A stretch of DNA of 64,000 nt from Kribbella sp. VKM Ac-2568 (GTDB taxonomy: Bacteria; Actinomycetota; Actinomycetes; Propionibacteriales; Kribbellaceae). Numbering within the stretch: position 1 is the stretch's first letter; each line of letters starts with the position of its first letter. Made by a program: the position numbers and the translations under genes. Below are positions 1-64,000 of the stretch, piece by piece. Where the stretch lies: positions 558,001 to 622,000 of the forward strand of contig NZ_SLVF01000003.1 in the NCBI RefSeq assembly GCF_004345365.1, in the 5' to 3' direction. The notes beneath the pieces were generated by a model. The model saw only the letters and a list, made by a program, of their open reading frames with translations, made no database searches and was not told the DNA's origin.

Positions 1-174
1 GGCGGCGCGATCCTCACCCTCGGCGAGATCCACCCAGCGGGAGGTAACCGGCTGGATGTCCGCGTCAGCCAGTGGACCGGATGCACCGGCGCGCACTGGC
101 TCACCTACCGCCTCGAACGCGCAGGCGCCGATTGGCAGATCACAGGCACAGTCGGCCCGCAGGTGATCTCCTAG
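1..174 (+). CDS. 3' end of an unidentified gene (partial)
   Basis: The first 57 codons of the window are an open frame that ends at TAG; the gene begins upstream of the window. The visible C-terminus has alternating hydrophobic and charged residues and looks like beta-strand sequence, for example the piece LTYRLERAGADWQITG. I recognise no family. The frame and the good third-position GC support it as coding. The roughly 290 bases after it, up to the next gene, hold only weak open frames without ribosome binding sites; I make no call there. Confidence 0.5.
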   Translation, partial: GGAILTLGEIHPAGGNRLDVRVSQWTGCTGAHWLTYRLERAGADWQITGTVGPQVIS

Positions 175-463
175 AGTTCCAGCCGTAGTTCGTGATCAGG
201 CGAGTTGGGCTGTTTGACGGCGTTGGTGGCAGTCGCGTGCTCGGGCTTGGTGGCGGCGTCGCCAGCGTGACCAGTGCAGCAGGTGGGCCGAACCGTGTCG
301 GCCGTGGTTGCATCAGCGACCGGCCTTCCTTCGTCCAGGGTCTCAACGAGGGTGTCAACGACCCTCTCAAGCGGACTGCTGCGCGCCGTCCGAGCCGTTC
401 TAGATCTCTCCCGCCGAGCTGCCCAGATCAAGCCGCGAACCCCAGGCGTGCCGAAAACATGAT

Positions 464-1423
464 CTACGCCCCGCGGAGGACCCGGTCGCCGAGGTCCGAG
501 CGGCGGTAGAGGATTGAGCGGCCGTGCCGGGCCGAGATGAGCAGGCCGGCCGCGCGCAGTGCGCGCAGGTGCTGGTTGACCGCGCTCGGCGTGACGTCGA
601 GGCGCACGGCGAGCTCGGTCGACGACGTCGGCGTCTCGAGCAGCCTCAGCAGCTGGCCACGGACACGGCCGATCAGGCCCACCAGGGCGGTCGGCGGCGT
701 AGTCGTCTTGGTCTCCCACAGCGTTCCGAGACCGCGTGCCGGGTACATGATGTGCGGCGGCTCCTCGGGAGAGATCGGCACCGATCCGCGCCGGCTGAAG
801 AGCGAAGGAGTGAGCGTCAGGCCGCGACCGGCGGTCGAGGTGCGGTAGGAGTAGTCGCTGCGCAGACGTACCCGGAGGACGGTGTCGTCGAGGCGTACAT
901 GTGGGTCGATTCCTGCGAACATCGCCGCGAGACCGGCTTGCGCCGTGACCCGGCCGCGGTAGACGACGTCGGCCTCGAGCACTGTCCGCATACGCGCCCA
1001 GTACGGCTCGAAACAGGCCTCCCAGTAGTCCCGCAGCGCTGCCAGCACACGGTCGAGCACCTTGTCCGGCCGACCCCGAAGTACCGGTGGGAGCATGGCC
1101 GGATGGATCTCCGCCAGATCCGCGCGTACGACGCCGGCCGGTGTGCCCGTGAGCGCCGCCAACTCGTCGTCGATCCTGCCGAGCGGTGTGTAAGGCCGCG
1201 GAGTGAGGAAGTCCGGCGTCCACAGCGACTCGTTCGTCAACGCGCCGAGCAGTTCCAGGTCGAGCCCGGCACGCGTCGGCCCGGTGGCGCGCAGCCAGGG
1301 CAGTTGAAGCGGGAATCGGCCGGGGTCGCGCAGGGTCCGCAGGGAGAGGACCAACTCGTTCAGCGGCGAGATCGCGAAACGCACTTCGCCGAGGTCGTTG
1401 CCCGCGAGCTCGTACTCGATCAT
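464..1423 (-). CDS. ArsR-like winged-helix regulator, DUF5937 type
   Basis: Protein of 319 residues. The C-terminal 60 residues form an ArsR-type winged helix (LAVRLDVTPSAVNQHLRALR is the recognition region). The preceding 250 residues resemble the DUF5937 region found in streptomycete helix-turn-helix proteins. The ATG at 1423 begins MIEYELAGNDLGEVRFAISP, which is the usual family beginning; the frame continues open upstream but without that similarity. It is divergent from an MFS exporter with only 56 bases between them, and a perfect palindrome lies in that gap. It probably represses itself and the exporter. The ligand is unknown. Confidence 0.8.
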   Translation of the reverse strand: MIEYELAGNDLGEVRFAISPLNELVLSLRTLRDPGRFPLQLPWLRATGPTRAGLDLELLGALTNESLWTPDFLTPRPYTPLGRIDDELAALTGTPAGVVRADLAEIHPAMLPPVLRGRPDKVLDRVLAALRDYWEACFEPYWARMRTVLEADVVYRGRVTAQAGLAAMFAGIDPHVRLDDTVLRVRLRSDYSYRTSTAGRGLTLTPSLFSRRGSVPISPEEPPHIMYPARGLGTLWETKTTTPPTALVGLIGRVRGQLLRLLETPTSSTELAVRLDVTPSAVNQHLRALRAAGLLISARHGRSILYRRSDLGDRVLRGA

Positions 1424-1448
1424 GAAGCAATACCCTACATCGTTGGTA

Positions 1449-1463
1449 CCGGAGGACCTCCGG
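1449..1463. promoter_or_regulatory. Palindrome in shared promoter of regulator and MFS gene
   Basis: CCGGAGG-A-CCTCCGG is a perfect 7+1+7 palindrome located between the divergent start codons at 1423 and 1480. It is a natural operator candidate for the ArsR-like regulator. The GGAGG part could also serve as ribosome binding site for the exporter, although the 25-base spacing is long. Confidence 0.4.
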
Positions 1464-1479
1464 ATGCGACAACTGTCAG

Positions 1480-2736
1480 GTGCCTGAACTCCTCCGCGAT
1501 CCTCTCGAGCGCGCACTCGCCTCCGCCGTGGCCGCGATGTCGCTGTCCCGTGGAATGTTCTTCGCCGTCAGCGCCCTGTACTTCACCCGCGGAGTCGGCC
1601 TGTCTCCCGCCGTCGTCGGGATCGGTCTCACCCTCGCCGGAGGGGTCGGCGTCCTGGCGTCGTACGCCGGTGGGCGACTGAGCGACCGATGCGGTGCCGA
1701 TCGGCTCCAGCAGTGGGCGCTGGCCGCGAACGGAGCCTCGCTGCTGGCGTACGCCCTCGCCGGCAACGTCGTCAGCTTCGTCCTGGTCGCGGCCTGCGTC
1801 TCCGCCACCCGCGGCCTGCAGAGCACCGCCCAGATGACGATGCTCGCCCGTTGGTACGTCGGCCCGGAGCGGGTCGCTGTCCGCGCCCGGCTGCGGGTGG
1901 TGATGAACGTCCTCATCGGCATCGGCACCCTGCTCGCGGGACTGGCTCTGATGGCCGACACCACAATGGCATACCGCCTAACGGTGGTACTCGTCGGCGC
2001 GATCACGATCCTCGGCACGGTCCCACTGATTGGCCTGCGCCGCAGGGTCGCCGGACTGGCTGCACGGATGGACGCCTCCGGTAGCGCCGAGGCGTCACGC
2101 GGACGCTCCCCCCTACGGGATCGCACGTACGTCGCCTCGACAGTCCTCAACGCGGTACTCGCGGTCCACTTCGCGCTGACAACGGTCGGGATCCCGCTGT
2201 GGGTGGCAGACCACACCGACGCCCCGACCATCGTCGTATCCGCGCTCCTGCTCGTGAACACCGCCTTTGTAGCGCTCTTCCAGGTCCGTGCCTCCCGCGG
2301 CACACAGAACCTGCGCACCGCTGGGCGGTCAGTGCGCCGAGCGGGCCTGCTCCTGCTCACCGCCTGCCTGCTCTTCGCCTTAGCAGGCCATCTCGGCGCC
2401 GCGGCAGCAATCGCCGTCCTGTTCCTCGCCGCCCTCGCCTCCTCTGCAGCCGAGACGCAGGGCGAAGCAGGAGGCTGGGGCATGGCCTTCGAACTCGCCG
2501 ACCCCACTCGCGCCGGCGCCTACCAAGGCCTCAGCCAAACCGGCAACGCACTCGCCCTGATGCTCGGCCCTGCCGTCGTCACCACAACCGCGATCGACCA
2601 CGGCACGCCAGGTTGGATCGCGCTCGGCACACTCTTCGCAGCCACCGGCACCGCAACCGCGGTCGTCGCGAACCACGCCGCCACACGCAGGGATCAGCGC
2701 AACACGCCAGTCGGCACCACTCCCGCCCGCACTTAA
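1480..2736 (+). CDS. MFS transporter
   Basis: Protein of 418 residues with about twelve hydrophobic segments and the MFS loop 2-3 signature (GRLSDRCGADRL near residue 65). It starts at GTG 1480. Length and topology fit a drug or metabolite exporter of the major facilitator superfamily. The divergent ArsR-like regulator next door suggests inducible efflux. The substrate cannot be read from the sequence. Confidence 0.8.
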   Translation: MPELLRDPLERALASAVAAMSLSRGMFFAVSALYFTRGVGLSPAVVGIGLTLAGGVGVLASYAGGRLSDRCGADRLQQWALAANGASLLAYALAGNVVSFVLVAACVSATRGLQSTAQMTMLARWYVGPERVAVRARLRVVMNVLIGIGTLLAGLALMADTTMAYRLTVVLVGAITILGTVPLIGLRRRVAGLAARMDASGSAEASRGRSPLRDRTYVASTVLNAVLAVHFALTTVGIPLWVADHTDAPTIVVSALLLVNTAFVALFQVRASRGTQNLRTAGRSVRRAGLLLLTACLLFALAGHLGAAAAIAVLFLAALASSAAETQGEAGGWGMAFELADPTRAGAYQGLSQTGNALALMLGPAVVTTTAIDHGTPGWIALGTLFAATGTATAVVANHAATRRDQRNTPVGTTPART

Positions 2737-3000
2737 TGCCAGGACCCGATGCTCAGCTGTGCCTGCGACGTACGGCGATCGAACTCAGGACCACACCGAC
2801 AGAACCCGGACAATCGCTCGCCGGCTCGCAGCCGCCGCGTGTCGGGCGGCTCCTGCGGTCGCGTCGCAGGCAATCGGCTACGCCGACCCCACACCCGGCA
2901 CCCGCTCGCACCGATCTGGCGGCTGCGATATGGACGGAGCAGAGTAGGACTACCGGCGCTCAGCGGCGCACCTAAGGGTCCAAGTCAGGAGGAACTCAGC

Positions 3001-4023
3001 ATGTCCCATCACCTCGACACCCCGCTCGCAAGCCAGACCGGCCAGCTCTACATCGATGACCTGTACGTCTTCCACGGCGAGGGCAACACGGTGTTCATCA
3101 TGGACGTCAACTCCAACGTCAACGGCCTGCATTCCGAGCCTGGGTTCCATCCGGAGGCGCGCTATGAGTTCAAGGTGCACTTCGACGGAGCGGACTTCGA
3201 AGCCCTCACCTACCGGGTCTCGTTCGGTGAAGCCGACTCCGGCGGGCGGCAGGCCCTGCAGCTGCACGCGCTCACCGGCGACCAGGCACGCGAGGACTCC
3301 GCAGATGGCGAACTCGTGCTGGAGGGCCGAACCGGCGAGGCGGCCAGCGGGGGCGGCACCCGGATCTGGGCCGGACGCGTCGGCGACTCGTTCTACATCG
3401 ACCTGTCGCTGCTCACCATTGTCAACGGGGCGGTGGCAAACGGGACCGCACCGGACCTGTCGGGATGGCGACCGGAGAACGCGAAGAACAGCTTCGCCAA
3501 CACCCACGTCGACTCCATCGTCCTCGAAGTCTCTCACCAGCACCCGCAGCTGCGACCCGGCGCCCGCACCAGCGTGTGGTGCGCCACCAAACTTGCCACC
3601 GACGCGGGCGGCTGGCGGCAGATCAACCGCTTTGGGCATCCCATGATGTGGCCGATCTTCTGGCCCAACGACACCGACTTCTCCGACCCCGCCAACACCC
3701 GGCACCCGTCCGAAGACTTCAACGCCACGGGCCAGTACATCGGCGAGCAGGTCGCCGCCGTCGTGGCGGCCAGCGGGACCTCCGATGACCCCCAGGGCTA
3801 CGGCCAGACCGTGGCCCGGCGGCTGTTCCCCGACGTCATGCCCTACCTGGTAGGCACGCCCGCGACCTACGGGTTCGCCGCCTTCAACGGCAGGACGCAG
3901 GCCGACAACGCGCCCGAGGCAATGCTGTCCCTCGTCACCAACACCGCGGTACCTTCAGGGCTGAAGCCGTCCGTATCCGAGCATCTGCGGGACAGCAACT
4001 TCCCTTACGTTCTTCCAGCGTGA
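3001..4023 (+). CDS. DUF4331 family protein
   Basis: Protein of 340 residues. The start is fixed by a strong ribosome binding site (AGGAGGAACTCAGC-ATG). It opens with MSHHLDTPLASQTGQLYIDD, the typical DUF4331 N-terminus, and carries the family's NTVFIMDVNSN stretch and a large beta-rich body. There is no signal peptide. Family members are often annotated only as DUF4331 and their function is unknown. It stands alone; the 264 bases upstream contain no convincing gene and presumably hold the promoter. A strong hairpin terminator follows. Confidence 0.85.
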   Translation: MSHHLDTPLASQTGQLYIDDLYVFHGEGNTVFIMDVNSNVNGLHSEPGFHPEARYEFKVHFDGADFEALTYRVSFGEADSGGRQALQLHALTGDQAREDSADGELVLEGRTGEAASGGGTRIWAGRVGDSFYIDLSLLTIVNGAVANGTAPDLSGWRPENAKNSFANTHVDSIVLEVSHQHPQLRPGARTSVWCATKLATDAGGWRQINRFGHPMMWPIFWPNDTDFSDPANTRHPSEDFNATGQYIGEQVAAVVAASGTSDDPQGYGQTVARRLFPDVMPYLVGTPATYGFAAFNGRTQADNAPEAMLSLVTNTAVPSGLKPSVSEHLRDSNFPYVLPA

Positions 4024-4165
4024 CCAACCGGGGACCTCGGACCCGTAACGCCATCGCGCCCCTGTCGATGGCGATCGAGCACGGGAGCCCTAAGTCATAC
4101 CTGTGCGGGTGGAGAACTGAGACAGGTCGGAGCGTGGTCTCGACTCTGTGAGAGAAGCGACAAAG

Positions 4166-4198
4166 CCGGGGCGGCTCCCAGTCTGGGAGCCGCCCCGG
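4166..4198. terminator. Bidirectional terminator hairpin
   Basis: A perfect 15-base stem (CCGGGGCGGCTCCCA) with a 3-base loop lies between the converging DUF4331 and PspAB genes. There is no long T tract, as is usual in high-GC actinomycetes. Confidence 0.8.
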
Positions 4199-4252
4199 AG
4201 TCGTTCCGTCTCAGTTGTTCCTCTGCGGCGGCCGAAACCCCCGCGCGCCGGG

Positions 4253-4816
4253 TCACAGACCGGGTGCGCCGTACAGCGGGAACCAGCGGGTGAGGTCGGT
4301 CTCGATCCGCAGGTCGCTTTCGAGGGCCGACCTGATCTGAAGTTCGATGGTGTTGTCGCGGCGGTTCGGGCCGGTCGGGGCGAAGGGGTACCAGGTGCCT
4401 TGCTTGTAGAGGTAGACGAGCCCGAGTGGGTGGGTGCCGTCGGTGAAGGCGATCAGGGTGCACAGCAGCGCGGCGCCGAAGCCGGCGTCGACGAGGGCGC
4501 TGTTCACCCCGTGCAGGTCGGTGGCCAGGCCAGCCAGGTCGTCGTCCGCGACCTGGCGGATCAGCCACGTGTAGCCATAGGCGTCGGTCTGGCTGGTGTA
4601 CTTGCCATCATCCAGGGCGAGCAGTCTGTCGCCCTCCTCGCGCAGGGCGGCGAATCCGCCGCCCTCGGCGGCCTTGAAACACACCGAGCCGGTACCGGTC
4701 GGCCGGTACCCGGTGGAGGTCTGCAGGGTGATCGCGGCGGCGGGCAGTCCGAAGAGCTGGTCGAGATTCGGGGGGACGGGTTTGGTCCGGCCGAACAGGA
4801 TGTCCAGGAGGCCCAT
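4253..4816 (-). CDS. pspAB: PspA-associated protein PspAB
   Basis: Protein of 187 residues beginning MGLLDILFGRTKPVPPNLDQ. That beginning and the neighbouring HtpX protease identify the actinobacterial PspAB family, which is linked to the phage-shock/envelope stress response. It is cytosolic with no transmembrane segment. It lies two bases downstream of the htpX stop codon and is surely co-transcribed. No pspA or pspAA is visible here, so this is the HtpX-PspAB sub-module found separately in many actinomycetes. Its role as partner of the protease is inferred from the conserved gene order. Confidence 0.8.
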   Translation of the reverse strand: MGLLDILFGRTKPVPPNLDQLFGLPAAAITLQTSTGYRPTGTGSVCFKAAEGGGFAALREEGDRLLALDDGKYTSQTDAYGYTWLIRQVADDDLAGLATDLHGVNSALVDAGFGAALLCTLIAFTDGTHPLGLVYLYKQGTWYPFAPTGPNRRDNTIELQIRSALESDLRIETDLTRWFPLYGAPGL

Positions 4817-4818
4817 CT

Positions 4819-5715
4819 CTACCCCTGCTCCCCGAGCTCCCGGGCGATGCCGGCCAACTGGTCGAGACGCCGCTCCAGCGGCGGGTGGGTGGCGAACAGC
4901 GAGGAGAGGCTGAGGCCCGGCGCGATCGCGGGGGCGAAGTAGAACGCGTTGAACGCCGCAGCCTGCCGCAGGTCGCGGGACGGGATACGGGCGATCTCGC
5001 CACTGACCTTGGTCAGCGCCGAGGCCAGCGCGGAGGGATGGCCGGTCAGGATGGCCGCGGCGCGATCCGCGGACAGTTCCCGGTAGCGGGACAGCGCTCG
5101 AGTGAGGAAGAAGGAGAGCGCATAGACGACTGCCGACACGAGCACGACGGTCAGCACCACCACCGTGGCGTTCTGGTCACGGCTCCGGCCGAAGCCACCC
5201 CAGAGGCCGATGCGAGTGGTCAGCCCGGCGAGTACGCCGAGGAAGGAGGCGATGGTCATCACGGCAACATCGCGATGCGCGATATGGGACAGCTCGTGCG
5301 CGAGCACGCCTTCCAGTTCGTTGGCGTCCAGCCGACGCAAGATCCCGGTAGTCACGCACAACACCGCCTTGTTGGGGCTGCGCCCGGTGGCGAAGGCGTT
5401 GGGCATGTCGACGTCGGCAATGGCCACCGTGGGTTTGGGCATGTCGGCAAGGGCGCACAGCCGGTCGACCACTCCGTGCAGCTCCGGGGCTTCCTCCGGA
5501 GTGACGATGCGGCCGTGCATCGCGTAAAGCGCGATCCGGTCGGAGAACCAGTACTGCGAGAACAGCAGCGCGCCGGCGATGACGACAGCCACCAGCGCGC
5601 TCTTCGTCAGGGCAATGAGCAAGGCGACGAAGACGACATAAAGCAACCCGAGCAGGAAGGTAGTGACCAGCATCCGGCCGGTCAGGCCACGGTCGGGCTT
5701 GAAGCGGGTTCTCAT
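4819..5715 (-). CDS. htpX: Membrane zinc protease HtpX
   Basis: Protein of 298 residues, an M48-family integral membrane metalloprotease that degrades damaged membrane proteins. Two membrane segments lie at about residues 16-55. The zinc site is HELSH at 140-144, with the third ligand probably Glu213 in RYRELSADRAA. Two further hydrophobic segments lie at about 150-205. The ATG at 5715 follows an in-frame GTG at 5721; MRTRFKPDRGL matches the usual family start. It is the first gene of a two-gene operon with pspAB. Confidence 0.9.
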   Translation of the reverse strand: MRTRFKPDRGLTGRMLVTTFLLGLLYVVFVALLIALTKSALVAVVIAGALLFSQYWFSDRIALYAMHGRIVTPEEAPELHGVVDRLCALADMPKPTVAIADVDMPNAFATGRSPNKAVLCVTTGILRRLDANELEGVLAHELSHIAHRDVAVMTIASFLGVLAGLTTRIGLWGGFGRSRDQNATVVVLTVVLVSAVVYALSFFLTRALSRYRELSADRAAAILTGHPSALASALTKVSGEIARIPSRDLRQAAAFNAFYFAPAIAPGLSLSSLFATHPPLERRLDQLAGIARELGEQG

Positions 5716-5855
5716 CGGCACACCCCGGGATCTACAGCTGCTTTCTGGTAGGCGTAGTCCAGCTTTCCACGCGGATCCAAGGCAATGTCGAAAACGTGCT
5801 CGCCTTCGCCTTCGCGTTGGCGGCCGCGCGTCCGGAACAACGGACAGCCCGGGGG

Positions 5856-6455
5856 TCAGGTGTCGTACTCGTCGGGGAGGCGCATGGCGGGGCCGCCTAC
5901 CTGGAGGCCGAGGGGGGTTGCGCGGCCCTGGGGTTCTTCCCAGGGTTCTTGGCGGCCTAGGGCGGTCAGGTCTAGGTAGTGGTAGCCGTTGTGGAACTCT
6001 TCGATGCCTCGGCCGTAGGTGGAGTAGGTGTGGAAGACCTCGTTGTCGACGCGCAGGAAGGTGCTGATGCCGGGGAGCGGAAAGCGGCGAGTTTCCCGTA
6101 CGGCGCTCGGGAGACCGCGACGAGTGTCGTGTTGCGCACGTGCAGTTGCCTCAATCGGCCGATCCCGTCGGCGGCGGAGGAACAGCTCGGGCAGCCTTGG
6201 TCCCAGTCCGGGCCGTACATGAAGTGGTGCATCACCAGTTGTTGCCGGCCCTCGAACAGGTCGAGCAGGCTCACTGTTTCCGTCCGGGCCCTCGAACACG
6301 TACGGCTTGTCCATGCGGACCATCGGCAACCGACGGCGGTCCGCGTTGAGCCGGTCTCTGGCGCGCGTCAGCTCCTTCTCCTTCGCCAGCAGTTCCCTGC
6401 GGGCGGCGAGCCACTCCTCGCGCGACACCACCTCAGGCAGGTTCCCGATCGTCAT
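5856..6455 (-). pseudogene. DUF899 (thioredoxin-like) gene, frameshifted and deleted
   Basis: The N-terminus reads in one frame (MTIGNLPEVVSREEWLAARR through KPYVFEGPDG). The family then continues one frame over from about 6276 (SLLDLFEGRQQLVMHHFMYG, the CPSCSSAADG motif, VSRAPYGKLAAFR), and returns to the first frame at about 6090 (ISTFLRVDNEVFHTYSTYG to the stop). The first break looks like one extra base. At the second, roughly 50-60 residues of the family's middle (the RMGW/SSYGSDFNYDF part) are missing. DUF899 proteins have a thioredoxin-like fold and unknown biochemistry. This copy should not make a full protein. Confidence 0.75.
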
Positions 6456-6676
6456 CCCGACCACTCCCAACTGGTCTCGTTCCGGCACGGCCTGCTCACC
6501 ATCGAACTGGTTCCCGTCCACGGACCCGGCTATTCAGTTCAGGGCTTCAACAGATCTCCCGGACAGCGACCGAGTAACCCACGGACTTCGGACCGTTTGT
6601 CGGTTTCTCGGCATGGGTACCTCGCCGTGCTGTGAGGCACAGCGCCGCACAGTTGAGGTACAAGGAAGACAGGGAC

Positions 6677-6949
6677 ATGGAGATCATCGGTGTAATCGTC
6701 GCGGGCATCATCATCGGACTGCTCGGCAAGTTCGTCGCTCCGGGCAACAAGGACAACATCCCGATCTGGCTCACGATCCTGTGCGGCATCGGCGGTGTGA
6801 TCATCGGATGGTTCATCTACACCGCGTTCGGGGGCAACGGCAGCGCCGGTATCGACTGGGTGCGCTGGCTCGTGGCCATCCTGGTCGCGGCCGTTCTCGT
6901 CGTCGCCGCATCCACTTTGACCGGCAGGAACACGTCCAGGCGGGTCTGA
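6677..6949 (+). CDS. GlsB/YeaQ/YmgE-type stress membrane protein
   Basis: Ninety residues with three hydrophobic helices and the family glycine pattern (IIGVIVAGIIIGLLGKFVAPG at the start). Family members are small inner-membrane proteins induced by general or envelope stress; their biochemistry is unknown. The start at ATG 6677 has AGGAAGACAGGGAC just upstream. It is a single gene closed by a hairpin terminator shared with the converging methyltransferase. Confidence 0.85.
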   Translation: MEIIGVIVAGIIIGLLGKFVAPGNKDNIPIWLTILCGIGGVIIGWFIYTAFGGNGSAGIDWVRWLVAILVAAVLVVAASTLTGRNTSRRV

Positions 6950-6966
6950 AGCACGGCGCGAAACAC

Positions 6967-7002
6967 AAGCTGGGCCGGTTGCACAGGCGACCGGCCCAGC
7001 TT
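6967..7002. terminator. Bidirectional terminator hairpin
   Basis: A perfect 13-base stem (AAGCTGGGCCGGT and its complement) with a 10-base loop sits between the converging stress membrane protein and methyltransferase genes. A short TTT follows on the plus strand. Confidence 0.8.
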
Positions 7003-7023
7003 TCGTTCGGGGTCTCGCGAGAC

Positions 7024-7917
7024 TCAGGCCTCGGCGTTGCGCGCCGCCAGGACGCGCATGGATCCGCTGGTGACCCGGATGCGACGCTCGCGGAGGAGCG
7101 AAAGGCGTTCGACAGGTGGCACCAAGCGGGACACGGGGTGGAGGAGTTCGCGGACTCGGGAGGTCACGAACGGGACGGCGTAGTACTGGTACGCCGGGTC
7201 GACGGCGCTGACCGTGAAGCCGGTGCGGGACAGCAGGTCGGTGATGGTTTGAGGGTCGTAATAGCTGACGTGTTCGGGGATTTTGTAGGAGACCCAGCGG
7301 CGGCCGGAGACGCGGGCCAGGAGGCTCTTGATGTTGGGGGTGACCATGACGACAAGGCCGCCTGGGCGGAGGAAGCGGGCCGCGGTGCGAAGGAAGGCAG
7401 CCGGGTCGGTGATGTGCTCGATCAAGTGCGAGGCGAAGATGACGTCGAAGGTCTGCCCCTCGATCTCAGGCACCTCCTCGAGCAGCCCGTGGAACACGCG
7501 GCCGGGGTACAACTCGGCGGCTCGTTCGACGGCGGCCGGTGAGAGGTCGATCCCGTAGGCGTCATAGCCGGCGTCGAGCGCGCATTTCAGGAAGTACCCG
7601 TACCCGCAGCCGACCTCGAGGATCCTGCCCTGCGGCACGAACTCGGCGATCCGCCGCACGTCCTCGCGGAACGTGGCCAGGTACTCGGTCTCCTGACTCT
7701 CGTACTGCGAGTAGCCGGAACCCTCTCCGCCGAAGTACGACTCCTCTTCATAGAGTGCGCGGAGGGTCTCCGCAGTCGGGGTAGGCACGAGTTGCACCAG
7801 CCCACACTCCGGACACTCCTCGATCCCGTAGCCGTCCTTCGCCGTGCGAGGGCGGAACGGCCCGCTCGTCGCACACATGATGCAGGCGACCCTGGCCGAC
7901 CCCGGTCCATCGCTCAT
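7024..7917 (-). CDS. Class I SAM-dependent methyltransferase with N-terminal Cys pairs
   Basis: Protein of 297 residues. SAM motif I is EVGCGYG (about 101-107) and the acidic motif II is GIDLS (about 122-126). Two CxxC pairs at 12/15 and 35/38 probably bind zinc, as in the class of methyltransferases with an N-terminal zinc ribbon that act on sugars or small metabolites. The ATG at 7917 is preceded by two in-frame TTG codons. The substrate is unknown. No partner genes are adjacent. Confidence 0.8.
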   Translation of the reverse strand: MSDGPGSARVACIMCATSGPFRPRTAKDGYGIEECPECGLVQLVPTPTAETLRALYEEESYFGGEGSGYSQYESQETEYLATFREDVRRIAEFVPQGRILEVGCGYGYFLKCALDAGYDAYGIDLSPAAVERAAELYPGRVFHGLLEEVPEIEGQTFDVIFASHLIEHITDPAAFLRTAARFLRPGGLVVMVTPNIKSLLARVSGRRWVSYKIPEHVSYYDPQTITDLLSRTGFTVSAVDPAYQYYAVPFVTSRVRELLHPVSRLVPPVERLSLLRERRIRVTSGSMRVLAARNAEA

Positions 7918-8077
7918 CAACAAAACCCGCTCTCTCGTCTCACCCCGACGAGGGCGAGACCGCGACTGTAGTGCGCGCCATTATGCCCACCGCGGCACCC
8001 CGCCCCGGAGCACCTCTCGCCGAAAAAGGTCCGCCTGAGGCGGGCGCGATGTGTCACCCTTCGACAGGGGGAGGTCG

Positions 8078-11000
8078 ATGGTGCAGATTCGGCTACTCGG
8101 TGGGTTCGGCGTCGATCAGGACGGCCGGCCTGTCGATGCCCGGGCGTGGCGGCTGCGGAAGGCGCGCACGCTCGTCAAACTGCTGGCACTGCAGCGTGAC
8201 CAGCGGTTGCACCGCGACGTCCTCCTCGACGCGCTGTGGCCGGGCCGTACTCCGATGTCGGCCGTCAACAATCTCCATCAGGCACTGCATGTCGCCCGCC
8301 GGGTGCTCGCCGACGACAGACCGACCAACGGTCTACTGGAGCTGCGTGACGATGTCGTGGCGTTGTGCGCCGACGGTCTGGTCGACGTCGACGTACGGCG
8401 CTTCGAGCAACTGGCGGCGCATGGCCGGGCCAGCGGTGACCTCGCCGACCTCCGTGCCGCGGTGGCTGCATACACCGGCGACCTGCTCCCCGAGGACCGC
8501 TTCGAGGACTGGGCCACCCAGCCGCGCGAGGAACTCCGCCACGCCTTCTGCGACCTCCTCGTCGACCTCGCCGACACAGCCACAACAGCCGATCCCGACG
8601 CCGGCAGCGAGATCGAAGCACTCGACGCACTCCAGCGCGCACTGACCATCGACCCACTACACGAACGCGCAGTCAGAAGCCTGATGCGCCGCCATGCCGC
8701 GATGGGCCGGCGATCGGAAGCCCTGGCCCTGTACGAACGGCTGCGCGGCGATCTGGCCGCGACGTACGGCACAGACCCCGATCCAGAGACCCAACGCATG
8801 TACCGCGACCTGCTCACCGACAGCATCGAGGTCGAGGAGCCCACGCAACCACCCCGGCACAACCTCATCCCCGCACTGACGAGCTTCGTCGGCCGCGAGC
8901 GCGAGATCAGCGATGTCCACCGCCTCCTCGAACGAGGCCGGCTGGTCACCCTGACTGGCGTGGGCGGTGCAGGCAAGACGCGGCTCGCAGAGGAGGCGGC
9001 GCGCAGGCTGCTCCCCGCCTACCCCGACGGAGTCTGGGTCGCGGACCTGGTGCCGGTGGCCGACCCGCACCTCGTCGCCGACACCGTCGCCGCCGCACTC
9101 GGGCTTGATCCCGGCGCGGGCTCCGACCCGCTGCGAACGCTGGTCGCCCAATTGGCAACACGCAACCTCCTGCTCGTGCTCGACAGCTGCGAGCACCTCC
9201 TCGCCGCCTGTGCCGCACTCGCCAACGCCGTACGGCGCAACTGCCCCGGCGTCACGGTGCTCGCGACGAGTCGGGAGCCTCTGCATGTTCCGGGTGAGGT
9301 GACCTTCCGGGTGCCGTCGCTCGAACTGCCGGAGCCCGAGGAAGCCGGCGACCCGGACCGGCTCGTGACTCACTCCTCCGTACGGCTCTTCGTCGACCGC
9401 GCGCAGGACGTGCGGCCCGGCTTCGTCCTCGACCTGGACAATGCGGCCTCCGTCGTGGAGATCTGCCGTCGCCTCGACGGCATCCCGCTCGCCCTGGAAC
9501 TGGCTGCTGCCCGGATGTCGCATCTTGAGTCGGCGGAGATCGCCGACCGGCTGAGCGAGGCTCTTCCCCTGCTCGGCCGGCGCGGCGAGATCACCCGGCA
9601 CGCGACGCTGCGGGCCGCGCTCGAGTGGAGTCACGCCTTGCTCTCGGACGATGAGAAGGTGCTGTTGCGCCGCCTCGCGGTCTTCTCTGGCAGCTTCTCG
9701 CTTCCCTCAGCCGAGCAGGTCTGCGCGGATGAGCGGATTCCCGGCCCGGATGTGCTGGACTGCCTTGGCCGCCTGGTCGACAAATCCCTTTTGCTGGTCG
9801 ATCACGACGGTCCCCGCTCGCGCTACCGCCTGCTGGAGACCATCCGGCAGTTCGCCCGGGAGCGACTCGTTGCAGCAGGAGAGGCGGAGTCACTGGAGGC
9901 CGCACACTGCGCGCATTTCCTGGAGCTCGCGCTCGATCAGGACCCCGAGCGGGTCAGCGTCGTCGTCGAACGCCCGCAACTGCTCGACGTCGACCACGAC
10001 AACCTCCGCGCCGCCCTCGGCTGGGCGCTGCGGAACGACCCAGACCAGGCGTTGGTGCTCGGAGTGAGCCTCTCGCAGTACTGGCTGGCGCGAGGGCATT
10101 TCGTCGAAGGAGCGGACTGGCTCGAACGCATTCTCGAAGTGGCCGTCAAGCCCTCACGGTCGCGGGCTCGAGCAGTGTTCGCGCTGGCGACCCTGGACGC
10201 GAGGAGTGGTTTGAGCGAGAGACTCCCGGGCCTGGGAGACGAGGGCGTCGCTGTCGCCGAGCAGTCCGATGACCCCTCCCACGTCGTGGCCGCCCGGGTC
10301 CTTCGCGGCACCCTGCTGCTGAGCAGCACAGACCTCGACGAGGTCGAGCGGACCGCCACGGCAGCGATTGCCGATGCGGACTCGCTCGGAGCGGCGCCGG
10401 TGGCCGCTGCCGCCCAGGGGCTTGCCGCCATGGTCTCGTTGTTCCGCGAAGACGTGGAGCCGGCACAGCAGCGATTCGACGAATGTCTTCGCCGGCTGAG
10501 TCTGATCGACGCGACCGCTGTCCCCTTCTTCCCAGCCGTGACGATCTGCCTGCCGCTCATGCCAGTGGATGGAACGTTGGTTCCGGTGTTCGAGGAGACC
10601 TTTCTGCTCGGCCGGCGGGTCAGCGCCGTGCAGGCGTATGGCTACGCCTTGTCGGCATCCGCTGACGTATACCGGCTCACGGGAGACCTCGACAGTGCCC
10701 TCGCGGCCGTACGTCGCTCTGTCGACGGGTTCGCCGACATCGACGACACAGTGGGGCTCGGCCACGCTCTCAACCATCTGGGGTGCATCGAGCGCGACCG
10801 GGGCCTGTTCGAGCCGGCCGAGACGCATCTGCGCGAAGCCCTGCGGATCCGCAAGCAACTGGGAGATCGTCGCGGGGAGAACTTGACCCTCGCCAACCTC
10901 GGACTGCTGTCCGCGGCCGCCGGCGATCCCGGCGAGGGACGCCGGTTCACCCGCATCGCCCTCGACCGCGGCGAGGCGGTCGACGATGTGCCCGCGGTGG

Positions 11001-11272
11001 CGGGAGCGCTGCTGGATCTCGTCATCGTCGAGCTGTTCGCCGGTCAACGGCAGGCCGCCCGGGCGCTCGCCGAACAAGCGGTGGAGGCCTTCCACCCGCA
11101 GGGATATCTGCGACTCGAGGCCTGGGCGCGGCTCCTTGCCGCCGAACTCGCCCGCGACGACGGCGACTCCGAAGTACTGGCCAGGCAGGGCCGTACGGCG
11201 GCCGAGATCTTCGCCCGGCTCGGCTGCCGCATCGGTACGGCGCGGGCAGCCGCCCTGCAGCTCCAACCCTGA
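8078..11272 (+). CDS. AfsR/SARP-like regulator: HTH-BTAD-NB-ARC-TPR
   Basis: Protein of 1,064 residues. An OmpR-type winged helix spans about 1-95 and a bacterial transcriptional activator domain about 95-245. An NB-ARC ATPase follows, with Walker A GVGGAGKTR near 293 and a Walker B-like stretch LLLVLDSCEHLL. The last 450 residues are TPR-like helical repeats. This is the architecture of large pathway regulators of secondary metabolism. GGGGGAGG lies just before ATG 8078. The next gene downstream is a covalent-flavin oxidoreductase, the kind of enzyme such regulators control, so it may be a local target. Confidence 0.85.
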   Translation: MVQIRLLGGFGVDQDGRPVDARAWRLRKARTLVKLLALQRDQRLHRDVLLDALWPGRTPMSAVNNLHQALHVARRVLADDRPTNGLLELRDDVVALCADGLVDVDVRRFEQLAAHGRASGDLADLRAAVAAYTGDLLPEDRFEDWATQPREELRHAFCDLLVDLADTATTADPDAGSEIEALDALQRALTIDPLHERAVRSLMRRHAAMGRRSEALALYERLRGDLAATYGTDPDPETQRMYRDLLTDSIEVEEPTQPPRHNLIPALTSFVGREREISDVHRLLERGRLVTLTGVGGAGKTRLAEEAARRLLPAYPDGVWVADLVPVADPHLVADTVAAALGLDPGAGSDPLRTLVAQLATRNLLLVLDSCEHLLAACAALANAVRRNCPGVTVLATSREPLHVPGEVTFRVPSLELPEPEEAGDPDRLVTHSSVRLFVDRAQDVRPGFVLDLDNAASVVEICRRLDGIPLALELAAARMSHLESAEIADRLSEALPLLGRRGEITRHATLRAALEWSHALLSDDEKVLLRRLAVFSGSFSLPSAEQVCADERIPGPDVLDCLGRLVDKSLLLVDHDGPRSRYRLLETIRQFARERLVAAGEAESLEAAHCAHFLELALDQDPERVSVVVERPQLLDVDHDNLRAALGWALRNDPDQALVLGVSLSQYWLARGHFVEGADWLERILEVAVKPSRSRARAVFALATLDARSGLSERLPGLGDEGVAVAEQSDDPSHVVAARVLRGTLLLSSTDLDEVERTATAAIADADSLGAAPVAAAAQGLAAMVSLFREDVEPAQQRFDECLRRLSLIDATAVPFFPAVTICLPLMPVDGTLVPVFEETFLLGRRVSAVQAYGYALSASADVYRLTGDLDSALAAVRRSVDGFADIDDTVGLGHALNHLGCIERDRGLFEPAETHLREALRIRKQLGDRRGENLTLANLGLLSAAAGDPGEGRRFTRIALDRGEAVDDVPAVAGALLDLVIVELFAGQRQAARALAEQAVEAFHPQGYLRLEAWARLLAAELARDDGDSEVLARQGRTAAEIFARLGCRIGTARAAALQLQP

Positions 11273-11287
11273 CGCCGCTCACGACCG

Positions 11288-11304
11288 GCTAAGTCGCGCT
11301 AAGC
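11288..11304 (+). promoter_or_regulatory. Candidate SARP-type direct repeat
   Basis: GGCTAAG and CGCTAAG recur 10 bases apart, upstream of the flavin oxidoreductase. SARP/BTAD regulators bind heptamer direct repeats with 10-11 base periodicity overlapping a -35 region. Proximity to the AfsR-like gene makes this a candidate only. Confidence 0.25.
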
Positions 11305-11379
11305 CGCTGCGAAGGCCGCCTTCCTAGCGTCGTGCTGGTCAAGGAAACACCTTGGGGGTACGACGAGTAGGAGTAGGCA

Positions 11380-12798
11380 ATGACAACGACGGAAACGCGG
11401 CAGGACACTCTGGGGGAAGCCACGCTCGGCGAGTTCGCCGAAGGACTGCGTGGTGAGCTGGTCCGCCCGACCGACCCTTCGTACGACGAAGCCCGGTCGA
11501 TCTGGAACGCCGCGCATGACAAGAAACCGGCTCTCGTGGTGCGATGCCACGGAGTTGCCGACGTAGTCCGGGCGGTTGAATTCGCCCGCAGCGAAGGCCT
11601 TTCGCTGGCAGTCCGGGGCGGCGGCCACAGCATCCCCGGCTTCTCGACGGTCGACGGCGGCCTGGTGATCGACCTGTCGCCGATGAACGCGGTCCGGGTC
11701 GACCCGAACCGTCAGCGCATCGTCGCGCAGGGCGGCTGTGTCTGGGGAGACGTCGACGCCGAGGCCCAGGCGTTCGGGCTGGCTGTCACCGGTGGCCTGG
11801 TGTCGACGACGGGTGTCGCCGGCTTCACCCTCGGTGGCGGGATCGGCTGGCTGGTCCGTCGGTGCGGACTCGCTTGCGACAACCTCGTCGGCGCCGACAT
11901 CGTCACCGCCGACGGCCAGTACCTGCATGCCAGCGAGGACGAGAACCCGGAGCTTCTCTGGGCTCTGCGCGGCGGGGGCGGCAACTTCGGCGTCGTCACG
12001 TCGTTCGAGTTCCAGGCGCACGAGGTCGGCCCCACCGTCTTCGCCGGCCTGGTCTTCTACCCCGGCGACGAGGCGGCCCGCGTACTGCGTGGCTTCGGCG
12101 AGGCAGCAGCCCACGCACCCGACGAGCTGTCGCTGGCGGTCAACCTGACCACCGCGCCACCGTTGCCGTTCCTCCCGGAAGACGTGCACGGGAAGCCGAT
12201 CGTCGCAGTACTGGGCATGTGGTCGGGGCAGACCGAGGACGGCGACGAGGCAACGCGGCCGTTCCGCACGTTGGCGCCGGTGGTGGCCGATCTGTTCGGC
12301 CCGATGCCGTACAACGCGATGCAGACACTGCTCGATCCGCTCTTCCCGCGGGGCATGTGGAACTACTTCCGGTCGGCGTTCTTCACCGAGCTCGGTGAGA
12401 AGACCGTCGACGCGCTCGTCTCGTCACACACCCAGGTGCCGAACGGTGTGTCCGAGCTTCACGTCCACCACCTCGGCGGCGCGATGGGCCGCGTACCGGC
12501 GGACGGCACGGCCTTCGGTACGCGCGACCACGAGTTCATCCTCAACGCGGTGGCGCGGACGCCCGACGGGAACGGCTTCGACGAGGTCGCCCAGTGGGCC
12601 CGCTCGGCATCCGCCGGGCTCGGACCGGACGCGGCGTCGTACGTGAACTTCACCGGGGAGGGGAGCGAGGAAAGCGTGCGCGCGTCCTACCCGTCGTCCA
12701 CTTACGACCGGCTGGTGGCGGTGAAGGACCGCTACGACCCGACCAACCTGTTCCGGCTCAACCAGAACATCACGCCGTCGGCCGCGCCTGGTCGCTAA
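11380..12798 (+). CDS. FAD-binding (berberine-bridge-like) oxidoreductase
   Basis: Protein of 472 residues with a PCMH-type FAD domain (about 40-210) and a C-terminal BBE motif (DRYDPTNLFRLNQNI). The histidine in VRGGGHSIPG is the usual 8-alpha flavin attachment site. The second attachment cysteine found in bicovalent enzymes is not evident: the site reads STTGVAGFTLGGG. It is probably monocovalent. Family members oxidise sugars or natural products with oxygen as acceptor. There is no export signal. It follows the AfsR-like regulator by about 100 bases. Confidence 0.8.
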   Translation: MTTTETRQDTLGEATLGEFAEGLRGELVRPTDPSYDEARSIWNAAHDKKPALVVRCHGVADVVRAVEFARSEGLSLAVRGGGHSIPGFSTVDGGLVIDLSPMNAVRVDPNRQRIVAQGGCVWGDVDAEAQAFGLAVTGGLVSTTGVAGFTLGGGIGWLVRRCGLACDNLVGADIVTADGQYLHASEDENPELLWALRGGGGNFGVVTSFEFQAHEVGPTVFAGLVFYPGDEAARVLRGFGEAAAHAPDELSLAVNLTTAPPLPFLPEDVHGKPIVAVLGMWSGQTEDGDEATRPFRTLAPVVADLFGPMPYNAMQTLLDPLFPRGMWNYFRSAFFTELGEKTVDALVSSHTQVPNGVSELHVHHLGGAMGRVPADGTAFGTRDHEFILNAVARTPDGNGFDEVAQWARSASAGLGPDAASYVNFTGEGSEESVRASYPSSTYDRLVAVKDRYDPTNLFRLNQNITPSAAPGR

Positions 12799-12830
12799 CC
12801 CGGAAGGTCCAGCAACCGTAGGCACAACAA

Positions 12831-12869
12831 CGCCGGGACGGCTCCCGCTCGGGGGGAGCCGCCCCGGCG
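12831..12869. terminator. Bidirectional terminator hairpin
   Basis: A 16-base stem with one mismatch (CGCCGGGACGGCTCCC against GGGAGCCGCCCCGGCG) between the converging oxidoreductase and ROK genes. Confidence 0.75.
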
Positions 12870-12884
12870 TCCTCCGTCCCGGGA

Positions 12885-14066
12885 TCAGTGCGCGCCGAGG
12901 GCGTTCTGGATGCCGGTGACGGCGGCGCCGCGGGCCCAGTCGGTGAAGGTCAGCGGGGTGGTGAGGATGTCCAGGCTGCAGCGCTGGGATTCGGTGGGTC
13001 CTGGGCGGAGGCGGTCGTCGATGACTTCGTTGAGGGGGGCCGAGCCGGTGAAGGCGGCCAGGTCCTCGCCGGCCAGGACTATGCACGTCGTCTGCAGGGC
13101 GCCGGCGAAGGTGACGATCAGGTGGCCCAGGGCCCGTGCCGCGGCGTTCAGCCGCTCTGTAGCCGCTGGGTCGCCCGAGGCGCGAGCGCGGACCAGATCG
13201 TCGAAGGTGACTGGGTGGCCGGCCGCGGCGGAGGCCTGTGCCTCGACGTCTTCGCGATTCAAGTAGGCGGCGACGCAACCAGGGTGGCCGAGGCTGCAGC
13301 GTGGGCCGCGGGTGTCGATGGGGGCATGCGCCAGCAGGTGGCCGTTGTCGATGAGTTGCTCGACGGCGACACCTTCACGCACGACGCCGAAGCCCAGCCC
13401 GGCGCCGACGGTGATGATCCCGAAGGTCGAGTGGGTCCGCCCCGCGCCGAACCACAGTTGCTCGCGAGCCAAGGCAGCCACGTCGTTCGCGACGATCACC
13501 GGCAGCCCGGTGCGCTCACGCAACGGCGTACCGATGTCGACGTCGCGCCAGCCGAGGAACGTGCCCTCCTGCACCACGGTCCGGTCGACCACCACCCCGC
13601 CGACGGTCACGCCGATCCCGTCGAGCGAGGGAACCTTCCGGCCGAGCTTGGTGGCCAGTTGCGCGACGATCTTCGCCGTCGCCTCGACCGGTACGACGCC
13701 GTCCACCGCCGCGGGTAGCGCCGCACGCGCGGTGGCGCTGACCTCGCCGAACATGTCGCACACGACGGCGTACGCCGTGTCCGAGGTGAGCTTGCACCCC
13801 ACGACATGGCGAGCACCGGGTACGGCGGTCAGGATCTGCCGCGGCCGGCCGACGGCGGACGGCGGCTCCAGATCCTCCGAGGCGATCCCCCCGCCGATCA
13901 GCGAGCGAGCCAGCCGGGACATCGACGCGTAGGACAGGTTGAGTCGGTCTCCCAGGTCGCCGCGGGTGGCCGGTCCGTGGATCAGCAGCTGCCGGGTCAC
14001 GGCGAGCTCGCCGGCGGACAGTTCTCCCCCGGTTCCCCTCCGCGCGGACGTGCTCGTCGCTACCAC
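12885..14066 (-). CDS. ROK-family transcriptional repressor
   Basis: Protein of 393 residues from a GTG at 14066; an earlier in-frame ATG at 14114 lacks family similarity. The N-terminal winged helix (LLIHGPATRGDLGDRLNLSY) is followed by an actin-like sugar-kinase fold with GVTVGGVVVD and a glycine loop (TVGAGLGFG). The zinc motif usually CxCGxxGCxE reads CSLGHPGCV, so one zinc cysteine is absent. It diverges from a sugar ABC operon and probably represses it until a sugar or sugar phosphate binds. Confidence 0.85.
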   Translation of the reverse strand: MVATSTSARRGTGGELSAGELAVTRQLLIHGPATRGDLGDRLNLSYASMSRLARSLIGGGIASEDLEPPSAVGRPRQILTAVPGARHVVGCKLTSDTAYAVVCDMFGEVSATARAALPAAVDGVVPVEATAKIVAQLATKLGRKVPSLDGIGVTVGGVVVDRTVVQEGTFLGWRDVDIGTPLRERTGLPVIVANDVAALAREQLWFGAGRTHSTFGIITVGAGLGFGVVREGVAVEQLIDNGHLLAHAPIDTRGPRCSLGHPGCVAAYLNREDVEAQASAAAGHPVTFDDLVRARASGDPAATERLNAAARALGHLIVTFAGALQTTCIVLAGEDLAAFTGSAPLNEVIDDRLRPGPTESQRCSLDILTTPLTFTDWARGAAVTGIQNALGAH

Positions 14067-14084
14067 CTGCCAAAGGATACGGGC

Positions 14085-14098
14085 GTGACCCTTGTCAC
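14085..14098. promoter_or_regulatory. Palindrome between ROK gene and sugar operon
   Basis: GTGAC-CCTT-GTCAC lies just upstream of the ROK start codon in the divergent promoter region. About 20 bases on is an AT-rich stretch (ATTATTTTCAATCTGACTG) that may hold the operon promoter. It is an operator candidate. Confidence 0.35.
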
Positions 14099-14251
14099 AC
14101 TCGCCAGCATGCATTATTTTCAATCTGACTGCAAATACCTGAGGTTCGGAGCGACCCATGTTCGGACCACCGCCGACCGCCCTCCGACCTGGCCCCGTCG
14201 TGAGCGACCGGCACCTGCTGGCAGGCAGCACTCCCCGGTGAAGGAGCCACG

Positions 14252-15172
14252 ATGGCCACCACGATCCCCGCCCGGCCGGCGAGATTCCGCCGCGCCCGCA
14301 ACGGTCCACACGACGACACCCGACTCGCCCTGCTGTTCATCCTTCCGGCCACCATCGGCTTCCTGGTCTTCCTGATCTGGCCGACGCTGCGCGGGATCTA
14401 TCTCAGCTTCACCAAGTTCAACCTGCTGACCCCGCCGGAGTTCAACGGCCTGGACAACTACGTCCGGATGGTCCAGGACCCGGTCTTCTGGAACGCGATG
14501 AAGGTGACGCTGTACTACGTCGTCCTCAACATCGGATTCCAGACCGTCCTGGCCCTGGTGATCGCCGTGATGATGCAGCGGCTGACCCAGCGGACCTGGC
14601 TGCGCGGCATCGTGCTCACGCCGTTCCTCGTCTCGAACGTGGTGGCTGCGATGGTCTTCCTCTGGATCCTCGACTACCAGCTGGGCATCGCGAACAACAT
14701 CATCGCCGGACTCGGCCTGGAACGGATCCCGTTCCTGTCCTCCGAAGCCTGGGTGATCCCGACGATCGCGTTCATCAACGTCTGGCGGCACGTGGGCTAC
14801 ACCGCGCTGCTGATCTTCGCGGGTCTCCAGATGATCCCGGAGACCGTCTACGAGGCCGGGCGGATCGACGGGGCGAGCGAAGTACGTATGTTCCGCAGCA
14901 TCACTGTCCCGCTGCTGCGGCCGATCCTCTCGCTCGTCCTCATCATCACCGTGGTCGGCTCGTTCCAGGTCTTCGACACCGTCGCGATCGCGACCCGCGG
15001 CGGACCCGTCGACTCCTCCCGGGTCCTGCAGTACTACATCTACGAGGTCGCGTTCAGCCGCTTCCAGTTCGGCTACGCGTCGGCCATGTCGGTGGCGCTG
15101 CTCGTCGTCCTGGTGATCATCACCTTCGTCCAGTACCGGCTCAGCCGGGCCGAGTCGTCCGACCTGGCCTGA
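14252..15172 (+). CDS. Sugar ABC transporter permease (MalF type)
   Basis: Protein of 306 residues with six membrane segments. The EAA coupling loop is EAGRIDGASEVRMFRSITVP at about 205-225. The ribosome binding site GAAGGAG precedes the ATG. It is the first gene of a permease-permease-binding-protein operon; no ATPase is encoded, so a shared MsmK/MsmX-like ATPase elsewhere must energise it, as is common in actinomycetes. The sugar is unknown. Confidence 0.9.
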   Translation: MATTIPARPARFRRARNGPHDDTRLALLFILPATIGFLVFLIWPTLRGIYLSFTKFNLLTPPEFNGLDNYVRMVQDPVFWNAMKVTLYYVVLNIGFQTVLALVIAVMMQRLTQRTWLRGIVLTPFLVSNVVAAMVFLWILDYQLGIANNIIAGLGLERIPFLSSEAWVIPTIAFINVWRHVGYTALLIFAGLQMIPETVYEAGRIDGASEVRMFRSITVPLLRPILSLVLIITVVGSFQVFDTVAIATRGGPVDSSRVLQYYIYEVAFSRFQFGYASAMSVALLVVLVIITFVQYRLSRAESSDLA

Positions 15173-15182
15173 GGAGGCGACC

Positions 15183-16139
15183 ATGACCACCGACATCACC
15201 CCGACGGTAGCTACCGCCGCGCCCGACGTCGCAGTACGGCGGGATGCGCCGCCACCCGAGAGCCGGAGCTTCAACTTCGGCCGCGCGCTGGCGTGGACCT
15301 TCATGATCCTGGTGATCCTCGTCAGCCTGTTCCCCTTCTACTGGATGCTTCGTACCGCGCTCTCCAGCAACAACGCCCTGTACGCCGGGTCCGACAGCCT
15401 GCTGCCGGTGCAACCCTCGGCCGGCGGATTCGAGCGGGTCTTCGGCCTGCAGACCGGGCAGGAGGCCATCGATGCCGGTGGCGCCGGACAGGCGATCAAC
15501 TTCTGGCGCTACCTGTTCAACTCGGTCGTCGTCGCCACCCTCATCACCGTCGGCCAGGTGTTCTTCTCCGCGATGGCGGCGTACGCCTTCGCGAGGCTGC
15601 AGTGGCGGCACCGTGAGAAGGTCTTCGCCTTCTTCCTCGGCGGTCTGATGATTCCGGCGATCTTCACCCTGCTGCCGAACTTCGTGCTGATCAAGCAGCT
15701 GGGCCTGGTGGACACGCTGCTCGGGATCTCGCTGCCGACGATGTTCATGACACCGTTCGCGGTGTTCTTCCTGCGCCAGTTCTTCCTCGGCATCTCCCGC
15801 GAGGTGGAGGAGGCCGCGCTGATGGACGGCGCCTCCAAGGTCCGGGTCTTCTTCCGGCTGATCCTGCCGATGTCGGTGGCGCCGATCACGACGCTGGCGA
15901 TCCTCACCTACATCGCCGCCTGGAACGAGTACTTCTGGGCGCTGATGGTCAGCTACACCGACAGGTCGCGCGTCCTCACCGTCGCGCTCGGGGTGTTCAA
16001 GTCGCAGACCCCGCAGACCGGCCCGGACTGGGCCGGCCTGATGGCGGCCACCCTGGTCGCCGCTATTCCGATGCTGCTGCTGTTCATGCTCTTCGCGAAG
16101 CGCATCGTCAACTCCATCGGCTTCAGCGGGATCAAGTGA
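15183..16139 (+). CDS. Sugar ABC transporter permease (MalG type)
   Basis: Protein of 318 residues with six membrane segments and a long periplasmic loop after the first. The EAA loop is EEAALMDGASKVRVFFRLIL near residues 203-222. It starts ten bases after the first permease and its stop is ten bases before the binding-protein gene; each has a GAGGAG-type ribosome binding site (TGAGGAGGCGACC here). Confidence 0.9.
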   Translation: MTTDITPTVATAAPDVAVRRDAPPPESRSFNFGRALAWTFMILVILVSLFPFYWMLRTALSSNNALYAGSDSLLPVQPSAGGFERVFGLQTGQEAIDAGGAGQAINFWRYLFNSVVVATLITVGQVFFSAMAAYAFARLQWRHREKVFAFFLGGLMIPAIFTLLPNFVLIKQLGLVDTLLGISLPTMFMTPFAVFFLRQFFLGISREVEEAALMDGASKVRVFFRLILPMSVAPITTLAILTYIAAWNEYFWALMVSYTDRSRVLTVALGVFKSQTPQTGPDWAGLMAATLVAAIPMLLLFMLFAKRIVNSIGFSGIK

Positions 16140-16149
16140 GGAGGCACCG

Positions 16150-17532
16150 ATGATCACCTTCCGGCAAAGAATCCGTACTGCGGCCGTCGCCCTGGTGACC
16201 GTCACCGCCCTGGCCGCCTGTGGCGGTACGAGTGGTGGCAGCGCGAACGGGACGATCGAGTACTGGCTGTGGGACTCCGCGCAGCAGCCGGGATACCAGA
16301 AGTGCGCGGACGCCTTCGAGAAGCAGAACCCCGACCTGAAGATCCACATCTCGCAGTACGGGTGGGACGCCTACTGGAGCAAGCTCACGGCCGGGTTCAT
16401 CGCGGACACGGCACCTGACGTCTTCACCGACCACCTGTCGAAGTTCGCGCAGTACGTCGATCTCAAGGTGCTCCGGCCGCTCGACGACCTCGCGCCGACC
16501 AGCGACATCAAGGACGGCGACTACCAGGAGGGCCTGGCCGAGCTCTGGAAAGGCCAGGACGGCAAGCGGTACGGCGCCCCGAAGGACTGGGACACGATCG
16601 CGATGTTCTACGACGCTGCCGCCCTGAAGGCAGCGGGCGTGGATCCCGCCGACCTGCAGAGCCTGACCTGGAACGCCCAGGACGGCGGCACGTTCGAGAA
16701 GCTCGTCGCGCACCTCACCATCGACACCAAGGGTGTTCGCGGTGACGAGCCGGGCTTCGACAGGACCAGCGTCAAGACGCATGGGCTCGCGTCCGAAGGC
16801 TCGGGCGGCGGCGGTTGGGGTCAGACCCAGTGGTCGGCGTTCACCGGCAGCGCGGGCTGGCAGGCCACCGACAAGAACCCCTGGGGCACCCAGTTCAACC
16901 TGGACCAGCCCGAACTGCAGGACACGCTGAGCTGGTACTTCGGGCTCGTGCAGAAGGGGTACATGGCCAGCTACGAGGAGATCGGCGGCGCCAACGCGAT
17001 CGGCACGGACAAGCAGATCCAGTCCGGCACGGCCGCGATGGGGCTCAGCGGCTCGTGGATGATCTCGACCTTCACCAAGCTCACCGATGCCGCCGGCAAG
17101 AAACTCGAGATCGGGCTCGCGCCGACCCCGATCGGACCGAGCGGCAAGCGGGCGTCGATGTTCAACGGTCTCGCCGACTCCGTCACCACCTTGTCGAAGC
17201 AGCCCGAGAGTGCGGCGAAGTGGGTGAAGTTTTTGTCCGGTGCGGAGTGCCAGAACATCGTCGGCCAGTCCGGCGTGGTCTTCCCGGCCCGTCCGGCCGG
17301 TACGGACCTGGCCATCGCCTACAACAAGAACGAACGCAAGCTCGACGTCACGCCGTTCACCCAGCAGGTGAAGGACAAGACGACGTTCCTCTTCCCGGTG
17401 ACGACGAACGCCGCCGACATCGCGGCCCTGATGGCACCCCGCTTCGACGCGGTCTACATCGGCAGCGAACCGGTCGGCTCGCTGACCAAACTCAACAGCC
17501 AACTGAACGACCTCTTCAAAGTCGCCCAGTAG
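16150..17532 (+). CDS. Extracellular sugar-binding lipoprotein
   Basis: Protein of 460 residues of the family 1 solute-binding proteins. The signal peptide ends in the lipobox LAAC with Cys24 as the lipid-modified residue. The mature part contains the typical bilobed pattern (FTDHLSKFAQY, YGAPKDWDTIAMFYD, GTAAMGLSGSWMI). It should capture the sugar at the membrane surface for the two permeases encoded upstream. It is the last gene of the operon; a strong hairpin follows the stop codon. Confidence 0.9.
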   Translation: MITFRQRIRTAAVALVTVTALAACGGTSGGSANGTIEYWLWDSAQQPGYQKCADAFEKQNPDLKIHISQYGWDAYWSKLTAGFIADTAPDVFTDHLSKFAQYVDLKVLRPLDDLAPTSDIKDGDYQEGLAELWKGQDGKRYGAPKDWDTIAMFYDAAALKAAGVDPADLQSLTWNAQDGGTFEKLVAHLTIDTKGVRGDEPGFDRTSVKTHGLASEGSGGGGWGQTQWSAFTGSAGWQATDKNPWGTQFNLDQPELQDTLSWYFGLVQKGYMASYEEIGGANAIGTDKQIQSGTAAMGLSGSWMISTFTKLTDAAGKKLEIGLAPTPIGPSGKRASMFNGLADSVTTLSKQPESAAKWVKFLSGAECQNIVGQSGVVFPARPAGTDLAIAYNKNERKLDVTPFTQQVKDKTTFLFPVTTNAADIAALMAPRFDAVYIGSEPVGSLTKLNSQLNDLFKVAQ

Positions 17533-17544
17533 TGCACCCGTGAC

Positions 17545-17580
17545 GCCCGGGCGGCTCGTTGGAGGGAGAGCCGCCCGGGC
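17545..17580 (+). terminator. Terminator of first sugar ABC operon
   Basis: A perfect 13-base stem (GCCCGGGCGGCTC) with a 10-base loop, starting 12 bases after the binding-protein stop codon. Confidence 0.8.
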
Positions 17581-17769
17581 AAGGGTGTCGCGACTGTTGT
17601 CCACCACCAACCTGTACGGCAGGTCGCCCTCGCTGGGCGCCGTTCCGCCGACCACGGTTCCCGTTCCCTTACCGAGCTGGGTGCTGCCCTGGAACAGGGT
17701 GATGGTCTGCTGCGAGCGCTGGTAGTCCATGGACATGCCGACGTGATCCGCGGAAACGCGCCGCAACAT
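17581..17769 (-). pseudogene. Possible C-terminal fragment of a secreted protein
   Basis: Read on the minus strand, this interval encodes protein-like sequence (SQQTITLFQGSTQLGKGTGT, YRLVVDNSRDTLARA) that resembles the beta-rich C-terminal part of secreted actinobacterial peptidases. It has no proper start, and the similarity stops at the terminator hairpin at 17580. I read it as a gene remnant. The identification is weak. Confidence 0.25.
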
Positions 17770-17786
17770 CAGCTACCGTCCGCGGG

Positions 17787-18290
17787 ATGGGTCTCGACGC
17801 GCCGCCTCCTCCGCCGATCATGTCCGCCGATCGCGCGCTGACCCTGCTGAGCCTGTTGACCGATGCCGGTCTCGACGTCTGGGTCGACGGCGGCTGGGGC
17901 GTCGACGCCCTGGTCGGGTACCAGACTCGTGACCACGGCGACCTGGACCTCGGAATCGTCCGCCCCGACCTCGGTGCAGCTATCGACCTGCTCGGCACCG
18001 TCGGCTACCTGGTCACCGATGACCGGTACAGGCAGGTCACCGTTCAGTTGACCCACGCGGAAGGGCATCGGGTTGATCTGCATCCCAGTACGCCGGTTGC
18101 CGGCGGTGGTACCGAGCAAACCGAGTTCGACGGGAACACCTATTACATCCCGCCGCCAGTTGCCGGGCGCATCGGCGGTCGGGCCATCCGCTGCATGCCG
18201 TTGAGTACTCAGTTCCGGACCCACGCCGGCTACGAGCTGAGGCCTCAGGACCACCACGATCTCGAGCTGCTGAAGGAGCTACCGCAGTAG
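17787..18290 (+). CDS. Nucleotidyltransferase-fold protein, LinA/Lnu-like
   Basis: Protein of 167 residues. The signature VWVDGGWGVDALVG followed by DHGDLDL is that of the small aminoglycoside/lincosamide nucleotidyltransferase fold, where the two aspartates bind metal. The family transfers a nucleotide to a hydroxyl of an antibiotic or similar molecule. The start may be ATG 17787 or 17820. Its last 12 bases overlap the 3' end of the converging MBL gene. Resistance activity cannot be claimed from sequence alone. Confidence 0.75.
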   Translation: MGLDAPPPPPIMSADRALTLLSLLTDAGLDVWVDGGWGVDALVGYQTRDHGDLDLGIVRPDLGAAIDLLGTVGYLVTDDRYRQVTVQLTHAEGHRVDLHPSTPVAGGGTEQTEFDGNTYYIPPPVAGRIGGRAIRCMPLSTQFRTHAGYELRPQDHHDLELLKELPQ

Positions 18291-19085
18291 GTCGCGGGAT
18301 TCCCAGTGAGGTGTTGAGGCGGGGACTACCTGGCCGGGGGTGAGGGTGGGGAAGTGGGCGCCTAGGCCGGGGGTGTTCTGGAGGGTGGACCACAGGCGGT
18401 GGCGGGTTTGGTGGGCGAGGGTGGGGTTGACGTCGCCGAAGGAGCGCCAGGTGGGCTCGGCCAGCTGGATGGGGCAGGTGATGGCGTCGCCGAGCAGGAG
18501 GAGGTGGGCGGGGCCGGAGGTGAGGGAGACGCTGAGGTGGCCTGGGGTATGGCCCGGCGTGAGGATGGCAGTGATGCCCGGGGCGACGGTGGTGTCGTGG
18601 GTCAGGGGGCGTTGGCGCGGGGCGTTGGTGAGGAATCCGTCGCGGATGTGGGGGCGGATGTCGCCCGGTCCGTTGACGAAGTAGTCCCAGTCGGCGGCGC
18701 CGTACCAGATCATCGCGTTCGGGAAGACCGGCTCCGCGGCGAGGTCGAACACCCAGCCGACGTGGTCGGTGTGGAAGTGCGTGATGACGACGTCCGTGAT
18801 GTCGCCGGCCCCCACTCCGAGCGCACCCAGTCCGACGAACAACTGCCCGCCGACCAGCCGCATGCCGTGCGGCAGATCGTCCTGGTCCGGTCCGAGGCCG
18901 GCGTCGACCAGGATCACCCGGTCGTCCGACCGGATCAGGAAGCACCCGATCGGCAGCCAGGCCTTGTCGTCCCGCGCGAAGAACTCCGGCCGCGCGTCAT
19001 CCGGCACCTCCGCACCGAAGTACTTCGGATGCACGCTGAACGTGCCGTCGCTGATCGCGTGCACCTGCATCGCACCGAGTTGCAT
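18279..19085 (-). CDS. Metallo-beta-lactamase-fold hydrolase
   Basis: Protein of 268 residues. The zinc motif HFHTDH (about 129-134), the downstream TPGHTPGH and the aspartate in LLLGDAITC mark an MBL-fold enzyme. The overall pattern fits the quorum-quenching lactonase/AttM-like group or related esterases. No signal peptide is present, so it acts in the cytosol. An inverted repeat lies immediately upstream. Exact substrate unknown. Confidence 0.8.
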   Translation of the reverse strand: MQLGAMQVHAISDGTFSVHPKYFGAEVPDDARPEFFARDDKAWLPIGCFLIRSDDRVILVDAGLGPDQDDLPHGMRLVGGQLFVGLGALGVGAGDITDVVITHFHTDHVGWVFDLAAEPVFPNAMIWYGAADWDYFVNGPGDIRPHIRDGFLTNAPRQRPLTHDTTVAPGITAILTPGHTPGHLSVSLTSGPAHLLLLGDAITCPIQLAEPTWRSFGDVNPTLAHQTRHRLWSTLQNTPGLGAHFPTLTPGQVVPASTPHWESRDLLR

Positions 19086-19099
19086 CGAAACTCCTCGAG

Positions 19100-19134
19100 C
19101 TGATCGTCAGACCTCCTTCCTACCTGACGATCAG
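19100..19134. terminator. Inverted repeat between two minus-strand genes
   Basis: CTGATCGTCAG and CTGACGATCAG form an 11-base stem with a 13-base loop. It sits 15 bases after the stop of the nitroreductase-hemerythrin gene and just upstream of the MBL gene, so it may end the former or regulate the latter. Confidence 0.5.
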
Positions 19135-19148
19135 CCCGAGGTGGTGAA

Positions 19149-19964
19149 TCAGTCGAGCAGCGGGATCAACTGCTCCTCTTCGTAGTCGAGGTGCTGCGTC
19201 AATTCCGTGATGAGCTCGTCGACCGCGGCCAGCACCGAGGTGGTGCTCGGTGTGGACACGAGGGTCTGCAGTGCCTCGAGCAGCCCGGCGATCTTGGCGT
19301 GCTCGGCTTCGAGGGTGGTGATGGTGGCTGCCAGTTCAGGGTGGCGTTCCAGCATCGACGGGAAGAGGCCTCCGGATTCGAAGGTGTGGTGAATGTGCAG
19401 ACCCCGGCAGAGCGTCAGGCAGTTGATCCTCAGCTGTGCGCCGATGCCTGGGCCGGACGACGCGACCTCTCGCCGGACCAGGGCCAACTCGCGCCGGAAC
19501 GCGCCGTGGATCAGGCGCAGCGCCGCACCGAACGAGCCCGCATTCGGCGGACCACCGGCGACCTGGGTGAGTGCAACCACCGGGATGATCCGGGTGGTCT
19601 TGGACTGGTACTCAGCCCAGCCGGGATCCGCCTCAGCCAATCGCGCGAAGGTCTCGTGGCGCTCGGCGTCCCGCAGTACAAGGGCTTCGGCTTCGTAGGT
19701 GAAGACGCCGGTCTCGACGGTGGCGCGTGGGTTGGCAAGGAGGTTGTGGTACCAGTCGGGGTGCTTGGCCCCGCCACCTGCCGAGCCGACCACGAGAACC
19801 CGATCCGCTGTATCCGGGTAGTAGCCCAGGACGGTCGTATGCGGCTTGCCGAAGCGCGCCCCGGTCGTGGTGAGCAGGAGTAGCCGGGCCCCGTCGAAGG
19901 GACCACCGACCCGCCCCGCATTGGCACGGAATTCCTCGATGATCTGCTGGGTGAAATTGTTCAG
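19149..19964 (-). CDS. F420-type nitroreductase fused to hemerythrin domain
   Basis: Protein of about 271 residues if begun at a CTG (19964). The first 130 residues are a DDN-like deazaflavin (F420)-dependent oxidoreductase (LLLLTTTGARFGKPHT, HPDWYHNLLANPRATVE). Residues about 178-271 form a hemerythrin HHE domain (HIHHTFE, EHAKI, HLDYEEE) that should hold a di-iron site. There is no ATG, GTG or TTG in frame ahead of the domain start; the first one (GTG 19793) would remove the N-terminal third of the reductase. The CTG coincides with the family's normal first residue (NNFTQQIIEEFRA), preceded by a GAGAAAG. Confidence 0.7.
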   Translation of the reverse strand: MNNFTQQIIEEFRANAGRVGGPFDGARLLLLTTTGARFGKPHTTVLGYYPDTADRVLVVGSAGGGAKHPDWYHNLLANPRATVETGVFTYEAEALVLRDAERHETFARLAEADPGWAEYQSKTTRIIPVVALTQVAGGPPNAGSFGAALRLIHGAFRRELALVRREVASSGPGIGAQLRINCLTLCRGLHIHHTFESGGLFPSMLERHPELAATITTLEAEHAKIAGLLEALQTLVSTPSTTSVLAAVDELITELTQHLDYEEEQLIPLLD

Positions 19965-20224
19965 GACGCTGTTCTTTCTCGCTGGATTCCGGGCACGACG
20001 AAATGCCCGTAGGGAAGTACGGGACGGGAAGCCGCCGGCAGCGCGGCAGGCTGGAAGTTCACGACAGCACGGCAGAACCCGTGCGATACAAGGAAAGGCG
20101 GGCCTCTAGCGGCCCTGCCGGCGCTCAGAGCGCAGCCGGGTACCCAAACTCTTCTTGGCCCAAGGCCGACCCGGCAGTCACCCGAAGAGCATAAACGCCA
20201 ACCAGGTCAGAAAGAACCCACAAC

Positions 20225-20887
20225 TCAGGAAGCCTCAGCGTAGGAGTCGACGTACTCCTGGGTGGAGTGGTGCTGGAGGGTGTGCATGAGGTGGTCGGTG
20301 GCGGCTCGGACGACCTGCTGGTTGATCGGACGGTTCAGGTAGGGGGTCAGGTCCAGGGGCTCGCCGATGATCAGGTGGACGTGGCCGAAACGCCAGCGGC
20401 GGGAGCCGACCGGGTTGACCTGGTCGGTGCCTTTGACAACGACCGGTACGACGGGGGCGCCGGTGGCCAGGGCGACGCGCATCGTGCCGGTCTTGCCGCG
20501 GTAGAGGCGGCCGTCCCGCGAGCGGGTGCCTTCCGGGTAGATCCCCCAGACACCACCCGCTTCGAGGATCGCGGTCGCGGCGTCCAGCGCGTTCCGGGCC
20601 GCGCGGCCGCCGGACCGGTCGATCGGCACCTGCCCGCTGGCGCTGAAGAACCCGCGCAGCAGGCGGCCGCTGAGCCCGCCGGTGGTGAAGAACTCGTTCT
20701 TGGCCACGAAGGTGATCCGCCGTTTCACCAGCAGACACAGGTAGAACGAGTCCACCACCGCGAGGTGGTTGCCGGCCAGGATCAGCGGCCCGGATCGCGG
20801 CAGGTGGTGCGCGCCTTCGATCGTCGGCCGGCCGAGGACCCGCAGTACGGGGCCGATGAGGACGTACTTGAACAGCCAGTACCACAC
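20225..20887 (-). CDS. 1-acyl-sn-glycerol-3-phosphate acyltransferase (PlsC type)
   Basis: Protein of 220 residues. The acyltransferase motifs are in order: NHLAVVD (the NHx4D catalytic pair), FVAKNEF, YPEGTRS and a later VPVVVKGT. It transfers an acyl chain to lysophosphatidate or a related lysophospholipid at the membrane. The GTG at 20887 has TGGAGGCTTCC just before it. It is divergent from a TetR gene and three palindromic operators lie in and around the 69-base gap, so lipid or fatty-acid responsive repression is likely. Confidence 0.85.
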   Translation of the reverse strand: MWYWLFKYVLIGPVLRVLGRPTIEGAHHLPRSGPLILAGNHLAVVDSFYLCLLVKRRITFVAKNEFFTTGGLSGRLLRGFFSASGQVPIDRSGGRAARNALDAATAILEAGGVWGIYPEGTRSRDGRLYRGKTGTMRVALATGAPVVPVVVKGTDQVNPVGSRRWRFGHVHLIIGEPLDLTPYLNRPINQQVVRAATDHLMHTLQHHSTQEYVDSYAEAS

Positions 20888-20902
20888 GGAAGCCTCCAGG
20901 AA

Positions 20903-20964
20903 GTAGACAGTGTCTACGGCGCGTCGTAGACACTGTCTACCTGATCCGGGTAGACAATGTCTAC
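20903..20964. promoter_or_regulatory. Three tandem operators GTAGACA-N-TGTCTAC
   Basis: The same 15-base palindrome occurs at 20903-20917 (centre G), 20926-20940 (centre C) and 20950-20964 (centre A). Centres are 23 and 24 bases apart, about two helical turns. The third copy covers the tetR ATG at 20957. This is a clear operator array for the adjacent TetR protein acting on both divergent genes. Confidence 0.85.
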
Positions 20965-21517
20965 CGTGGACAGCTCCCCGTTGCGCGAAAGGCTGGTCGC
21001 GGCCGGCGTCGAACTCCTCGAGGAGGACGGCCTGGCCGAGCTCACCCTGCGCGCGATCGCCCGGCGGGCCGGCGTCTCGCACGGCGCCCCGCGGCGCTAC
21101 TTCCCCACCCACAACGCGCTGCTGGCGGCGATCGCGGCCACCGGGCTCGCCGATCTGGCCGCGCGAATGACGCCACCGGAGGGCGACCAACCAGCCGAGG
21201 AGCGACTGGTTCGCCTCGGACTCAGCTATCTGGAGTTCGCTGCCGAGCGGCCGGCGATGTTCGAGTTGATCTTCCGGCACGACCTGCTGGCGGGGGCCGG
21301 GGGCAACTTGCGGCAGACGTCGGTGCCACTGTTCGGGACCATCATCGCCCTGGTGGAAGAGGCGGTTCCGCAGGACGCCCGCGAGCGGACCATCGCCTTG
21401 TGGACCAACCTGCACGGCCTGGCCACGCTGCGCGCCGCCCACACCCTGGACCTGGTCTACCCGGATGGCGGCGTCGAGCACCTGGTCCCGAAGATGGTCC
21501 GCGCGCACCTGTCCTAG
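20957..21517 (+). CDS. TetR-family transcriptional repressor
   Basis: Protein of 186 residues. The N-terminal helix-turn-helix (LRAIARRAGVSHGAPRRYFP) is canonical for TetR; the C-terminal two thirds are the helical ligand and dimer domain. It is divergent from the PlsC acyltransferase, and its own start codon lies inside the third operator palindrome, implying tight autorepression. The stop overlaps the 3' end of the converging endonuclease remnant by three bases. Confidence 0.85.
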   Translation: MSTVDSSPLRERLVAAGVELLEEDGLAELTLRAIARRAGVSHGAPRRYFPTHNALLAAIAATGLADLAARMTPPEGDQPAEERLVRLGLSYLEFAAERPAMFELIFRHDLLAGAGGNLRQTSVPLFGTIIALVEEAVPQDARERTIALWTNLHGLATLRAAHTLDLVYPDGGVEHLVPKMVRAHLS

Positions 21518-22069
21518 AGCTCAGCCAGTACGCCGTAGTGGTCGCTGAGCCAGACGCCATCGACCGGGCGATCGCCGACCAGTTGGACCGACAAGACGGG
21601 CGCCCGGGTCAGGATGTGATCGACCCGGCGCCGATGAGTGGGATCGCCCAGCAGACGGTCGATCTCGAGCGCCGCGACCGGGTTGTTCACAGTCCACGTG
21701 TAGCCGGGTCCGTCGCCCGCCTCAGCCCACGCGTCGTCGAAGTATGGGTGAGATAGCGGATGGTCGGCGAAGAAGGTCCGGCATTGAAGTCGCCGGCCAC
21801 GATTGTCGGCAACTCAGTGCGGTGGCGCGCGTCGAGATCCGTGATGTCGTGCGCTTGTTTCTCACGTGCTTCTTCGTGTTCCAACCGCCACGGCGTCGTC
21901 GGTACTACGAACAACTGGTCGCCGCGGCCGGGAATCTCCACAACAACGGCCAGGTCCACCAATGCGGATCGCCGCGGTGCTCGACAACCTCGACCACGCG
22001 ATGCGGCCACCGGGTGGCGATCACGGTGCCGTGGCCGTCGTTCTGGACATTCAGCGTGAGGACTCGCAT
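21514..22069 (-). pseudogene. Endonuclease/exonuclease/phosphatase gene, broken
   Basis: Three pieces of one family in different frames: the start MRVLTLNVQND joined directly to TVIATRWPHRVVEV (about 60 residues between them missing), then a shifted piece with FVVPTTPWRLEHEEAREKQ and IVAGDFNAGPSSPTIRYL, then another shift to HPYFDDAWAEAGDGPGYTWT and the C-terminal VDGVWLSDHYGVLAEL before TAG. The catalytic GDFN and SDHYG motifs survive but are not in one frame. It is a decayed Mg-dependent phosphodiesterase-like gene. Confidence 0.75.
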
Positions 22070-22348
22070 CGCCCATCGGGTGCCCATGCGGCCGGCGAAA
22101 CAATCCGGCACGCGGACTTCCCCTAATTCCGCTACGGATAGTCAACAACCGCACTCGACGGGTAGCAGAAATGCGGTGGATTAGCTGATCCGGCAGAAAT
22201 CGTCCGGAAAGTCAGCAAAAGGCCGGACGAAAGCTGTAACGCCCTTCAGGTTGTGACGATAAACGGTTGAGCGGCCTGGTCTTGAGGGGGGCAAGTGGAC
22301 GCTCCGGTGTTTCTTCGGGACCACCGGTGATTGTGGAGGGGGCCCCAG

Positions 22349-22380
22349 CAGGTGCTCGCCCGGGGCGGGGCGAGCACCTG
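22349..22380 (-). terminator. Terminator of second sugar ABC operon
   Basis: A 12-base perfect stem (CAGGTGCTCGCC) with an 8-base loop, 43 bases past the stop of the last permease gene on the minus strand. Confidence 0.75.
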
Positions 22381-22422
22381 CGAAGGGGAACCTCCGCGGC
22401 CGTGAGTCCGACCGGCCCTGGT

Positions 22423-23334
22423 TCAGCCCTTGATCCCGACGTTGGCCATTCCCTCGACGAAGCGCTTCTGCGCGAAGACGAACATCACGATCATCGGCAG
22501 CGTCGCCAGCGCCGTACCGGCCATCAGGTAGGGCCACTGGATCTCCGCCGGGTTCTGCGCGAAGATCGCCAGCCCGAGCTGCAGTGGTCGCATCGAGTCC
22601 GACGTGGTGATCATCAACGGCCAGAGGAATCCGTTCCAGGCCGCCTCGATCTGGAACACGCAGATGGTGATCAGGGCAGGCTTGACCAGCGGCGTCATGA
22701 TCCGCCAGAAGATGCCGAACTCACCCAGCCCGTCGACCCGGGCCGCCTGCGCCAGCTCGTTCGGGATCGAGACGTAGAACTGCCGGGCCAGGAAGGTGAA
22801 CAGCGGCGCGGCGCCGAGCGGGATGATCAGGCCCCACCAGGAGTTCAGCCAGCCGATGCCGCCCTGACCGAGGATGTTGTTGCCGCCGAACAGCGGGATC
22901 GACTTCACGATCAGGAACAGCGGCACCAGGATGATCTGGAAGGGCACCAGCAGGAGCAGGATGAAGTAGCTCAGCAGCGCCTTGGAGCCCCGGATCGGCA
23001 GCTTCGCCAGCGCGTACCCCGCCGTCGTACAGACCGCCAGGGTGAACGCGGTCTCGCCGACGGCGATGAACAGGCTGTTGCGGAAGTACCGCAGGAACGG
23101 CGCGCTCTGCATCGCCTCGACGAAGTTCCGCCACCGCAGCTCAGTCGGCAGCCAGGAGAACGTGGCGATCTCCAGGTCGTTCTTGAACGCGGTCAGCACC
23201 ATCCACAGGAACGGCGTGATCATCAGCACCGCGCCGAGGCTGAGCACGACGTACAGGAGGATCCGGCCGATTCGGAGCCCGGACGGCTTCTGGCTCGCGA
23301 TGGGGCCGGTGATCGTTGCGCTAGTCATTGACAT
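22423..23334 (-). CDS. Sugar ABC transporter permease (MalG type)
   Basis: Protein of 303 residues, six membrane segments, with the cytoplasmic coupling region around AARVDGLGEFGIFWRIMTPL. It is the last gene of a binding protein-permease-permease operon and overlaps the preceding permease by 14 bases, indicating translational coupling. As in the operon at 14-17.5 kb, no ATPase gene is present. Confidence 0.9.
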   Translation of the reverse strand: MSMTSATITGPIASQKPSGLRIGRILLYVVLSLGAVLMITPFLWMVLTAFKNDLEIATFSWLPTELRWRNFVEAMQSAPFLRYFRNSLFIAVGETAFTLAVCTTAGYALAKLPIRGSKALLSYFILLLLVPFQIILVPLFLIVKSIPLFGGNNILGQGGIGWLNSWWGLIIPLGAAPLFTFLARQFYVSIPNELAQAARVDGLGEFGIFWRIMTPLVKPALITICVFQIEAAWNGFLWPLMITTSDSMRPLQLGLAIFAQNPAEIQWPYLMAGTALATLPMIVMFVFAQKRFVEGMANVGIKG

Positions 23335-24265
23335 CCGCCTTCTGGAGCAGGCGTCCGGCGCCGATGAAGAGCGCGATCACGATCATCATGATCACGGTCT
23401 CAGCGGACGCGTAGCCGAGTTTCAGGTCCTGGAACGCGTTCTGGTAGATGTCCAGCACCAGCACCCGGGTCTCGGTGCCGGGCCCACCTCTGGTCATCAC
23501 GTAGACCAGGTCGAAGACCTGGAAGGTCCCGACGATCGAGGTGATCAGGACGAAGAACTGCACCGGGCTGAGGGCCGGCAGGGTGACGTTGACGAACTTC
23601 TGCCAGCGGCTCGCGCCGTCCAGGTCGGCCGACTCCAGCAGATCACGGGAGACCCCCTGCAAGGCGGCCAGGTAGATGATGATCTTGGTCCCCAGCCCCT
23701 GCCAGATACCGACCACCATCAGCGACGGCAACGCGGTCGCGGGGTCGGCCAGCCAGCGGTTCGGCGCGAAGCCGAACAGGCTGAGGAAGCCGTTCGCCAG
23801 ACCTGAGCCCGGGTTGTAGATCCACAGCCAGATGGTGGCGATCGCGACCGTCGCGGTCACCGTCGGGATGTAGAACGCGGTCCGGAAGAAGCCGAGGCCC
23901 TTGATCTTCTGGTTCAGCCCGACCGCGACCGCCAGCGCGATCGCCATCGAGATCGGAATCACCACGACGGCGTACAGCACGGTGTTGACCAGGGATGCCT
24001 GGAAGTCGACGTCGCGGAAGAGGTCGGCGTAGTTGCCCAGGCCGACCCAGGACCAGGAATCACCGAAGCTGTAGTCGGTGAGGCTGAGCACGAGCACGGC
24101 CAGCACCGGGATCACGATGAAGATCCCGGAGTGCAGCAGAGCCGGGCTGAGCAAGATCCAGCCGGCTCGGACCTGGCTGCGGATCAGCTCGCGGCTTTCC
24201 TTGACCGGCGCGGCCCCGCGTGGCGCGGCGGCGGTTTTCGTGGGGTGTTCGAGTGTGGCGCTCAT
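23321..24265 (-). CDS. Sugar ABC transporter permease (MalF type)
   Basis: Protein of 314 residues with six membrane segments and the EAA loop ESADLDGASRWQKFVNVTLP. The start MSATLEHPTK overlaps the stop of the binding-protein gene as ATGA. It has a long hydrophilic cytoplasmic N-terminus of about 40 residues, as is typical for the MalF-type partner in actinomycetes. Confidence 0.9.
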   Translation of the reverse strand: MSATLEHPTKTAAAPRGAAPVKESRELIRSQVRAGWILLSPALLHSGIFIVIPVLAVLVLSLTDYSFGDSWSWVGLGNYADLFRDVDFQASLVNTVLYAVVVIPISMAIALAVAVGLNQKIKGLGFFRTAFYIPTVTATVAIATIWLWIYNPGSGLANGFLSLFGFAPNRWLADPATALPSLMVVGIWQGLGTKIIIYLAALQGVSRDLLESADLDGASRWQKFVNVTLPALSPVQFFVLITSIVGTFQVFDLVYVMTRGGPGTETRVLVLDIYQNAFQDLKLGYASAETVIMMIVIALFIGAGRLLQKADVND

Positions 24266-25542
24266 CGGGACTGTCCTGCCAGGTTGGCCAGCACCTTGGC
24301 GGGATCCTTCTGACCGAGGACCGCCTGGGTGAGCTGGATGTCGAAGTTGCCGCGCATCTCGAGCCAGTTGGTCGGCGGGCTGTTCTCGTTCACCGCGTAC
24401 ACCAGTCCGTCGGCGACGAACTTGCTCAGCGGGTTGGACTTCGCCTGCGGCGAGTTGCCGGCGTCCTTGTAGGCCGGCAGCTTCTTGTTCAGCTTGGCGA
24501 TCGCGTCCAACGTCGTCGGCACGGTCAGCGACTGGATGAAGGCCCACGCCGCGTCCTTGTGCCGGCTGCGTGACCCGATCGACGCCAGGTCGCCACCGAC
24601 GTACTCGATCTCCTGGCCGCTGTCGAACCGGAAGAACTTCAGGTCGTCGCAGTTCTTCTGGCCGATGCCCTTGTCCGAGCAGTCGACCGCTCCGCCGACG
24701 ATGCCCATCGCGGCCTCACCAGTGAGCACGAGGGGTTGCTGGGCGGCGTTCTGCTGACCGTACGGCTGGACGTTGTTGATCATCGACTTGATCCACTCCA
24801 GCGTCTCCAGGCCCTTCTGGTTGCTGAAGTTCGGCCCGCCGTTCACGTAGAGCGGCGTACCGGTCGAGGCCAGGAAGGTGGTGAACGACTGCCGGAAGCC
24901 GGTCGCCGAGGCGAGGTCGAACCCGCTGCGGGTGATCGACCCACCTTCGTCCCGCTCGGTCAGCTTCTCGGCCGCGACCTTGATCTCGGCCAGTGAGGTC
25001 GGCGGCTTGTCCGGGTCCAGGCCGGCCTCGCGGAACGCGCTCTTGCGCAGCGCGACGGCGCGGGCGTCGGCAACCAGCGGATACCCGTACAGCTTGCCGT
25101 CGTACGTCGCCGGCTCGATCAGCGCGGCAACGCTCTTCTCCTTGATCACTTCCGGAGTCACGCCGTACGCCGCCAGGTCGGCGAAGATCCGCTTCGACGC
25201 GAACGGCTGGATCCAGCCGACGCCGGTGACCATCACGTCGTACGGGATGCCGGCCGCGATCGAGGTGGACATCTTCTCGTTCAGGTTGTTGTACGTCGCG
25301 AAGTCCGGCTCGACCTTCATCTTGGGATAGGTCTTCTGGAAGTCCGCGACGACCTTGTCGAACTCCTCCCGGCCCTTGGTACTGGGTGGGAAGGACGGGA
25401 GCAGCACGCGCAATGTCCCGGTCGCCTCAGCCGGCGGGACGCCGTCCGTGCTCTTGTCGATCACCCCGTTGCCACAACTGCTGGCGGTCAGGCCGAGCAT
25501 CGCGGCCAGCACCACCAGTCCACTCCGGGCGCCACGTCTCAC
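24262..25542 (-). CDS. Extracellular sugar-binding lipoprotein
   Basis: Protein of 426 residues, family 1 solute-binding protein. The GTG at 25542 is preceded by GAAGGAGTTCCCCT; earlier in-frame starts add a poor signal peptide. The lipobox is TASSC with Cys23 modified. The mature sequence shows typical family features (YDVMVTGVGWIQPFA, YGYPLVADARAVALRK, GEAAMGIVGG). It is the first gene of the operon; its upstream region holds several palindromes that may bind the DeoR/LacI-type regulator encoded 2.3 kb away. Confidence 0.9.
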   Translation of the reverse strand: MRRGARSGLVVLAAMLGLTASSCGNGVIDKSTDGVPPAEATGTLRVLLPSFPPSTKGREEFDKVVADFQKTYPKMKVEPDFATYNNLNEKMSTSIAAGIPYDVMVTGVGWIQPFASKRIFADLAAYGVTPEVIKEKSVAALIEPATYDGKLYGYPLVADARAVALRKSAFREAGLDPDKPPTSLAEIKVAAEKLTERDEGGSITRSGFDLASATGFRQSFTTFLASTGTPLYVNGGPNFSNQKGLETLEWIKSMINNVQPYGQQNAAQQPLVLTGEAAMGIVGGAVDCSDKGIGQKNCDDLKFFRFDSGQEIEYVGGDLASIGSRSRHKDAAWAFIQSLTVPTTLDAIAKLNKKLPAYKDAGNSPQAKSNPLSKFVADGLVYAVNENSPPTNWLEMRGNFDIQLTQAVLGQKDPAKVLANLAGQSR

Positions 25543-25618
25543 AGGGGAACTCCTTCGCTGCCGAGCGGATCGGCGCCCAAGTCGTGACGACCAGACCACC
25601 GAGTGCAGCGAAAGTATG

Positions 25619-25632
25619 GGAAAGGGCTTTCC
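25619..25632. promoter_or_regulatory. Palindrome upstream of sugar-binding protein gene
   Basis: GGAAAG-GG-CTTTCC lies about 80 bases before the GTG start of the operon. It is symmetric except at the two central bases, as LacI-family operators often are. Confidence 0.35.
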
Positions 25633-25650
25633 TCGTCAATACCCCAGCGC

Positions 25651-25671
25651 TCGAATGATCAAATTCGATCA
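25651..25671. promoter_or_regulatory. Nested palindromes TCGAAT/ATTCGA and TGATC/GATCA
   Basis: TCGAAT-N6-ATTCGA overlaps TGATC-N6-GATCA, about 110-130 bases before the operon start. A similar TGATC-N4-GATCA lies in the promoter of the DeoR/LacI-type regulator at 28929, suggesting a shared operator with different spacing. Confidence 0.35.
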
Positions 25672-25737
25672 CCAACGGAACTCCGACGATCAAAGTTCCA
25701 TTCACCGGACCCACCACACACCTCACCGTACGTAGTT

Positions 25738-25836
25738 TCAGCCACTGGCCCTTGAGCGCCCCGACCAACATGCGCAACGCCTCGTTACCGCCTCGACAAC
25801 CCGCGTGTACTCCGCGTAGAACTGCTCGTACTCCAT
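25738..25836 (-). pseudogene. Truncated third MDYxQF-family copy
   Basis: An ATG-started frame of 32 codons encodes MEYEQFYAEYTRVVEA, clearly paralogous to the starts of the two proteins at 27092-27768. After that the frame breaks. The paralogues' C-terminal motif (NEALRMLVGALK, compare NESLYVLSTALQ) continues in another frame right behind it. About 60-90 residues of the middle are gone. A GGAG lies before the ATG, 32 bases after the HExxH gene stop, so it was once the last gene of the same operon. Confidence 0.65.
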
Positions 25837-25868
25837 CAGCGACTCCAGGCCTTTGCTCAGCGGCAGCT

Positions 25869-27095
25869 TCAGCTCTCGCGCTCAGGCCCCTGCCGCTGCT
25901 GTCCAGTCTGCAGACCAGAGCGACGGGAACCCTGCTCACCCGTCCCCAACGGCTTAGCCGACGACATCGGCGCCGTCCCACTCAGCCCAGCCCGCATTGC
26001 CTGATCGAGGTCACCCGGCGATGACGCCGGCCGCTGAACACCCGAAGGCTGCGCTCCGGTCTGCCGCTGACCCACAGGCTGCGCACCTGCCTGCTGGGTT
26101 CCAGTTTGTTGGGTCCCGTTCGGAGATGGCGGGACGAGCACGCCCGGCTGACTGTTGTCTGGATCCGGCTGAGACTGCTGGCCCGGTCCAGCCTGCCGAT
26201 CCTGCTGCGATTGCTGCGTCAGGTTGGTCTGCTGCGTTCGCAGGGCCTGTTGACCGCGATCCTGGAGGAGCTGCGGCGCCGGCTGCGCCCACTGCTTGCG
26301 CAGGGCGTCGACCTCCCTGTATCCGTCTCTGGCGGATTCTCCGCCGATCCTGCGACGCGGCCGGTCAGGTTCGTTCTCGTCCAGTTCATCGATCTCCGCG
26401 AAAGCCGGCCGCATTGCCTCCGCGATCCGGTCGACCGAGGCGGCTCGCTGGTCCGACGGCACCAGGCCAGGTAGGTCGCTGTTGTCATAGATGATCTCGG
26501 CCGCGGCCTGGAACTTCTGGTCTGCGGGCACGACCGCGAGCCGTTGGACCACCTCGTCGCTGCCGACCCCGCTGCGACTCCCGATGGTGTTGGAGAAGGC
26601 CTGTGCCGCTGGTAGGAACGGCCTGTAGACCGGCTTCGAGCGGGCCTCTTTGATGCCCGGTGCGACCTGGTCGAGACCGAGATCGTCGATGTAGTCGTTC
26701 AGTTTTTGCTGGCTGTAGAGCTCGGTAACGCTCTCCTCCAGCGCCCTGACCCCGGGCTTACGGAAGACATGTTGCGCCTGACCGTGGTCATGGCCTTCGG
26801 GAGCCAGCAGATGAACGTTTTCATGCAGGACGACCTTCATCGCCTCGCGATAGCTTCGCAACGTGGCCGGATCCTGGTTGTGCGCCCGGGCATTCCGGAA
26901 CATCTCCTGGAGCGGCTCGTCGACAACCCGTGGGTTGTACTGGATCGTGTGGTCCCAGCCGGCAACGCCACCGGTCCTGCTCTTCCGGTCGATCGCCTGC
27001 AGACGACCGTTCCAGGATGAGTGGTGGGCTCCGGAGATCCGGACGGCGGACTTCGCCTGCTCGGCCATCAGCTCTCGATAGCTGCCGACCTTCAT
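25869..27095 (-). CDS. HExxH putative metallopeptidase with Gln/Pro-rich tail
   Basis: Protein of 408 residues that I cannot place in a named family. Residues 91-95 read HENVH within VVLHENVHLL, the hydrophobic-flanked HExxH zinc pattern; glutamates at 120, 121 and 125 (EESVTEL) could give the third ligand as in gluzincins. Residues about 130-250 are mixed helical. From about 265 the chain is Gln/Gly/Pro-rich low complexity (repeated QQTGTQQAGAQP). There is no signal peptide. Its ATG overlaps the stop of the upstream small gene as ATGA, so the set is translationally coupled. Function unknown; peptidase or peptidase-toxin activity is only inferred. Confidence 0.6.
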   Translation of the reverse strand: MKVGSYRELMAEQAKSAVRISGAHHSSWNGRLQAIDRKSRTGGVAGWDHTIQYNPRVVDEPLQEMFRNARAHNQDPATLRSYREAMKVVLHENVHLLAPEGHDHGQAQHVFRKPGVRALEESVTELYSQQKLNDYIDDLGLDQVAPGIKEARSKPVYRPFLPAAQAFSNTIGSRSGVGSDEVVQRLAVVPADQKFQAAAEIIYDNSDLPGLVPSDQRAASVDRIAEAMRPAFAEIDELDENEPDRPRRRIGGESARDGYREVDALRKQWAQPAPQLLQDRGQQALRTQQTNLTQQSQQDRQAGPGQQSQPDPDNSQPGVLVPPSPNGTQQTGTQQAGAQPVGQRQTGAQPSGVQRPASSPGDLDQAMRAGLSGTAPMSSAKPLGTGEQGSRRSGLQTGQQRQGPERES

Positions 27096-27505
27096 TGCAG
27101 GTCAGGTCGCAAGGAGCCGATCAGCATATGAAGCGTCTCGGCCATCCCACCGATCGACAACTCCTCCTCGGGGTCGGCCTTGTCCGCGATCCGCTCGATC
27201 TCCTCGATGCCCTTCTCCGCCCGAGCGATCCGCTCCGCAGCGGTGCCCTCGTCCAGGATGGCCGCCTTGTACGCCCCGAAGGCCTCGATCATCGCGGGCG
27301 AAGGCGGAGGGTCGTCGTCGTGGGCAACCAGATCCTCCAGCATGGCGATGTCGTGGCCCGCCCGCTCCCGATCGGCGGCGTTCTCGATCCCCTCGGCTAC
27401 CCGCTGAAGCCGCTCGATCTCCGCCTTCAGATCTTCGGTACTCAGCCCCGCTCCTGCGGCGTCATAGACACGGGTGAAGTCCGCGTCGAACTGGTCGTAG
27501 TCCAT
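27092..27505 (-). CDS. Small acidic helical protein, MDYxQF family (copy 2)
   Basis: Protein of 137 residues beginning MDYDQFDADFTRVYDAAG, with a strongly charged helical body (EIERLQRVAEGIE, IARAEKGIEEIERI) and the C-terminal pattern MAETLHMLIGSL. It is paralogous to the next gene upstream and to the truncated copy at 25738. No known domain is recognised. Its start codon overlaps the upstream stop by one base (TGATG) and its stop overlaps the HExxH gene start (ATGA). A chaperone, immunity or adaptor role is possible but unproven. Confidence 0.65.
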   Translation of the reverse strand: MDYDQFDADFTRVYDAAGAGLSTEDLKAEIERLQRVAEGIENAADRERAGHDIAMLEDLVAHDDDPPPSPAMIEAFGAYKAAILDEGTAAERIARAEKGIEEIERIADKADPEEELSIGGMAETLHMLIGSLRPDLQ

Positions 27506-27768
27506 CAGGTGCTCCTGGTTGGGGCGGTGGCGTCTGTTGGCTGCAGGGCTGTGCTGAGCACGTAGAGCGACTCGTTCAGGTTCATGATCGCCGCTTCCTC
27601 GCTCGGTCCGGCTGCTTCCGCAATCCGGCCGATCTCGGCCAGGTCCTCGGTGGTGGCGGCGAGGTCTTTGAGGCGAGCGACGTCGGTGGCGAAGTCTGCC
27701 GAGGGCTTGTTGGTGTCCAAGGCATCGAAGACCGGTCTGTACTCCGCTTTGAACTGCTCGTAGTCCAT
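27505..27768 (-). CDS. Small acidic helical protein, MDYxQF family (copy 1)
   Basis: Protein of 87 residues beginning MDYEQFKAEYRPVFDAL and ending with a MNLNESLYVLSTALQ pattern. The ATG at 27768 is chosen because GGGGAGGGTCC lies directly before it and because the paralogue starts the same way. It opens a three- to four-gene coupled operon. It starts 43 bases after the stop of the DeoR/LacI-type regulator on the same strand, so read-through from that gene is possible. Confidence 0.65.
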   Translation of the reverse strand: MDYEQFKAEYRPVFDALDTNKPSADFATDVARLKDLAATTEDLAEIGRIAEAAGPSEEAAIMNLNESLYVLSTALQPTDATAPTRST

Positions 27769-27811
27769 CGGACCCTCCCCGTGATCGTCGGTGTCCAAAT
27801 CTAACCCGTGA

Positions 27812-28888
27812 CTAGGGCCTGGCTGTGGTGGTGAGGGCGCCGCAGGAGATTCGGGTTTTGAGGGTGGGGAGGAGGGAGAGGTGCTGGGTGGCCGGGGTGC
27901 GGCCGGGGACGGCTTGGAGTTTGCGGAGGAGGAGTTCGCAGGCGGTTTCGCCGATCATCAGCTTGGGTGGGCAGACGGCGGTGAGGGGGACGGCGGCCAG
28001 GGCGGCGGTTTCGTCGTTGTAGGCGATCACCGAGAGGTCCTCGGGGATCCGCAGGCCTCGCTCCATCGCGCGTTCGACCAGGCGGGCCGCGTGCTCGTCG
28101 GAGTGCACCAGCATCGCGCGGGCGCCGTACGACTCGCACTCGTCGAGGAACGCGTCCAGCTGCGCGATCGTGTCCGGGTCCTCGCCGCGGGCCGGGAGCA
28201 CCACCGGGGAGATCAGCAGGTCGACGCCGAGCGTCTCTGCCGCCTGCGCGATCCCCTGCCGCAGCCAGTACGCCGTGACGCTGGCGTTGAGGTTGATGCC
28301 GATCCGGGTGTGACCGAGCGAGCGGAAATGCCGCAGCGCGAGCATCGCTCCGTAGGCGTGATCCGTGCGGACGTGGTCGTACTCGCGCTGCGCGTGCGGG
28401 AAGCCGAACGCGCGTTCCATCAGCACCACCGGTACGTCGATGCCGTCCAGCCTCGCCCCGATCTCGGCGGCGCGCTCGTCCCCGAGGGCCGTGCTGAGGA
28501 GCAACCCGGCGACGCCGATGCCGAGCACCTTCTCGAGCCGCTCCTGCTCCACCGCCACGTCGTACCCGGAGACCCCGAGCACCAGGCGAGCGCCGTACCG
28601 GTCGGCCATCGCCTCGGCGCCGCGGATCACGTCGGTGTAGTAGAACGTGGAGCTCGGTACGACGATGCCGATGGTCAGCTGGCTGCCCTGGCTCGGGCCG
28701 GCGGCGGGACTCGTGCCGATCGCGCCCCCGTGCACCCGGCGGAGCAGTCCGGCAGAATCCAGCTCCGCGAGGTCCCGGCGTACTGTGATCGCGGAAACGC
28801 CGAGCTCCGCGGACAGCTCGGCCACCCGGAGCCGGCCGTGGCGGCGCAGGCTGCGCAGGATCAGCTCGTGGCGTTCCGGTGCAAGCAT
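27812..28888 (-). CDS. DeoR-type HTH / LacI-type sugar-binding regulator
   Basis: Protein of 358 residues. The first 60 residues are a DeoR-like winged helix (AELSAELGVSAITVRRDLAE). From about 70 on it is a periplasmic-binding-protein-like sensor as in LacI/GalR (LTIGIVVPSSTFYYTDVIRG, GARAMLVHSDEHAARL, DLSVIAYNDETAALA). This combination is typical of some actinomycete sugar regulators. It diverges from a YesL-like gene and is the nearest regulator to the sugar ABC operon at 22.4-25.5 kb, which it probably represses. Confidence 0.85.
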   Translation of the reverse strand: MLAPERHELILRSLRRHGRLRVAELSAELGVSAITVRRDLAELDSAGLLRRVHGGAIGTSPAAGPSQGSQLTIGIVVPSSTFYYTDVIRGAEAMADRYGARLVLGVSGYDVAVEQERLEKVLGIGVAGLLLSTALGDERAAEIGARLDGIDVPVVLMERAFGFPHAQREYDHVRTDHAYGAMLALRHFRSLGHTRIGINLNASVTAYWLRQGIAQAAETLGVDLLISPVVLPARGEDPDTIAQLDAFLDECESYGARAMLVHSDEHAARLVERAMERGLRIPEDLSVIAYNDETAALAAVPLTAVCPPKLMIGETACELLLRKLQAVPGRTPATQHLSLLPTLKTRISCGALTTTARP

Positions 28889-28928
28889 GCGGGACCTCCG
28901 GGGACTGTTATCCGGACGTGATTGTTTG

Positions 28929-28942
28929 TGATCATACGATCA
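28929..28942. promoter_or_regulatory. Candidate operator TGATC-ATAC-GATCA
   Basis: This palindrome lies between the divergent regulator (start 28888) and the DUF624 gene (start 28982). Its half-sites recur at 25656-25671 in front of the sugar-binding protein gene. Confidence 0.45.
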
Positions 28943-28981
28943 TGACTGCCGAAGCAAGGATGCCGACGTGAGGGATGGCCT

Positions 28982-29617
28982 GTGAGCGACACCACCGGAG
29001 GCGGCCGGACCAACGCGGTGCTCTCGAAGCTCTCGCTGATCGGCGACCTGCTGATGCTGCAGCTGGTGTTCCTGGTCTGCAGCGTCGGCGTGGTCACGCT
29101 CTACCCGGCCGCCTTCGCGCTGCAGCGGGTGCTGCCGTACGCGATCGGCCAGGAGCACCCGTCGTTGATGAGGCGGTTCTGGACCGAGTTCAAGTGGGCA
29201 TTCCGCCGCTTCTGGGCGGCCGGCCTCATCCTGTACGTCGGCAGCATCGCCCTGGCGTTCGGGTTGCTCTTCTGGGCCTCCACCGACGGCCCGGTCCGGA
29301 TCTTCGCGCTGGCGGTGCTCGTCCCGCTGACCGGGATGATCGTGGGCCTCTATCTCAGCGCGCTCGCAGTCCTCCCCGACGAGCCGGAGGACAGCACTCC
29401 GAAGAGCCTGTTCCGCGCGGCCAACCTCTTCCTGCTCAGGCGATCACTCGCTGTCGCGGGCGGCGTGATCGGCCTGGCCACCTGGTTCCTCCTGCTGGCC
29501 AGGCTGCCGACACTGTTCGTGATCGGTTCGGGCCTGATCCCGGCGCTGATCGCGCACTGGATCTCGCGCACCACGACCACTCGGCCGAAAAAAGATCCGG
29601 GGGACGTGTCAATCTGA
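28982..29617 (+). CDS. YesL-like DUF624 membrane protein
   Basis: Protein of 211 residues with about five membrane segments; the beginning LSLIGDLLMLQLVFLVCSVG and the RRFWTEFKWAFRRFW stretch fit DUF624/YesL. Such genes commonly accompany sugar ABC operons and polysaccharide-use loci; the molecular role is unknown. GTG start. The divergent sugar regulator shares its promoter region, so it is probably co-regulated with the ABC operon downstream of that regulator. Confidence 0.8.
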   Translation: MSDTTGGGRTNAVLSKLSLIGDLLMLQLVFLVCSVGVVTLYPAAFALQRVLPYAIGQEHPSLMRRFWTEFKWAFRRFWAAGLILYVGSIALAFGLLFWASTDGPVRIFALAVLVPLTGMIVGLYLSALAVLPDEPEDSTPKSLFRAANLFLLRRSLAVAGGVIGLATWFLLLARLPTLFVIGSGLIPALIAHWISRTTTTRPKKDPGDVSI

Positions 29618-29661
29618 GCCCATCTGGTCCGACGTGTCAGTGAAAGGCCAACCGGACCAGA
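29603..29661. promoter_or_regulatory. Repeats in the MFS promoter
   Basis: GACGTGTCA occurs at 29603-29611 and again at 29631-29639. The inverted pair TCTGGTCC (29623-29630) and GGACCAGA (29654-29661) is interleaved with it. The second arm touches the exporter's ribosome binding site. These look like regulator sites for the MFS gene; no cognate regulator gene is adjacent. Confidence 0.35.
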
Positions 29662-29674
29662 AGGAGAAACCCCG

Positions 29675-31171
29675 ATGTACGCGACGACCGAAACCCTGGC
29701 GACGACGCCGGCCGCGCAGGGCGGCCGCTCGCGCTGGCTGGCCCTCTACGTTCTCTGCGCCGGCATGTTGATGATCGTGCTCGACGTGACCGTGGTGAAC
29801 GTGGCGCTGCCGGCCATCCAGGACGACCTCGGCTTCACCAGTTCCAGCCTCGCGTGGGTGGTGAACGCGTACCTGATCGCCTTCGGCGGGCTGCTCCTGC
29901 TGGCCGGCCGGCTCGGCGACCTGCTCGGGCGGCGGACCATCTTCGTCAGTGGCCTGACCGTCTTCACCATCGCCTCCGTGTGGTGCGGCCTCGCCGGATC
30001 CCAGGAGATGCTCGTCGCCGCCCGCTTCGTCCAGGGCGTCGGCGGCGCGCTGACCTCCGCGGTGATCCTCGGCATGATCGTGACGCTGTTCCCGGAGCCG
30101 CGGCAGCAGGCCAAGGCGATCGGCGTCTACGCGTTCGTCGCGTCCGCCGGCGGTTCGATCGGTCTGCTCGCCGGTGGCGTGCTGACACAGGCGATCAACT
30201 GGCACTGGATCTTCTTCGTGAACCTGCCGATCGGCCTGGTCACCGGCGTCCTGGCAGTCAAGCTGATCGAGAAGGACAAGGGTCTCGGGATGGGCCGCGG
30301 CACCGACGTACCGGGCGCCGTGCTGATCACCGCCGCGCTGATGGTCGGCGTGTTCACCATCGTCAAGCCGGCCGCCGAACTCGGCTGGACCGCGCCGCGG
30401 ACGATCGCCCTGGGCCTGCTGACGCTGACCCTGCTGGCCTGCTTCATCGTTCGCGAGGCGACGGCGGCCAACCCGCTGGTCCCGCTGCGGATCTTCAAGT
30501 CCCGCAACCTGACCGGCGCGAACCTGATCCAGGCGCTGTCCGCCTCGGGCATGTTCGGCATCTTCTTCCTCGGCTCGCTCTACCTGCAGCGGGTGCTCGG
30601 GTACGACGCGCTGGAGATCGGGCTGGCGTTCCTGCCGACCACCGTGCTGATGGGCCTGCTGTCGGTCCGCTACTCGGAGAAGCTGGTGATGCGGTTCGGT
30701 GCCCGCCGCCCGCTGATCGCCGGTCTGGCGCTGATCGTGGTCGGCCTGGCGCTGTTCACCCAGGCTCCGGTCGGTGGCAACTACTTCGTCCACGTGCTGC
30801 CGGTGCTGATCCTGCTGGGGCTGGGTGGCGGCATCTGCTTCCCGGCGCTGATGGGCCTGTCGATGGCCGACGTGAAGCCCGAGGACGCGGGACTCGCCTC
30901 CGGTCTGGTCGGTACCACCGCCGAGGTCGGCGCCGCGCTCGGACTGGCGGTGCTGGCCACGCTGTCCGCGACTCGCACCGAGAGCCTCGCGGCCGCCGGA
31001 AAGCCCGCGCTGGAGGCCCTGACCAGTGGCTTCCACCTCTCGTTCGCGGTCGCCGCCGTGATCGTCGCGACCGCCGTGGTGATCGCCTGCACCGTGATGC
31101 GCCCGGCGCCCGAGACCTCGGCCGCCGAGGCCGCGGAGTCCGGCGACGAGCTCGCCCTCGACGCCGCCTGA
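29675..31171 (+). CDS. MFS drug exporter, DHA2 (EmrB/QacA) type
   Basis: Protein of 498 residues with about fourteen membrane segments. Motifs [17 protein letters not shown] (motif D1-like), [10 protein letters not shown] (motif A) and the [10 protein letters not shown] antiporter motif identify a proton-driven DHA2 drug exporter. GAAGGAGAAACCCCG precedes the ATG. It is a single gene with repeats in its promoter and a long inverted repeat downstream. The compound exported is unknown. Confidence 0.9.
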
Positions 31172-31178
31172 CGAACAC

Positions 31179-31224
31179 CCAGTACTGCGGAACGCCCCGG
31201 ACGCGGGGAGTTCCGCAGTACTGG
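31179..31224. terminator. Long inverted repeat after the MFS gene
   Basis: Fifteen-base perfect arms (CCAGTACTGCGGAAC) with an additional inner CCCC/GGGG pairing, starting eight bases after the exporter stop. Probably its terminator. Each arm contains the self-complementary octamer CAGTACTG, which is over-abundant in this window. Confidence 0.65.
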
Positions 31225-31296
31225 CGTGTCGGGGTGGTTGTCCACAGGGTGGGGGCGGAGGTCGTCTTCTGTCCGGGGGATAGGGAAGGATGTGTG

Positions 31297-33858
31297 ATGC
31301 GGCGAGCGGGACAGAATGCTCGTCTGTCATCGGACGTAGAGGGGATGCGGGACGTGGTGTTGCAGTCGGTCGAGCAGAGGATCGCCGAGGAGCTGGAAGT
31401 CGGCGTGGGACAGGTCCGGGCCGCCGTGGGCCTGCTGGACGAGGGCTCGACGGTTCCGTTCATCGCGCGGTACCGCAAGGAGGTCACCGGGGAGCTCGAC
31501 GACGCGCAACTGCGCACCCTCGAGGAGCGCCTGCGGTATCTGCGTGAGCTGGAGGAACGCCGCCAGACCGTGCTCGAGTCGATCGAGAGCCAGGGCAAGC
31601 TGGACGACGCGCTGAAGGCCTCGATCCTCGCCGCGGAGACCAAGTCGCGGCTGGAGGACATCTACCTGCCGTTCAAGCCGAAGCGCCGGACCAAGGCGAT
31701 GATCGCCCGCGAGGCCGGGCTGGAGCCGCTGGCGGACGGGCTGCTGTCCGACCCGTCGGTGCCACCGCTGGCCGCCGCGACGGTGTTCGTGAACGACGAG
31801 GTGACCGACCCGCAGGCCGCGCTGGACGGCGCCCGGTCGATCCTGGTCGAGCGGTTCGCCGAGGACGCTAACCTGATCGGCGAGCTGCGCGAGCGTTTGT
31901 GGACCCGCGGCCGGCTGGCCTCGAAAGTTCGCGACGGCAAGGAGACCGACGGCGCGAAGTTCTCGGACTACTTCGACTTCGACGAACCGTTCACGAAGAT
32001 GCCGTCGCACCGGATCCTGGCGATGTTCCGCGGCGAGAAGGAAGAGGTGCTCTCGCTGACCGTGGAGCCCGCTCCGGCCGGCGAGGAGCAGGTCGACGGA
32101 CCGACGGAGTACGAGGCGACCATCGCGCGCAAGGTCGGCGTGGAGAACCAGGGCCGTCCGGCCGACCAGTGGCTGGTCGAGACGGTCCGTTGGGCCTGGC
32201 GGACGAAGATCCTCGTGCACCTCGGCATCGACCTGCGGACCCGGCTGCGGCAGACCGCCGAGGACGAGGCCGTCCGGGTGTTCGCGGCCAACCTGCGCGA
32301 CCTGCTGCTCGCCGCCCCGGCCGGCACGCGCGCCACGATGGGGCTCGACCCGGGCTTCCGGACCGGCGTCAAGGTGGCCGTCGTGGACGCCACCGGCAAG
32401 GTCACCGCGACCGGCGTGATCTACCCGCACGTCCCGCAGAACCAGTGGGACAAGTCGATCGCCCAGCTGGCCGCGCTGGCCGCCGCGCACAAGGTCGACT
32501 TGATTGCCATTGGCAACGGGACGGCGTCACGCGAGACGGACAAGCTCGCCGCCGAGCTGATCGCGAAGCACCCGGAGCTGAAGCTGACGAAGGCGGTCGT
32601 CTCCGAGGCGGGTGCGTCGGTGTACTCGGCGTCGGCCTTCGCCTCGCAGGAGCTTCCCGGCATGGACGTGTCGCTGCGCGGCGCCGTGTCGATCGCGCGG
32701 CGGCTGCAGGACCCCCTGGCCGAGCTGGTGAAGATCGACCCGAAGTCGATCGGCGTCGGGCAGTACCAGCACGACCTCTCGGAGAACTCGCTGTCCCGGT
32801 CCCTCGACGCGGTCGTCGAAGACTGTGTGAACGCGGTCGGCGTCGACCTGAACACCGCGTCCGCGCCGCTGCTCACTCGGGTCTCTGGCATCACCCCGGG
32901 CCTGGCGGAGAACATCGTCGTCCACCGCGACCAGAACGGCCCGTTCAAGTCGCGGACCGCGCTGAAGCAGGTACCGCGCCTCGGCCCGAAGGCGTTCGAA
33001 CAGGCGGCCGGGTTCCTCCGGATCCCCGACGGCGCCGATCCGCTGGACTCCTCCAGCGTTCACCCCGAGGCGTATCCGGTGGTCCGGCGCATGCTCGACG
33101 CCACGGGTCAGGAGCTGAAGTCGCTGATCGGGTCCTCCGCGCTGAAGTCGCTCAAGGCGGCCGACTTCGTGGACGACATGTTCGGTCTGCCGACCGTGAC
33201 GGACATCCTGGCCGAGCTGGAGAAGCCCGGCCGTGACCCGCGGCCCGCGTTCAAGACCGCGACCTTCGCCGAGGGCGTCGACAAGATCGCCGACCTGAAG
33301 CCGGGCATGCGGCTGGAGGGCCAGGTCACCAACGTGGCGGCCTTCGGCGCGTTCATCGACATCGGCGTCCACCAGGACGGTCTGGCGCACGTCTCCGCGC
33401 TGTCCAAGAACTACGTCAAGGACCCGCGCGAGGTGGTCAAGCCCGGCGACATCGTCAAGGTCAAGGTCCTCGAGGTCGACATCCCCCGCAAGCGCATCTC
33501 CCTCACCCTCCGCCTGGACGATGAGCCCGGCGCCCCCACCTCAGGCGGCCGAGGCGGCGAAGGCCGCTCCGCCCGCTCCGGCGGCGGCCGCGGCCCCGGC
33601 GGCGGTCAGGGCGGAGGCGGCGGTCAGGGCGGAGGCGGCGGTCAGGGCGGAGGCGGCGGTCGTGGTCCCGGCGGTCAGGGCGGAGGCCAGGGCCGTGGTC
33701 CCAGCGGCGGCCAAGGTCGGGGGCAGGGCGGTGGTCGTGGCCAGGGCGGCCGCGGCGGCCAGAACCCCGGCAACCAAGGCGGCAAGCAAGCCGAAACCCC
33801 CATGGACGAAGGCTCCCTAGCCGACGCCTTCCGCAAGGCAGGTTTCACCGTCCGCTAA
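31297..33858 (+). CDS. tex: Tex-family S1 RNA-binding protein
   Basis: Protein of 853 residues. Order: Tex N-terminal helical region ([20 protein letters not shown]), YqgF-like RNase H fold ([20 protein letters not shown] near 348), helix-hairpin-helix ([20 protein letters not shown]) and an S1 domain ([20 protein letters not shown]). Tex binds nucleic acid and the transcription machinery. A Gly/Gln/Arg-rich tail of about 110 residues, encoded partly by an 18-base repeat, follows. ATG 31297 has GGGAAGGA before it; ATG 31345 is the alternative closer to most homologues. Confidence 0.9.
33601..33654 (+). repeat. 18-base tandem repeat in the Tex tail
   Basis: GGCGGTCAGGGCGGAGGC is repeated three times exactly and degenerates on both sides. 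It encodes GGQGGG units in the disordered RNA-binding-like tail. Confidence 0.85.
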
Positions 33859-33873
33859 CCCCGTCCCTCCACC

Positions 33874-33902
33874 CCGGCCGGCAACCCCAAGTTGCCGGCC
33901 GG
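33874..33902 (+). terminator. Terminator after tex
   Basis: A perfect 12-base stem (CCGGCCGGCAAC) with loop CCCAA, 16 bases after the tex stop codon. The following 260 bases up to the GNAT gene hold no convincing ORF. Confidence 0.8.
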
Positions 33903-34162
33903 CGGTTTATGGTCAACCCACCGGCGTCCCCGGGGTCCTCGGACACCGTCGCGGGTCCTCGGACAGCAAATGCCGTGACCGAGGCCCCCAGATGGTGTCT
34001 CCGGTGTCCACAATGCACCCCAGGTAGCTGATTGCTGGGCGGCCGCAGGATTACCTGCCGGCGCCCCAGCCCCAGCCCTCGATCCAGTGGCCGCCCTTCC
34101 GGTGACTTGTGGGCTGGGTGGGGCAATGGCACGAGTGCATGTTGCCTTTGGCAACGAGTGTT

Positions 34163-34939
34163 CTAGCGCAGGTCTTCCAGGTGGCCGCCGGGGTCGCCGA
34201 GGTGGATGGCTGTTGCCTTGGGCTTGTAGCCGATGCGGCGGTAGATGCGGTCCGCGCCGTCGTCACCCGGTGTCAGCCAGGCGAGGTTTGCGCCACCCAG
34301 CTCGAACGCTTGCTGGGTGGCGTAGGCGGTTGCCAGTGCGCCGAAGCCTCGCCGCTGGTGCGAGTGGAGCGTGCCGACGCCGGCGATCTCCGTTACGCCA
34401 TCCGCGACGGCCGTCCAGGATGCGGTTGCCACCGGTACGCCGTCCAGTCGGATCAGTACGGCGGCTCCATTGGCGGGCTCGGGCTGGAACGGAGCTGCGG
34501 TGTCCGTGGTCTCGTAGGCGTCTGCGGCTACTGCGTTCGCGGCGTCCTGCTCCTCGGCCGTGGTCACCACCGAGGCGGTGGCGCCTTCGGGGCACTCGGG
34601 CAGTTGCAGGTCGCCGGGCTCGACGACCAGCAGCGGTGGACGCGACACGATCGTCATACCTTCGGCTTCCAGCGCTTCCGCCAGGCCGGGGTTGGCCTGG
34701 TCGATCAGTTCGGCGTGCAGCCAGCGTCCTTCCGCGGCGAAGGCCTTGCGGATCGTCTCCACCGCCCACGGCACCTCGGTCGGATCGAAGGGCGTGCCGG
34801 GGTCGGCGGCCACCGCGCCGGAGAGGAACCAGACGTCCTCGTCATGCAGCAACCCGACCAGCGGCCCGGCCACGATCTGCCGCCGCGAACGAGCCAACCC
34901 TTGCAATTGAGCGGACGCGATCCGCGCAGCAATCTCCAC
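34163..34939 (-). CDS. GNAT-family N-acetyltransferase
   Basis: Protein of 258 residues. The C-terminal half has the GNAT acetyl-CoA motif (GVGTLHSHQRRGFGALATAY; pattern Q/RxxGxG/A) and a typical end IYRRIGYKP. The N-terminal half is a family-specific extension that may be a degenerate second GNAT fold. The substrate is unknown. It is a single gene on the minus strand with no coupled partner. Confidence 0.8.
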   Translation of the reverse strand: MEIAARIASAQLQGLARSRRQIVAGPLVGLLHDEDVWFLSGAVAADPGTPFDPTEVPWAVETIRKAFAAEGRWLHAELIDQANPGLAEALEAEGMTIVSRPPLLVVEPGDLQLPECPEGATASVVTTAEEQDAANAVAADAYETTDTAAPFQPEPANGAAVLIRLDGVPVATASWTAVADGVTEIAGVGTLHSHQRRGFGALATAYATQQAFELGGANLAWLTPGDDGADRIYRRIGYKPKATAIHLGDPGGHLEDLR

Positions 34940-35106
34940 CCCAAAACCCTAACCGCGCCCCCAACCAACCGCGCCCCCATTCCGACGGCGGTCCCTTTCC
35001 GACAGTGGTCACTAGCCGGTGGCCGCTGGCGGTCAGTCGGCGGTGGCGGCTAGGCGGTGATCACCCGGCCGGGGGTGGCTGGCCGGTGGTCAACCTGGCG
35101 GGGCGG

Positions 35107-35592
35107 TTAGTCGGCGAGGAGGAGTAGGTCTAGGAGGCGGTTGAGGTCGGGTTCGGTGGGTGGGGTTGGGAGGAGCGGGGTCAGGGCTTCGAGGGCGGTT
35201 AGGAGTTGGCGCTCGACGGAGCGGCGGGTGCGGCCCTGGGATGAGGCGAGGGTGGCGATCACCTTGGTTGCTCGAGGTGAGGTTGCAAGCAGCGCCGCTG
35301 AGGCCGCGCCGGAGGTCCCGCCCGGGGCCCGGCCGGAGGTCCTGCCCAGCCCCTCGTCGGCTGAGGTACCTGTGGTGGCGTCGGCAGAGAGTGGGGGGTC
35401 GTCTTCCAGGGTGACTTGGAGGTGGGCGTCTAGGGCTGTGGCTAGGCGGGATAGGGCGGCGAGGGTGGGGTTGCCTCGGCCGTTTTCCAGGTTGGCTATG
35501 TAGGGGACGGACAGGCCTGCGTCGACGGCGACGGAGGCGATCGTGCGGCCGGCGGCCTTGCGGCGGTCCCTCAGTTCGGCGCTCAGTTCCAC
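35107..35592 (-). CDS. XRE-family regulator
   Basis: Protein of 161 residues with an N-terminal Cro/C1 helix-turn-helix (IASVAVDAGLSVPYIANLEN; LENGRGNPTLAALSRLA) and a Leu-rich helical C-terminus (LNRLLDLLLLAD), joined by a Gly/Ser/Thr linker. It is divergent from an MFS exporter across 64 bases that contain repeated ATAGT half-sites. It probably controls that exporter and itself. Confidence 0.85.
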   Translation of the reverse strand: MELSAELRDRRKAAGRTIASVAVDAGLSVPYIANLENGRGNPTLAALSRLATALDAHLQVTLEDDPPLSADATTGTSADEGLGRTSGRAPGGTSGAASAALLATSPRATKVIATLASSQGRTRRSVERQLLTALEALTPLLPTPPTEPDLNRLLDLLLLAD

Positions 35593-35599
35593 GGCAACA

Positions 35600-35620
35600 G
35601 ACTATCCTGAGGAAATAGTC
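35600..35620. promoter_or_regulatory. Operator GACTAT-N9-ATAGTC
   Basis: Inverted hexamers 15 bases apart from start to start in the gap between the XRE and MFS genes; a third half-site (GATAGTTT) lies at 35643-35650, just before the MFS GTG. It is a good operator candidate for the XRE protein. Confidence 0.55.
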
Positions 35621-35656
35621 TTGCCAAGGATTCTTCTGTGGAGATAGTTTCACCGG

Positions 35657-36895
35657 GTGAGGATCCTGGCGCATCGCGACTTCCGGCGGCTCTGGATCAG
35701 CAACGGGGTGTCGGGGATCGGCTCCTGGTTGCTGGTCGTGGCGATCCCATTTCACGTTTTCCAGTTGACCGGCTCTGCCGTCGCGACCGGCCTCACGCTC
35801 GCACTGGAAGCACTCCCCGCGCTGATTGTCGGCCCGTGGGCCGGCGTCCTGCTGGATCGCTGGAACCTCTCCCGCGCGATGTGGCTCGCGGATCTCGCCA
35901 GCGCGGCGGCCGTCGCTTTGATCCTGTTCGCCGATTCGGCAGAACGCGTCTGGCTCGTCTACATCGCCGTCCTGGCAGAGAATCTGGCCACCACCGTGTT
36001 CCGCCCCGCTGCCCGCGCCCTGACCCCGACAGTCGTCGGCACCGGCAAGGAACTCGCGGCCGCCAACGCCCTCACCGCCGTCTCCGGCAGCGTGATCCGC
36101 CTGACCGCACCACCTCTCGGCGCACTCCTGCTCGCCGGCCCAGGCATCGACTTCGTCCTCGCCGTCGACATCGCTAGCTATTTGTTGTCCGCAGCAATCA
36201 TCGCCACGATCAGCCGCCAGGTCAGACCAGAACCCCAACCAGGCAACGGATTCAGCCAACTCAAGCAAGGACTCCGATACGTCGGACGCAGCAAGGTGCT
36301 CCGCGGAATCCTGCTGGCCAACGGCGTCTTCCTCACCGCCAACGCCGGGTTGACCGCCCTCCTCGTCCCATTCACGGTGGACCGCCTCAACGCACCGGGT
36401 TACGCCGTCGGCTACCTCATCTCGGGACTAGGCATGGGGTATCTCCTCGGCGCAGCGATCAGCTCGAGAGCCCTTACCTGGCTGGGAGTTCGCGACCTGC
36501 TCATCGCCACTCAGGTCGCCACCGGCTGCGCCTTCTTCGCCCTGGTCAACGCGCCAAGCCTGCCCTGGGCGATGGTGGCCGCAGCCCTGATCGGACTACC
36601 CGGCAGCGTGCTACTGATCACCGCCGAGACCACTGTGCAGCGGATCTCACCGACCGAGCTACTCGGACGAATCGGCGCACTCTTCTTCGCCGTCGATTCC
36701 CTCACCGTCGTCATCGGCGCCCTGGCCGCCCCCGCCATGACGACACTCGTCGGCCTGCCGCTGACGCTCAACCTGCTGGCCGCGTTCGCAGTACTGGCCG
36801 CGCCCGTGACGCTGCTCGCAGTACCGTCTCATCCGGCGCACCTGACCCGGATGAGGCTGACTAAGGCCGATCGGGAAGTGTCGGACCAGAGATAG
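35657..36895 (+). CDS. MFS transporter (EntS-like)
   Basis: Protein of 412 residues with ten to twelve membrane segments; LAHRDFRRLWISNGVSGIGS and GPWAGVLLDRWNLSRAMW are typical of the MFS_3/enterobactin-exporter-like group. It starts at GTG 35657 inside the regulatory region shared with the XRE gene. The last 67 bases overlap, in antisense, the 3' end of a truncated acetyltransferase gene. Substrate unknown. Confidence 0.85.
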   Translation: MRILAHRDFRRLWISNGVSGIGSWLLVVAIPFHVFQLTGSAVATGLTLALEALPALIVGPWAGVLLDRWNLSRAMWLADLASAAAVALILFADSAERVWLVYIAVLAENLATTVFRPAARALTPTVVGTGKELAAANALTAVSGSVIRLTAPPLGALLLAGPGIDFVLAVDIASYLLSAAIIATISRQVRPEPQPGNGFSQLKQGLRYVGRSKVLRGILLANGVFLTANAGLTALLVPFTVDRLNAPGYAVGYLISGLGMGYLLGAAISSRALTWLGVRDLLIATQVATGCAFFALVNAPSLPWAMVAAALIGLPGSVLLITAETTVQRISPTELLGRIGALFFAVDSLTVVIGALAAPAMTTLVGLPLTLNLLAAFAVLAAPVTLLAVPSHPAHLTRMRLTKADREVSDQR

Positions 36896-37116
36896 TCAGT
36901 AGGTGCCCTTCGGCGCCCCTGGCCCCAGTAGTCGCGCCGCAGATACCAGCCCACCCCGCGGATCGGCGTTCCCTGGTCGGAGTAGACGCCGACCACACCG
37001 ATCGCCCGGTCGGACGGGCGCAGCCGTAGTACCCAGGTCAGACCGCCGTTGTCGCCGAACTCGCGGTCGAGGCGGGCGCGGGACTCGTCGAGGTCGGTCG
37101 TCAGCCCCAGACTCAT
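36829..37116 (-). pseudogene. Truncated GNAT acetyltransferase
   Basis: The frame starts MSLGLTTDLDESRARLD and contains GNAT beta strands (AIGVVGVYSDQG, VGWYLRRDYWGQG), but the similarity stops right at the acetyl-CoA loop. The remaining 28 codons run antisense into the end of the MFS gene. The acetyl-CoA binding half is lost. Its ATG overlaps the stop of the HxlR regulator gene (ATGA), so the two were a coupled pair. Confidence 0.65.
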
Positions 37117-37532
37117 CGGACCACCGCGTCGCGGGAGTCGTAGGTCGCGCGGGCGGTGGCGATCTCGTTCTGGTGCTTCTCGGTCCAGCTGACGAGCGCC
37201 TGGATCGTGTCGTGCAGGGTGACGCCGAGCGGGGTGAGCTCGTAGTCCACCCGAGGCGGCACCACGGGGTGGACCGTGCGCCGGACCAGGCCGTCGCGCT
37301 CCAACTGGCGCAGGGTGACGGTCAGCATCCGCTGGCTGATCCCGTCGATCGTCTTCTTCAGCTCGGTGAAGCGCAGCACGCGGTTGTCCAGCAGTGCGAT
37401 CACCAGCAGGGACCACTTGTCGCCGATCCGGTCCAGGATCTGCCGTACGTCGCAGTCCTCGCGGGTGTCCCACTGGAACGCGTCCTCGGTGCACTCGGAG
37501 TGACTCGGTTCCTTTGAAGTGCCTTCTTCCAC
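37113..37532 (-). CDS. HxlR-family regulator
   Basis: Protein of 139 residues with the HxlR winged helix: EDCDVRQILDRIGDKWSLLV, then RFTELKKTIDGISQRMLTVT and LRQLERDGLVRR. The conserved cysteine in EDCDV is the redox/electrophile sensor residue in several relatives. It diverges from a DHA2 exporter; a palindrome in the gap is a likely operator. A truncated acetyltransferase is coupled behind it. Confidence 0.85.
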   Translation of the reverse strand: MEEGTSKEPSHSECTEDAFQWDTREDCDVRQILDRIGDKWSLLVIALLDNRVLRFTELKKTIDGISQRMLTVTLRQLERDGLVRRTVHPVVPPRVDYELTPLGVTLHDTIQALVSWTEKHQNEIATARATYDSRDAVVR

Positions 37533-37562
37533 AATCCCCGATAGTTCCCCAGGATGAGATCA

Positions 37563-37577
37563 GTTACAAGAGGTAAC
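37563..37577. promoter_or_regulatory. Operator candidate GTTAC-AAGAG-GTAAC
   Basis: A 5+5+5 perfect palindrome lies between the divergent HxlR (start 37532) and MFS (start about 37622) genes, as expected for an HxlR-type operator. Confidence 0.5.
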
Positions 37578-37621
37578 CGACCACATCGGCGAGAACCGCC
37601 AGGAACCCGAGGAGAGCTCCC

Positions 37622-39012
37622 GTGCCAGCCACCACCGCCCAGGACCGCCTGACCGGACGGGCCTGGCCGTCCTGTTCGTACTCTGCGGCGCGATCTTCCT
37701 GGAAGGCATCGACGTCTCGATGATGGGCGTCGCGCTGCCCTCCATCCGGGCCGAGCTCGGGCTGTCGACCAGTGAACTGCAGTGGATCGTCAGCGCCTAC
37801 GTGCTCAGCTACGGCGGCTTCGTCCTGCTCGGTGGGCGAGCGGCGGACCTGCTCGGCCGGCGGCGGATGTTCATCGGCTGGCTCGTCGTGTTCCTGGCCT
37901 TCTCCGGACTCGGCGGGTTCGCGACCGAAGGCTGGGTGCTGATCGTGGCCCGCTTCGTCACCGGTATCGCCGCCGCCTTCATGACGCCCGCCGGCCTGTC
38001 CATCATCACCACGACCTACCCGGAGGGCCCGCAACGCAACAAAGCCCTGCTCGTGTACGCCGGTACTGCCGCCGGCGGGTTCTCCCTCGGCATGGTTGCG
38101 GGTGGTCTCCTCACGGCGATCGACTGGCGCTGGGTCTTCTTCGCCCCGGTGGTGCTGGCGGCGGTGATTCTCGTCGCGGCGATCGCCCTCATCCCACGGG
38201 AGGCCGAGCCCCTCAAGACCGCCGGCGGGTTCGACCTGGGCGGAGCGCTCACGTTGACGGGGTCGATGCTGCTGCTGGTGTCGACCGTCGTACGGGCACC
38301 CGATGTCGCCGCCGGGCAGACCGCCGTGACCCTCGTGGCCGGGCTTGTGTTGCTCGGGCTGTTCGTGGTGATCGAGCAGCGGGTGGCGTCGCCGCTGATC
38401 CGGCTGGGCATCCTGCGCAGTGGTCCACTGGTGCGGGCGAACCTCGGCGCGGTTCTGCTCGTCGGCTCGTTCGTCGGGTTCCAGTTCGTCGCCGTGCTCT
38501 ACCTGCAGGAACTGCGGAACTGGTCCGAGCTCGAGACCGGTCTGGCGTTGATGGTGATCGGGATCGACTCGGTGCTGGCCCCGACGCTGACTCCTTGGCT
38601 GGTGAATCGCTTCGGGAACGGCCGAGTGGTGTTCGGCGGCTTCACCTTCGCCGCGGCGGCGTACGCGCTGTTCCTGCCGTTGGATACCGACTGGAGTTAC
38701 GCAGCGATGCTGCCGGCGCTGATTCTCCTGGGGCTGGCGTTCGCCCTGGCCTACGGGCCGTTGACAATCGCCGCCACTGACGGAGTAGCCGAGGAGGAAC
38801 AGGGACTGGCCAGCGGAGTACTGACAACGTCCTTCCAGTTCGGGTCCGCACTTGGGCTGGCAGTTGTGGCCGCAGTGCTCGCGGCGGCCGACGATCTGAC
38901 AGTGGAGGGCTTCCGCTCGGCCCTGCTGGTGCCGCTGGTCGCCGCCGCTCTCGGCCTGCTCGCAGCACTGCCGGGGCTGACCCGACGGCCCGCTCGACAG
39001 CCGGCAGCCTGA
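37622..39012 (+). CDS. MFS exporter (DHA2 type) with N-terminal frameshift
   Basis: The body (LPSIRAELGLSTSELQWIVS, GRAADLLGRRRM) is a 14-segment DHA2 drug exporter. The natural start seems to be GTG 37622, which has CGAGGAGAGCTCC before it and reads VPATTAQDRLTG. The membrane-helix sequence (GLAVLFVLCGAIFLEGIDVS) then continues one frame over from about 37660. One base appears to be missing. The GTG frame ends in TGA at 37719-37721, overlapping ATG 37720; from that ATG 430 residues follow but the first helix is lost. It is divergent from HxlR. Confidence 0.7.
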
Positions 39013-39413
39013 GCAGATCGGCGTTCCACCGAAGCCGGTGGGGCGCCGATTTGTCTTTGCGTGGCCGGTCGGCTGCCGAGCGTTAGCAGGAAGCCCTACA
39101 TTTCGCCTTCGAACCGAATGTTTGCACTAATTTGTCCATAACGATTCAGCCAACGCCTTGCCATATCTTGACACCGCGAAACGGGCTGGTCCGAAACCGC
39201 TCCCGGCCGCTCTGACCAGCGGTTTCACCGCTCCGGCCGGACCGCGTAAGGCCTCTGTAAAGGTCCCTGCCAGTCTATTCCGGGGGAAGACTTTTTAAGG
39301 TGTTCTTTCCTTAAGCAACGCGGACCCGTGAGTATCGATCACCGGCAACCTCACCGCCGGAATCGTGCACCTGTGGGCCGTCCGGACATTACTTGAGAGC
39401 TGAAGGACCGCTG
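39013..39413. other. 400-base intergenic region, relatively AT-rich
   Basis: No gene is visible. The segment 39095-39170 (CATTTCGCCTTCGAACCG, CACTAATTTGTCCATAACG) is clearly poorer in GC than its surroundings. It probably holds the promoter and control region for the small two-gene operon that follows. A palindrome lies at 39295-39314. Confidence 0.5.
39295..39314. promoter_or_regulatory. Palindrome TTAAGG-N8-CCTTAA
   Basis: A perfect inverted hexamer about 100 bases ahead of the small operon at 39414. It could be an operator or a short hairpin in the leader. It is unusual for this GC content. Confidence 0.35.
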
Positions 39414-39614
39414 ATGACCGAGTCGTTCGAGACCACCGCCTCGCACCGCCGCGTGCGGGTCTGGTTCGGCGCTCACCCGATCGCGGATCACACCGCCGAC
39501 GCGGACCAGGCCGCGCAGTACGAAGAGGCCATGCGCCGCCGGTTCGCCTCCCTCCGGGTGACCAGCGAGCCCGTTCTCGTCGGCAGCACGGCCGCCCCGG
39601 ACCGGACACTATGA
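39414..39614 (+). CDS. Small conserved-looking protein, unknown
   Basis: Protein of 66 residues (HRRVRVWFGAHPIADHTADA at residues 10-29, then a short charged helix QYEEAMRRRF). It has no recognised domain. TGAAGGA precedes the ATG at 39414. The stop overlaps the start of the next gene as ATGA, so the two proteins are translationally coupled and probably act together. Confidence 0.6.
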   Translation: MTESFETTASHRRVRVWFGAHPIADHTADADQAAQYEEAMRRRFASLRVTSEPVLVGSTAAPDRTL

Positions 39615-39925
39615 CCACCCGCCCGACGCTGCTCGGCTACGTCCGGGCCGACGCGCTCAGCTGCGCCGAGGAGCTCGCCGCGGCGACCGACTCGCTTGTC
39701 GAGTTCGCCTACGCCGAGGGCTACACCCTCGGCACGGTCTACACGGAGCGTGACGCCGCGCAGTCCGCCGCGTTCAACGCGCTGCTGGACGAAGTGAAGC
39801 GGACGGATGTGCGCGCGGTCGTCGTACCGACGCTGCAGCACCTCGGATCGGTCGGCACACCGGCCGCGATGCAGCAGCACCTCGAGTTCCACCAGGCTCA
39901 GGCATGGGCGGTCGACACGAGATAA
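39611..39925 (+). CDS. Degenerate serine-resolvase-like domain protein
   Basis: Protein of 104 residues with the fold pattern of a serine recombinase N-terminal domain: LLGYVRADALSCAEELAAAT, FAYAEGYTLGTVYTERDA, and RAVVVPTLQHLGS. In recombinases the first strand reads YxRVS with the catalytic serine; here the position reads YVRAD, so the nucleophile is missing. The later DRLxR arginine motif is also absent. It is therefore unlikely to recombine DNA; a regulatory or structural role is more probable. No DNA-binding C-terminal domain is present. Confidence 0.6.
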   Translation: MTTRPTLLGYVRADALSCAEELAAATDSLVEFAYAEGYTLGTVYTERDAAQSAAFNALLDEVKRTDVRAVVVPTLQHLGSVGTPAAMQQHLEFHQAQAWAVDTR

Positions 39926-40026
39926 CCCCTCAGCAAGCGGAGCTGACGTCTTGACCCCTGCATCGGCGTCGGTTCCGCTCTCCACCTCCACAGCTGCACC
40001 GGGACCCCGGGCGGTAGTGGACCAAT

Positions 40027-40060
40027 CAAGGCCCCACCGGCTGCTACCGGTGGGGCCTTG
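40027..40060. terminator. Bidirectional terminator hairpin
   Basis: A perfect 14-base stem (CAAGGCCCCACCGG) with loop CTGCTA between the small operon and the converging M15-like gene. Confidence 0.85.
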
Positions 40061-40096
40061 TCGTCGTGCCTGCTCGCGGTACTGCGGCCGGCCGGC

Positions 40097-40855
40097 TCAG
40101 GCGGTGATCTTGTAGCCGTAGCGCTTCATCACCGCGGCGACTCCCTCGGTGAAGCTCCCGGTCTCCGGCAGCTTGAACTTCACCTGAACCTTCCGCAGTA
40201 CGCGCTGAAAGTGCAGGTGCCAGGGAACCCCGGCCGGCGGGATCGTCTCGGCCTTGGTGATCGCGCCGACCTTCGGATGCGCGGCCCAGGCGACCACCCG
40301 GGCCCGGTCGGCACCCCAGACGCCGGTCATCACGTCGTGGGTCCGCGCGTACGACATCGCGCCGAGCGAGATCGTCGAGTCCGGCACGGCCACCGGGACC
40401 GGAGCCGGGTGGGCCTTCAGGTACAGCTCCCAGGTCATTCCGTGGCAGCCCGTCGGACCGTCGTCCTTGCCGCGATTCGCCAGACCGTTCCGGCGGCGCC
40501 TGTACTCCGCGACCTGGATCGCCGCGCCCCGGGACAGGTCCTTGTCGCCGCAGGCGATCGCGTGCACGTGGTACGGCCAGCGGCCCTGGGCGGGTGTCCG
40601 CAACCACGCGGCGAATCCGACCTGGCGGAGGGCGAGCACGACGGCCCTGCGCTGTGCGGGTGCGAGCTTGGCCACAGCGATGTCGACCGCGCCGCAACCG
40701 TCATGGGTGCCGGCCGAGGCCTCGACGCCACCCTTGTTGTAGGAGCCCTGCATGATCTTGAACTTCGACCGGTACTGCTTCTCCGCCGCCTGGACCATCG
40801 CCACCGTGCGCTTGTTCAGCGCGAACCCGCGCCAGACGATCCTTGCCTCAGGCAT
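40097..40855 (-). CDS. M15/hedgehog-type peptidase-like protein
   Basis: Protein of 252 residues with no signal peptide. AGTHDGCGAVDIAV followed by WPYHVHAIACGD resembles the zinc site (HxxxxxxD ... HxH) of M15 D-Ala-D-Ala carboxypeptidases. The C-terminal part (VKFKLPETGSFTEGVAAVMK) may be a wall-binding module. The beginning NKRTVAMVQAAEKQY looks phage-endolysin-like. Its start overlaps the end of a 39-residue acidic ORF by eight bases. Peptidoglycan hydrolysis is inferred; export route unclear. Confidence 0.6.
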   Translation of the reverse strand: MPEARIVWRGFALNKRTVAMVQAAEKQYRSKFKIMQGSYNKGGVEASAGTHDGCGAVDIAVAKLAPAQRRAVVLALRQVGFAAWLRTPAQGRWPYHVHAIACGDKDLSRGAAIQVAEYRRRRNGLANRGKDDGPTGCHGMTWELYLKAHPAPVPVAVPDSTISLGAMSYARTHDVMTGVWGADRARVVAWAAHPKVGAITKAETIPPAGVPWHLHFQRVLRKVQVKFKLPETGSFTEGVAAVMKRYGYKITA

Positions 40856-40967
40856 CTAAATTACCGAGCAGGAAGTCCGCGTCCTCCGCGGCGCCGAGAG
40901 CCTCCAGCTCGTCCAGGTCGTCCTCGGTCAGTTCATCGTCGAGGATCTCGTCGAAGACGTCCGACAT
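40848..40967 (-). CDS. Very small acidic protein coupled to the M15-like gene
   Basis: Thirty-nine residues, 17 of them Asp or Glu and none Lys, Arg or His (MSDVFDEILDDELTEDDLDE at the start; LGNLDA at the end). GGGGAATGGGCG lies before the ATG. The stop TGA lies inside the first codons of the next gene, typical of translational coupling. It could be an inhibitor or acidic chaperone of the partner, or only a leader peptide that tunes its translation. No family recognised. Confidence 0.5.
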   Translation of the reverse strand: MSDVFDEILDDELTEDDLDELEALGAAEDADFLLGNLDA

Positions 40968-41310
40968 CGCCCATTCCCCTTCCCCCTGACGTCCGGCCGC
41001 CTCCCCCGGCCACCGGAATCGCCTTTCAGGGTAGGGGTCTGCGGGTTCATCCGTCCACGCAGAGTCGGCGCTTGTATGAGGAACGTCAAGTTTCTCGCCA
41101 GGCCGGGTGTGAGGTCACGATGGTGGGGTACGAAATAAGAGTCCCGCGGTTCAGTCGGCCCCATTCGGGCATGGGTGGCGCTCACCGAGCCGCGAGTTCT
41201 CCCACTGAGGGGCGGGAGAACGACCGACGGCGGCGGGCGTATCCCACGATACGCCCGCCCCCTGGCCGCCCTCCGTGACCACTCGACCGCAGCGCTGTGG
41301 GCCAGAAGTG
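40968..41310. other. Intergenic region of about 340 bases
   Basis: Contains the leader and promoter of the minus-strand acidic ORF/M15-like pair and, at 41232-41259, the terminator of the SDR gene. No credible gene is present. Confidence 0.5.
41232..41259 (-). terminator. Terminator downstream of the SDR gene
   Basis: An 11-base perfect stem (GGCGGGCGTAT) with a 6-base loop, 52 bases past the SDR stop on the minus strand. Confidence 0.65.
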
Positions 41311-42072
41311 TCAGGCGGCTAGGCCTACCGAGGCGCCGCCGTCGACGAGGAGTTGGGTGCCGGTGATCCACTGCGCCTGGTCGGAGACGAGGAAGCCGAC
41401 TGCTTCTGCGATGTCGGTGGGGATGCCGGCGCGACCCAGCGGCGTACCGGCTGTGATCGCCTCGACCGGGATGCCGGCCGCGTCGGCGAGGTCCTGGCGG
41501 ATCTTGTCGGCCCCTGGGGTCGCCACGTTTCCGGGGATGACGACGTTGAGGCGGACGCCCTGTGGCGCGAGTTCGGCCGCGAGGGTCTGGCTGTACTTCT
41601 CCAGCGCCGCTTTTGCGCCTGCGTAGTGCGCCAGCGCGGGTACCACGTCGAGCGTGACCGCGGATGAGATGTTCACGATCGCGCCCTTGCCGTCGAGCAG
41701 TGCCGGCAGCAGCCGTGCGGTGACCCAGACCGCACTCAGGTACGACGTGTTCAGCGCCGACTGCCACTCCTCGTCGGGGATCGAGGCGGCTCCCTTCGGG
41801 TGAGCCTGACCGGAGGCGGCGTTGTTGACGAGGATGTCGAGCCCGCCGTCGAAGTGCTGGAGCGTCTCCGCGGCGAGACGGGTCGCGCCGTGCGCAGTAC
41901 CGAGATCGGCCTGGATGTAGTGCACACCTTCGGGGAGGTTGTCGACGGGCGTGCGGGAGGTGGTGACGACGGAGGCGCCGCCCGCCAGGAGCTTCGCGAC
42001 GATCGCCGCGCCGATCCCGCGGGTACCGCCGGTGACGAGTGCGCGCTTGCCTTGCAGCGAGTTATTGACCAT
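41311..42072 (-). CDS. Short-chain dehydrogenase/reductase
   Basis: Protein of 253 residues, classical SDR. Cofactor motif TGGTRGIG (about 15-22), NNAA near 88, catalytic Ser in VNISSAVTL and Tyr/Lys in YAGAK. The arginine after the first strand (TTSRT) suggests preference for NADP. It is divergent from a TetR gene and its start codon lies within a palindromic operator, so it is very probably that regulator's target. Substrate unknown. Confidence 0.9.
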   Translation of the reverse strand: MVNNSLQGKRALVTGGTRGIGAAIVAKLLAGGASVVTTSRTPVDNLPEGVHYIQADLGTAHGATRLAAETLQHFDGGLDILVNNAASGQAHPKGAASIPDEEWQSALNTSYLSAVWVTARLLPALLDGKGAIVNISSAVTLDVVPALAHYAGAKAALEKYSQTLAAELAPQGVRLNVVIPGNVATPGADKIRQDLADAAGIPVEAITAGTPLGRAGIPTDIAEAVGFLVSDQAQWITGTQLLVDGGASVGLAA

Positions 42073-42106
42073 ATGGTCCAGTAAAACCTTTCAGGACCGA
42101 TCGGTC
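42067..42106. promoter_or_regulatory. Two operators GACC-N4-GGTC
   Basis: GACCATATGGTC (42067-42078) covers the SDR start codon and GACCGATCGGTC (42095-42106) lies 28 bases on, near the tetR promoter. Both are perfect 12-base palindromes with the same half-site. They resemble LmrA/YxaF-type TetR operators. Confidence 0.8.
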
Positions 42107-42130
42107 AAATAACCCGGTACGCTGGCTCTT

Positions 42131-42748
42131 ATGGGCAGGCCGAGGAAGTTCGACGAGGAGCAGGTGCTGCGGGCGGCGCGCGACGAGTTCTGGCGGAACG
42201 GGTACGCGGCCACCTCGCTGGACGACCTGATGAAAGCGACCGGGCTCGGCAAGGGCAGCCTGTACGGCGCGTTCGGCGACAAGCGCCAGTTGTTCCTCAA
42301 GGTGCTGAGCGCCTACGCCCACGAGACGGCGGAGGGGGTCTGCGGAGCGGTCGCCCGCGGTGATCGCGCGATCGAGGTGCTGCGCGGCTTCTTCGTCCCC
42401 GGTCCGCAGGATGCGGTCGCCGAGCACCACGGACCGGTGGCGCCCACCCGGGGATGCTTCCTCGCGAACAGTTCAACCGAACTGGCCGCTCGGGACCCCG
42501 AGGTGACGGGACGCGCGCGGGCGACGTACCAGGCGGTAGAGGACTGCTTCACCCACGCGGTGGCACAGGCGGTCGCCGACGGGGATCTGCCCGAGGACAC
42601 GAATCCGCGCGAGCTCGGCCGGCTGCTCCTCACGATCCAGCAGGGCTTGCAGTTCCTGACCAAGACCGAGATGACGCCCGAGGCGATGCGGGAGATCGGC
42701 CGCGCGACCGTCGACCGCTTGTTGCCGCTGCCTGCTGCGGTGAGCTAG
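42131..42748 (+). CDS. TetR-family transcriptional repressor
   Basis: Protein of 205 residues. The N-terminus MGRPRKFDEEQVLRAARDEF and helix-turn-helix (LDDLMKATGLGKGSLYGAFG) are typical of the YxaF/LmrA-like group that controls efflux or reductase genes. It is divergent from the SDR gene with two shared operators. Its stop overlaps the stop region of the converging methyltransferase by four bases. Confidence 0.85.
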   Translation: MGRPRKFDEEQVLRAARDEFWRNGYAATSLDDLMKATGLGKGSLYGAFGDKRQLFLKVLSAYAHETAEGVCGAVARGDRAIEVLRGFFVPGPQDAVAEHHGPVAPTRGCFLANSSTELAARDPEVTGRARATYQAVEDCFTHAVAQAVADGDLPEDTNPRELGRLLLTIQQGLQFLTKTEMTPEAMREIGRATVDRLLPLPAAVS

Positions 42749-43527
42749 AGGGCGGACGCCACGAAGAGGTAGCGGTTGAGGCTGAAGAAGTAACCCGCGC
42801 CGAGGCCGCGGAGGTCGTTCGCCCAGGCCTGGGCCTCCTGTTCGGTCACCTCCGCGCGGCCGGGGACGAAGCCTGCGACGATGTCGATCAGGCCCGCGCT
42901 GTACGTCCGGGGGTCGAACCCCACGTTCAGCATCGGGACCACCTGCAGATGGGTGAGGGTGAAGCCGGCCTTCTCCAGCGAGTCGCCGAGCGAGCGCGGC
43001 AGGTGCGAGTCTTCGAGGTGCTCCTCGAACGCGGTCAGCACCCGGCCCATCCGGACGTCGTCGTTCGACCGCCAGACGATCGACCCCCAGTCGGTGTCCA
43101 GCAGGACCACCCGGCCGGCGGGCCGCAGTACGCGGCGGATCTCGTCGAGCGCGCCCGCCACGTCCTCGACGTACTCGAAGACCTGGGTGGAGACGACCAC
43201 GTCGAAGCTCTCGGCGCCGTGCGGGATGTGGCCGGCGTCGGCCAGTTCCAGCTCGACCGCCGGTCCGCCGGGCACCTGGGCGCGGGTGCCGGCGATCGAG
43301 AGCATGCTGTCACTGATATCGATCCCACAAACCCGGCCCTGAGGCCCGACCTCGGCCGCCATCTCGGCCGCGAGCAACCCAGGTCCCACTCCCACATCGA
43401 GGACGCGGTCACCGGGCCGGAGTGCCAGCGCGGTGCGCACCACGCGGCGCTGTTCGATCACGTCGGGGGTCGTGTAGACCGACTCGATCTGTCGCGACAC
43501 CTCGGGATCGAACTGCAAGTTACTCAT
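42745..43527 (-). CDS. SAM-dependent methyltransferase (UbiE/Methyltransf_11 type)
   Basis: Protein of 260 residues. SAM motif I is VLDVGVGPGLLAAEM (about 43-57), motif II GIDISDSM, and the post-II segment LRPAGRVVLLDTDW. Length and pattern fit small-molecule or arsenite-type C/O-methyltransferases; arsenite methylation cysteines are absent. No co-transcribed partner. Substrate unknown. Confidence 0.8.
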   Translation of the reverse strand: MSNLQFDPEVSRQIESVYTTPDVIEQRRVVRTALALRPGDRVLDVGVGPGLLAAEMAAEVGPQGRVCGIDISDSMLSIAGTRAQVPGGPAVELELADAGHIPHGAESFDVVVSTQVFEYVEDVAGALDEIRRVLRPAGRVVLLDTDWGSIVWRSNDDVRMGRVLTAFEEHLEDSHLPRSLGDSLEKAGFTLTHLQVVPMLNVGFDPRTYSAGLIDIVAGFVPGRAEVTEQEAQAWANDLRGLGAGYFFSLNRYLFVASAL

Positions 43528-43699
43528 TCCCGGTCCTCCGGTTTCCGCCCATGCACCACATCATCGTCCGCACCGCGCCGAACGGGGAGCCCTGGCACTC
43601 CGGTTCGTAAAATCCTCCGAACCGGGCATCACCTGGCGTCGCAGATCGGTTACGATCACGACTGCCGCGCTGACCGTTTCCCTTCGGATGGAGCCATCG

Positions 43700-44527
43700 A
43701 TGACCGACGACGCCGCCACGCGTGAACGCCTCCAACTGGATCGGCCCCACGGTGCCCGGGTTTACGACTACTTCCTTGGCGGCAAGGACAACTTCGCGAT
43801 CGACCGGCAGGCGGCCGAGCATCTGCTCGAGGCCTTCCCGGGGTTCCGGACGGCGGCGCTGTCCAACCGGATGTGGATGCACCGCGCCGCGCGGTACGCG
43901 GCCGAGCAGGGCATCACCCAGTTCCTCGACATCGGCACCGGTATTCCCACCAGCCCGAACCTGCACGAGGTCGTGCAGGAGGTGGTGCCCGAGGCACGCA
44001 TCGTCTACGCGGACAACGACCCGATCGTGCTGAGCCACTCGCGGGCTCTGCTGACCAGCGGCCCGGAAGGCAAGACCGCCTACCTCGAGGCCGACGTCAC
44101 CGACCCCCGCTCGATCATGGAGTCGGACGAGGTCCGGGAGACTCTCGACCTCAGCAAGCCGGTCGCGCTGAGCCTGGTCGGCGTGTTCCACTACCTGCCC
44201 GACGCGCTGAAGCCGTACGACCTGGTCAAGCAGCTCGTCGAGCCGCTGGCGCCGGGCTCGTTGCTGATCTTCTCGCACTGCACGCCGGACTTCGCTCCCG
44301 ATCTGTGGGAGCGGGCGATCCAGGTCTACAAGGCCGACGGTGGAGACGCCCAGGTCCGGAGCAAGGAAGAGGTCACCAGGTTCTTCGACGGTCTCGAGCT
44401 GGTGGAGCCGGGAGTGTCCGTGCCGTTCCAGTGGCACCCGGACCAGCAGACCCAGGACATGGTGGCGAAGGGCGAGTTCACCGACGTGATGTGCAGCCTG
44501 TGGGTGGGCGTCGCCAAGAAGCCGTGA
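43700..44527 (+). CDS. DUF574-type SAM-dependent methyltransferase
   Basis: Protein of 275 residues. LDRPHGARVYDYFLGGKDNF at residues 13-32 and FLDIGTGIPTSPN at the SAM site are the hallmarks of the actinobacterial SAM-methyltransferase family (Methyltransf_19). These are numerous in streptomycetes and mostly of unknown target. ATG 43700 has GGAG upstream; ATG 43688 is an alternative. Followed 22 bases later by a phosphotransferase gene. Confidence 0.85.
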   Translation: MTDDAATRERLQLDRPHGARVYDYFLGGKDNFAIDRQAAEHLLEAFPGFRTAALSNRMWMHRAARYAAEQGITQFLDIGTGIPTSPNLHEVVQEVVPEARIVYADNDPIVLSHSRALLTSGPEGKTAYLEADVTDPRSIMESDEVRETLDLSKPVALSLVGVFHYLPDALKPYDLVKQLVEPLAPGSLLIFSHCTPDFAPDLWERAIQVYKADGGDAQVRSKEEVTRFFDGLELVEPGVSVPFQWHPDQQTQDMVAKGEFTDVMCSLWVGVAKKP

Positions 44528-44549
44528 TCCTCGCCTTGGCGTCTGCGGC

Positions 44550-45422
44550 ATGATCGAACTGCCGCAGACGTTTCTCGACATGCCTCGCTGGTGGACCGAT
44601 GGCAAGGCGTGGCTCGAGGGACTGCCTGCCGCCGTACAGGCTCAGTGTGAGGCGTGGAACCTGCAGGTCGACGGCGAGCTCGCACACGGTTCCAACGCGA
44701 TCGCGGTACCGGTCGAACGGGACGGCGAATCGCTGATCCTGCGGATGTCGCCACCGGGTGCCGAGGTGCTCGATCAGGTCCGTGCGTTGCAGTGGTGGGA
44801 CGGGCGCGGAACGGTCCGTCTGTACGACGCCGACGCCGGTCGCGGGGCGATGCTCCTGGAGCGACTGGGCGAACCGCTGAGCACTCGTCCCGTCGGGGAA
44901 GCAGTCGCGGTGATGGGCCGGCTGATGCGCCGGCTCGCCGTACCCGCTCCGGCGGACGCACACTCCACGGCCCAGATCGCCGCTGATCGGGGCGCCCAAC
45001 TCGAGGACCAATGGAATGCCCTCGGACGCCCGTTCGACCAGCGCTTCCTGGCCGCCGCGCTCGAGGTGGCACCCGCCCTCGCCCGCAGTACTGCGGAGTC
45101 GGCGGTGAACGGAGACCTGCACGCGGACCAGGTACTCCGGGGCACGCGCGAGGCGTGGCTCGCGGTCGACCCGGTGCTCTATCGAGGCGACATCGAGCAC
45201 GACCTGGCCCGGATCCTGTGGACCCGGGTCGACGAGATGGCGGACGCGGCCGAGATCGTCGGGCACTTCGACACCGTCGTGTCCGAGGCCGTGCTCGACC
45301 GGGAGTACGCCCGCGACTGGGTCGTCTTCCGCACGGTGGACTACTGGCTGTGGGGGCTGAACGTCGGCCTGACGGAGGATCCACCTCGCTGCCAGAGGGT
45401 GCTGACCGCCTTCCTCGACTGA
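44550..45422 (+). CDS. Aminoglycoside phosphotransferase-fold kinase (APH(6)-like)
   Basis: Protein of 290 residues of the streptomycin 6-kinase/hydroxyurea-resistance-like family. It shows GSNAIAVPVERDGESLILRM (ATP lobe), the catalytic loop VNGDLHADQVL (about 186-196) and a metal-binding AVDP followed by GDIEHDLARI. The usual Asn of the catalytic loop is replaced by Gln (HADQ), as in this subgroup. It may detoxify an antibiotic or phosphorylate a metabolite; no resistance claim can be made. It probably shares an operon with the DUF574 gene. Confidence 0.75.
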   Translation: MIELPQTFLDMPRWWTDGKAWLEGLPAAVQAQCEAWNLQVDGELAHGSNAIAVPVERDGESLILRMSPPGAEVLDQVRALQWWDGRGTVRLYDADAGRGAMLLERLGEPLSTRPVGEAVAVMGRLMRRLAVPAPADAHSTAQIAADRGAQLEDQWNALGRPFDQRFLAAALEVAPALARSTAESAVNGDLHADQVLRGTREAWLAVDPVLYRGDIEHDLARILWTRVDEMADAAEIVGHFDTVVSEAVLDREYARDWVVFRTVDYWLWGLNVGLTEDPPRCQRVLTAFLD

Positions 45423-45486
45423 CCGGTGATGCACCGGCCGCTGATCCGTTGCGGTGATAGAACGGAAAGCGATCGATGGGGTGGTG

Positions 45487-46740
45487 GTGCCTGTGCGTGG
45501 ACCGGTCGTCGTCGTTGCCCTGACCCTTGTCCTGGCGGGTTGTTCCCCAGGCTCCAGTGACCACGCGACTATCGAGGTGGACCATCCGGTCTCGCTGGCG
45601 GACCAGGCCGTGCACCTGAAGGTCAGCGGGCTCAAGGCAGGCGAGAGCGTCGAGGTCGGGACACAGGCGGTCGATGTCGGCGGCAAGCAGTGGCACGGAG
45701 AGGCGACCTTCAAGGCGGACGACCACGGCGTGGTCGACCTCGACCACGCGAGCCCGTCGAACGGCACCTACCAATCCGTCGACGGGATGGGCCTCTTCTG
45801 GTCCATGAACCCGGCGGACGGCGATCCGGACCAGCAGGCCTTCATCCCACCGACCAAGGCGGGGAAGCCGGTCGAGGACGTGAAGGTCTCGGTCCGGAAG
45901 GACGGCAAGACCTTGGCCGACACCGCCCTGACCAGGCAATGGATGGCCGACGGGGTGACCCTCGAGCCACTGACCATGGCCAACGACCAACTGACGGGAT
46001 CCTTGGTTCTCCCACCACCCGGTCAGCCGAAGCGTCCCGCGGTCCTGTACTTCGGTGGCTCAGAAGGCGGCGTGGGTGCGTTGTCCGCACCGGGTCTGCT
46101 GGCGTCACACGGTTACCCCGTGCTGGACCTCGCGTATTTCCACGCGCCCGGCGTCCCCGACAACCTGCGCAACATCCCATTGGAGTACTTCGCCTCGGCA
46201 GCCCGACTGCTCGCGCGACAGCCCGGCGTCAACCCGGCGCATGTGATCGTGATGAGCGCGTCCCGTGGCACCGAGGCCGCACTGTTGCTGGCGCAGAACT
46301 TCCCGGACCTGGTGCACGGCGCGATCCTCTACGCGCCGACTGCTGTCACCAACGCGTCCTTCCCGTTGCCCGACACCAGCGCGTGGACCCTGCACGGCAG
46401 GCCGATCGCGGCTGGTGACCTGATGCCGGTCGACCGCGTCAACGGTCCGGTGCTGGCGGTCGCCGGCACGGACGACCAACTCTGGCAGTCGTGGACAGCG
46501 GCGCCGCTGATCGTGCAGGAGCTCGACAAGGCGAACAACCGCTATCCGCATGAGGCCCTCGTGATCCCGCAGGCCGGGCACACGATCGGCGGTCCGCCCT
46601 ACCTGCCCAGAGGGACCAGCGGCATCCATCCGGTGGTCAGCCGGCTCCTGCAGTACGGCGGCACCAGGCAGATCAACGAGTCCGCCCTGCTGCAGGGCTG
46701 GACCAAGACCCTCGAACTCCTGAAGTCACTGGCAGGCTGA
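45487..46740 (+). CDS. Acyl-CoA thioesterase/BAAT-like lipoprotein
   Basis: About 417 residues from the GTG at 45487; a longer GTG start at 45454 is possible. The short start gives a clean lipoprotein signal (MPVRGP, hydrophobic run, LAGC with Cys19). The body has the N-terminal beta domain and C-terminal alpha/beta hydrolase of the acyl-CoA thioester hydrolase/BAAT family: LYFGGSEGG, the nucleophile elbow VMSASRGTEAALLL with Ser, DDQLW and GHTIGG for the acid and histidine. Such enzymes are normally cytosolic, so surface anchoring is odd and acyl-CoA is an unlikely substrate. Confidence 0.75.
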   Translation: MPVRGPVVVVALTLVLAGCSPGSSDHATIEVDHPVSLADQAVHLKVSGLKAGESVEVGTQAVDVGGKQWHGEATFKADDHGVVDLDHASPSNGTYQSVDGMGLFWSMNPADGDPDQQAFIPPTKAGKPVEDVKVSVRKDGKTLADTALTRQWMADGVTLEPLTMANDQLTGSLVLPPPGQPKRPAVLYFGGSEGGVGALSAPGLLASHGYPVLDLAYFHAPGVPDNLRNIPLEYFASAARLLARQPGVNPAHVIVMSASRGTEAALLLAQNFPDLVHGAILYAPTAVTNASFPLPDTSAWTLHGRPIAAGDLMPVDRVNGPVLAVAGTDDQLWQSWTAAPLIVQELDKANNRYPHEALVIPQAGHTIGGPPYLPRGTSGIHPVVSRLLQYGGTRQINESALLQGWTKTLELLKSLAG

Positions 46741-46877
46741 GCAGCCCCGGCGCCAACGATGCCGACGGCAACGACCACCCGTGCCGCGGGGCACTCGCCG
46801 GTGCGCTCGGTTCTCCCTTCCACCTGCACGTTCACCTGCGCGTCCCCGATGCTGGCGGCTGGCGGTGTTCGGCGTGC

Positions 46878-46966
46878 CGTCTGAAGGGTTGACCCCTGAG
46901 GGTGTGGGTTGCCACCTCGGATTCTGGGCGGGCATCCCTGCGTCTCAGGGGTTGTCCCCTCAGACG
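46878..46966. repeat. Large inverted repeat, 23-base arms
   Basis: The left arm at 46878-46900 and right arm at 46944-46966 match at 19 of 23 positions, with outer CGTCTGA and inner ACCCCTGAG perfectly paired; the 43-base loop is GC-rich. Confidence 0.65.
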
Positions 46967-47026
46967 CCGGCGATCTGCTGCCGGCCGGGCGCGGGTGGGG
47001 GTTCACTGCGGGGGTTACCTGCTGGT

Positions 47027-47069
47027 GTTGTGGGTTGTGCCCCCGGGCGTTGGAGGGGTAACCCACAAC
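47027..47069. repeat. Inverted repeat GTTGTGGGTT / AACCCACAAC
   Basis: Ten-base perfect arms with a 23-base interior. GGGTTACC/GGGTAACCCC words repeat on both sides, giving alternative pairings. Confidence 0.5.
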
Positions 47070-47174
47070 TGGAGTGGGTAACCCCCCTCGAATCTGCGGC
47101 GGGACGTGCGGCGGGACGTGCGGCTGGGCGGGCGGCGGCGAGCTGCGGCGAGCACCGCTGGCGGCTTATTCGCT

Positions 47175-47212
47175 GGCTGGCGGTTTGTAAGGCGGCTGGC
47201 GGTTTGTAAGGC
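47175..47212. repeat. 19-base tandem duplication
   Basis: GGCTGGCGGTTTGTAAGGC occurs twice in direct succession, exact. It is flanked by CGCTGGCGG and its complement (CGCCAGCGG), so the duplication sits in a loop. Confidence 0.8.
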
Positions 47213-47456
47213 GCCAGCGGCCGAACGACCCGTCATCGGACGCCCCCACTGGGCGCCGAGCGCCGGTGGCGGTGGGGTTGTGGGGACCTGGGACACCTTG
47301 CGGGGACTGCGGGGACAGGTCATGTCGTGTCCGAGGTCCCGACTTGGTGTCTGAGGCTCCACCTTGTGCACCGATTGAGCGTCCGGATCGCCGGGATCTG
47401 CTCAGGTGGTGCACAAAGTGCCGGTTTCGGGAGCCCTGCTGCCGTTCCGGGTAGGG

Positions 47457-47563
47457 CAACTCCCGAAGGTCCGGGCGAGGCAGCTCCCCGAACGTCTGGG
47501 CAAGCAACTCCCCGACGTTTGGGTGGAGGAACTGCCCGACGTTTGGGCGGAGGAGCTTCCCGG
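47457..47563. repeat. 24-base degenerate tandem repeat (about 4.5 units)
   Basis: Units begin at 47457, 47481, 47505, 47529 and 47553 (for example CAACTCCCCGACGTTTGGG). Because 24 is a multiple of three, every frame shows an octad: LP-containing octads on plus, LLRPNVGQ-like octads on minus. I cannot tell whether any frame is translated. Confidence 0.8.
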
Positions 47564-47833
47564 CCCTTGTCCCCATACCTCTGAGCGGCTCCGGGATAGC
47601 TGCGTTCCTTCCCTGGTCGGGGTGGTGTGGGTCCAGAGTCGGAACTCGTTCCGATCCCGAAGGGACGCGAAGCGCTCTTGACGCACACCACCCCGACCAG
47701 CACCATCACGCAGCCCGGGGACGCAACCACCTCCGCCCATGCCGGACGCGACCACCCGAGCCGGTGCCGGTGGCAACCACCTCCGCCCTGGATCAACATC
47801 AGTCGGTATTCCGACTCATCGTTCTGGTCGTGC

Positions 47834-48202
47834 TCAGTGGGCCGGGGCGAAGTCCAGGAAGCCGATCACTTCCCGGATCTTGCCGTCAGTATCGAGGCTG
47901 ACGACATCGGTGCCCCCGGCAACGGGTTGCTGACCGGCCGCGGCCAGGAGCCAGCTCCAGCGGAGGCGGTCGTGGTGCTGCTCGATCTCGCCGGTCAGGG
48001 AGAAGCTGTGGCCCGGGAACATCTGGTGCGCGGTCTCGACCATCTTGGTCAGGCCCTCGTGACCGCTGACCTCGAAGCTCGGGTCGACGAAGACGCCCTC
48101 GATGGACCAGGCCGCCGCGATGATGTCGGCGCGCCGGTCGGCGTCGGCCTCGTTCCACATCGCGAAGTACTGGTCGGCGAGAGCGGCGGGGGTGGTGGTC
48201 AT
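47834..48202 (-). CDS. SnoaL-like/NTF2-fold protein
   Basis: Protein of 122 residues with the SnoaL-like pattern (YFAMWNEADADRRADIIAAA, HQMFPGHSFSLTGEIEQHHD, VIGFLDFAP). Such cone-shaped proteins are small cyclases, isomerases or ligand-binding proteins; no catalytic assignment is possible. It is divergent from an XRE regulator, which probably controls it. Confidence 0.8.
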   Translation of the reverse strand: MTTTPAALADQYFAMWNEADADRRADIIAAAWSIEGVFVDPSFEVSGHEGLTKMVETAHQMFPGHSFSLTGEIEQHHDRLRWSWLLAAAGQQPVAGGTDVVSLDTDGKIREVIGFLDFAPAH

Positions 48203-48319
48203 CGTGTTCTCCTCGTGGTGGAAGTTCTCGTTGCCCAGAACCTTGCCGCCGGAGTCCGCCGATGGTCGATGACGTCACAGGTAATGGCAGTGAACACCTC
48301 AGCGGTTACGGTCTAAGCC

Positions 48320-49111
48320 ATGACCGCGACAGTCGAGGAGACGTTCCAGCGCCCGGTGGGTGAGCTGCTGCGCGGCTGGCGGGAGCGCCGCCGACTCAGC
48401 CAGCTGGACCTGGCCAACCAGGTGGAGGTGTCCACCCGGCACGTGAGCTTCGTCGAGACCGGCCGGTCGAAGCCGAGCCGGGAGATGGTGCTGCGCCTCG
48501 CGGAGCATCTCGACGTACCGCTGCGGGATCGCAACCAGTTGCTGCTCGCGGGCGGCTACGCGCCGATCTACAGCGAGGCGTCGCTGCACTCGCCTGCCAT
48601 GCTGGCGATCCGTGAGGCGCTGCGGCGGTTGCTCAGGGCTCACGAGCCGTACCCGGCGCTGGTGGTGGACCGCTGGTGGAACATCGTCGAGGGGAACGCC
48701 GGCATCCGCCTCTTCACCGACGGCGTCGCGCCCGAGCTGCTCACCGCCCCGATCAACGCGCTCCGCCTCACCCTGCACCCGGACGGCCTGGGCAGCCGGA
48801 TCACCAATCTGCCCGAGATCCGCGCAAGCGTCCTGACCAGCCTGCACCGCCAGGTCGCCAGTACTGCGGACCCGGACCTGCAGGACCTGTACGACGAGTT
48901 GCGCGGGTACGCCGGTGGCGAGCGGGTGGAACCGCCCGGGCCGGCCGAGGTCGTCGTACCGATGCGACTGCGGCACGGGGACCGCGAGCTGTCGCTGCTG
49001 ACCACGATCGCCACCTTCGGGACACCGCTGGACGTGACGGTGTCGGAGCTGATGATCGAGTCGTTCTTCCCGGCTGACGACGAGACCGCCGAGTACCTTC
49101 GGGAACTGTGA
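48320..49111 (+). CDS. XRE regulator with MmyB-like ligand domain
   Basis: Protein of 263 residues. The N-terminal Cro/C1 HTH (LSQLDLANQVEVSTRHVSFV) is followed by the MmyB-like PAS-type domain (YPALVVDRWWNIVEGNAG, LLTAPINALRLTLHPDGL), which in relatives binds a fatty-acid-like ligand. It is divergent from the SnoaL-like gene; TGACGTCA at 48271-48278 in the gap is a possible site. Its stop overlaps the next gene's start (TGATG). Confidence 0.85.
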   Translation: MTATVEETFQRPVGELLRGWRERRRLSQLDLANQVEVSTRHVSFVETGRSKPSREMVLRLAEHLDVPLRDRNQLLLAGGYAPIYSEASLHSPAMLAIREALRRLLRAHEPYPALVVDRWWNIVEGNAGIRLFTDGVAPELLTAPINALRLTLHPDGLGSRITNLPEIRASVLTSLHRQVASTADPDLQDLYDELRGYAGGERVEPPGPAEVVVPMRLRHGDRELSLLTTIATFGTPLDVTVSELMIESFFPADDETAEYLREL

Positions 49112-49617
49112 TGCTGCCCGACGACCAACTCGCAGACACGCGCGAGCTGCACCTGGCCTGGCTCGAGTACTACCGGCAGACGGTCGTGCGGAAGCTCGAG
49201 GGCCTCAGCGACGCGGAGCTCCGGAGCAGCAGGCTGCCGTCGGGGTGGTCACCGCTGGAGTTGCTGAAACACCTGGTGTTCATGGAGCGACGCTGGTTGC
49301 GCTGGGGATACACCGCGGAGCCGGTCGACCGGCCGTGGGGTGATTCCGGCGGGGTCGACGACGCGCCCTGGCAGCTCGATCCCGAGGACACTCTCGCAGG
49401 CCTTATCGATCAGCTGCGGTCAGGCGGTCAGCGGACGCGGGAGATCGTCGCCGGGGCCGAGCTGGCCTCTAAAGGCGCGGTTGGCGGACGGTTCGGCCCG
49501 GACGACGAGTCGCCGACGCTGAACTGGATCCTCTTCCACGTCCTGCAGGAGTACGCACGCCACATCGGCCAGCTCGATATCGCCCGCGAGCTGGCCGATG
49601 GGGTCACCGGCGAGTAG
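49111..49617 (+). CDS. DinB-fold (DUF664) protein
   Basis: Protein of 168 residues, four-helix DinB/mycothiol-transferase-like fold: LPSGWSPLELLKHLVFMERR and FHVLQEYARHIGQLDIAREL carry the histidines that usually bind the metal. Related proteins transfer thiols such as mycothiol to small molecules. Coupled to the upstream XRE regulator by a one-base stop/start overlap, so it is part of that regulon. Confidence 0.8.
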   Translation: MLPDDQLADTRELHLAWLEYYRQTVVRKLEGLSDAELRSSRLPSGWSPLELLKHLVFMERRWLRWGYTAEPVDRPWGDSGGVDDAPWQLDPEDTLAGLIDQLRSGGQRTREIVAGAELASKGAVGGRFGPDDESPTLNWILFHVLQEYARHIGQLDIARELADGVTGE

Positions 49618-49652
49618 ACGTCGATCGGTGGAGGGCTCTACTCGCCGGTGAC
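49603..49652. terminator. Bidirectional terminator hairpin
   Basis: Perfect 16-base arms (GTCACCGGCGAGTAGA) with an 18-base loop. The left arm includes the DinB-gene stop codon; the right arm ends 10 bases before the stop of the converging Pro-rich gene. Confidence 0.8.
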
Positions 49653-49661
49653 TGCGACTGC

Positions 49662-50648
49662 CTACCGGTGGGAGGAGGGGATACCGGTCGGCAACGTCGG
49701 GTGGGGCGTGGCGGGCCAGCTCGGCTTGGTCGTCGGCAGGCTGGGCTTCGTGGTCGGCCAGGTGGGCTTCGCCGTCGGCACCGGGGGCAGGCTGGGCTCA
49801 CCCGGGAGCGAGGGCTTGGCGGTCGGGACCGGCGGCAGGCTCAAGCTCGGCTTACCTGGCAGCGACGGCTTGGTCATCGGGACCGGAGGCAACGAAGGCT
49901 TGCCAGGCAGGGACGGCTTTGCGCTAGGGACCAGAACCTGCACGCACGGCGGCAGAGTCGGCCTCGCCGGTACTGCGGGCTTCGGCAGGCTCGGCTTGGT
50001 CGTCGGGACCGGGGGCATGCTGGGCTTGCTCGGGAGCGACGGCTTGGCAGTGGGGACCGGCGGCAGGCTCAAGCTCGGCTTGCCCGGCAGCGACGGCTTG
50101 GTCGTCGGAAGCGGAGGCAAGGAAGGCTTGCCCGGCAGGGACGGCTTTGCGGTCGGGAGCGACGGCTTGCCCAGCAGGCTCGGCAGTGTGGTCGGCACAT
50201 TGGGCTTCTCCGGCAGCGTTGGCTTGCTCGGAAGCGTCGGCTTGCTCGGCAGGGTCGGCTTGGCCGGGAGCGACGGCTTGGGGACCGGCGGCAGTTTCGG
50301 CTTGCCTGCCGGTACGGCGGGCACCTCCACCTCGACCTTCACCTTGTGCGGCACCTTCGCGGGCACGGTCGGCAGGCAGGTCGGGTCCACCGACGGCAGG
50401 GCGGTGGGCACCGCGGCCGGTACGGACGGCTTGCCGCCACCGGCCAGCAGGTTCCGCACGTCACCAGGTCCCCCGACCGCGGCGGACACCGTCGCGACAG
50501 TGCCGGCGAGGGCAGTCACGCCCGCCGCGGCCAGTCCTCGGCGGAGCCAGGCGAGCCGCCGGCCGCGACGCATCAGCTCGGCCGGGTCGGGCTGCCAGGG
50601 CTCCAGGTCGTACTCGAGCGCGCTGCGCACCCGCTGCTCGTCGGTCAT
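49662..50648 (-). CDS. Putative anti-sigma membrane protein with KPSLP repeats
   Basis: Protein of 328 residues. An N-terminal cytosolic part (MTDEQRVRSALEYDLEPWQP) precedes one membrane helix (about 37-60). The outside part, from about 100, is almost only Lys/Pro/Ser/Leu/Thr: repeats such as KPSLPGKPSLPPVPTT. This looks like a wall-spanning or wall-attached extended stalk. The start overlaps the stop of the sigma factor gene (ATGA), the usual arrangement for SigE-family sigma/anti-sigma pairs. One Cys-Val pair lies inside the repeats. Confidence 0.7.
   Translation of the reverse strand: MTDEQRVRSALEYDLEPWQPDPAELMRRGRRLAWLRRGLAAAGVTALAGTVATVSAAVGGPGDVRNLLAGGGKPSVPAAVPTALPSVDPTCLPTVPAKVPHKVKVEVEVPAVPAGKPKLPPVPKPSLPAKPTLPSKPTLPSKPTLPEKPNVPTTLPSLLGKPSLPTAKPSLPGKPSLPPLPTTKPSLPGKPSLSLPPVPTAKPSLPSKPSMPPVPTTKPSLPKPAVPARPTLPPCVQVLVPSAKPSLPGKPSLPPVPMTKPSLPGKPSLSLPPVPTAKPSLPGEPSLPPVPTAKPTWPTTKPSLPTTKPSWPATPHPTLPTGIPSSHR
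49690..50320 (-). repeat. Degenerate repeat array encoding KPSLP(G)KPSLPPVP
   Basis: The DNA repeats GGCTTGCCCGGCAGCGACGG-like units many times, with sub-blocks of 21-45 bases duplicated (compare about 49830-49930 with 50060-50160). Expansion and contraction of these units would change stalk length without shifting the frame. Confidence 0.7.
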
Positions 50649-51163
50649 GCATGTCCTCCAACGGTGGAATCGATCAGGTCGGGTGCCAGACGCAGCTTGG
50701 CCAGGCCCCGGGACGCGGTGCTCTTCACGGTCCCGGCGGCCATCCCGAGCAGTTCGGCCGTCTCGGCCTCGGAGAGATCCTGTGAGTACCGCAGCGCCAC
50801 CACCGCGCGCTCCCGGACGGTCAGCCCGGCGAGCGCGCCGAGCACGGCCTCGCGGGTCTGCACCTCACCGGCGAAGTCCGCGACGGACCGCTGGTCCCAG
50901 TCGTTGTCCACCGGGTCGCTGGGCACCTCGTTGGACCAGCGACGGCGGGCGGACGTCAGGAAGCGGTTCACCAGCACCCGGCGGACGTAGCGCAGGGGAT
51001 CACCGTCCAGCCGGTGCCACTTCGGATAGGACCGCATCAACGCCTGTTGCACGAGGTCCTCGGCCGTGTGCCGATCACCGCACAACATCTCCGCGAAGCG
51101 GAGCAACGGGGTCGAATTTGCCTGCACGAAGCGCTCGAAGTCGGCGTCCGCGGCCCGGGTCAT
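50645..51163 (-). CDS. ECF sigma factor, SigE (ECF41/SigE-like actinobacterial) family
   Basis: Protein of 172 residues. Region 2: FVQANSTPLLRFAEMLCGDR and AEDLVQQALMRSYPKWHRL; region 4: LTVRERAVVALRYSQDLSEA and LLGMAAGTVKSTASRGLAKL. This is the small SigE-type group of actinomycetes. It is coupled to the repeat-stalk membrane protein, a probable anti-sigma. CAGAACCT 53 bases upstream of the start probably belongs to its own promoter. Confidence 0.85.
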   Translation of the reverse strand: MTRAADADFERFVQANSTPLLRFAEMLCGDRHTAEDLVQQALMRSYPKWHRLDGDPLRYVRRVLVNRFLTSARRRWSNEVPSDPVDNDWDQRSVADFAGEVQTREAVLGALAGLTVRERAVVALRYSQDLSEAETAELLGMAAGTVKSTASRGLAKLRLAPDLIDSTVGGHA

Positions 51164-51192
51164 CGAATCTCCTCTGCCTCTGTCACACCGGT

Positions 51193-51223
51193 CCTAACCC
51201 GCTGGGTGCCGCACCAGGTTCTG
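51193..51223 (-). promoter_or_regulatory. Candidate ECF promoter (CAGAACCT) of sigma gene
   Basis: On the minus strand CAGAACCT (51216-51223) is followed after about 16 bases by GGTTAG. The same octamer precedes the other sigma gene at a near-identical distance (55041-55048) and the 299-residue membrane protein (53571-53578). Confidence 0.4.
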
Positions 51224-51344
51224 TCCGGTCACCGATTCGTCGGAAGAAATTTATTCACGAGCTATACAGGGGCACGGTTTGTTTGTCACATTAGGTGAGC
51301 CGGGTAGCGCACCCGGTGACCTTCACCGCCCCGGAGGTATCGCC

Positions 51345-52553
51345 ATGCGTATCACCCTCACCGCGAAAGTGGCAGCCGGCCTGGCCACCGCCCTAGCCAT
51401 CACACCGCTCGCTCTCGCGGTGGCTCCGAGCTCCGCAGCCACCCCCGATCCCGTCAGAGTCGCTGCTCAACCCGCCGACGGCTCGACCAACGTCAAGGTC
51501 GACGGCAACCGGATCATCCTCGGCGACGCCCCCGCGTCCATGGGGTCGGTCGAGGTCCGGCAACGGTCGGGCATCGCCAACCTCGACCCGATCCGCTTCC
51601 CGGCGGCCACCTCAGCCGTCATCGCGAACTACCAGACCGGTACGCCGGACAACTCGACGGCCGAGGTCGACGTACGGGCACTGGTGAAGGACCAGTGGAC
51701 CGAATGGACACCGGCCAGGAATGGATCGCCGACCGTGCTCCCAGAGGCCAGTGAGCTCGTCCAGCTCCGGATCATCGTGATCGCGCCGCCACAGGGTGGC
51801 AGCCCGTGGGTGAGCGACGTCAGCGTCCAGCCCACGAACCAGGCGGACCCGAGCGGGATCGATGTCCAGGCCGCGCCGCTGACGTCCCACGTCTTCGCCA
51901 CCCGCGAAGGCCTGGTCGGCGGTACGACGGCCAACGGGCACGTGATCATCAGCCGGGACCACTTCGTCGCGCTGCCGTCTCGCCGGGGCCTCGCGAACAA
52001 CGGCTCCGGCAACTACTCGGTCAAGGTGTGCACGGCCACCCGATGCGCATTTGAGCCGGTCTGGGACGTCGGTCCGTGGAACACCAAGGACGACTACTGG
52101 AACCCGAGCGCCACCCGGGAGATGTGGAAGGACCTTCCGCAGGGCAAGCCGGAAGCCCAAGCGGCGTACCAGAACGGCTACAACGGCGGGAAGGACCAGT
52201 TCGGCCGGACCGTCGCCAACCCGGCCGGGATCGACCTGGCCGACGGCGTGTTCTGGGACGCGCTGAAGCTGACGAACAACGCGTGGGTCGACGCGACGTA
52301 CCTGTGGACCGGGACCGGCGGTCGCGGCACTGTGTCGATCTCGTCGGGCTACCTCAACATCCGCAATGCCGCTAGCTCCACTGGCGCTGTCGTGGGTATG
52401 GCGGGCAAGTCGGCCCAGGTGACGGTCGAGTGCCAGACCACCGGCCAGAGCGTGACGGGCTCGCAGGGCACCAGCAACGTCTGGCTCCGCGTCCACCCGG
52501 GCATGTACGTCGCAAAGGCCTGGATCAACGCCGGGACCTTCGCCGCCTGCTGA
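51345..52553 (+). CDS. Secreted protein with C-terminal SH3-like domain
   Basis: Protein of 402 residues. A Sec signal peptide ends near AVAPSSAATPD (about 32). The middle contains GLVGGTTANGHVI and DHFVALPSRRGLANNGSGNY, which look like a compact beta domain (possibly DPBB-like). The end is a bacterial SH3 domain (GYLNIRNAASSTGAVVGMAG, WLRV). It is likely a cell-wall-associated protein. CGGAGG precedes the ATG at 51345. It diverges from the ECF sigma gene, which may control it. Confidence 0.7.
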   Translation: MRITLTAKVAAGLATALAITPLALAVAPSSAATPDPVRVAAQPADGSTNVKVDGNRIILGDAPASMGSVEVRQRSGIANLDPIRFPAATSAVIANYQTGTPDNSTAEVDVRALVKDQWTEWTPARNGSPTVLPEASELVQLRIIVIAPPQGGSPWVSDVSVQPTNQADPSGIDVQAAPLTSHVFATREGLVGGTTANGHVIISRDHFVALPSRRGLANNGSGNYSVKVCTATRCAFEPVWDVGPWNTKDDYWNPSATREMWKDLPQGKPEAQAAYQNGYNGGKDQFGRTVANPAGIDLADGVFWDALKLTNNAWVDATYLWTGTGGRGTVSISSGYLNIRNAASSTGAVVGMAGKSAQVTVECQTTGQSVTGSQGTSNVWLRVHPGMYVAKAWINAGTFAAC

Positions 52554-52559
52554 TCGCGT

Positions 52560-52600
52560 GCGTCCGGGGAACCGTGGGCGACCGCGGTTCCCCCGGACGC
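52560..52600. terminator. Terminator hairpin
   Basis: GCGTCCGGGGAACC pairs with GGTTCCCCCGGACGC (one extra C), right after the secreted-protein stop and ahead of the converging membrane-protein stop. Confidence 0.75.
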
Positions 52601-52609
52601 GGCGTGGGG

Positions 52610-53509
52610 TCAGCAGCCGTGGGAGATTTGGGCGCAGGTCTGCTCGCCCCAGACGAGCTTGTAGGACTTGACCACCGTGCCACTCGCGCGGGACAGGGTG
52701 ACCTTGATCTTCGGCTGGTCGGCGTCGGCACCCTCGACCCAGGGCTTGGCCTGCCGATACTGCATCACCCAGTAGTTGCCCTTGACAACGGCCTGGGCGG
52801 TGACGCCGTCGGGGAAGGTGTAGGCAATCTTGCTGACGCCGCTCGGCATCATTCCGGCCGCCCAGTAGTACTCGTACTTCTTGCCGGCGGTCGGGATGAT
52901 GTTGTTCGCCACTGCGAAGGCGCCGGCATCCGTAGCGGACGGCTTGGCGATCCTGGCCGGTTCCCTGAGCGAGCCCTGGCCGTCGTGCCGCGCGTACGCC
53001 GTGTCGCAGCCGGCCCAGTACTTGCTATCGGCAAGGATCAGCACGGCGCCCGGAGCTCCGTCGAGCCGCGCGACTACCTTTGCGTTCTGTCCGGGGTGCC
53101 CGGCCGACTCCGCGACCAACTTCTTGCACGCAGCCACCGGATCTCCCGGCAGCGGCTGCTCTTTGGGCTCGGGCATCGACCTCGGATCCACCCGCCCCTC
53201 GCTCTTCGTCACCTGGCCAGGCGTCGCCTGCCCGGATGTCGCTCGGCCCGGGATCGTGTTGTCGGGGGTGGCGCTTGGGGGGATGGGGTTGCCGGGGGTG
53301 GCGGCTGGGCCGGAGCCGGCTACCGCAGTACCGGTTGGGTTGCCGGCCTTGCCGGTTCGGGCTGCGGCGGAGCCGGCGATCGCGATGCCGGCGACGGCCG
53401 CCACGGCGAGCCCGGTCACCGCCAGATGCAGCATCCGGCGGGATCTGACCGGCTGGTCCGCCGGCCCTTCGCCGTCCGCGATCTCCTCGGTCAGGTCGTC
53501 GTTCTTCAT
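52610..53509 (-). CDS. Single-pass membrane protein, paralogue of 53608-54459
   Basis: Protein of 299 residues: short charged cytosolic N-terminus (MKNDDLTEEIADGEG), one membrane helix (about 27-48), a Pro/Thr/Gly linker, then an extracellular domain with VLILADSKYWAGCDTAY, YEYYWAAGMMPSGV and a C-terminal EQTCAQISHGC. The last domain is shared with the neighbouring gene. Four conserved cysteines suggest disulfides. GGAGGGCAACG precedes the ATG. It has its own CAGAACCT element and is probably a member of the sigma regulon. Confidence 0.65.
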   Translation of the reverse strand: MKNDDLTEEIADGEGPADQPVRSRRMLHLAVTGLAVAAVAGIAIAGSAAARTGKAGNPTGTAVAGSGPAATPGNPIPPSATPDNTIPGRATSGQATPGQVTKSEGRVDPRSMPEPKEQPLPGDPVAACKKLVAESAGHPGQNAKVVARLDGAPGAVLILADSKYWAGCDTAYARHDGQGSLREPARIAKPSATDAGAFAVANNIIPTAGKKYEYYWAAGMMPSGVSKIAYTFPDGVTAQAVVKGNYWVMQYRQAKPWVEGADADQPKIKVTLSRASGTVVKSYKLVWGEQTCAQISHGC

Positions 53510-53540
53510 CGTTGCCCTCCGCAAGTGTTTGCTCGCTGTC

Positions 53541-53578
53541 TCGGGCTGAAGGACGCGACCGGCTTCGGAAAGGTTCTG
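53541..53578 (-). promoter_or_regulatory. Candidate ECF promoter CAGAACCTTT ... GCGTCCTT
   Basis: On the minus strand CAGAACCTTT is followed after 13 bases by GCGTCCTTCAG, almost the same layout as upstream of the sigma gene at 54989. It lies 62 bases from the ATG at 53509. Confidence 0.45.
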
Positions 53579-53607
53579 CGCTGGAGGATTCCGTGCTGGC
53601 AGGGATC

Positions 53608-54459
53608 TCAGCAGCCGTGGGTGATCTGCGCGCAGATCTGCTCGGGCTCCGCCAGCCGGAAGTCGTTCACCACCGTGCCGTCCGCGGCCACCAGCCGGAC
53701 CCGGATCTTGTCGGTGGCACCCGGGGTCGCGCCTCCCTCCGAGCCACCAGGCGTCTGCTGCAACGACCAGTAGTGCATCAACCAGTACTTGCCTTGCACG
53801 GTGGCATCCACGGTCCTGCCGTCGGGAAACGAGTACCTGACCGTCTTCACACCCGTCGGCAGGCGACCCGCGGCCCAGTAGTACTCGAAGTCGTCGTAGT
53901 TCCCGCTCGGCTGAGTGAGGCGATTCTGCGCGACGGCGAAGGCGTCCTTGTCCTGCGGACTCGGCGCAACCAGGCCGGCCGGGCGCCGCGCGGACACCTG
54001 GGCCTCGCCCTCGGAGCTGTACCCGTTGTCGCAGGCCGCCCAATACTTGCTGTCAGCAATGACCATCACCGACCCCTGAGGTGATTCGAGCAACGCTTGC
54101 TGTGTCGCGTTCGCGCCGGGTTTCGGGTTCGCCTCGGCCAGGGCCACCTTGCAGTTGGCGAGCAATTGCGCGGCAGACATCGCCGTAGTACTCGTCGCGC
54201 GCGGCGTCGAAGTACGGGCCGAAGGGGTGCTGCTCGGCGTACCGACGACGGGTGGGTCGACGGGCGCACCGCTGTTCGCGCCGTCGGTCGCGATGATGCC
54301 GCCCGCGACAACAGCCAGTACTGCGACCGCCGCGAGGCTGCCTGTCGTCAGCTCACGCTTACGGCGACGTCGCCGGGCGCCGGTGATCACCTTCGCCGGA
54401 TCGAGCGGCTCGATGCCGTCGTCCGGGCGGAGGGCGTCCCTGATCTCGTCGTCGTTCAT
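53608..54459 (-). CDS. Putative anti-sigma/single-pass membrane protein
   Basis: Protein of 283 residues. It starts MNDDEIRDALRPDDGIEPLD, has a basic patch (ARRRRRKREL), one membrane helix (about 40-60), a Thr/Ser/Pro linker and an extracellular domain with VMVIADSKYWAACDNGY, FEYYWAAGRLPTGV and EQICAQITHGC. The outer domain is paralogous to that of the protein at 52610. Its start overlaps the sigma-factor stop (ATGA), so it is probably the cognate anti-sigma. Confidence 0.65.
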   Translation of the reverse strand: MNDDEIRDALRPDDGIEPLDPAKVITGARRRRRKRELTTGSLAAVAVLAVVAGGIIATDGANSGAPVDPPVVGTPSSTPSARTSTPRATSTTAMSAAQLLANCKVALAEANPKPGANATQQALLESPQGSVMVIADSKYWAACDNGYSSEGEAQVSARRPAGLVAPSPQDKDAFAVAQNRLTQPSGNYDDFEYYWAAGRLPTGVKTVRYSFPDGRTVDATVQGKYWLMHYWSLQQTPGGSEGGATPGATDKIRVRLVAADGTVVNDFRLAEPEQICAQITHGC

Positions 54460-54989
54460 GACTGCTCTCCCACGTAACTGCCGCTCAGTTCCGGGGCAGC
54501 GCGGAGTTTCTGGAGGGCGCGGGAGTTCGCGCTCTTCACGGTCCCGACCGCCACACCGAGGGTCGCCGCGGTCTGGGCCTCCGTCAGGTCCTCGACGTAC
54601 CGCAGCACCACCACCGCCCGCTCCCTCCTGGTCAGCACCCGCAGGGCGCCGGCGATCGCCAGCTTGCGATCCACCGCCGCGCCCGGGTCGACGACGTGCG
54701 AGCCAAGGCTCTGGTCCAGCTCGGCCGCGTGACCGCTGGGCCGCTCCCGCCACGGCCGGCGCCGGACCCACGACAGGTGCTGGTTGACCACGGCCTGGCG
54801 GACGTAGCCGAACGGGTCGCCCAGCTCGATCCGGTCCCAGCGCAGATAGGCCTTCTCGAGCGCGGTCTGGACGAGGTCCTCGGCGAGCGCGGCGTCGCCG
54901 CACAGCATCCGCGCGATGTGCACCAACCGCGCGGACCGTGCGAGCACGAAAGCCGTGAAGTCCTCGTCGCGGCTCTCAGACCGCTGCAT
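54456..54989 (-). CDS. ECF sigma factor, SigE-like family
   Basis: Protein of 177 residues. Region 2: FVLARSARLVHIARMLCGDA and AEDLVQTALEKAYLRWDRIE; region 4: LTRRERAVVVLRYVEDLTEA and LGVAVGTVKSANSRALQKLR. The ATG at 54989 follows GGGAGAGGGT; an in-frame GTG at 55007 is less likely. It is paralogous to the sigma at 50645. A CAGAACCTTTTCG element 52 bases upstream suggests autoregulation. Confidence 0.85.
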   Translation of the reverse strand: MQRSESRDEDFTAFVLARSARLVHIARMLCGDAALAEDLVQTALEKAYLRWDRIELGDPFGYVRQAVVNQHLSWVRRRPWRERPSGHAAELDQSLGSHVVDPGAAVDRKLAIAGALRVLTRRERAVVVLRYVEDLTEAQTAATLGVAVGTVKSANSRALQKLRAAPELSGSYVGEQS

Positions 54990-55014
54990 ACCCTCTCCCG
55001 TCGTCACCTTCCGC

Positions 55015-55048
55015 TGCTGAAGACGCCCCCACCCCCGAAAAGGTTCTG
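55015..55048 (-). promoter_or_regulatory. Candidate ECF promoter CAGAACCTTT ... GCGTCTT
   Basis: On the minus strand CAGAACCTTTTCGG is followed after about 8 more bases by GCGTCTTCAG. This resembles a -35 GAACCT with a -10 CGTC, the usual ECF arrangement, and matches the promoter proposed for the 299-residue paralogue. Confidence 0.45.
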
Positions 55049-55114
55049 CCGCCGCTCAGCGACCCACGGTTTCTCGCTCGGCATCCGGCAGCGGGCTCGG
55101 TGCCCGGCGGCACG

Positions 55115-56437
55115 TCAGCGGGGTTGCAGGGTGTCGGCGGGAGTCTGGTGCAGGGTGGGGCGCCGCAGGTCGGCGGTGAGCAGGTCGGCGGCCAGGCGCA
55201 CGCGATCGCGGCCAGCGGCCTTGGCGGCGTACATGGCTCGGTCGGCGCGGAGCAGCAAGTTGTCGACGGTGGTGCCGTCGGCGGGGTAGACGGCGACGCC
55301 GATCGAGACGGTCAGCCCGAACGTGTCCGGATCCAGGTCGGGCTCGTCCAATGCTCCCGCGCACATGGCGGCGAGTGGGCTCGCGGCGACGGCGGAGCGG
55401 AGGCGGTCGGCGGTGACGGTCGCGTCGTCCAGATCGGTGTCGGGGAGCGAGATGACGAACTCCTCGCCACCGAACCGTCCGATCACGTCTTTGGTCCGGA
55501 TGGCGCTGCGAAGGATCGTCGCCACCGCGCGCAGGGCCTCGTCGCCGACGAGGTGGCCGTGCCGGTCGTTGACCTGCTTGAAGTGGTCGATGTCGATCAG
55601 CAGCACCGCCATCGGCTCGCGCTGCGTCCGCGACCGGCGGAGCATCTCCTCGGTCCGGCGGCGCCACCAGTCGACCCGGCCGAGATTCGTCTTCGGGTCG
55701 GTCTGCGCCTCGGACTCCAATTGGCCGAGCAGCAACGCGCGCTGGGCGCTCAGGGTGATCGGGATGGCGACGAACGCGAACCACGGGCTGACCAGCGTCG
55801 CGGCGGCTAGCAGGCAGCCGAGCGTGGCGGCGGTGGCGTCGACGCAGAGGTCGTCCTTGCCGCCGACGGTGTCCCGGCGACTGCTGCCCGGCACGATCAG
55901 CGAGATCGCCAGGCCGCAGAGCAGGGTGTCCGCGGTGACGTACACGGCCGCGGCGGCGCCCATCGAGGCGACCAGGCCCAGTCCGCTCGAGCCGGTGAGG
56001 TCTCGCGCGGAGACGAAGACGGCGTGGGCGGCACCGACGGCGAGCACGTGGACCGCGGTGGAGAAGGCCCAGCGGTACGGGATGCACTTGCCGGCTCTGA
56101 TCCGCCACCAGATCCGCAGCAGGAGTGCGACGAGGATCGCCAAGGCCGGGTGGAGCACGACGGCGGCAGCGATCATCCAGGCAGGGGCCAGGTCTTTGTG
56201 GAGTGGACCGCCGCGCCGGCGACGGCTCTCGACCCGACGGGCGCCCTCGACGGCGATCAGGGCCGAGACGGTCAGGGCGAACACGACGTCGATGCCGCGC
56301 CAGGAAGGGAGCTCGGCGAAGGCTTTTATCCCGTAGGAGATGGCGGCGAGGTCCACGAGCACCACCAACCCGAACGCCGGGACCGTCAGGGTCCAGAGCG
56401 CCCAATGCCGTACCGCTCGCCTACTCTGCGCAACCAT
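55115..56437 (-). CDS. Diguanylate cyclase (membrane GGDEF protein)
   Basis: Protein of 440 residues. About six membrane helices occupy residues 15-240, then a GGDEF domain: LLIDIDHFKQVNDRHGHLVG, active site GRFGGEEF, and VSIGVAVYPADG. An RxxD product-inhibition site (RTKD) sits five residues before GGEEF. It should make cyclic di-GMP and be feedback-inhibited. The MASE-like membrane part probably senses a signal. No EAL domain. It is a single gene. Confidence 0.9.
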   Translation of the reverse strand: MVAQSRRAVRHWALWTLTVPAFGLVVLVDLAAISYGIKAFAELPSWRGIDVVFALTVSALIAVEGARRVESRRRRGGPLHKDLAPAWMIAAAVVLHPALAILVALLLRIWWRIRAGKCIPYRWAFSTAVHVLAVGAAHAVFVSARDLTGSSGLGLVASMGAAAAVYVTADTLLCGLAISLIVPGSSRRDTVGGKDDLCVDATAATLGCLLAAATLVSPWFAFVAIPITLSAQRALLLGQLESEAQTDPKTNLGRVDWWRRRTEEMLRRSRTQREPMAVLLIDIDHFKQVNDRHGHLVGDEALRAVATILRSAIRTKDVIGRFGGEEFVISLPDTDLDDATVTADRLRSAVAASPLAAMCAGALDEPDLDPDTFGLTVSIGVAVYPADGTTVDNLLLRADRAMYAAKAAGRDRVRLAADLLTADLRRPTLHQTPADTLQPR

Positions 56438-56748
56438 TACCCCTCACGGTACGACGAGTGAGGGATCAGTCCCAATCCGCGACGGCGCGCTGTGGATAAC
56501 CAGTTGGAAACGAAGTCAACCCGTTGATAGGTCAGTCGTTTGATCAACAATCAACGATCGAACCACCTAGCGTGACCATTTCGATCCTGCTCGAAAACAA
56601 CACCCTCAGTGCTGTGCACGATTTGGATCCATGCGCCCGGCGGGCTCGGCGGTGGCCGGGACCCAGGCCGCCGCCAGCCAGCGTGGAGGTGCGGAAGTTG
56701 AGCAGCCCAGCACGTCGCGGCTCGCGCGCTTCGGCGGCCGGCGCCGCC
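56438..56748. other. Intergenic region of 310 bases
   Basis: Contains the promoter of the diguanylate cyclase gene. The stretch 56500-56560 is relatively AT-rich and has GTTGAT...ATCAAC inverted hexamers (about 56522-56550). Nothing coding is convincing. Confidence 0.45.
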
Positions 56749-57786
56749 CTATTTGAGGTGAAAGACGTGGACCAAGTGTGGCGTATCGGCCAGGGTGTGA
56801 GGTGCGAACGCGTGGTAGGCCCAGACGTGAACCCACGCGTTGCCGGTTCGCACCGTGAGGACGGTCTTGAACATTCCCGGTGCGAAGTAGGTCAGGATCA
56901 GGAAGGCCACCGACAGGGCGGCGTTGCCTGGTGAATCGAAGATCGTCCACGCGTCCCAGACATGCAGCGCCGTGTAGGTGAGCCCACCGAGGATGACCGT
57001 GGCGGTGGTCGAGCCGGTGAGCAAGAGGAAGCGCGGCACCAAGATCGCGTAGATGAAGACCATGGCGGGCAGTACGGCGCCGGCGAGGTACAGCGTGAAG
57101 GTCAGCGGAGCACCGAGCAGGATCTGACGGGCGGGGAGGTCGAAGATCTCCGGATCGAGCGTGGCGATCTGCACGAGTGATTCGACGCTGAGGATCACTC
57201 CGATGAGTAGGGCGTCGGCGCGGCGGTTGCCCGAGCGAAGGTTGAGCGCCTCGGCCGAGTAGCGCCGGCGGAAGTACAGCAGGGGAACCACCGCGTAGAT
57301 GACCAGGTTGAAGCTCGCCCAGGCGATGGCCTCGCCAGGGCTGACATGCTCGTGTGTTCCGTAGATCGAGCCCGCGAGGTGAAGACCGAAGGGATGCCAT
57401 CCGGCGAGTCGGGCAAGGGCGAAGCCGAGGCCCAACGCGCCTGCCGCGTAGAGAAGCAGGCACAGCGCTTCGCGGGCGGCCAAGGATCGCCGCGGTGCGC
57501 GACTGGCGAGGTCAGGCATCGCCCGTTTGCGGGAGACCCAGTAGGTCAGTGCGGTGAGCAGCAGCACCTCGATGAGGACGAGGTTGGCGTCCACCACCCG
57601 ACCGAGCGGTGTCCGGGCGGCGGCGCTCGGCCAGTCGAACGGCAACGTGTCTCCCGCCACCGCAAGAGCCAGTCCGTTGCAGGCCACCCAGCCCAAGACG
57701 GCCAGGCGGACGCTGCGCTGGCGCAGCAGCGCGGTGAGGCCACGGCGGTGCCCTGGTTCTGCTTCTGGCTTGTTGACGAGGGTCAT
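56749..57786 (-). CDS. CPBP-like intramembrane protein
   Basis: Protein of 345 residues with about eight membrane helices. The end (YTALHVWDAWTIFDSPGN, WVHVWAYHAFAPHTL) has the histidine pattern of CPBP/Abi intramembrane proteases, though the canonical EExxxR motif is not obvious, so activity is uncertain. ATG 57786 is the first good start (MTLVNKPEAEP). It is divergent from a TetR gene across two identical operators, hence probably repressed by it. Confidence 0.65.
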   Translation of the reverse strand: MTLVNKPEAEPGHRRGLTALLRQRSVRLAVLGWVACNGLALAVAGDTLPFDWPSAAARTPLGRVVDANLVLIEVLLLTALTYWVSRKRAMPDLASRAPRRSLAAREALCLLLYAAGALGLGFALARLAGWHPFGLHLAGSIYGTHEHVSPGEAIAWASFNLVIYAVVPLLYFRRRYSAEALNLRSGNRRADALLIGVILSVESLVQIATLDPEIFDLPARQILLGAPLTFTLYLAGAVLPAMVFIYAILVPRFLLLTGSTTATVILGGLTYTALHVWDAWTIFDSPGNAALSVAFLILTYFAPGMFKTVLTVRTGNAWVHVWAYHAFAPHTLADTPHLVHVFHLK

Positions 57787-57810
57787 GGTGGGGGTCTCCG
57801 ACACGTTTAG

Positions 57811-57853
57811 TAGCACGACTGTGCTACCACCGCAACGTAGCACGACTGTGCTA
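57811..57853. promoter_or_regulatory. Two operators TAGCAC-GACT-GTGCTA
   Basis: The identical 16-base palindrome occurs at 57811-57826 and 57838-57853, 27 bases apart, filling most of the gap between the divergent membrane-protein and TetR genes. The second overlaps a TATAAAG that may be the tetR -10. Confidence 0.85.
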
Positions 57854-57863
57854 TAAAGAGCCA

Positions 57864-58466
57864 GTGCCTAAGGTTGTGGATCCGGTGGAGCGCCGCACCG
57901 AGCTCGTCGAGGCGGTACTGCGGGTGGTACGCCGCGATGGCCTGGAGCAGGCCTCGGTGCGCAATGTCGCGCGTGAGGCGGGGCTGTCGATGGGATCGCT
58001 GCGCCACTACTTCGTGAGTCAGACCGAGCTGATGGTCTTCGCGTTCCGGACGGTCATCGATCGGATCGAGTCCCGCCTCGCGAGGCTGGAGCCCGAGCCC
58101 GACCCGAGGCGACGAGCAGAGCGCGTGTTGGCTGAACTGCTCCCGCTCGATGACGACCGGCGCGCCGAGAACGAGGTCTGGTTGGCCTTCACGTCCCGGG
58201 CCATGGTCGACCCGGCGCTTCGGGCCCTGCGTGACGAGGGATACGACGCGCTCCGGGCCGGCTGTCGAGCGATGCTCACTGACCTCTCGGCAGCCGGTCT
58301 CGCCCCGGCCGACGTACCGGCTGAGGCTGAGCGGCTGCACGCCTGGCTCGACGGCCTCGCGGTGCACGCGGCCATGCGAGCGGACAGCTACACGGCCGAG
58401 AAATTGACAGCCGCCATCACGTATCACCTCGACGCGCTCGCGACCGAAGCAGCCGTCGTGCGGTAA
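57864..58466 (+). CDS. TetR-family transcriptional repressor
   Basis: Protein of 200 residues. HTH VRNVAREAGLSMGSLRHYFV is of the type seen in BetI/TetR_C_6-like regulators. GTG start at 57864 with AAAGAG upstream. Divergent from the CPBP-like membrane protein with two identical palindromic operators. Ligand unknown. Confidence 0.85.
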   Translation: MPKVVDPVERRTELVEAVLRVVRRDGLEQASVRNVAREAGLSMGSLRHYFVSQTELMVFAFRTVIDRIESRLARLEPEPDPRRRAERVLAELLPLDDDRRAENEVWLAFTSRAMVDPALRALRDEGYDALRAGCRAMLTDLSAAGLAPADVPAEAERLHAWLDGLAVHAAMRADSYTAEKLTAAITYHLDALATEAAVVR

Positions 58467-58550
58467 CCGCCGAAGAGTTCAGTCGACTGATCCGCAGGGC
58501 GGATGAAAGCAGTCGGTGGCGCAGGAGGTCTGCAAGCCGGCCGGCGGGGG

Positions 58551-60110
58551 TCAGCGTTTGCGGCGGGCGGCGCCGAAGAGGCCTCGGACTATTTCTCGGC
58601 CGGCGGAGCGGGCGAATTGTTTGAAGGCGGAGGAGCCCATTACCTGCTCGACCATGGATTTTTCTTGTTTTTGGGAGCGGGGGGCGGCCTTCGGTTGCGG
58701 CTCAGCCTTGGCTTCAGCTTCAGCTTCAGCTTCAGCTTCGGCTTCGGCTTGGGCGGCGCCTGCCTGGACCTTGGCGGCCAACTTCTCGTAGGCGGACTCG
58801 CGGTCGATGACCTCGGTGTACTTCGCGTTGCCGGGCGACGCCTGGACCGTGGCGGTGAGTTGCTCGGCGGAGGCGGGTGCCATCAGGGACTGGGGTGCGC
58901 GCAGGCGGGTCCACGCGACCGGGGTCGGGGCGCCCTTCTCGTTCATCACCGTGACGATCGCCTCGCCGATGCCGAGCTGGGTCAGCACCTCGGCCAGGTC
59001 GTACGACGAGTTGGGGAAGGTGGAGACCGTGGCCTTCAGAGCCTTCGCGTCGTTCGGGGTGTGTGCCCGGAGCTGGTGCTGGACCCGGGAGCCGAGCTGC
59101 GCCAGTACGTCGTCCGGCACGTCCTTCGGGGTCTGGGTGACGAAGAAGACGCCGACGCCCTTGGAGCGGATCAACCGCACGGTCTGCGCGATCGAGTCCA
59201 GGAATGCCTTCGACGCGTCGTTGAACAGCAGGTGCGCCTCGTCGAAGAAGAAGACCAGCTTCGGCTTGTCCACGTCGCCGACCTCGGGCAGGTCGTGGAA
59301 CAGGTCGGCCAGCAGCCACATCAGGAAGGTGGAGAAGAGCGCCGGGCGGTCCTGCAGGTTCGGCAGCTCCAGCAGCGACACGACCCCCTTGCCGTTGCGC
59401 TCCTGCATCAGGTCCGCGGTGTCGAACTCGGGCTCACCGAAGAACGCCTCGGCTCCCTGGTCGGCGAACCCGATCAGGGCCCGCAGGATCACCCCGGCGG
59501 TCGCGGCGGACAGCCCGCCGAGCTCCTTCAGGTCGCCCTTGCCCTCGTCGCTGGTCAGGTGGGTGATGACCGCGCGCAGGTCCTTCAGGTCCAGCAGGGT
59601 CAGCCCCTGCTTGTCGGCGTAGTGGAAGATCAGCCCGAGCGAGGACTCCTGGACGTCGTTGAGACCGAGCACCTTGGACAGCAGCACCGGCCCGAACGAG
59701 GTGATGGTGGCGCGGATCGGGATGCCGGAGCCCTGGCCGCCGAGCGCGTAGAACTCGGTCGGGAAGCCGGTGGCGGTCCACTCCTGGCCGATCGTCTTGG
59801 TCCGGGCCAGCAGCTTCTCGCTCTCCTCGCCGGGCTGCGAGACGCCGGACAGGTCGCCCTTGATGTCCGCCGCGAACACCGCGACCCCGGCTGCCGAGAG
59901 CTGCTCGGCCATCAACTGCAGGGTCTTCGTCTTGCCGGTACCGGTGGCGCCGGCGACCAGGCCGTGCCGGTTCACCATCGACAGCGGGATCCGAACCGCG
60001 GCCGCCGGGTTCGGCGTACCGTCGACCAGCAGTGCGCCGAGCTCGATCGCCGGCCCCTCGAACGCGTACCCCTGCTTGACGGTATCCACGACGTCGGCTG
60101 TCTCGGCCAT
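58551..60110 (-). CDS. HerA-like ATPase (DUF853 family)
   Basis: Protein of 519 residues. Walker A is GATGTGKTKT near residue 54, Walker B LVFFFDEAH near 285, and the arginine-finger region VRLIRSKGVGVFFVTQTPKD follows; the pattern is the DUF853/HerA-like DNA-translocase-type ATPase. Near the end a run of Ala-Glu repeats is encoded by a hexamer array, then a basic tail. It stands alone, without a NurA partner or defence genes beside it, so a housekeeping role is more likely than anti-phage defence. Confidence 0.85.
   Translation of the reverse strand: MAETADVVDTVKQGYAFEGPAIELGALLVDGTPNPAAAVRIPLSMVNRHGLVAGATGTGKTKTLQLMAEQLSAAGVAVFAADIKGDLSGVSQPGEESEKLLARTKTIGQEWTATGFPTEFYALGGQGSGIPIRATITSFGPVLLSKVLGLNDVQESSLGLIFHYADKQGLTLLDLKDLRAVITHLTSDEGKGDLKELGGLSAATAGVILRALIGFADQGAEAFFGEPEFDTADLMQERNGKGVVSLLELPNLQDRPALFSTFLMWLLADLFHDLPEVGDVDKPKLVFFFDEAHLLFNDASKAFLDSIAQTVRLIRSKGVGVFFVTQTPKDVPDDVLAQLGSRVQHQLRAHTPNDAKALKATVSTFPNSSYDLAEVLTQLGIGEAIVTVMNEKGAPTPVAWTRLRAPQSLMAPASAEQLTATVQASPGNAKYTEVIDRESAYEKLAAKVQAGAAQAEAEAEAEAEAEAKAEPQPKAAPRSQKQEKSMVEQVMGSSAFKQFARSAGREIVRGLFGAARRKR
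58711..58752 (-). repeat. Hexanucleotide tandem repeat (7 units)
   Basis: GCTTCA x4, GCTTCG x2, GCTTGG on the plus strand; encodes an alternating Ala-Glu linker in the HerA-like ATPase. Length changes here would stay in frame. Confidence 0.85.
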
Positions 60111-60251
60111 GTCAGTGATGCCTTTCGAACGAACGAAGGGAACACACTCCCCGTGCGTTCGAGATGCTAGTGCCCGGACCGGCAAAACAGTGCCCTGAGC
60201 GCGGAGTCGCTGGTACTCCGGGCTCAGAGCACGAGGCTGGACGGGCCCGGG

Positions 60252-60945
60252 TCAGCGGATGACGACGACTCGGGTGCCGGTGGTGGTGAACGACCAGATG
60301 TAGGACGACATCGCCTTGGAGACGCGGATGCAGCCGTGCGAGGCCTTGGCGTTGGTGCCCAGCAGCCAGTCGGCGTGGATCTGGGCGCCGCCCCGCTTGT
60401 ACGTCGGGATCTGGTGGAAGCCGATCCCGCACGGGGCGAAGCGGACGAAGTTGTTCAGGTACAGGCTCGCGCCGTCGGTGTTCTTCCTGATCTTGGCGGC
60501 CCGTCCGCACTTGGCGCCGCTCCTGTAGGTCCCCGGCTTCAGGTAGCGCGGGTTGTCGATGATGCCGGCCTGCCGGACGACCTTGCCCCTGGCATCGATC
60601 AGCCAGACCCAGTTCTGGCCCTGGCTGATCACGATCCGGCGACCGCCACCGGTCCCCGCCGGTACCGGCCGTACGTCGCACCGCTTGGCCGTGGATGCCA
60701 TCAGCCGGGTGTACGTCGTACCGGCGAGCTTGCCGCTCTGGGACAGCTTGTTCGCGGACTGGAACCGCCTGGGTCATCGCCCCTACTTTGCCGTCCACCG
60801 GTCCCGCTGTGCAGCCCAGCCGGTTCAACCGGGTCTGCGCCGCCTTGTTCTGGGTGATGGTCAGCGCGTCCGCCGGGATCGTCATCCCCACGACCGCGAC
60901 CACCAGAGTCGCGGCCCCCACCCCTAGCCTGGTCAGAACTCTCAT
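60252..60945 (-). pseudogene. L,D-transpeptidase gene with a frameshift
   Basis: The N-terminus (MRVLTRLGVGAATLVVAVVG signal peptide, peptidoglycan-binding piece TRLNRLGCTAGPVDGKVGAM) and the YkuD catalytic domain (ISQGQNWVWLIDARGKVVRQ, HQIPTYKRGG, active site SHGCIRV) are in different frames. They meet near 60765, where MTQA should pass into RFQSANKLSQSG; several bases appear to be missing. If real, no exported transpeptidase is made from this locus; an internal ATG at 60701 would give an unexported catalytic domain. Confidence 0.7.
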
Positions 60946-61075
60946 CTTTGCCCCCTACTAGTGCCGATCCCTGTGGGACGCCCACCAGGCTCAGAAGGTT
61001 GAGTCCTGGTCACGACTTTCCCGGTGACATTCCTGACCATCTCGTAGGACCTGTTCCCCCGCTAGACTTCGGTGG

Positions 61076-61369
61076 GTGATCTTCAAGCGCGTCGGGGAGG
61101 AACGGCCGTACCCGGATCACGGGTACAAGCCGAAGGACTGGTCTGTGCTGCCACCGAGGCAGGTCAGGCTGGACCAGCTCGTCACGACCAAGGGCACTCT
61201 CGACCTGAACGCGCTGCTGGACGAGGACTCGACCTTCTACGGCGACCTGTTCGCCCACGTGGTCGAGTTCAAGGGGGAGATGTACCTCGAGGACGGGCTG
61301 CACCGGGCCCTCCGCGCGGCCCTGCAACAGCGTTTGGTTCTGCACGCACGGGTACTGGTCGTGGAATAA
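61076..61369 (+). CDS. Small conserved actinobacterial protein (VapB-annotated type)
   Basis: Protein of 97 residues. PKDWSVLPPRQVRLDQLVTT and EMYLEDGLHRALRAALQQR are characteristic; the second stretch resembles the nucleotide-binding helix of ParB/Srx folds (DGxHR). Homologues are often automatically annotated as VapB-like antitoxins, but no toxin gene is beside it. In actinomycetes it usually precedes a LytR_C gene, as here (22 bases). GTG start. Confidence 0.65.
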   Translation: MIFKRVGEERPYPDHGYKPKDWSVLPPRQVRLDQLVTTKGTLDLNALLDEDSTFYGDLFAHVVEFKGEMYLEDGLHRALRAALQQRLVLHARVLVVE

Positions 61370-61391
61370 GTCGAATGAGTCGGGGGACCAG

Positions 61392-61955
61392 ATGAGCGCT
61401 CTCCAGCCGCAGCCGAGGCCACACTCGCGGATCCACTGGCGGACGCCCGTCACCATGGTGGTGCTGCTCGGCCTGCTGGTCAGTGGCGCCTGGTGGGGGT
61501 GGAACTCGCTCACCAAGAGCAGCGCCGAGGCGAACTGCGTCGACCAGACACTGCCGAACAACCGGATGGTGCCCAAGCAGGTCGTGGTGAACGTCTACAA
61601 CGGCGGCGCCAAGGCCGGTACTGCGGCCGCGGTGGCGGAGGAGCTGAAGAAGCGCGGGTTCAACATCGGCAAGATCGCCAACGAGCCGAAGGGTGACAAG
61701 GTCGACGTCGTCGCGGTCCGCGGCACCACCGACAAGTCGCCCGAGCTGCAGCTGGTCGCCGGTCAGCTGACCCAGAAGGCCGCGCCCGTCGGCGACAACC
61801 GGCCGGACCACACCGTCGACCTGATCGTCGGCCGCGGCTACAAGACGCTGAAGGTCAAGGGCACCCCGTCGATCGGCGTCCCCGCCGGCAGCACCCACTG
61901 CCTCCCGATCGTCCGAGGCACCCAACCCATCCCCTCCGGACAGAACCCCAACTGA
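61392..61955 (+). CDS. LytR C-terminal domain protein
   Basis: Protein of 187 residues: short cytosolic N-terminus, one membrane helix (about 20-40), then an extracytoplasmic LytR_C domain (VVVNVYNGGAKAGTAAAVAE, LKKRGFNIGKIANE, VDLIVGRGYKTL). This domain accompanies LytR-CpsA-Psr wall-polymer ligases but occurs alone in actinomycetes; function unknown. It is probably in an operon with the upstream small gene. Confidence 0.85.
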   Translation: MSALQPQPRPHSRIHWRTPVTMVVLLGLLVSGAWWGWNSLTKSSAEANCVDQTLPNNRMVPKQVVVNVYNGGAKAGTAAAVAEELKKRGFNIGKIANEPKGDKVDVVAVRGTTDKSPELQLVAGQLTQKAAPVGDNRPDHTVDLIVGRGYKTLKVKGTPSIGVPAGSTHCLPIVRGTQPIPSGQNPN

Positions 61956-62017
61956 CCTCCGCGGCCGGTCCAGCCACACCCTGTACTCCGACCTGCCGGA
62001 GCCTGGCGTGCGGGTGG

Positions 62018-63526
62018 TCAGAGATTCTCTCGGCCTCGTTCGCCGAACCAGCCTGCTAGGCGGCCTGCCCGGCTGACTGCTCGGAGGCGGCGGACTGTTT
62101 GTTCGCGGAGGCTGCTCGGGGCGACGACCAGGAGGGCGTCCCCGGCTCTCAGGACCGTACGGCGGTCCGGGACGAAGGCGCGGGTGCCACGAATCACCAG
62201 GGAGATCGAGACGCCCTGGGGCAGGCGGAGTTCGCCGATCTCGACGCCGGCCAGCTTCGACTCGCTCGGGACGCGGACCTGCAGCATGTCGGCGCCCAGG
62301 GACTCCAGCGGCGCCACATCGATGTCGACCTCCTGGGCCGCGTTGTCGTCGAGCACCCCCAGCCGCTTCGCCAGCCACGGCAGGGACGGCCCCTGCAGCA
62401 GCGTGAACAGCAGCACCAGCACGAACACCACGTTGAAGATGCGATCGGCCTGCGGGACCTGCTCGGCCAGCGGGATCGTCGCCAGCACGATCGGTACGGC
62501 GCCGCGCAGCCCGGCCCAGGCGAGGAAGGTCTGCTCGTTCCAGGGGATCCTGAACGGCGTCGCCGAGATCGCCACTGCCGCGAACCGCCCGACCACGGTG
62601 ACGGCGATCCCGATCACCAGCGCCAGCAGGACATCGTTCAGCCGGAACATGCTGGGCGACGCGAGTAGGCCGAGCATCACGAACAGGCCGATCTGGGCGA
62701 GCCAGGCGATCCCGTCGACGAACGACCTGGTCGCCATCCGGTGCGGCAACTCCGCCCGCCCGAGCACCAGGCTGGTCACGTACACCGCGGCGAACCCGGA
62801 GACGTGCAGGAGCACCGTGCCCCCGGCGTACGAGAGGAAGGCGGTCGAGACGATCGCGAGCGGGTAGAGGCCGGCCGAGCCGAGCGCCACCCGGCGCAGC
62901 AGGGCCACCGCCGCCCAGCCGATCAGCAGGCCGAACAGCGCGCCGAACACGAGTTCATAGACGACCAGGCCGGCGAAGTACGGGAGGCCGTGGTCGCCGA
63001 GGCCGCCGGTGCTGACCAGGGTGACCAGCAGCACCGTCGGGGCGTCGTTCAGACCGGACTCGGCCTCCAGAGCCCCGCGCAACCTCGGCCGGATCGGGAC
63101 CTTGCGGAGTACGGAGAAGACGGCGGCGGCGTCGGTGGGCGACGTGACGGCGCCGAGCAGGACGGAGATCTGCCAGTCGAGGCCGAGGATGAAGTGGGCC
63201 ACGCAAGCGACCACGCCGACGCTGATCGCGACGCCGACGGTCGCGAGAACGACGCCCAGCGGCATCACCGGGCGGACCTCGTTCCACCGGGTGGTCAGGC
63301 CGCCCTCGGTCAGGATGATCACCAGCGCGGCGAACCCCAGCGCGTGCGCGAGCTCCGCGTCCTCGAACTGGATCCCCAGCCCGGACTCGCCGAGCAGCAA
63401 CCCCATGCCGAGGTAGATCAGCAGCGACGGGAGACCGAGGCGGCCGGAGAGCCGGACAGCGACGATCGCCACCAGCAGCACCGCGGCACCGGCGAGCAGG
63501 ATCCTGTCGAGATCATGGACGTCCAC
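62018..63526 (-). CDS. CPA1-type cation/proton antiporter with TrkA-C domain
   Basis: Protein of about 502 residues (GTG 63526 with GAGGG before it; TTG 63538 also possible). Twelve or so membrane helices with the ion-binding motifs SPTDAAAVFSVL and ALEAESGLNDAPTVLL. A cytosolic TrkA-C-like domain follows from about 405 (MLQVRVPSESKLAGVEIGEL, RAGDALLVVAP). It matches NhaP2/CvrA-type potassium/proton antiporters, where the cytosolic domain gates by nucleotide or ion. Confidence 0.85.
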   Translation of the reverse strand: MDVHDLDRILLAGAAVLLVAIVAVRLSGRLGLPSLLIYLGMGLLLGESGLGIQFEDAELAHALGFAALVIILTEGGLTTRWNEVRPVMPLGVVLATVGVAISVGVVACVAHFILGLDWQISVLLGAVTSPTDAAAVFSVLRKVPIRPRLRGALEAESGLNDAPTVLLVTLVSTGGLGDHGLPYFAGLVVYELVFGALFGLLIGWAAVALLRRVALGSAGLYPLAIVSTAFLSYAGGTVLLHVSGFAAVYVTSLVLGRAELPHRMATRSFVDGIAWLAQIGLFVMLGLLASPSMFRLNDVLLALVIGIAVTVVGRFAAVAISATPFRIPWNEQTFLAWAGLRGAVPIVLATIPLAEQVPQADRIFNVVFVLVLLFTLLQGPSLPWLAKRLGVLDDNAAQEVDIDVAPLESLGADMLQVRVPSESKLAGVEIGELRLPQGVSISLVIRGTRAFVPDRRTVLRAGDALLVVAPSSLREQTVRRLRAVSRAGRLAGWFGERGRENL

Positions 63527-63652
63527 AGCGGCCCTCAAGGTCGGGGGTCTGCAGCTTAGTGGAGCCGTGCCTCCGGCAACGAATCATCGGCGCCGAACTG
63601 ATTCATGTCACAAAAGAACCGGCCACCGCGCCACCGGCCGGAAAAGAACGGA

Positions 63653-63682
63653 GACCCTGACGCATCACACAGCATCAGGGTC
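63653..63682. terminator. Hairpin GACCCTGACGC / GCATCAGGGTC
   Basis: An 11-base stem with one G-T type mismatch and an 8-base loop, in the 290 bases between the antiporter promoter and the tRNA gene; perhaps a backup terminator for the tRNA transcript. Nothing coding is visible around it. Confidence 0.5.
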
Positions 63683-63766
63683 CCCGGCGTAACTCCCACC
63701 CAAAGGGTGGTTGGCGGTGGCGGAGGGAACCGTCGCAGGCTCCTCCCAGATCCCACAGCACTTGAT

Positions 63767-63813
63767 ATGAGTTGGGTGGGTCCCACACTTCGTGCGGAAC
63801 CCACCCAACTCAT
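63767..63813 (-). terminator. Terminator of tRNA-Ser
   Basis: Perfect 15-base arms (ATGAGTTGGGTGGGT) with a 17-base loop immediately after the tRNA CCA end on the minus strand; the first arm shares its outermost base with the tRNA end. Confidence 0.85.
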
Positions 63814-63903
63814 GGCGGTGGCGGAGGGATTTGAACCCTCGGAAGGGGGATACCCTTCACGCGCTTTCGAGGCGCGCTCCTTCGGCCGCTCGGACACGCC
63901 ACC
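63813..63903 (-). tRNA. tRNA-Ser (anticodon CGA)
   Basis: A 91-base cloverleaf on the minus strand: acceptor stem GGTGGCG/CGCCACC, D-arm starting TGTCCGAGCGGCCGAAGGAG, anticodon loop CTCGAAA with anticodon CGA, a long variable arm typical of tRNA-Ser, T-arm GGGTTCAAATCCC, discriminator G and encoded CCA. Confidence 0.95.
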
Positions 63904-63916
63904 GCCGCAGAGGCTA

Positions 63917-64000
63917 TCAAGACCTATGGCCTGTGAAGAAATCGCGTAGCCGCGCACCCGTCTCGTCGGCCATCACACCGCCCACGACCTCGGGCCTGTG
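63917..64000 (-). CDS. tadA: tRNA adenosine(34) deaminase TadA, C-terminal end (partial)
   Basis: The last 27 codons visible read RPEVVGGVMADETGARLRDF and then FTGHRS before TGA. This matches the C-terminal helix of TadA (pattern EVxGG(V)xAxExxxLLRDFF), the enzyme that makes inosine at the wobble position of tRNA-Arg. The rest lies outside the window. It lies just upstream of the tRNA-Ser gene on the same strand. Confidence 0.7.
   Translation of the reverse strand, partial: HRPEVVGGVMADETGARLRDFFTGHRS

Follow-up and report, generated by a model that had tools for sequence, protein, structure and literature searches.

A conserved acidic micro-gene overlapping a predicted M15-like lysin gene in Kribbella, and its putative role

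The window analysed here, the whole stretch of 64,000 nucleotides from Kribbella sp. VKM Ac-2568, holds a frame of 39 codons that runs into the start of a gene for a peptidase-like protein. An original prediction, made from the letters of this DNA, described the frame as an all-acidic chain translationally coupled to an M15-like zinc peptidase, which it might inhibit, chaperone or control at the level of translation. The locus raises three questions: (i) whether so short a frame is a gene and is translated jointly with its neighbour, (ii) what kind of protein the neighbour encodes and which relatives it has, and (iii) what the acidic product might do for it. The features discussed below are collected in Table 1.

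Table 1. Features of the locus in the window (positions are those of the forward strand).
Feature	Position	Strand	Remarks
104-aa protein	39611-39925	+	weak match to a resolvase N-terminal domain, E 0.04
Lysin-type protein, M15-like (LAS-fold)	40097..40855	-	252 aa; no signal peptide by eye
Peptidoglycan-binding-type domain, residues 156-252	40100..40390	-	predicted fold, pLDDT 92.7
M15-like domain, residues 1-150	40406..40855	-	invariant H51, D58, H96, H98
First five partner codons, ATG CCT GAG GCA AGG	40841..40855	-	unusual synonymous conservation
Start/stop overlap, ATGCCTGA	40848..40855	-	8 nt; ATG(C/T)CTGA in 30/30 loci
Small acidic ORF	40848..40967	-	39 aa, 16 acidic, 0 basic, net -16
Ribosome-binding site of small ORF, AGGGGGAAGGGG	40976..40987	-	purine-rich; from sequence and duplex energy
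Candidate 5' leader hairpin	40988..41023	-	weak: mean z -1.2 over 29 leaders
-10-like element, TACCCTG	41027..41033	-	by eye
Intergenic stretch CTCCCACTGAGGGGCGGGAGAACGACCG, upstream of the pair	~41150-41230		present in 3 genomes without the pair

The small acidic gene and its junction with the partner gene

The survey covered 38 Kribbella genomes, and the orthologue of the partner gene was fetched from 30 of them (loci L001-L030). At all 30 loci an ORF lies in the same frame and with the same overlap; it is intact in 29, the exception being L030, where it is damaged. ATG was chosen as the start codon at 28 loci; the two others are L015 (GTG) and the damaged L030 (TTG). The alignment of the small products has seven invariant columns and a core of approximately ELTxxxLDxLEALGAAEDAxxIL, and for the stretch LD-LEALGAAEDA the median dN/dS was 0.33 (431/435 pairs); judged from these substitutions, the core is under purifying selection. 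The original prediction was correct in that the chain contains no basic residue, but it counted 17 acidic residues where there are 16, and "all-acidic" overstates the composition of a 39-residue product. Its proposed good ribosome-binding site was borne out by a duplex energy with the 16S tail of -8.9 kcal/mol in the window (mean over 30 loci, -9.9), as compared with a mean of -4.0 kcal/mol for the background inside genes. Among 162 rough gene calls from the window and 16 other loci, an acidic small ORF adjoined 16 genes, and all 16 belonged to the small-ORF/lysin locus, including the damaged copy L074. We regard the small ORF as a real gene whose product is probably a helical acidic micro-protein. 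Three other identities were set aside: a holin because no membrane segment was seen by eye, a RiPP precursor (an idea raised because the core resembles a leader peptide) because the tail is short and has no Cys, and a Pup-like tag on sequence features.

That the small ORF ends within the first codons of its partner was found at every one of the 30 loci, the shared nucleotides combining the start codon of the partner gene with the stop codon of the small ORF. The ribosome-binding site of the partner gene is the weaker of the two, with a duplex energy of -3.0 kcal/mol in the window and a mean of -5.6 over the 30 loci; the site of the small ORF is the stronger in 28 of these and slightly the weaker in L026 and L028. 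Over 29 loci, codon 4 of the partner gene is GCA in all 28 cases in which it encodes Ala, and codon 5 is AGG in 28/29, while by subtraction GCA makes up about 3% of the Ala codons and AGG about 4% of the Arg codons elsewhere in the same genes. Because these two codons are nearly invariant here and rare in the remainder of the genes, the junction as such is under selection, which perhaps serves re-initiation; the 15-mer formed by the first five partner codons occurs as a single copy in the genome. Taken together, the fixed overlap, the order of a strong and then a weaker ribosome-binding site and the synonymous conservation at the junction make translational coupling of the two genes, as originally proposed, a well-supported reading of the sequences. 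Upstream of the small ORF, an alignment of 29 leaders (without L029) shows no variation in the TA and TG of the -10-like element; a consensus scan for promoters found none, and the six Rfam matches around the locus at E values up to 5 were all below the curated cut-offs, with none on the leader.

The partner protein and its phage relatives

The four His and Asp residues listed in Table 1 are invariant in 19/19 aligned orthologues and fit the pattern H-x6-D ... H, which is the zinc-ligand pattern of M15 / LAS metallopeptidases. AlphaFold2 run on the 19 orthologues gave a pLDDT of 79, and the top structure matches of the N-terminal fold were hedgehog (Z 7.9), the Zn DD-peptidase 1lbu (7.2) and MepA (7.0), followed by VanXYc (6.2), Ply500 (6.2), ChiX (6.0) and VanY (5.8), with unrelated entries at about 5. 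Since all Z scores were below 8 and the Foldseek E-values for this domain were 0.14 and worse, the support for a LAS fold is moderate. The C-terminal 97 residues, modelled alone, matched the N-terminal domain of SleB (Z 6.8), CtpB (6.5) and SleC (5.9), the next match having a Z of 2.5 and the Foldseek E-values being 2.9 and worse; the matched parts of these three proteins we take to be peptidoglycan-binding domains. Neither Pfam nor NCBIfam models matched the Kribbella partner at E values up to 1, and PHROG and endolysin profiles matched none of 19 members. The designation as an M15-like zinc peptidase thus keeps the support of the predicted fold and the invariant residues, but we call the protein M15-like and do not file it as M15, because the curated sequence models of that family give no match. 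At position 92, which precedes W93, the 19 sequences of the alignment have R, N, D or G, and the canonical catalytic Glu is not evident. The partner is best described as a predicted M15-like (LAS-fold) domain followed by a predicted peptidoglycan-binding-type domain, and it is akin to phage endolysins, a kinship that the original prediction did not contain.

The two products carry opposite charges. The small product has a net charge of -10 to -16 (30 loci) and the partner one of +9 to +20 (29 loci), with medians of -13 and +13, and the two values are correlated with r = -0.50 over 29 loci when kinship is ignored. The M15-like domain by itself ranges from +3 to +13 at the Kribbella pair loci, as against -9 to +5 at 64 homologous loci without an acidic ORF; for the homologous domain in the viral relatives (n=49) the charges extend from -9 to +18. 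Five phage relatives of full length that have no acidic ORF next to them are equally basic (L213 +10, L215 +16, L219 +15, L221 +18, L223 +17), so that the basic charge may simply be a trait of phage-type lysins. Conversely, two proteins are near neutral although an acidic ORF precedes them, namely the paralogue L160 (+3) and the phage lysin-like protein L246 (+3).

Among the 49 viral loci with relatives of the partner, the phage contig L212 (54.9 kb) encodes a two-domain homologue that is 53% identical over residues 1-251 and has a net charge of +17. Its gene starts within the stop codon (TGATG) of a 69-residue ORF with a net charge of -18, which shares the core of the Kribbella micro-protein: 28 residues align at 68% identity, with a profile probability of 96% and an E-value of 2.6e-8 in the record. 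The L212 protein matches the endolysin profile phrog_2649 (E 5.5e-5) and PG_binding_1 at an E of 2.8e-4, the latter below the curated cut-off, and the gene after it matches SLT and PG_binding_1. In the tree, L212 groups with the Kribbella orthologues with a support of 96/85 (midpoint root; L212 flagged as a long branch). Scanning the viral collection with the acidic profile gave L212 as the sole contig with a homologous acidic ORF, and a search of 50,697 phage records for the acidic ORF gave no match. The simplest history suggested by these sequences would be capture from a phage before Kribbella diversified, reverse transfer being possible. Because the neighbours are chromosomal and no holin lies beside the Kribbella locus, we speak of a phage-derived gene and not of a phage lysis gene.

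In the more distant phage relatives L240, L249 and L263 the lysin-like gene stands directly behind an overlapping holin gene. The holin genes (L240 3678-3974, L249 3699-3965, L263 2768-2956) end in acidic tails, which might be another means of contact with the lysin. The phage lysin-like gene of L246 overlaps an acidic ORF of 42 residues and net -18 when counted from an inner GTG, or of 75 residues and net -14 if taken in full. Considered as a class, acidic ORFs that precede phage lysin-like genes were no more frequent than background (2/33 vs 3/253, p 0.10) in a rough screen that recognised 33 of the 49 lysin genes, left L212 unreported and included a 2064-codon frame as one of its hits.

Distribution and joint fate of the two genes

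The profile of the small ORF matched 31 of the 38 Kribbella genomes, including the damaged copy in G001. The ORF is intact in 30 genomes, in 29 of them with a complete partner gene (L001-L029) and in one with an interrupted partner gene; both parts are damaged in two genomes (G001 and G076), and both genes are missing at the locus in six (G003, G006, G009, G015, G020 and G021). In G009 and G020 the flanking genes remain and the pair that lay between them is deleted; 15 codons of the lysin gene survive in G020. Read from these genomes, the small ORF and the lysin gene are kept or lost together in Kribbella, most genomes retaining both. Against strict pairing stands G031, in which an intact small ORF lies beside a lysin gene broken near codon 117 at contig ends, where a short repeat suggests an insertion. 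L076 and L075 (Kribbella sp. VKM Ac-2527) are two halves of one locus; the lysin-like gene is broken after about codon 117 and has GTCGCGGA at both break points, a repetition which suggests an inserted element. The record named Streptomyces sp. SID13031 (L062, G036) groups in the genus of the Kribbella genomes and is probably misnamed.

The two genomes with damage to both parts bear on the question which part of the lysin the small product concerns. In G001 (K. turkmenica, L030/L074) the C-terminal domain of the partner is lost, the ATG of the small ORF no longer lies in frame and the core lacks three codons. In G076 (L193) both the C-terminal domain of the partner and the acidic core have been lost in frame, and the remaining 11-codon ORF retains the ribosome-binding site, the start codon and the overlap. 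The C-terminal domain is thus missing in 2/2 genomes with a damaged small ORF vs 0/30 with an intact one (1/496, exact count), an association that was absent from the original prediction. As G001 and G076 fall in different regions of the tree, their losses are probably independent. The suggested link between the C-terminal domain and the small ORF is drawn from these two genomes and could also reflect relaxed selection on the whole operon.

The chromosomal neighbours, a methyltransferase gene and the gene of the 104-aa protein, are the same in 15/15 other named Kribbella genomes compared, and no match to the methyltransferase at E values up to 1e-40 was found in G076, G003, G015 and G021. At the other Kribbella loci compared, too, the 104-aa gene adjoins the pair, and the six genomes without the pair have retained it.

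Outside the pair, 64 homologous loci, which include a Kribbella paralogue (L133) and a locus labelled Deltaproteobacteria (L134), had no acidic ORF of 25-90 aa with a net charge of -8 or below in the 1.2 kb upstream. In most of the other actinobacterial homologues whose sequence was shown, the binding domain precedes the M15-like one, and most of the ten that were printed have a secretion-like N-terminus by eye. An order-wide search with the small ORF gave weak matches (E 4.9e-5 to 0.008) in eight genomes, six of which lie within open frames longer than 200 aa and the other two within frames of 142 and 174 aa, and a phylum-wide search gave two weak matches in 395 other genomes, one of them inside a 275-aa frame. 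The second is a 43-codon ORF of another actinobacterium (G734; L262 1501-1632) that starts with MNDELTDDELDLIEARAA and resembles the core; a crude motif check of its 3-kb locus saw no M15-like frame. A PDB sequence search returned one chance-like match (E 0.028) to what is, by its name, apparently a designed protein. A lack of amino-acid conservation of the small ORF had been put forward as the outcome that would overturn the prediction; inside the genus the sequence is conserved and the prediction withstood this check, but the ORF is missing beside the bacterial homologues examined outside it.

Paralogues of the partner that are 44-55% identical lie elsewhere in G003, G015 and G021, without an acidic ORF. 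In G028, the paralogue L160 (40% identical; L266 5114-5881) has an unrelated acidic ORF 2 nt upstream (L160 5' of 992), of 54 residues from a GTG and with a net charge of -23, among genes that look chromosomal by eye; no acidic ORF was seen at the paralogues L161-L165.

Candidate functions and known systems

We lean, with moderate confidence, towards reading the pair as a domesticated phage lysin with an acidic partner, which would mask or escort it in the manner of Gp1 of mycobacteriophage Ms6. Ribosomes would load at the strong binding site in front of the small ORF and cross the overlap into the lysin gene, so that the acidic partner would be made first and with each lysin, a process for which the junction supplies the anatomy. 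The micro-protein (about -13) would bind the basic lysin (about +13), mainly via the peptidoglycan-binding-type C-terminal domain, and would maintain its solubility and keep it away from the wall within the cell, escort it to its site of action, or both. The pair would stem from a phage lysis module acquired before the Kribbella species split and would have been inherited chromosomally since, a course that we infer from the phage relative, the tree and the synteny. The original suggestion that the acidic chain inhibits or chaperones the enzyme has become likelier through the opposite charges, the joint loss and the occurrence of the same pair on a phage contig. Possible, though on balance doubtful, is a sharper form of this explanation whose probability overlaps with that of the broader one, namely that the acidic protein is an inhibitor, or antidote, which prevents the lysin from acting in the cytoplasm until it is released, and is not an escort. 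The coupled synthesis with the partner made first, the opposite charges and the link to the C-terminal domain speak for it, and a phage lysin in a living cell would presumably need restraint; the link, however, concerns the binding domain and not the predicted catalytic domain, and escort predicts identical genomics.

The strong constraint on the junction, in both overlap and synonymous codons, would also be accounted for if the small ORF were only a translational lead-in whose peptide has no job of its own, and the minimal ORF of G076, which keeps its ribosome-binding site, start and overlap after the loss of the core, agrees with this. We nevertheless consider it unlikely, as the amino acids of the core are conserved, L212 has the same core although its junction differs (TGATG), and G076 lost the core together with the C-terminal domain of the partner. 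Still less probable is a toxin-antitoxin-like mobile module: a small acidic gene does come first and overlaps a potentially harmful second gene, and both are jointly absent in six genomes, but the pair has a fixed chromosomal place with the same neighbours, its Kribbella orthologues form one group in the tree, and 72,556 plasmid records yielded a single partial match, which covers 57% of the query at 53% identity and lies in a Nonomuraea record of 11.9 Mb. Hardly credible is a +1 ribosomal frameshift at the overlap that would occasionally yield a fusion of the two proteins; such a shift would join the two frames and nucleotide conservation is unusually high around the stop codon, yet no slippery sequence was seen by eye and the overlap of L212 is of another kind.

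The masking or escorting partner that we favour might also belong to a class of co-translated polyanionic "wall mimics", in which a short acidic helix would occupy the peptidoglycan-binding domain of a basic lysin and let a phage lysin reside permanently and without harm in the bacterial cytoplasm. This is a speculative and rather improbable extension; the same solution may have arisen repeatedly from unrelated acidic sequences (L160, L246), but the near-neutral charge of the lysin-like proteins at both loci lowers its probability. If the favoured explanation is true, the locus shows a bacterial lineage taming a phage cell-wall enzyme by retaining its tiny acidic partner, and it offers a simple genetic system for the restraint and delivery of signal-less lysins in Gram-positive cells. 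It also illustrates that genes of fewer than 40 codons can be regular partners that length cut-offs miss.

The literature search found no publication on this Kribbella gene pair, a result that does not prove its absence from print. Several known systems are nevertheless comparable. The partner shares its predicted fold with LAS/M15-type phage endolysins (Ply500) or PHROG 2649, and its phage relatives have an endolysin profile or a holin; unlike in those phages, the acidic ORF stands at the position of the holin, the neighbours are chromosomal and the PHROG profiles match no Kribbella member (0/19). The same predicted fold of the catalytic domain is found in the Streptomyces albus Zn DD-peptidase (1lbu). 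Actinobacterial proteins that combine PG_binding with an M15-like domain have a homologous domain in the 64 loci mentioned above, but, unlike the Kribbella pair, these homologues are near neutral and have no acidic ORF upstream (0/64).

For Ms6, the published accounts describe the chaperone-like Gp1 as binding the endolysin LysA, affecting its stability and aiding its delivery (PMC6116114, PMC3111421). LysA is an amidase and is not M15-like, unlike the Kribbella partner, and Gp1 depends on the first 60 residues of LysA, while the Kribbella genomes point to the C-terminal domain. The Kribbella pair further differs in being chromosomal and inherited within a bacterial genus, and the likeness is drawn from features other than the charge or sequence of Gp1. 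What the two systems have in common is a small gene placed directly upstream of a signal-less lysin gene and joined to it by a stop/start overlap (PMC3111421).
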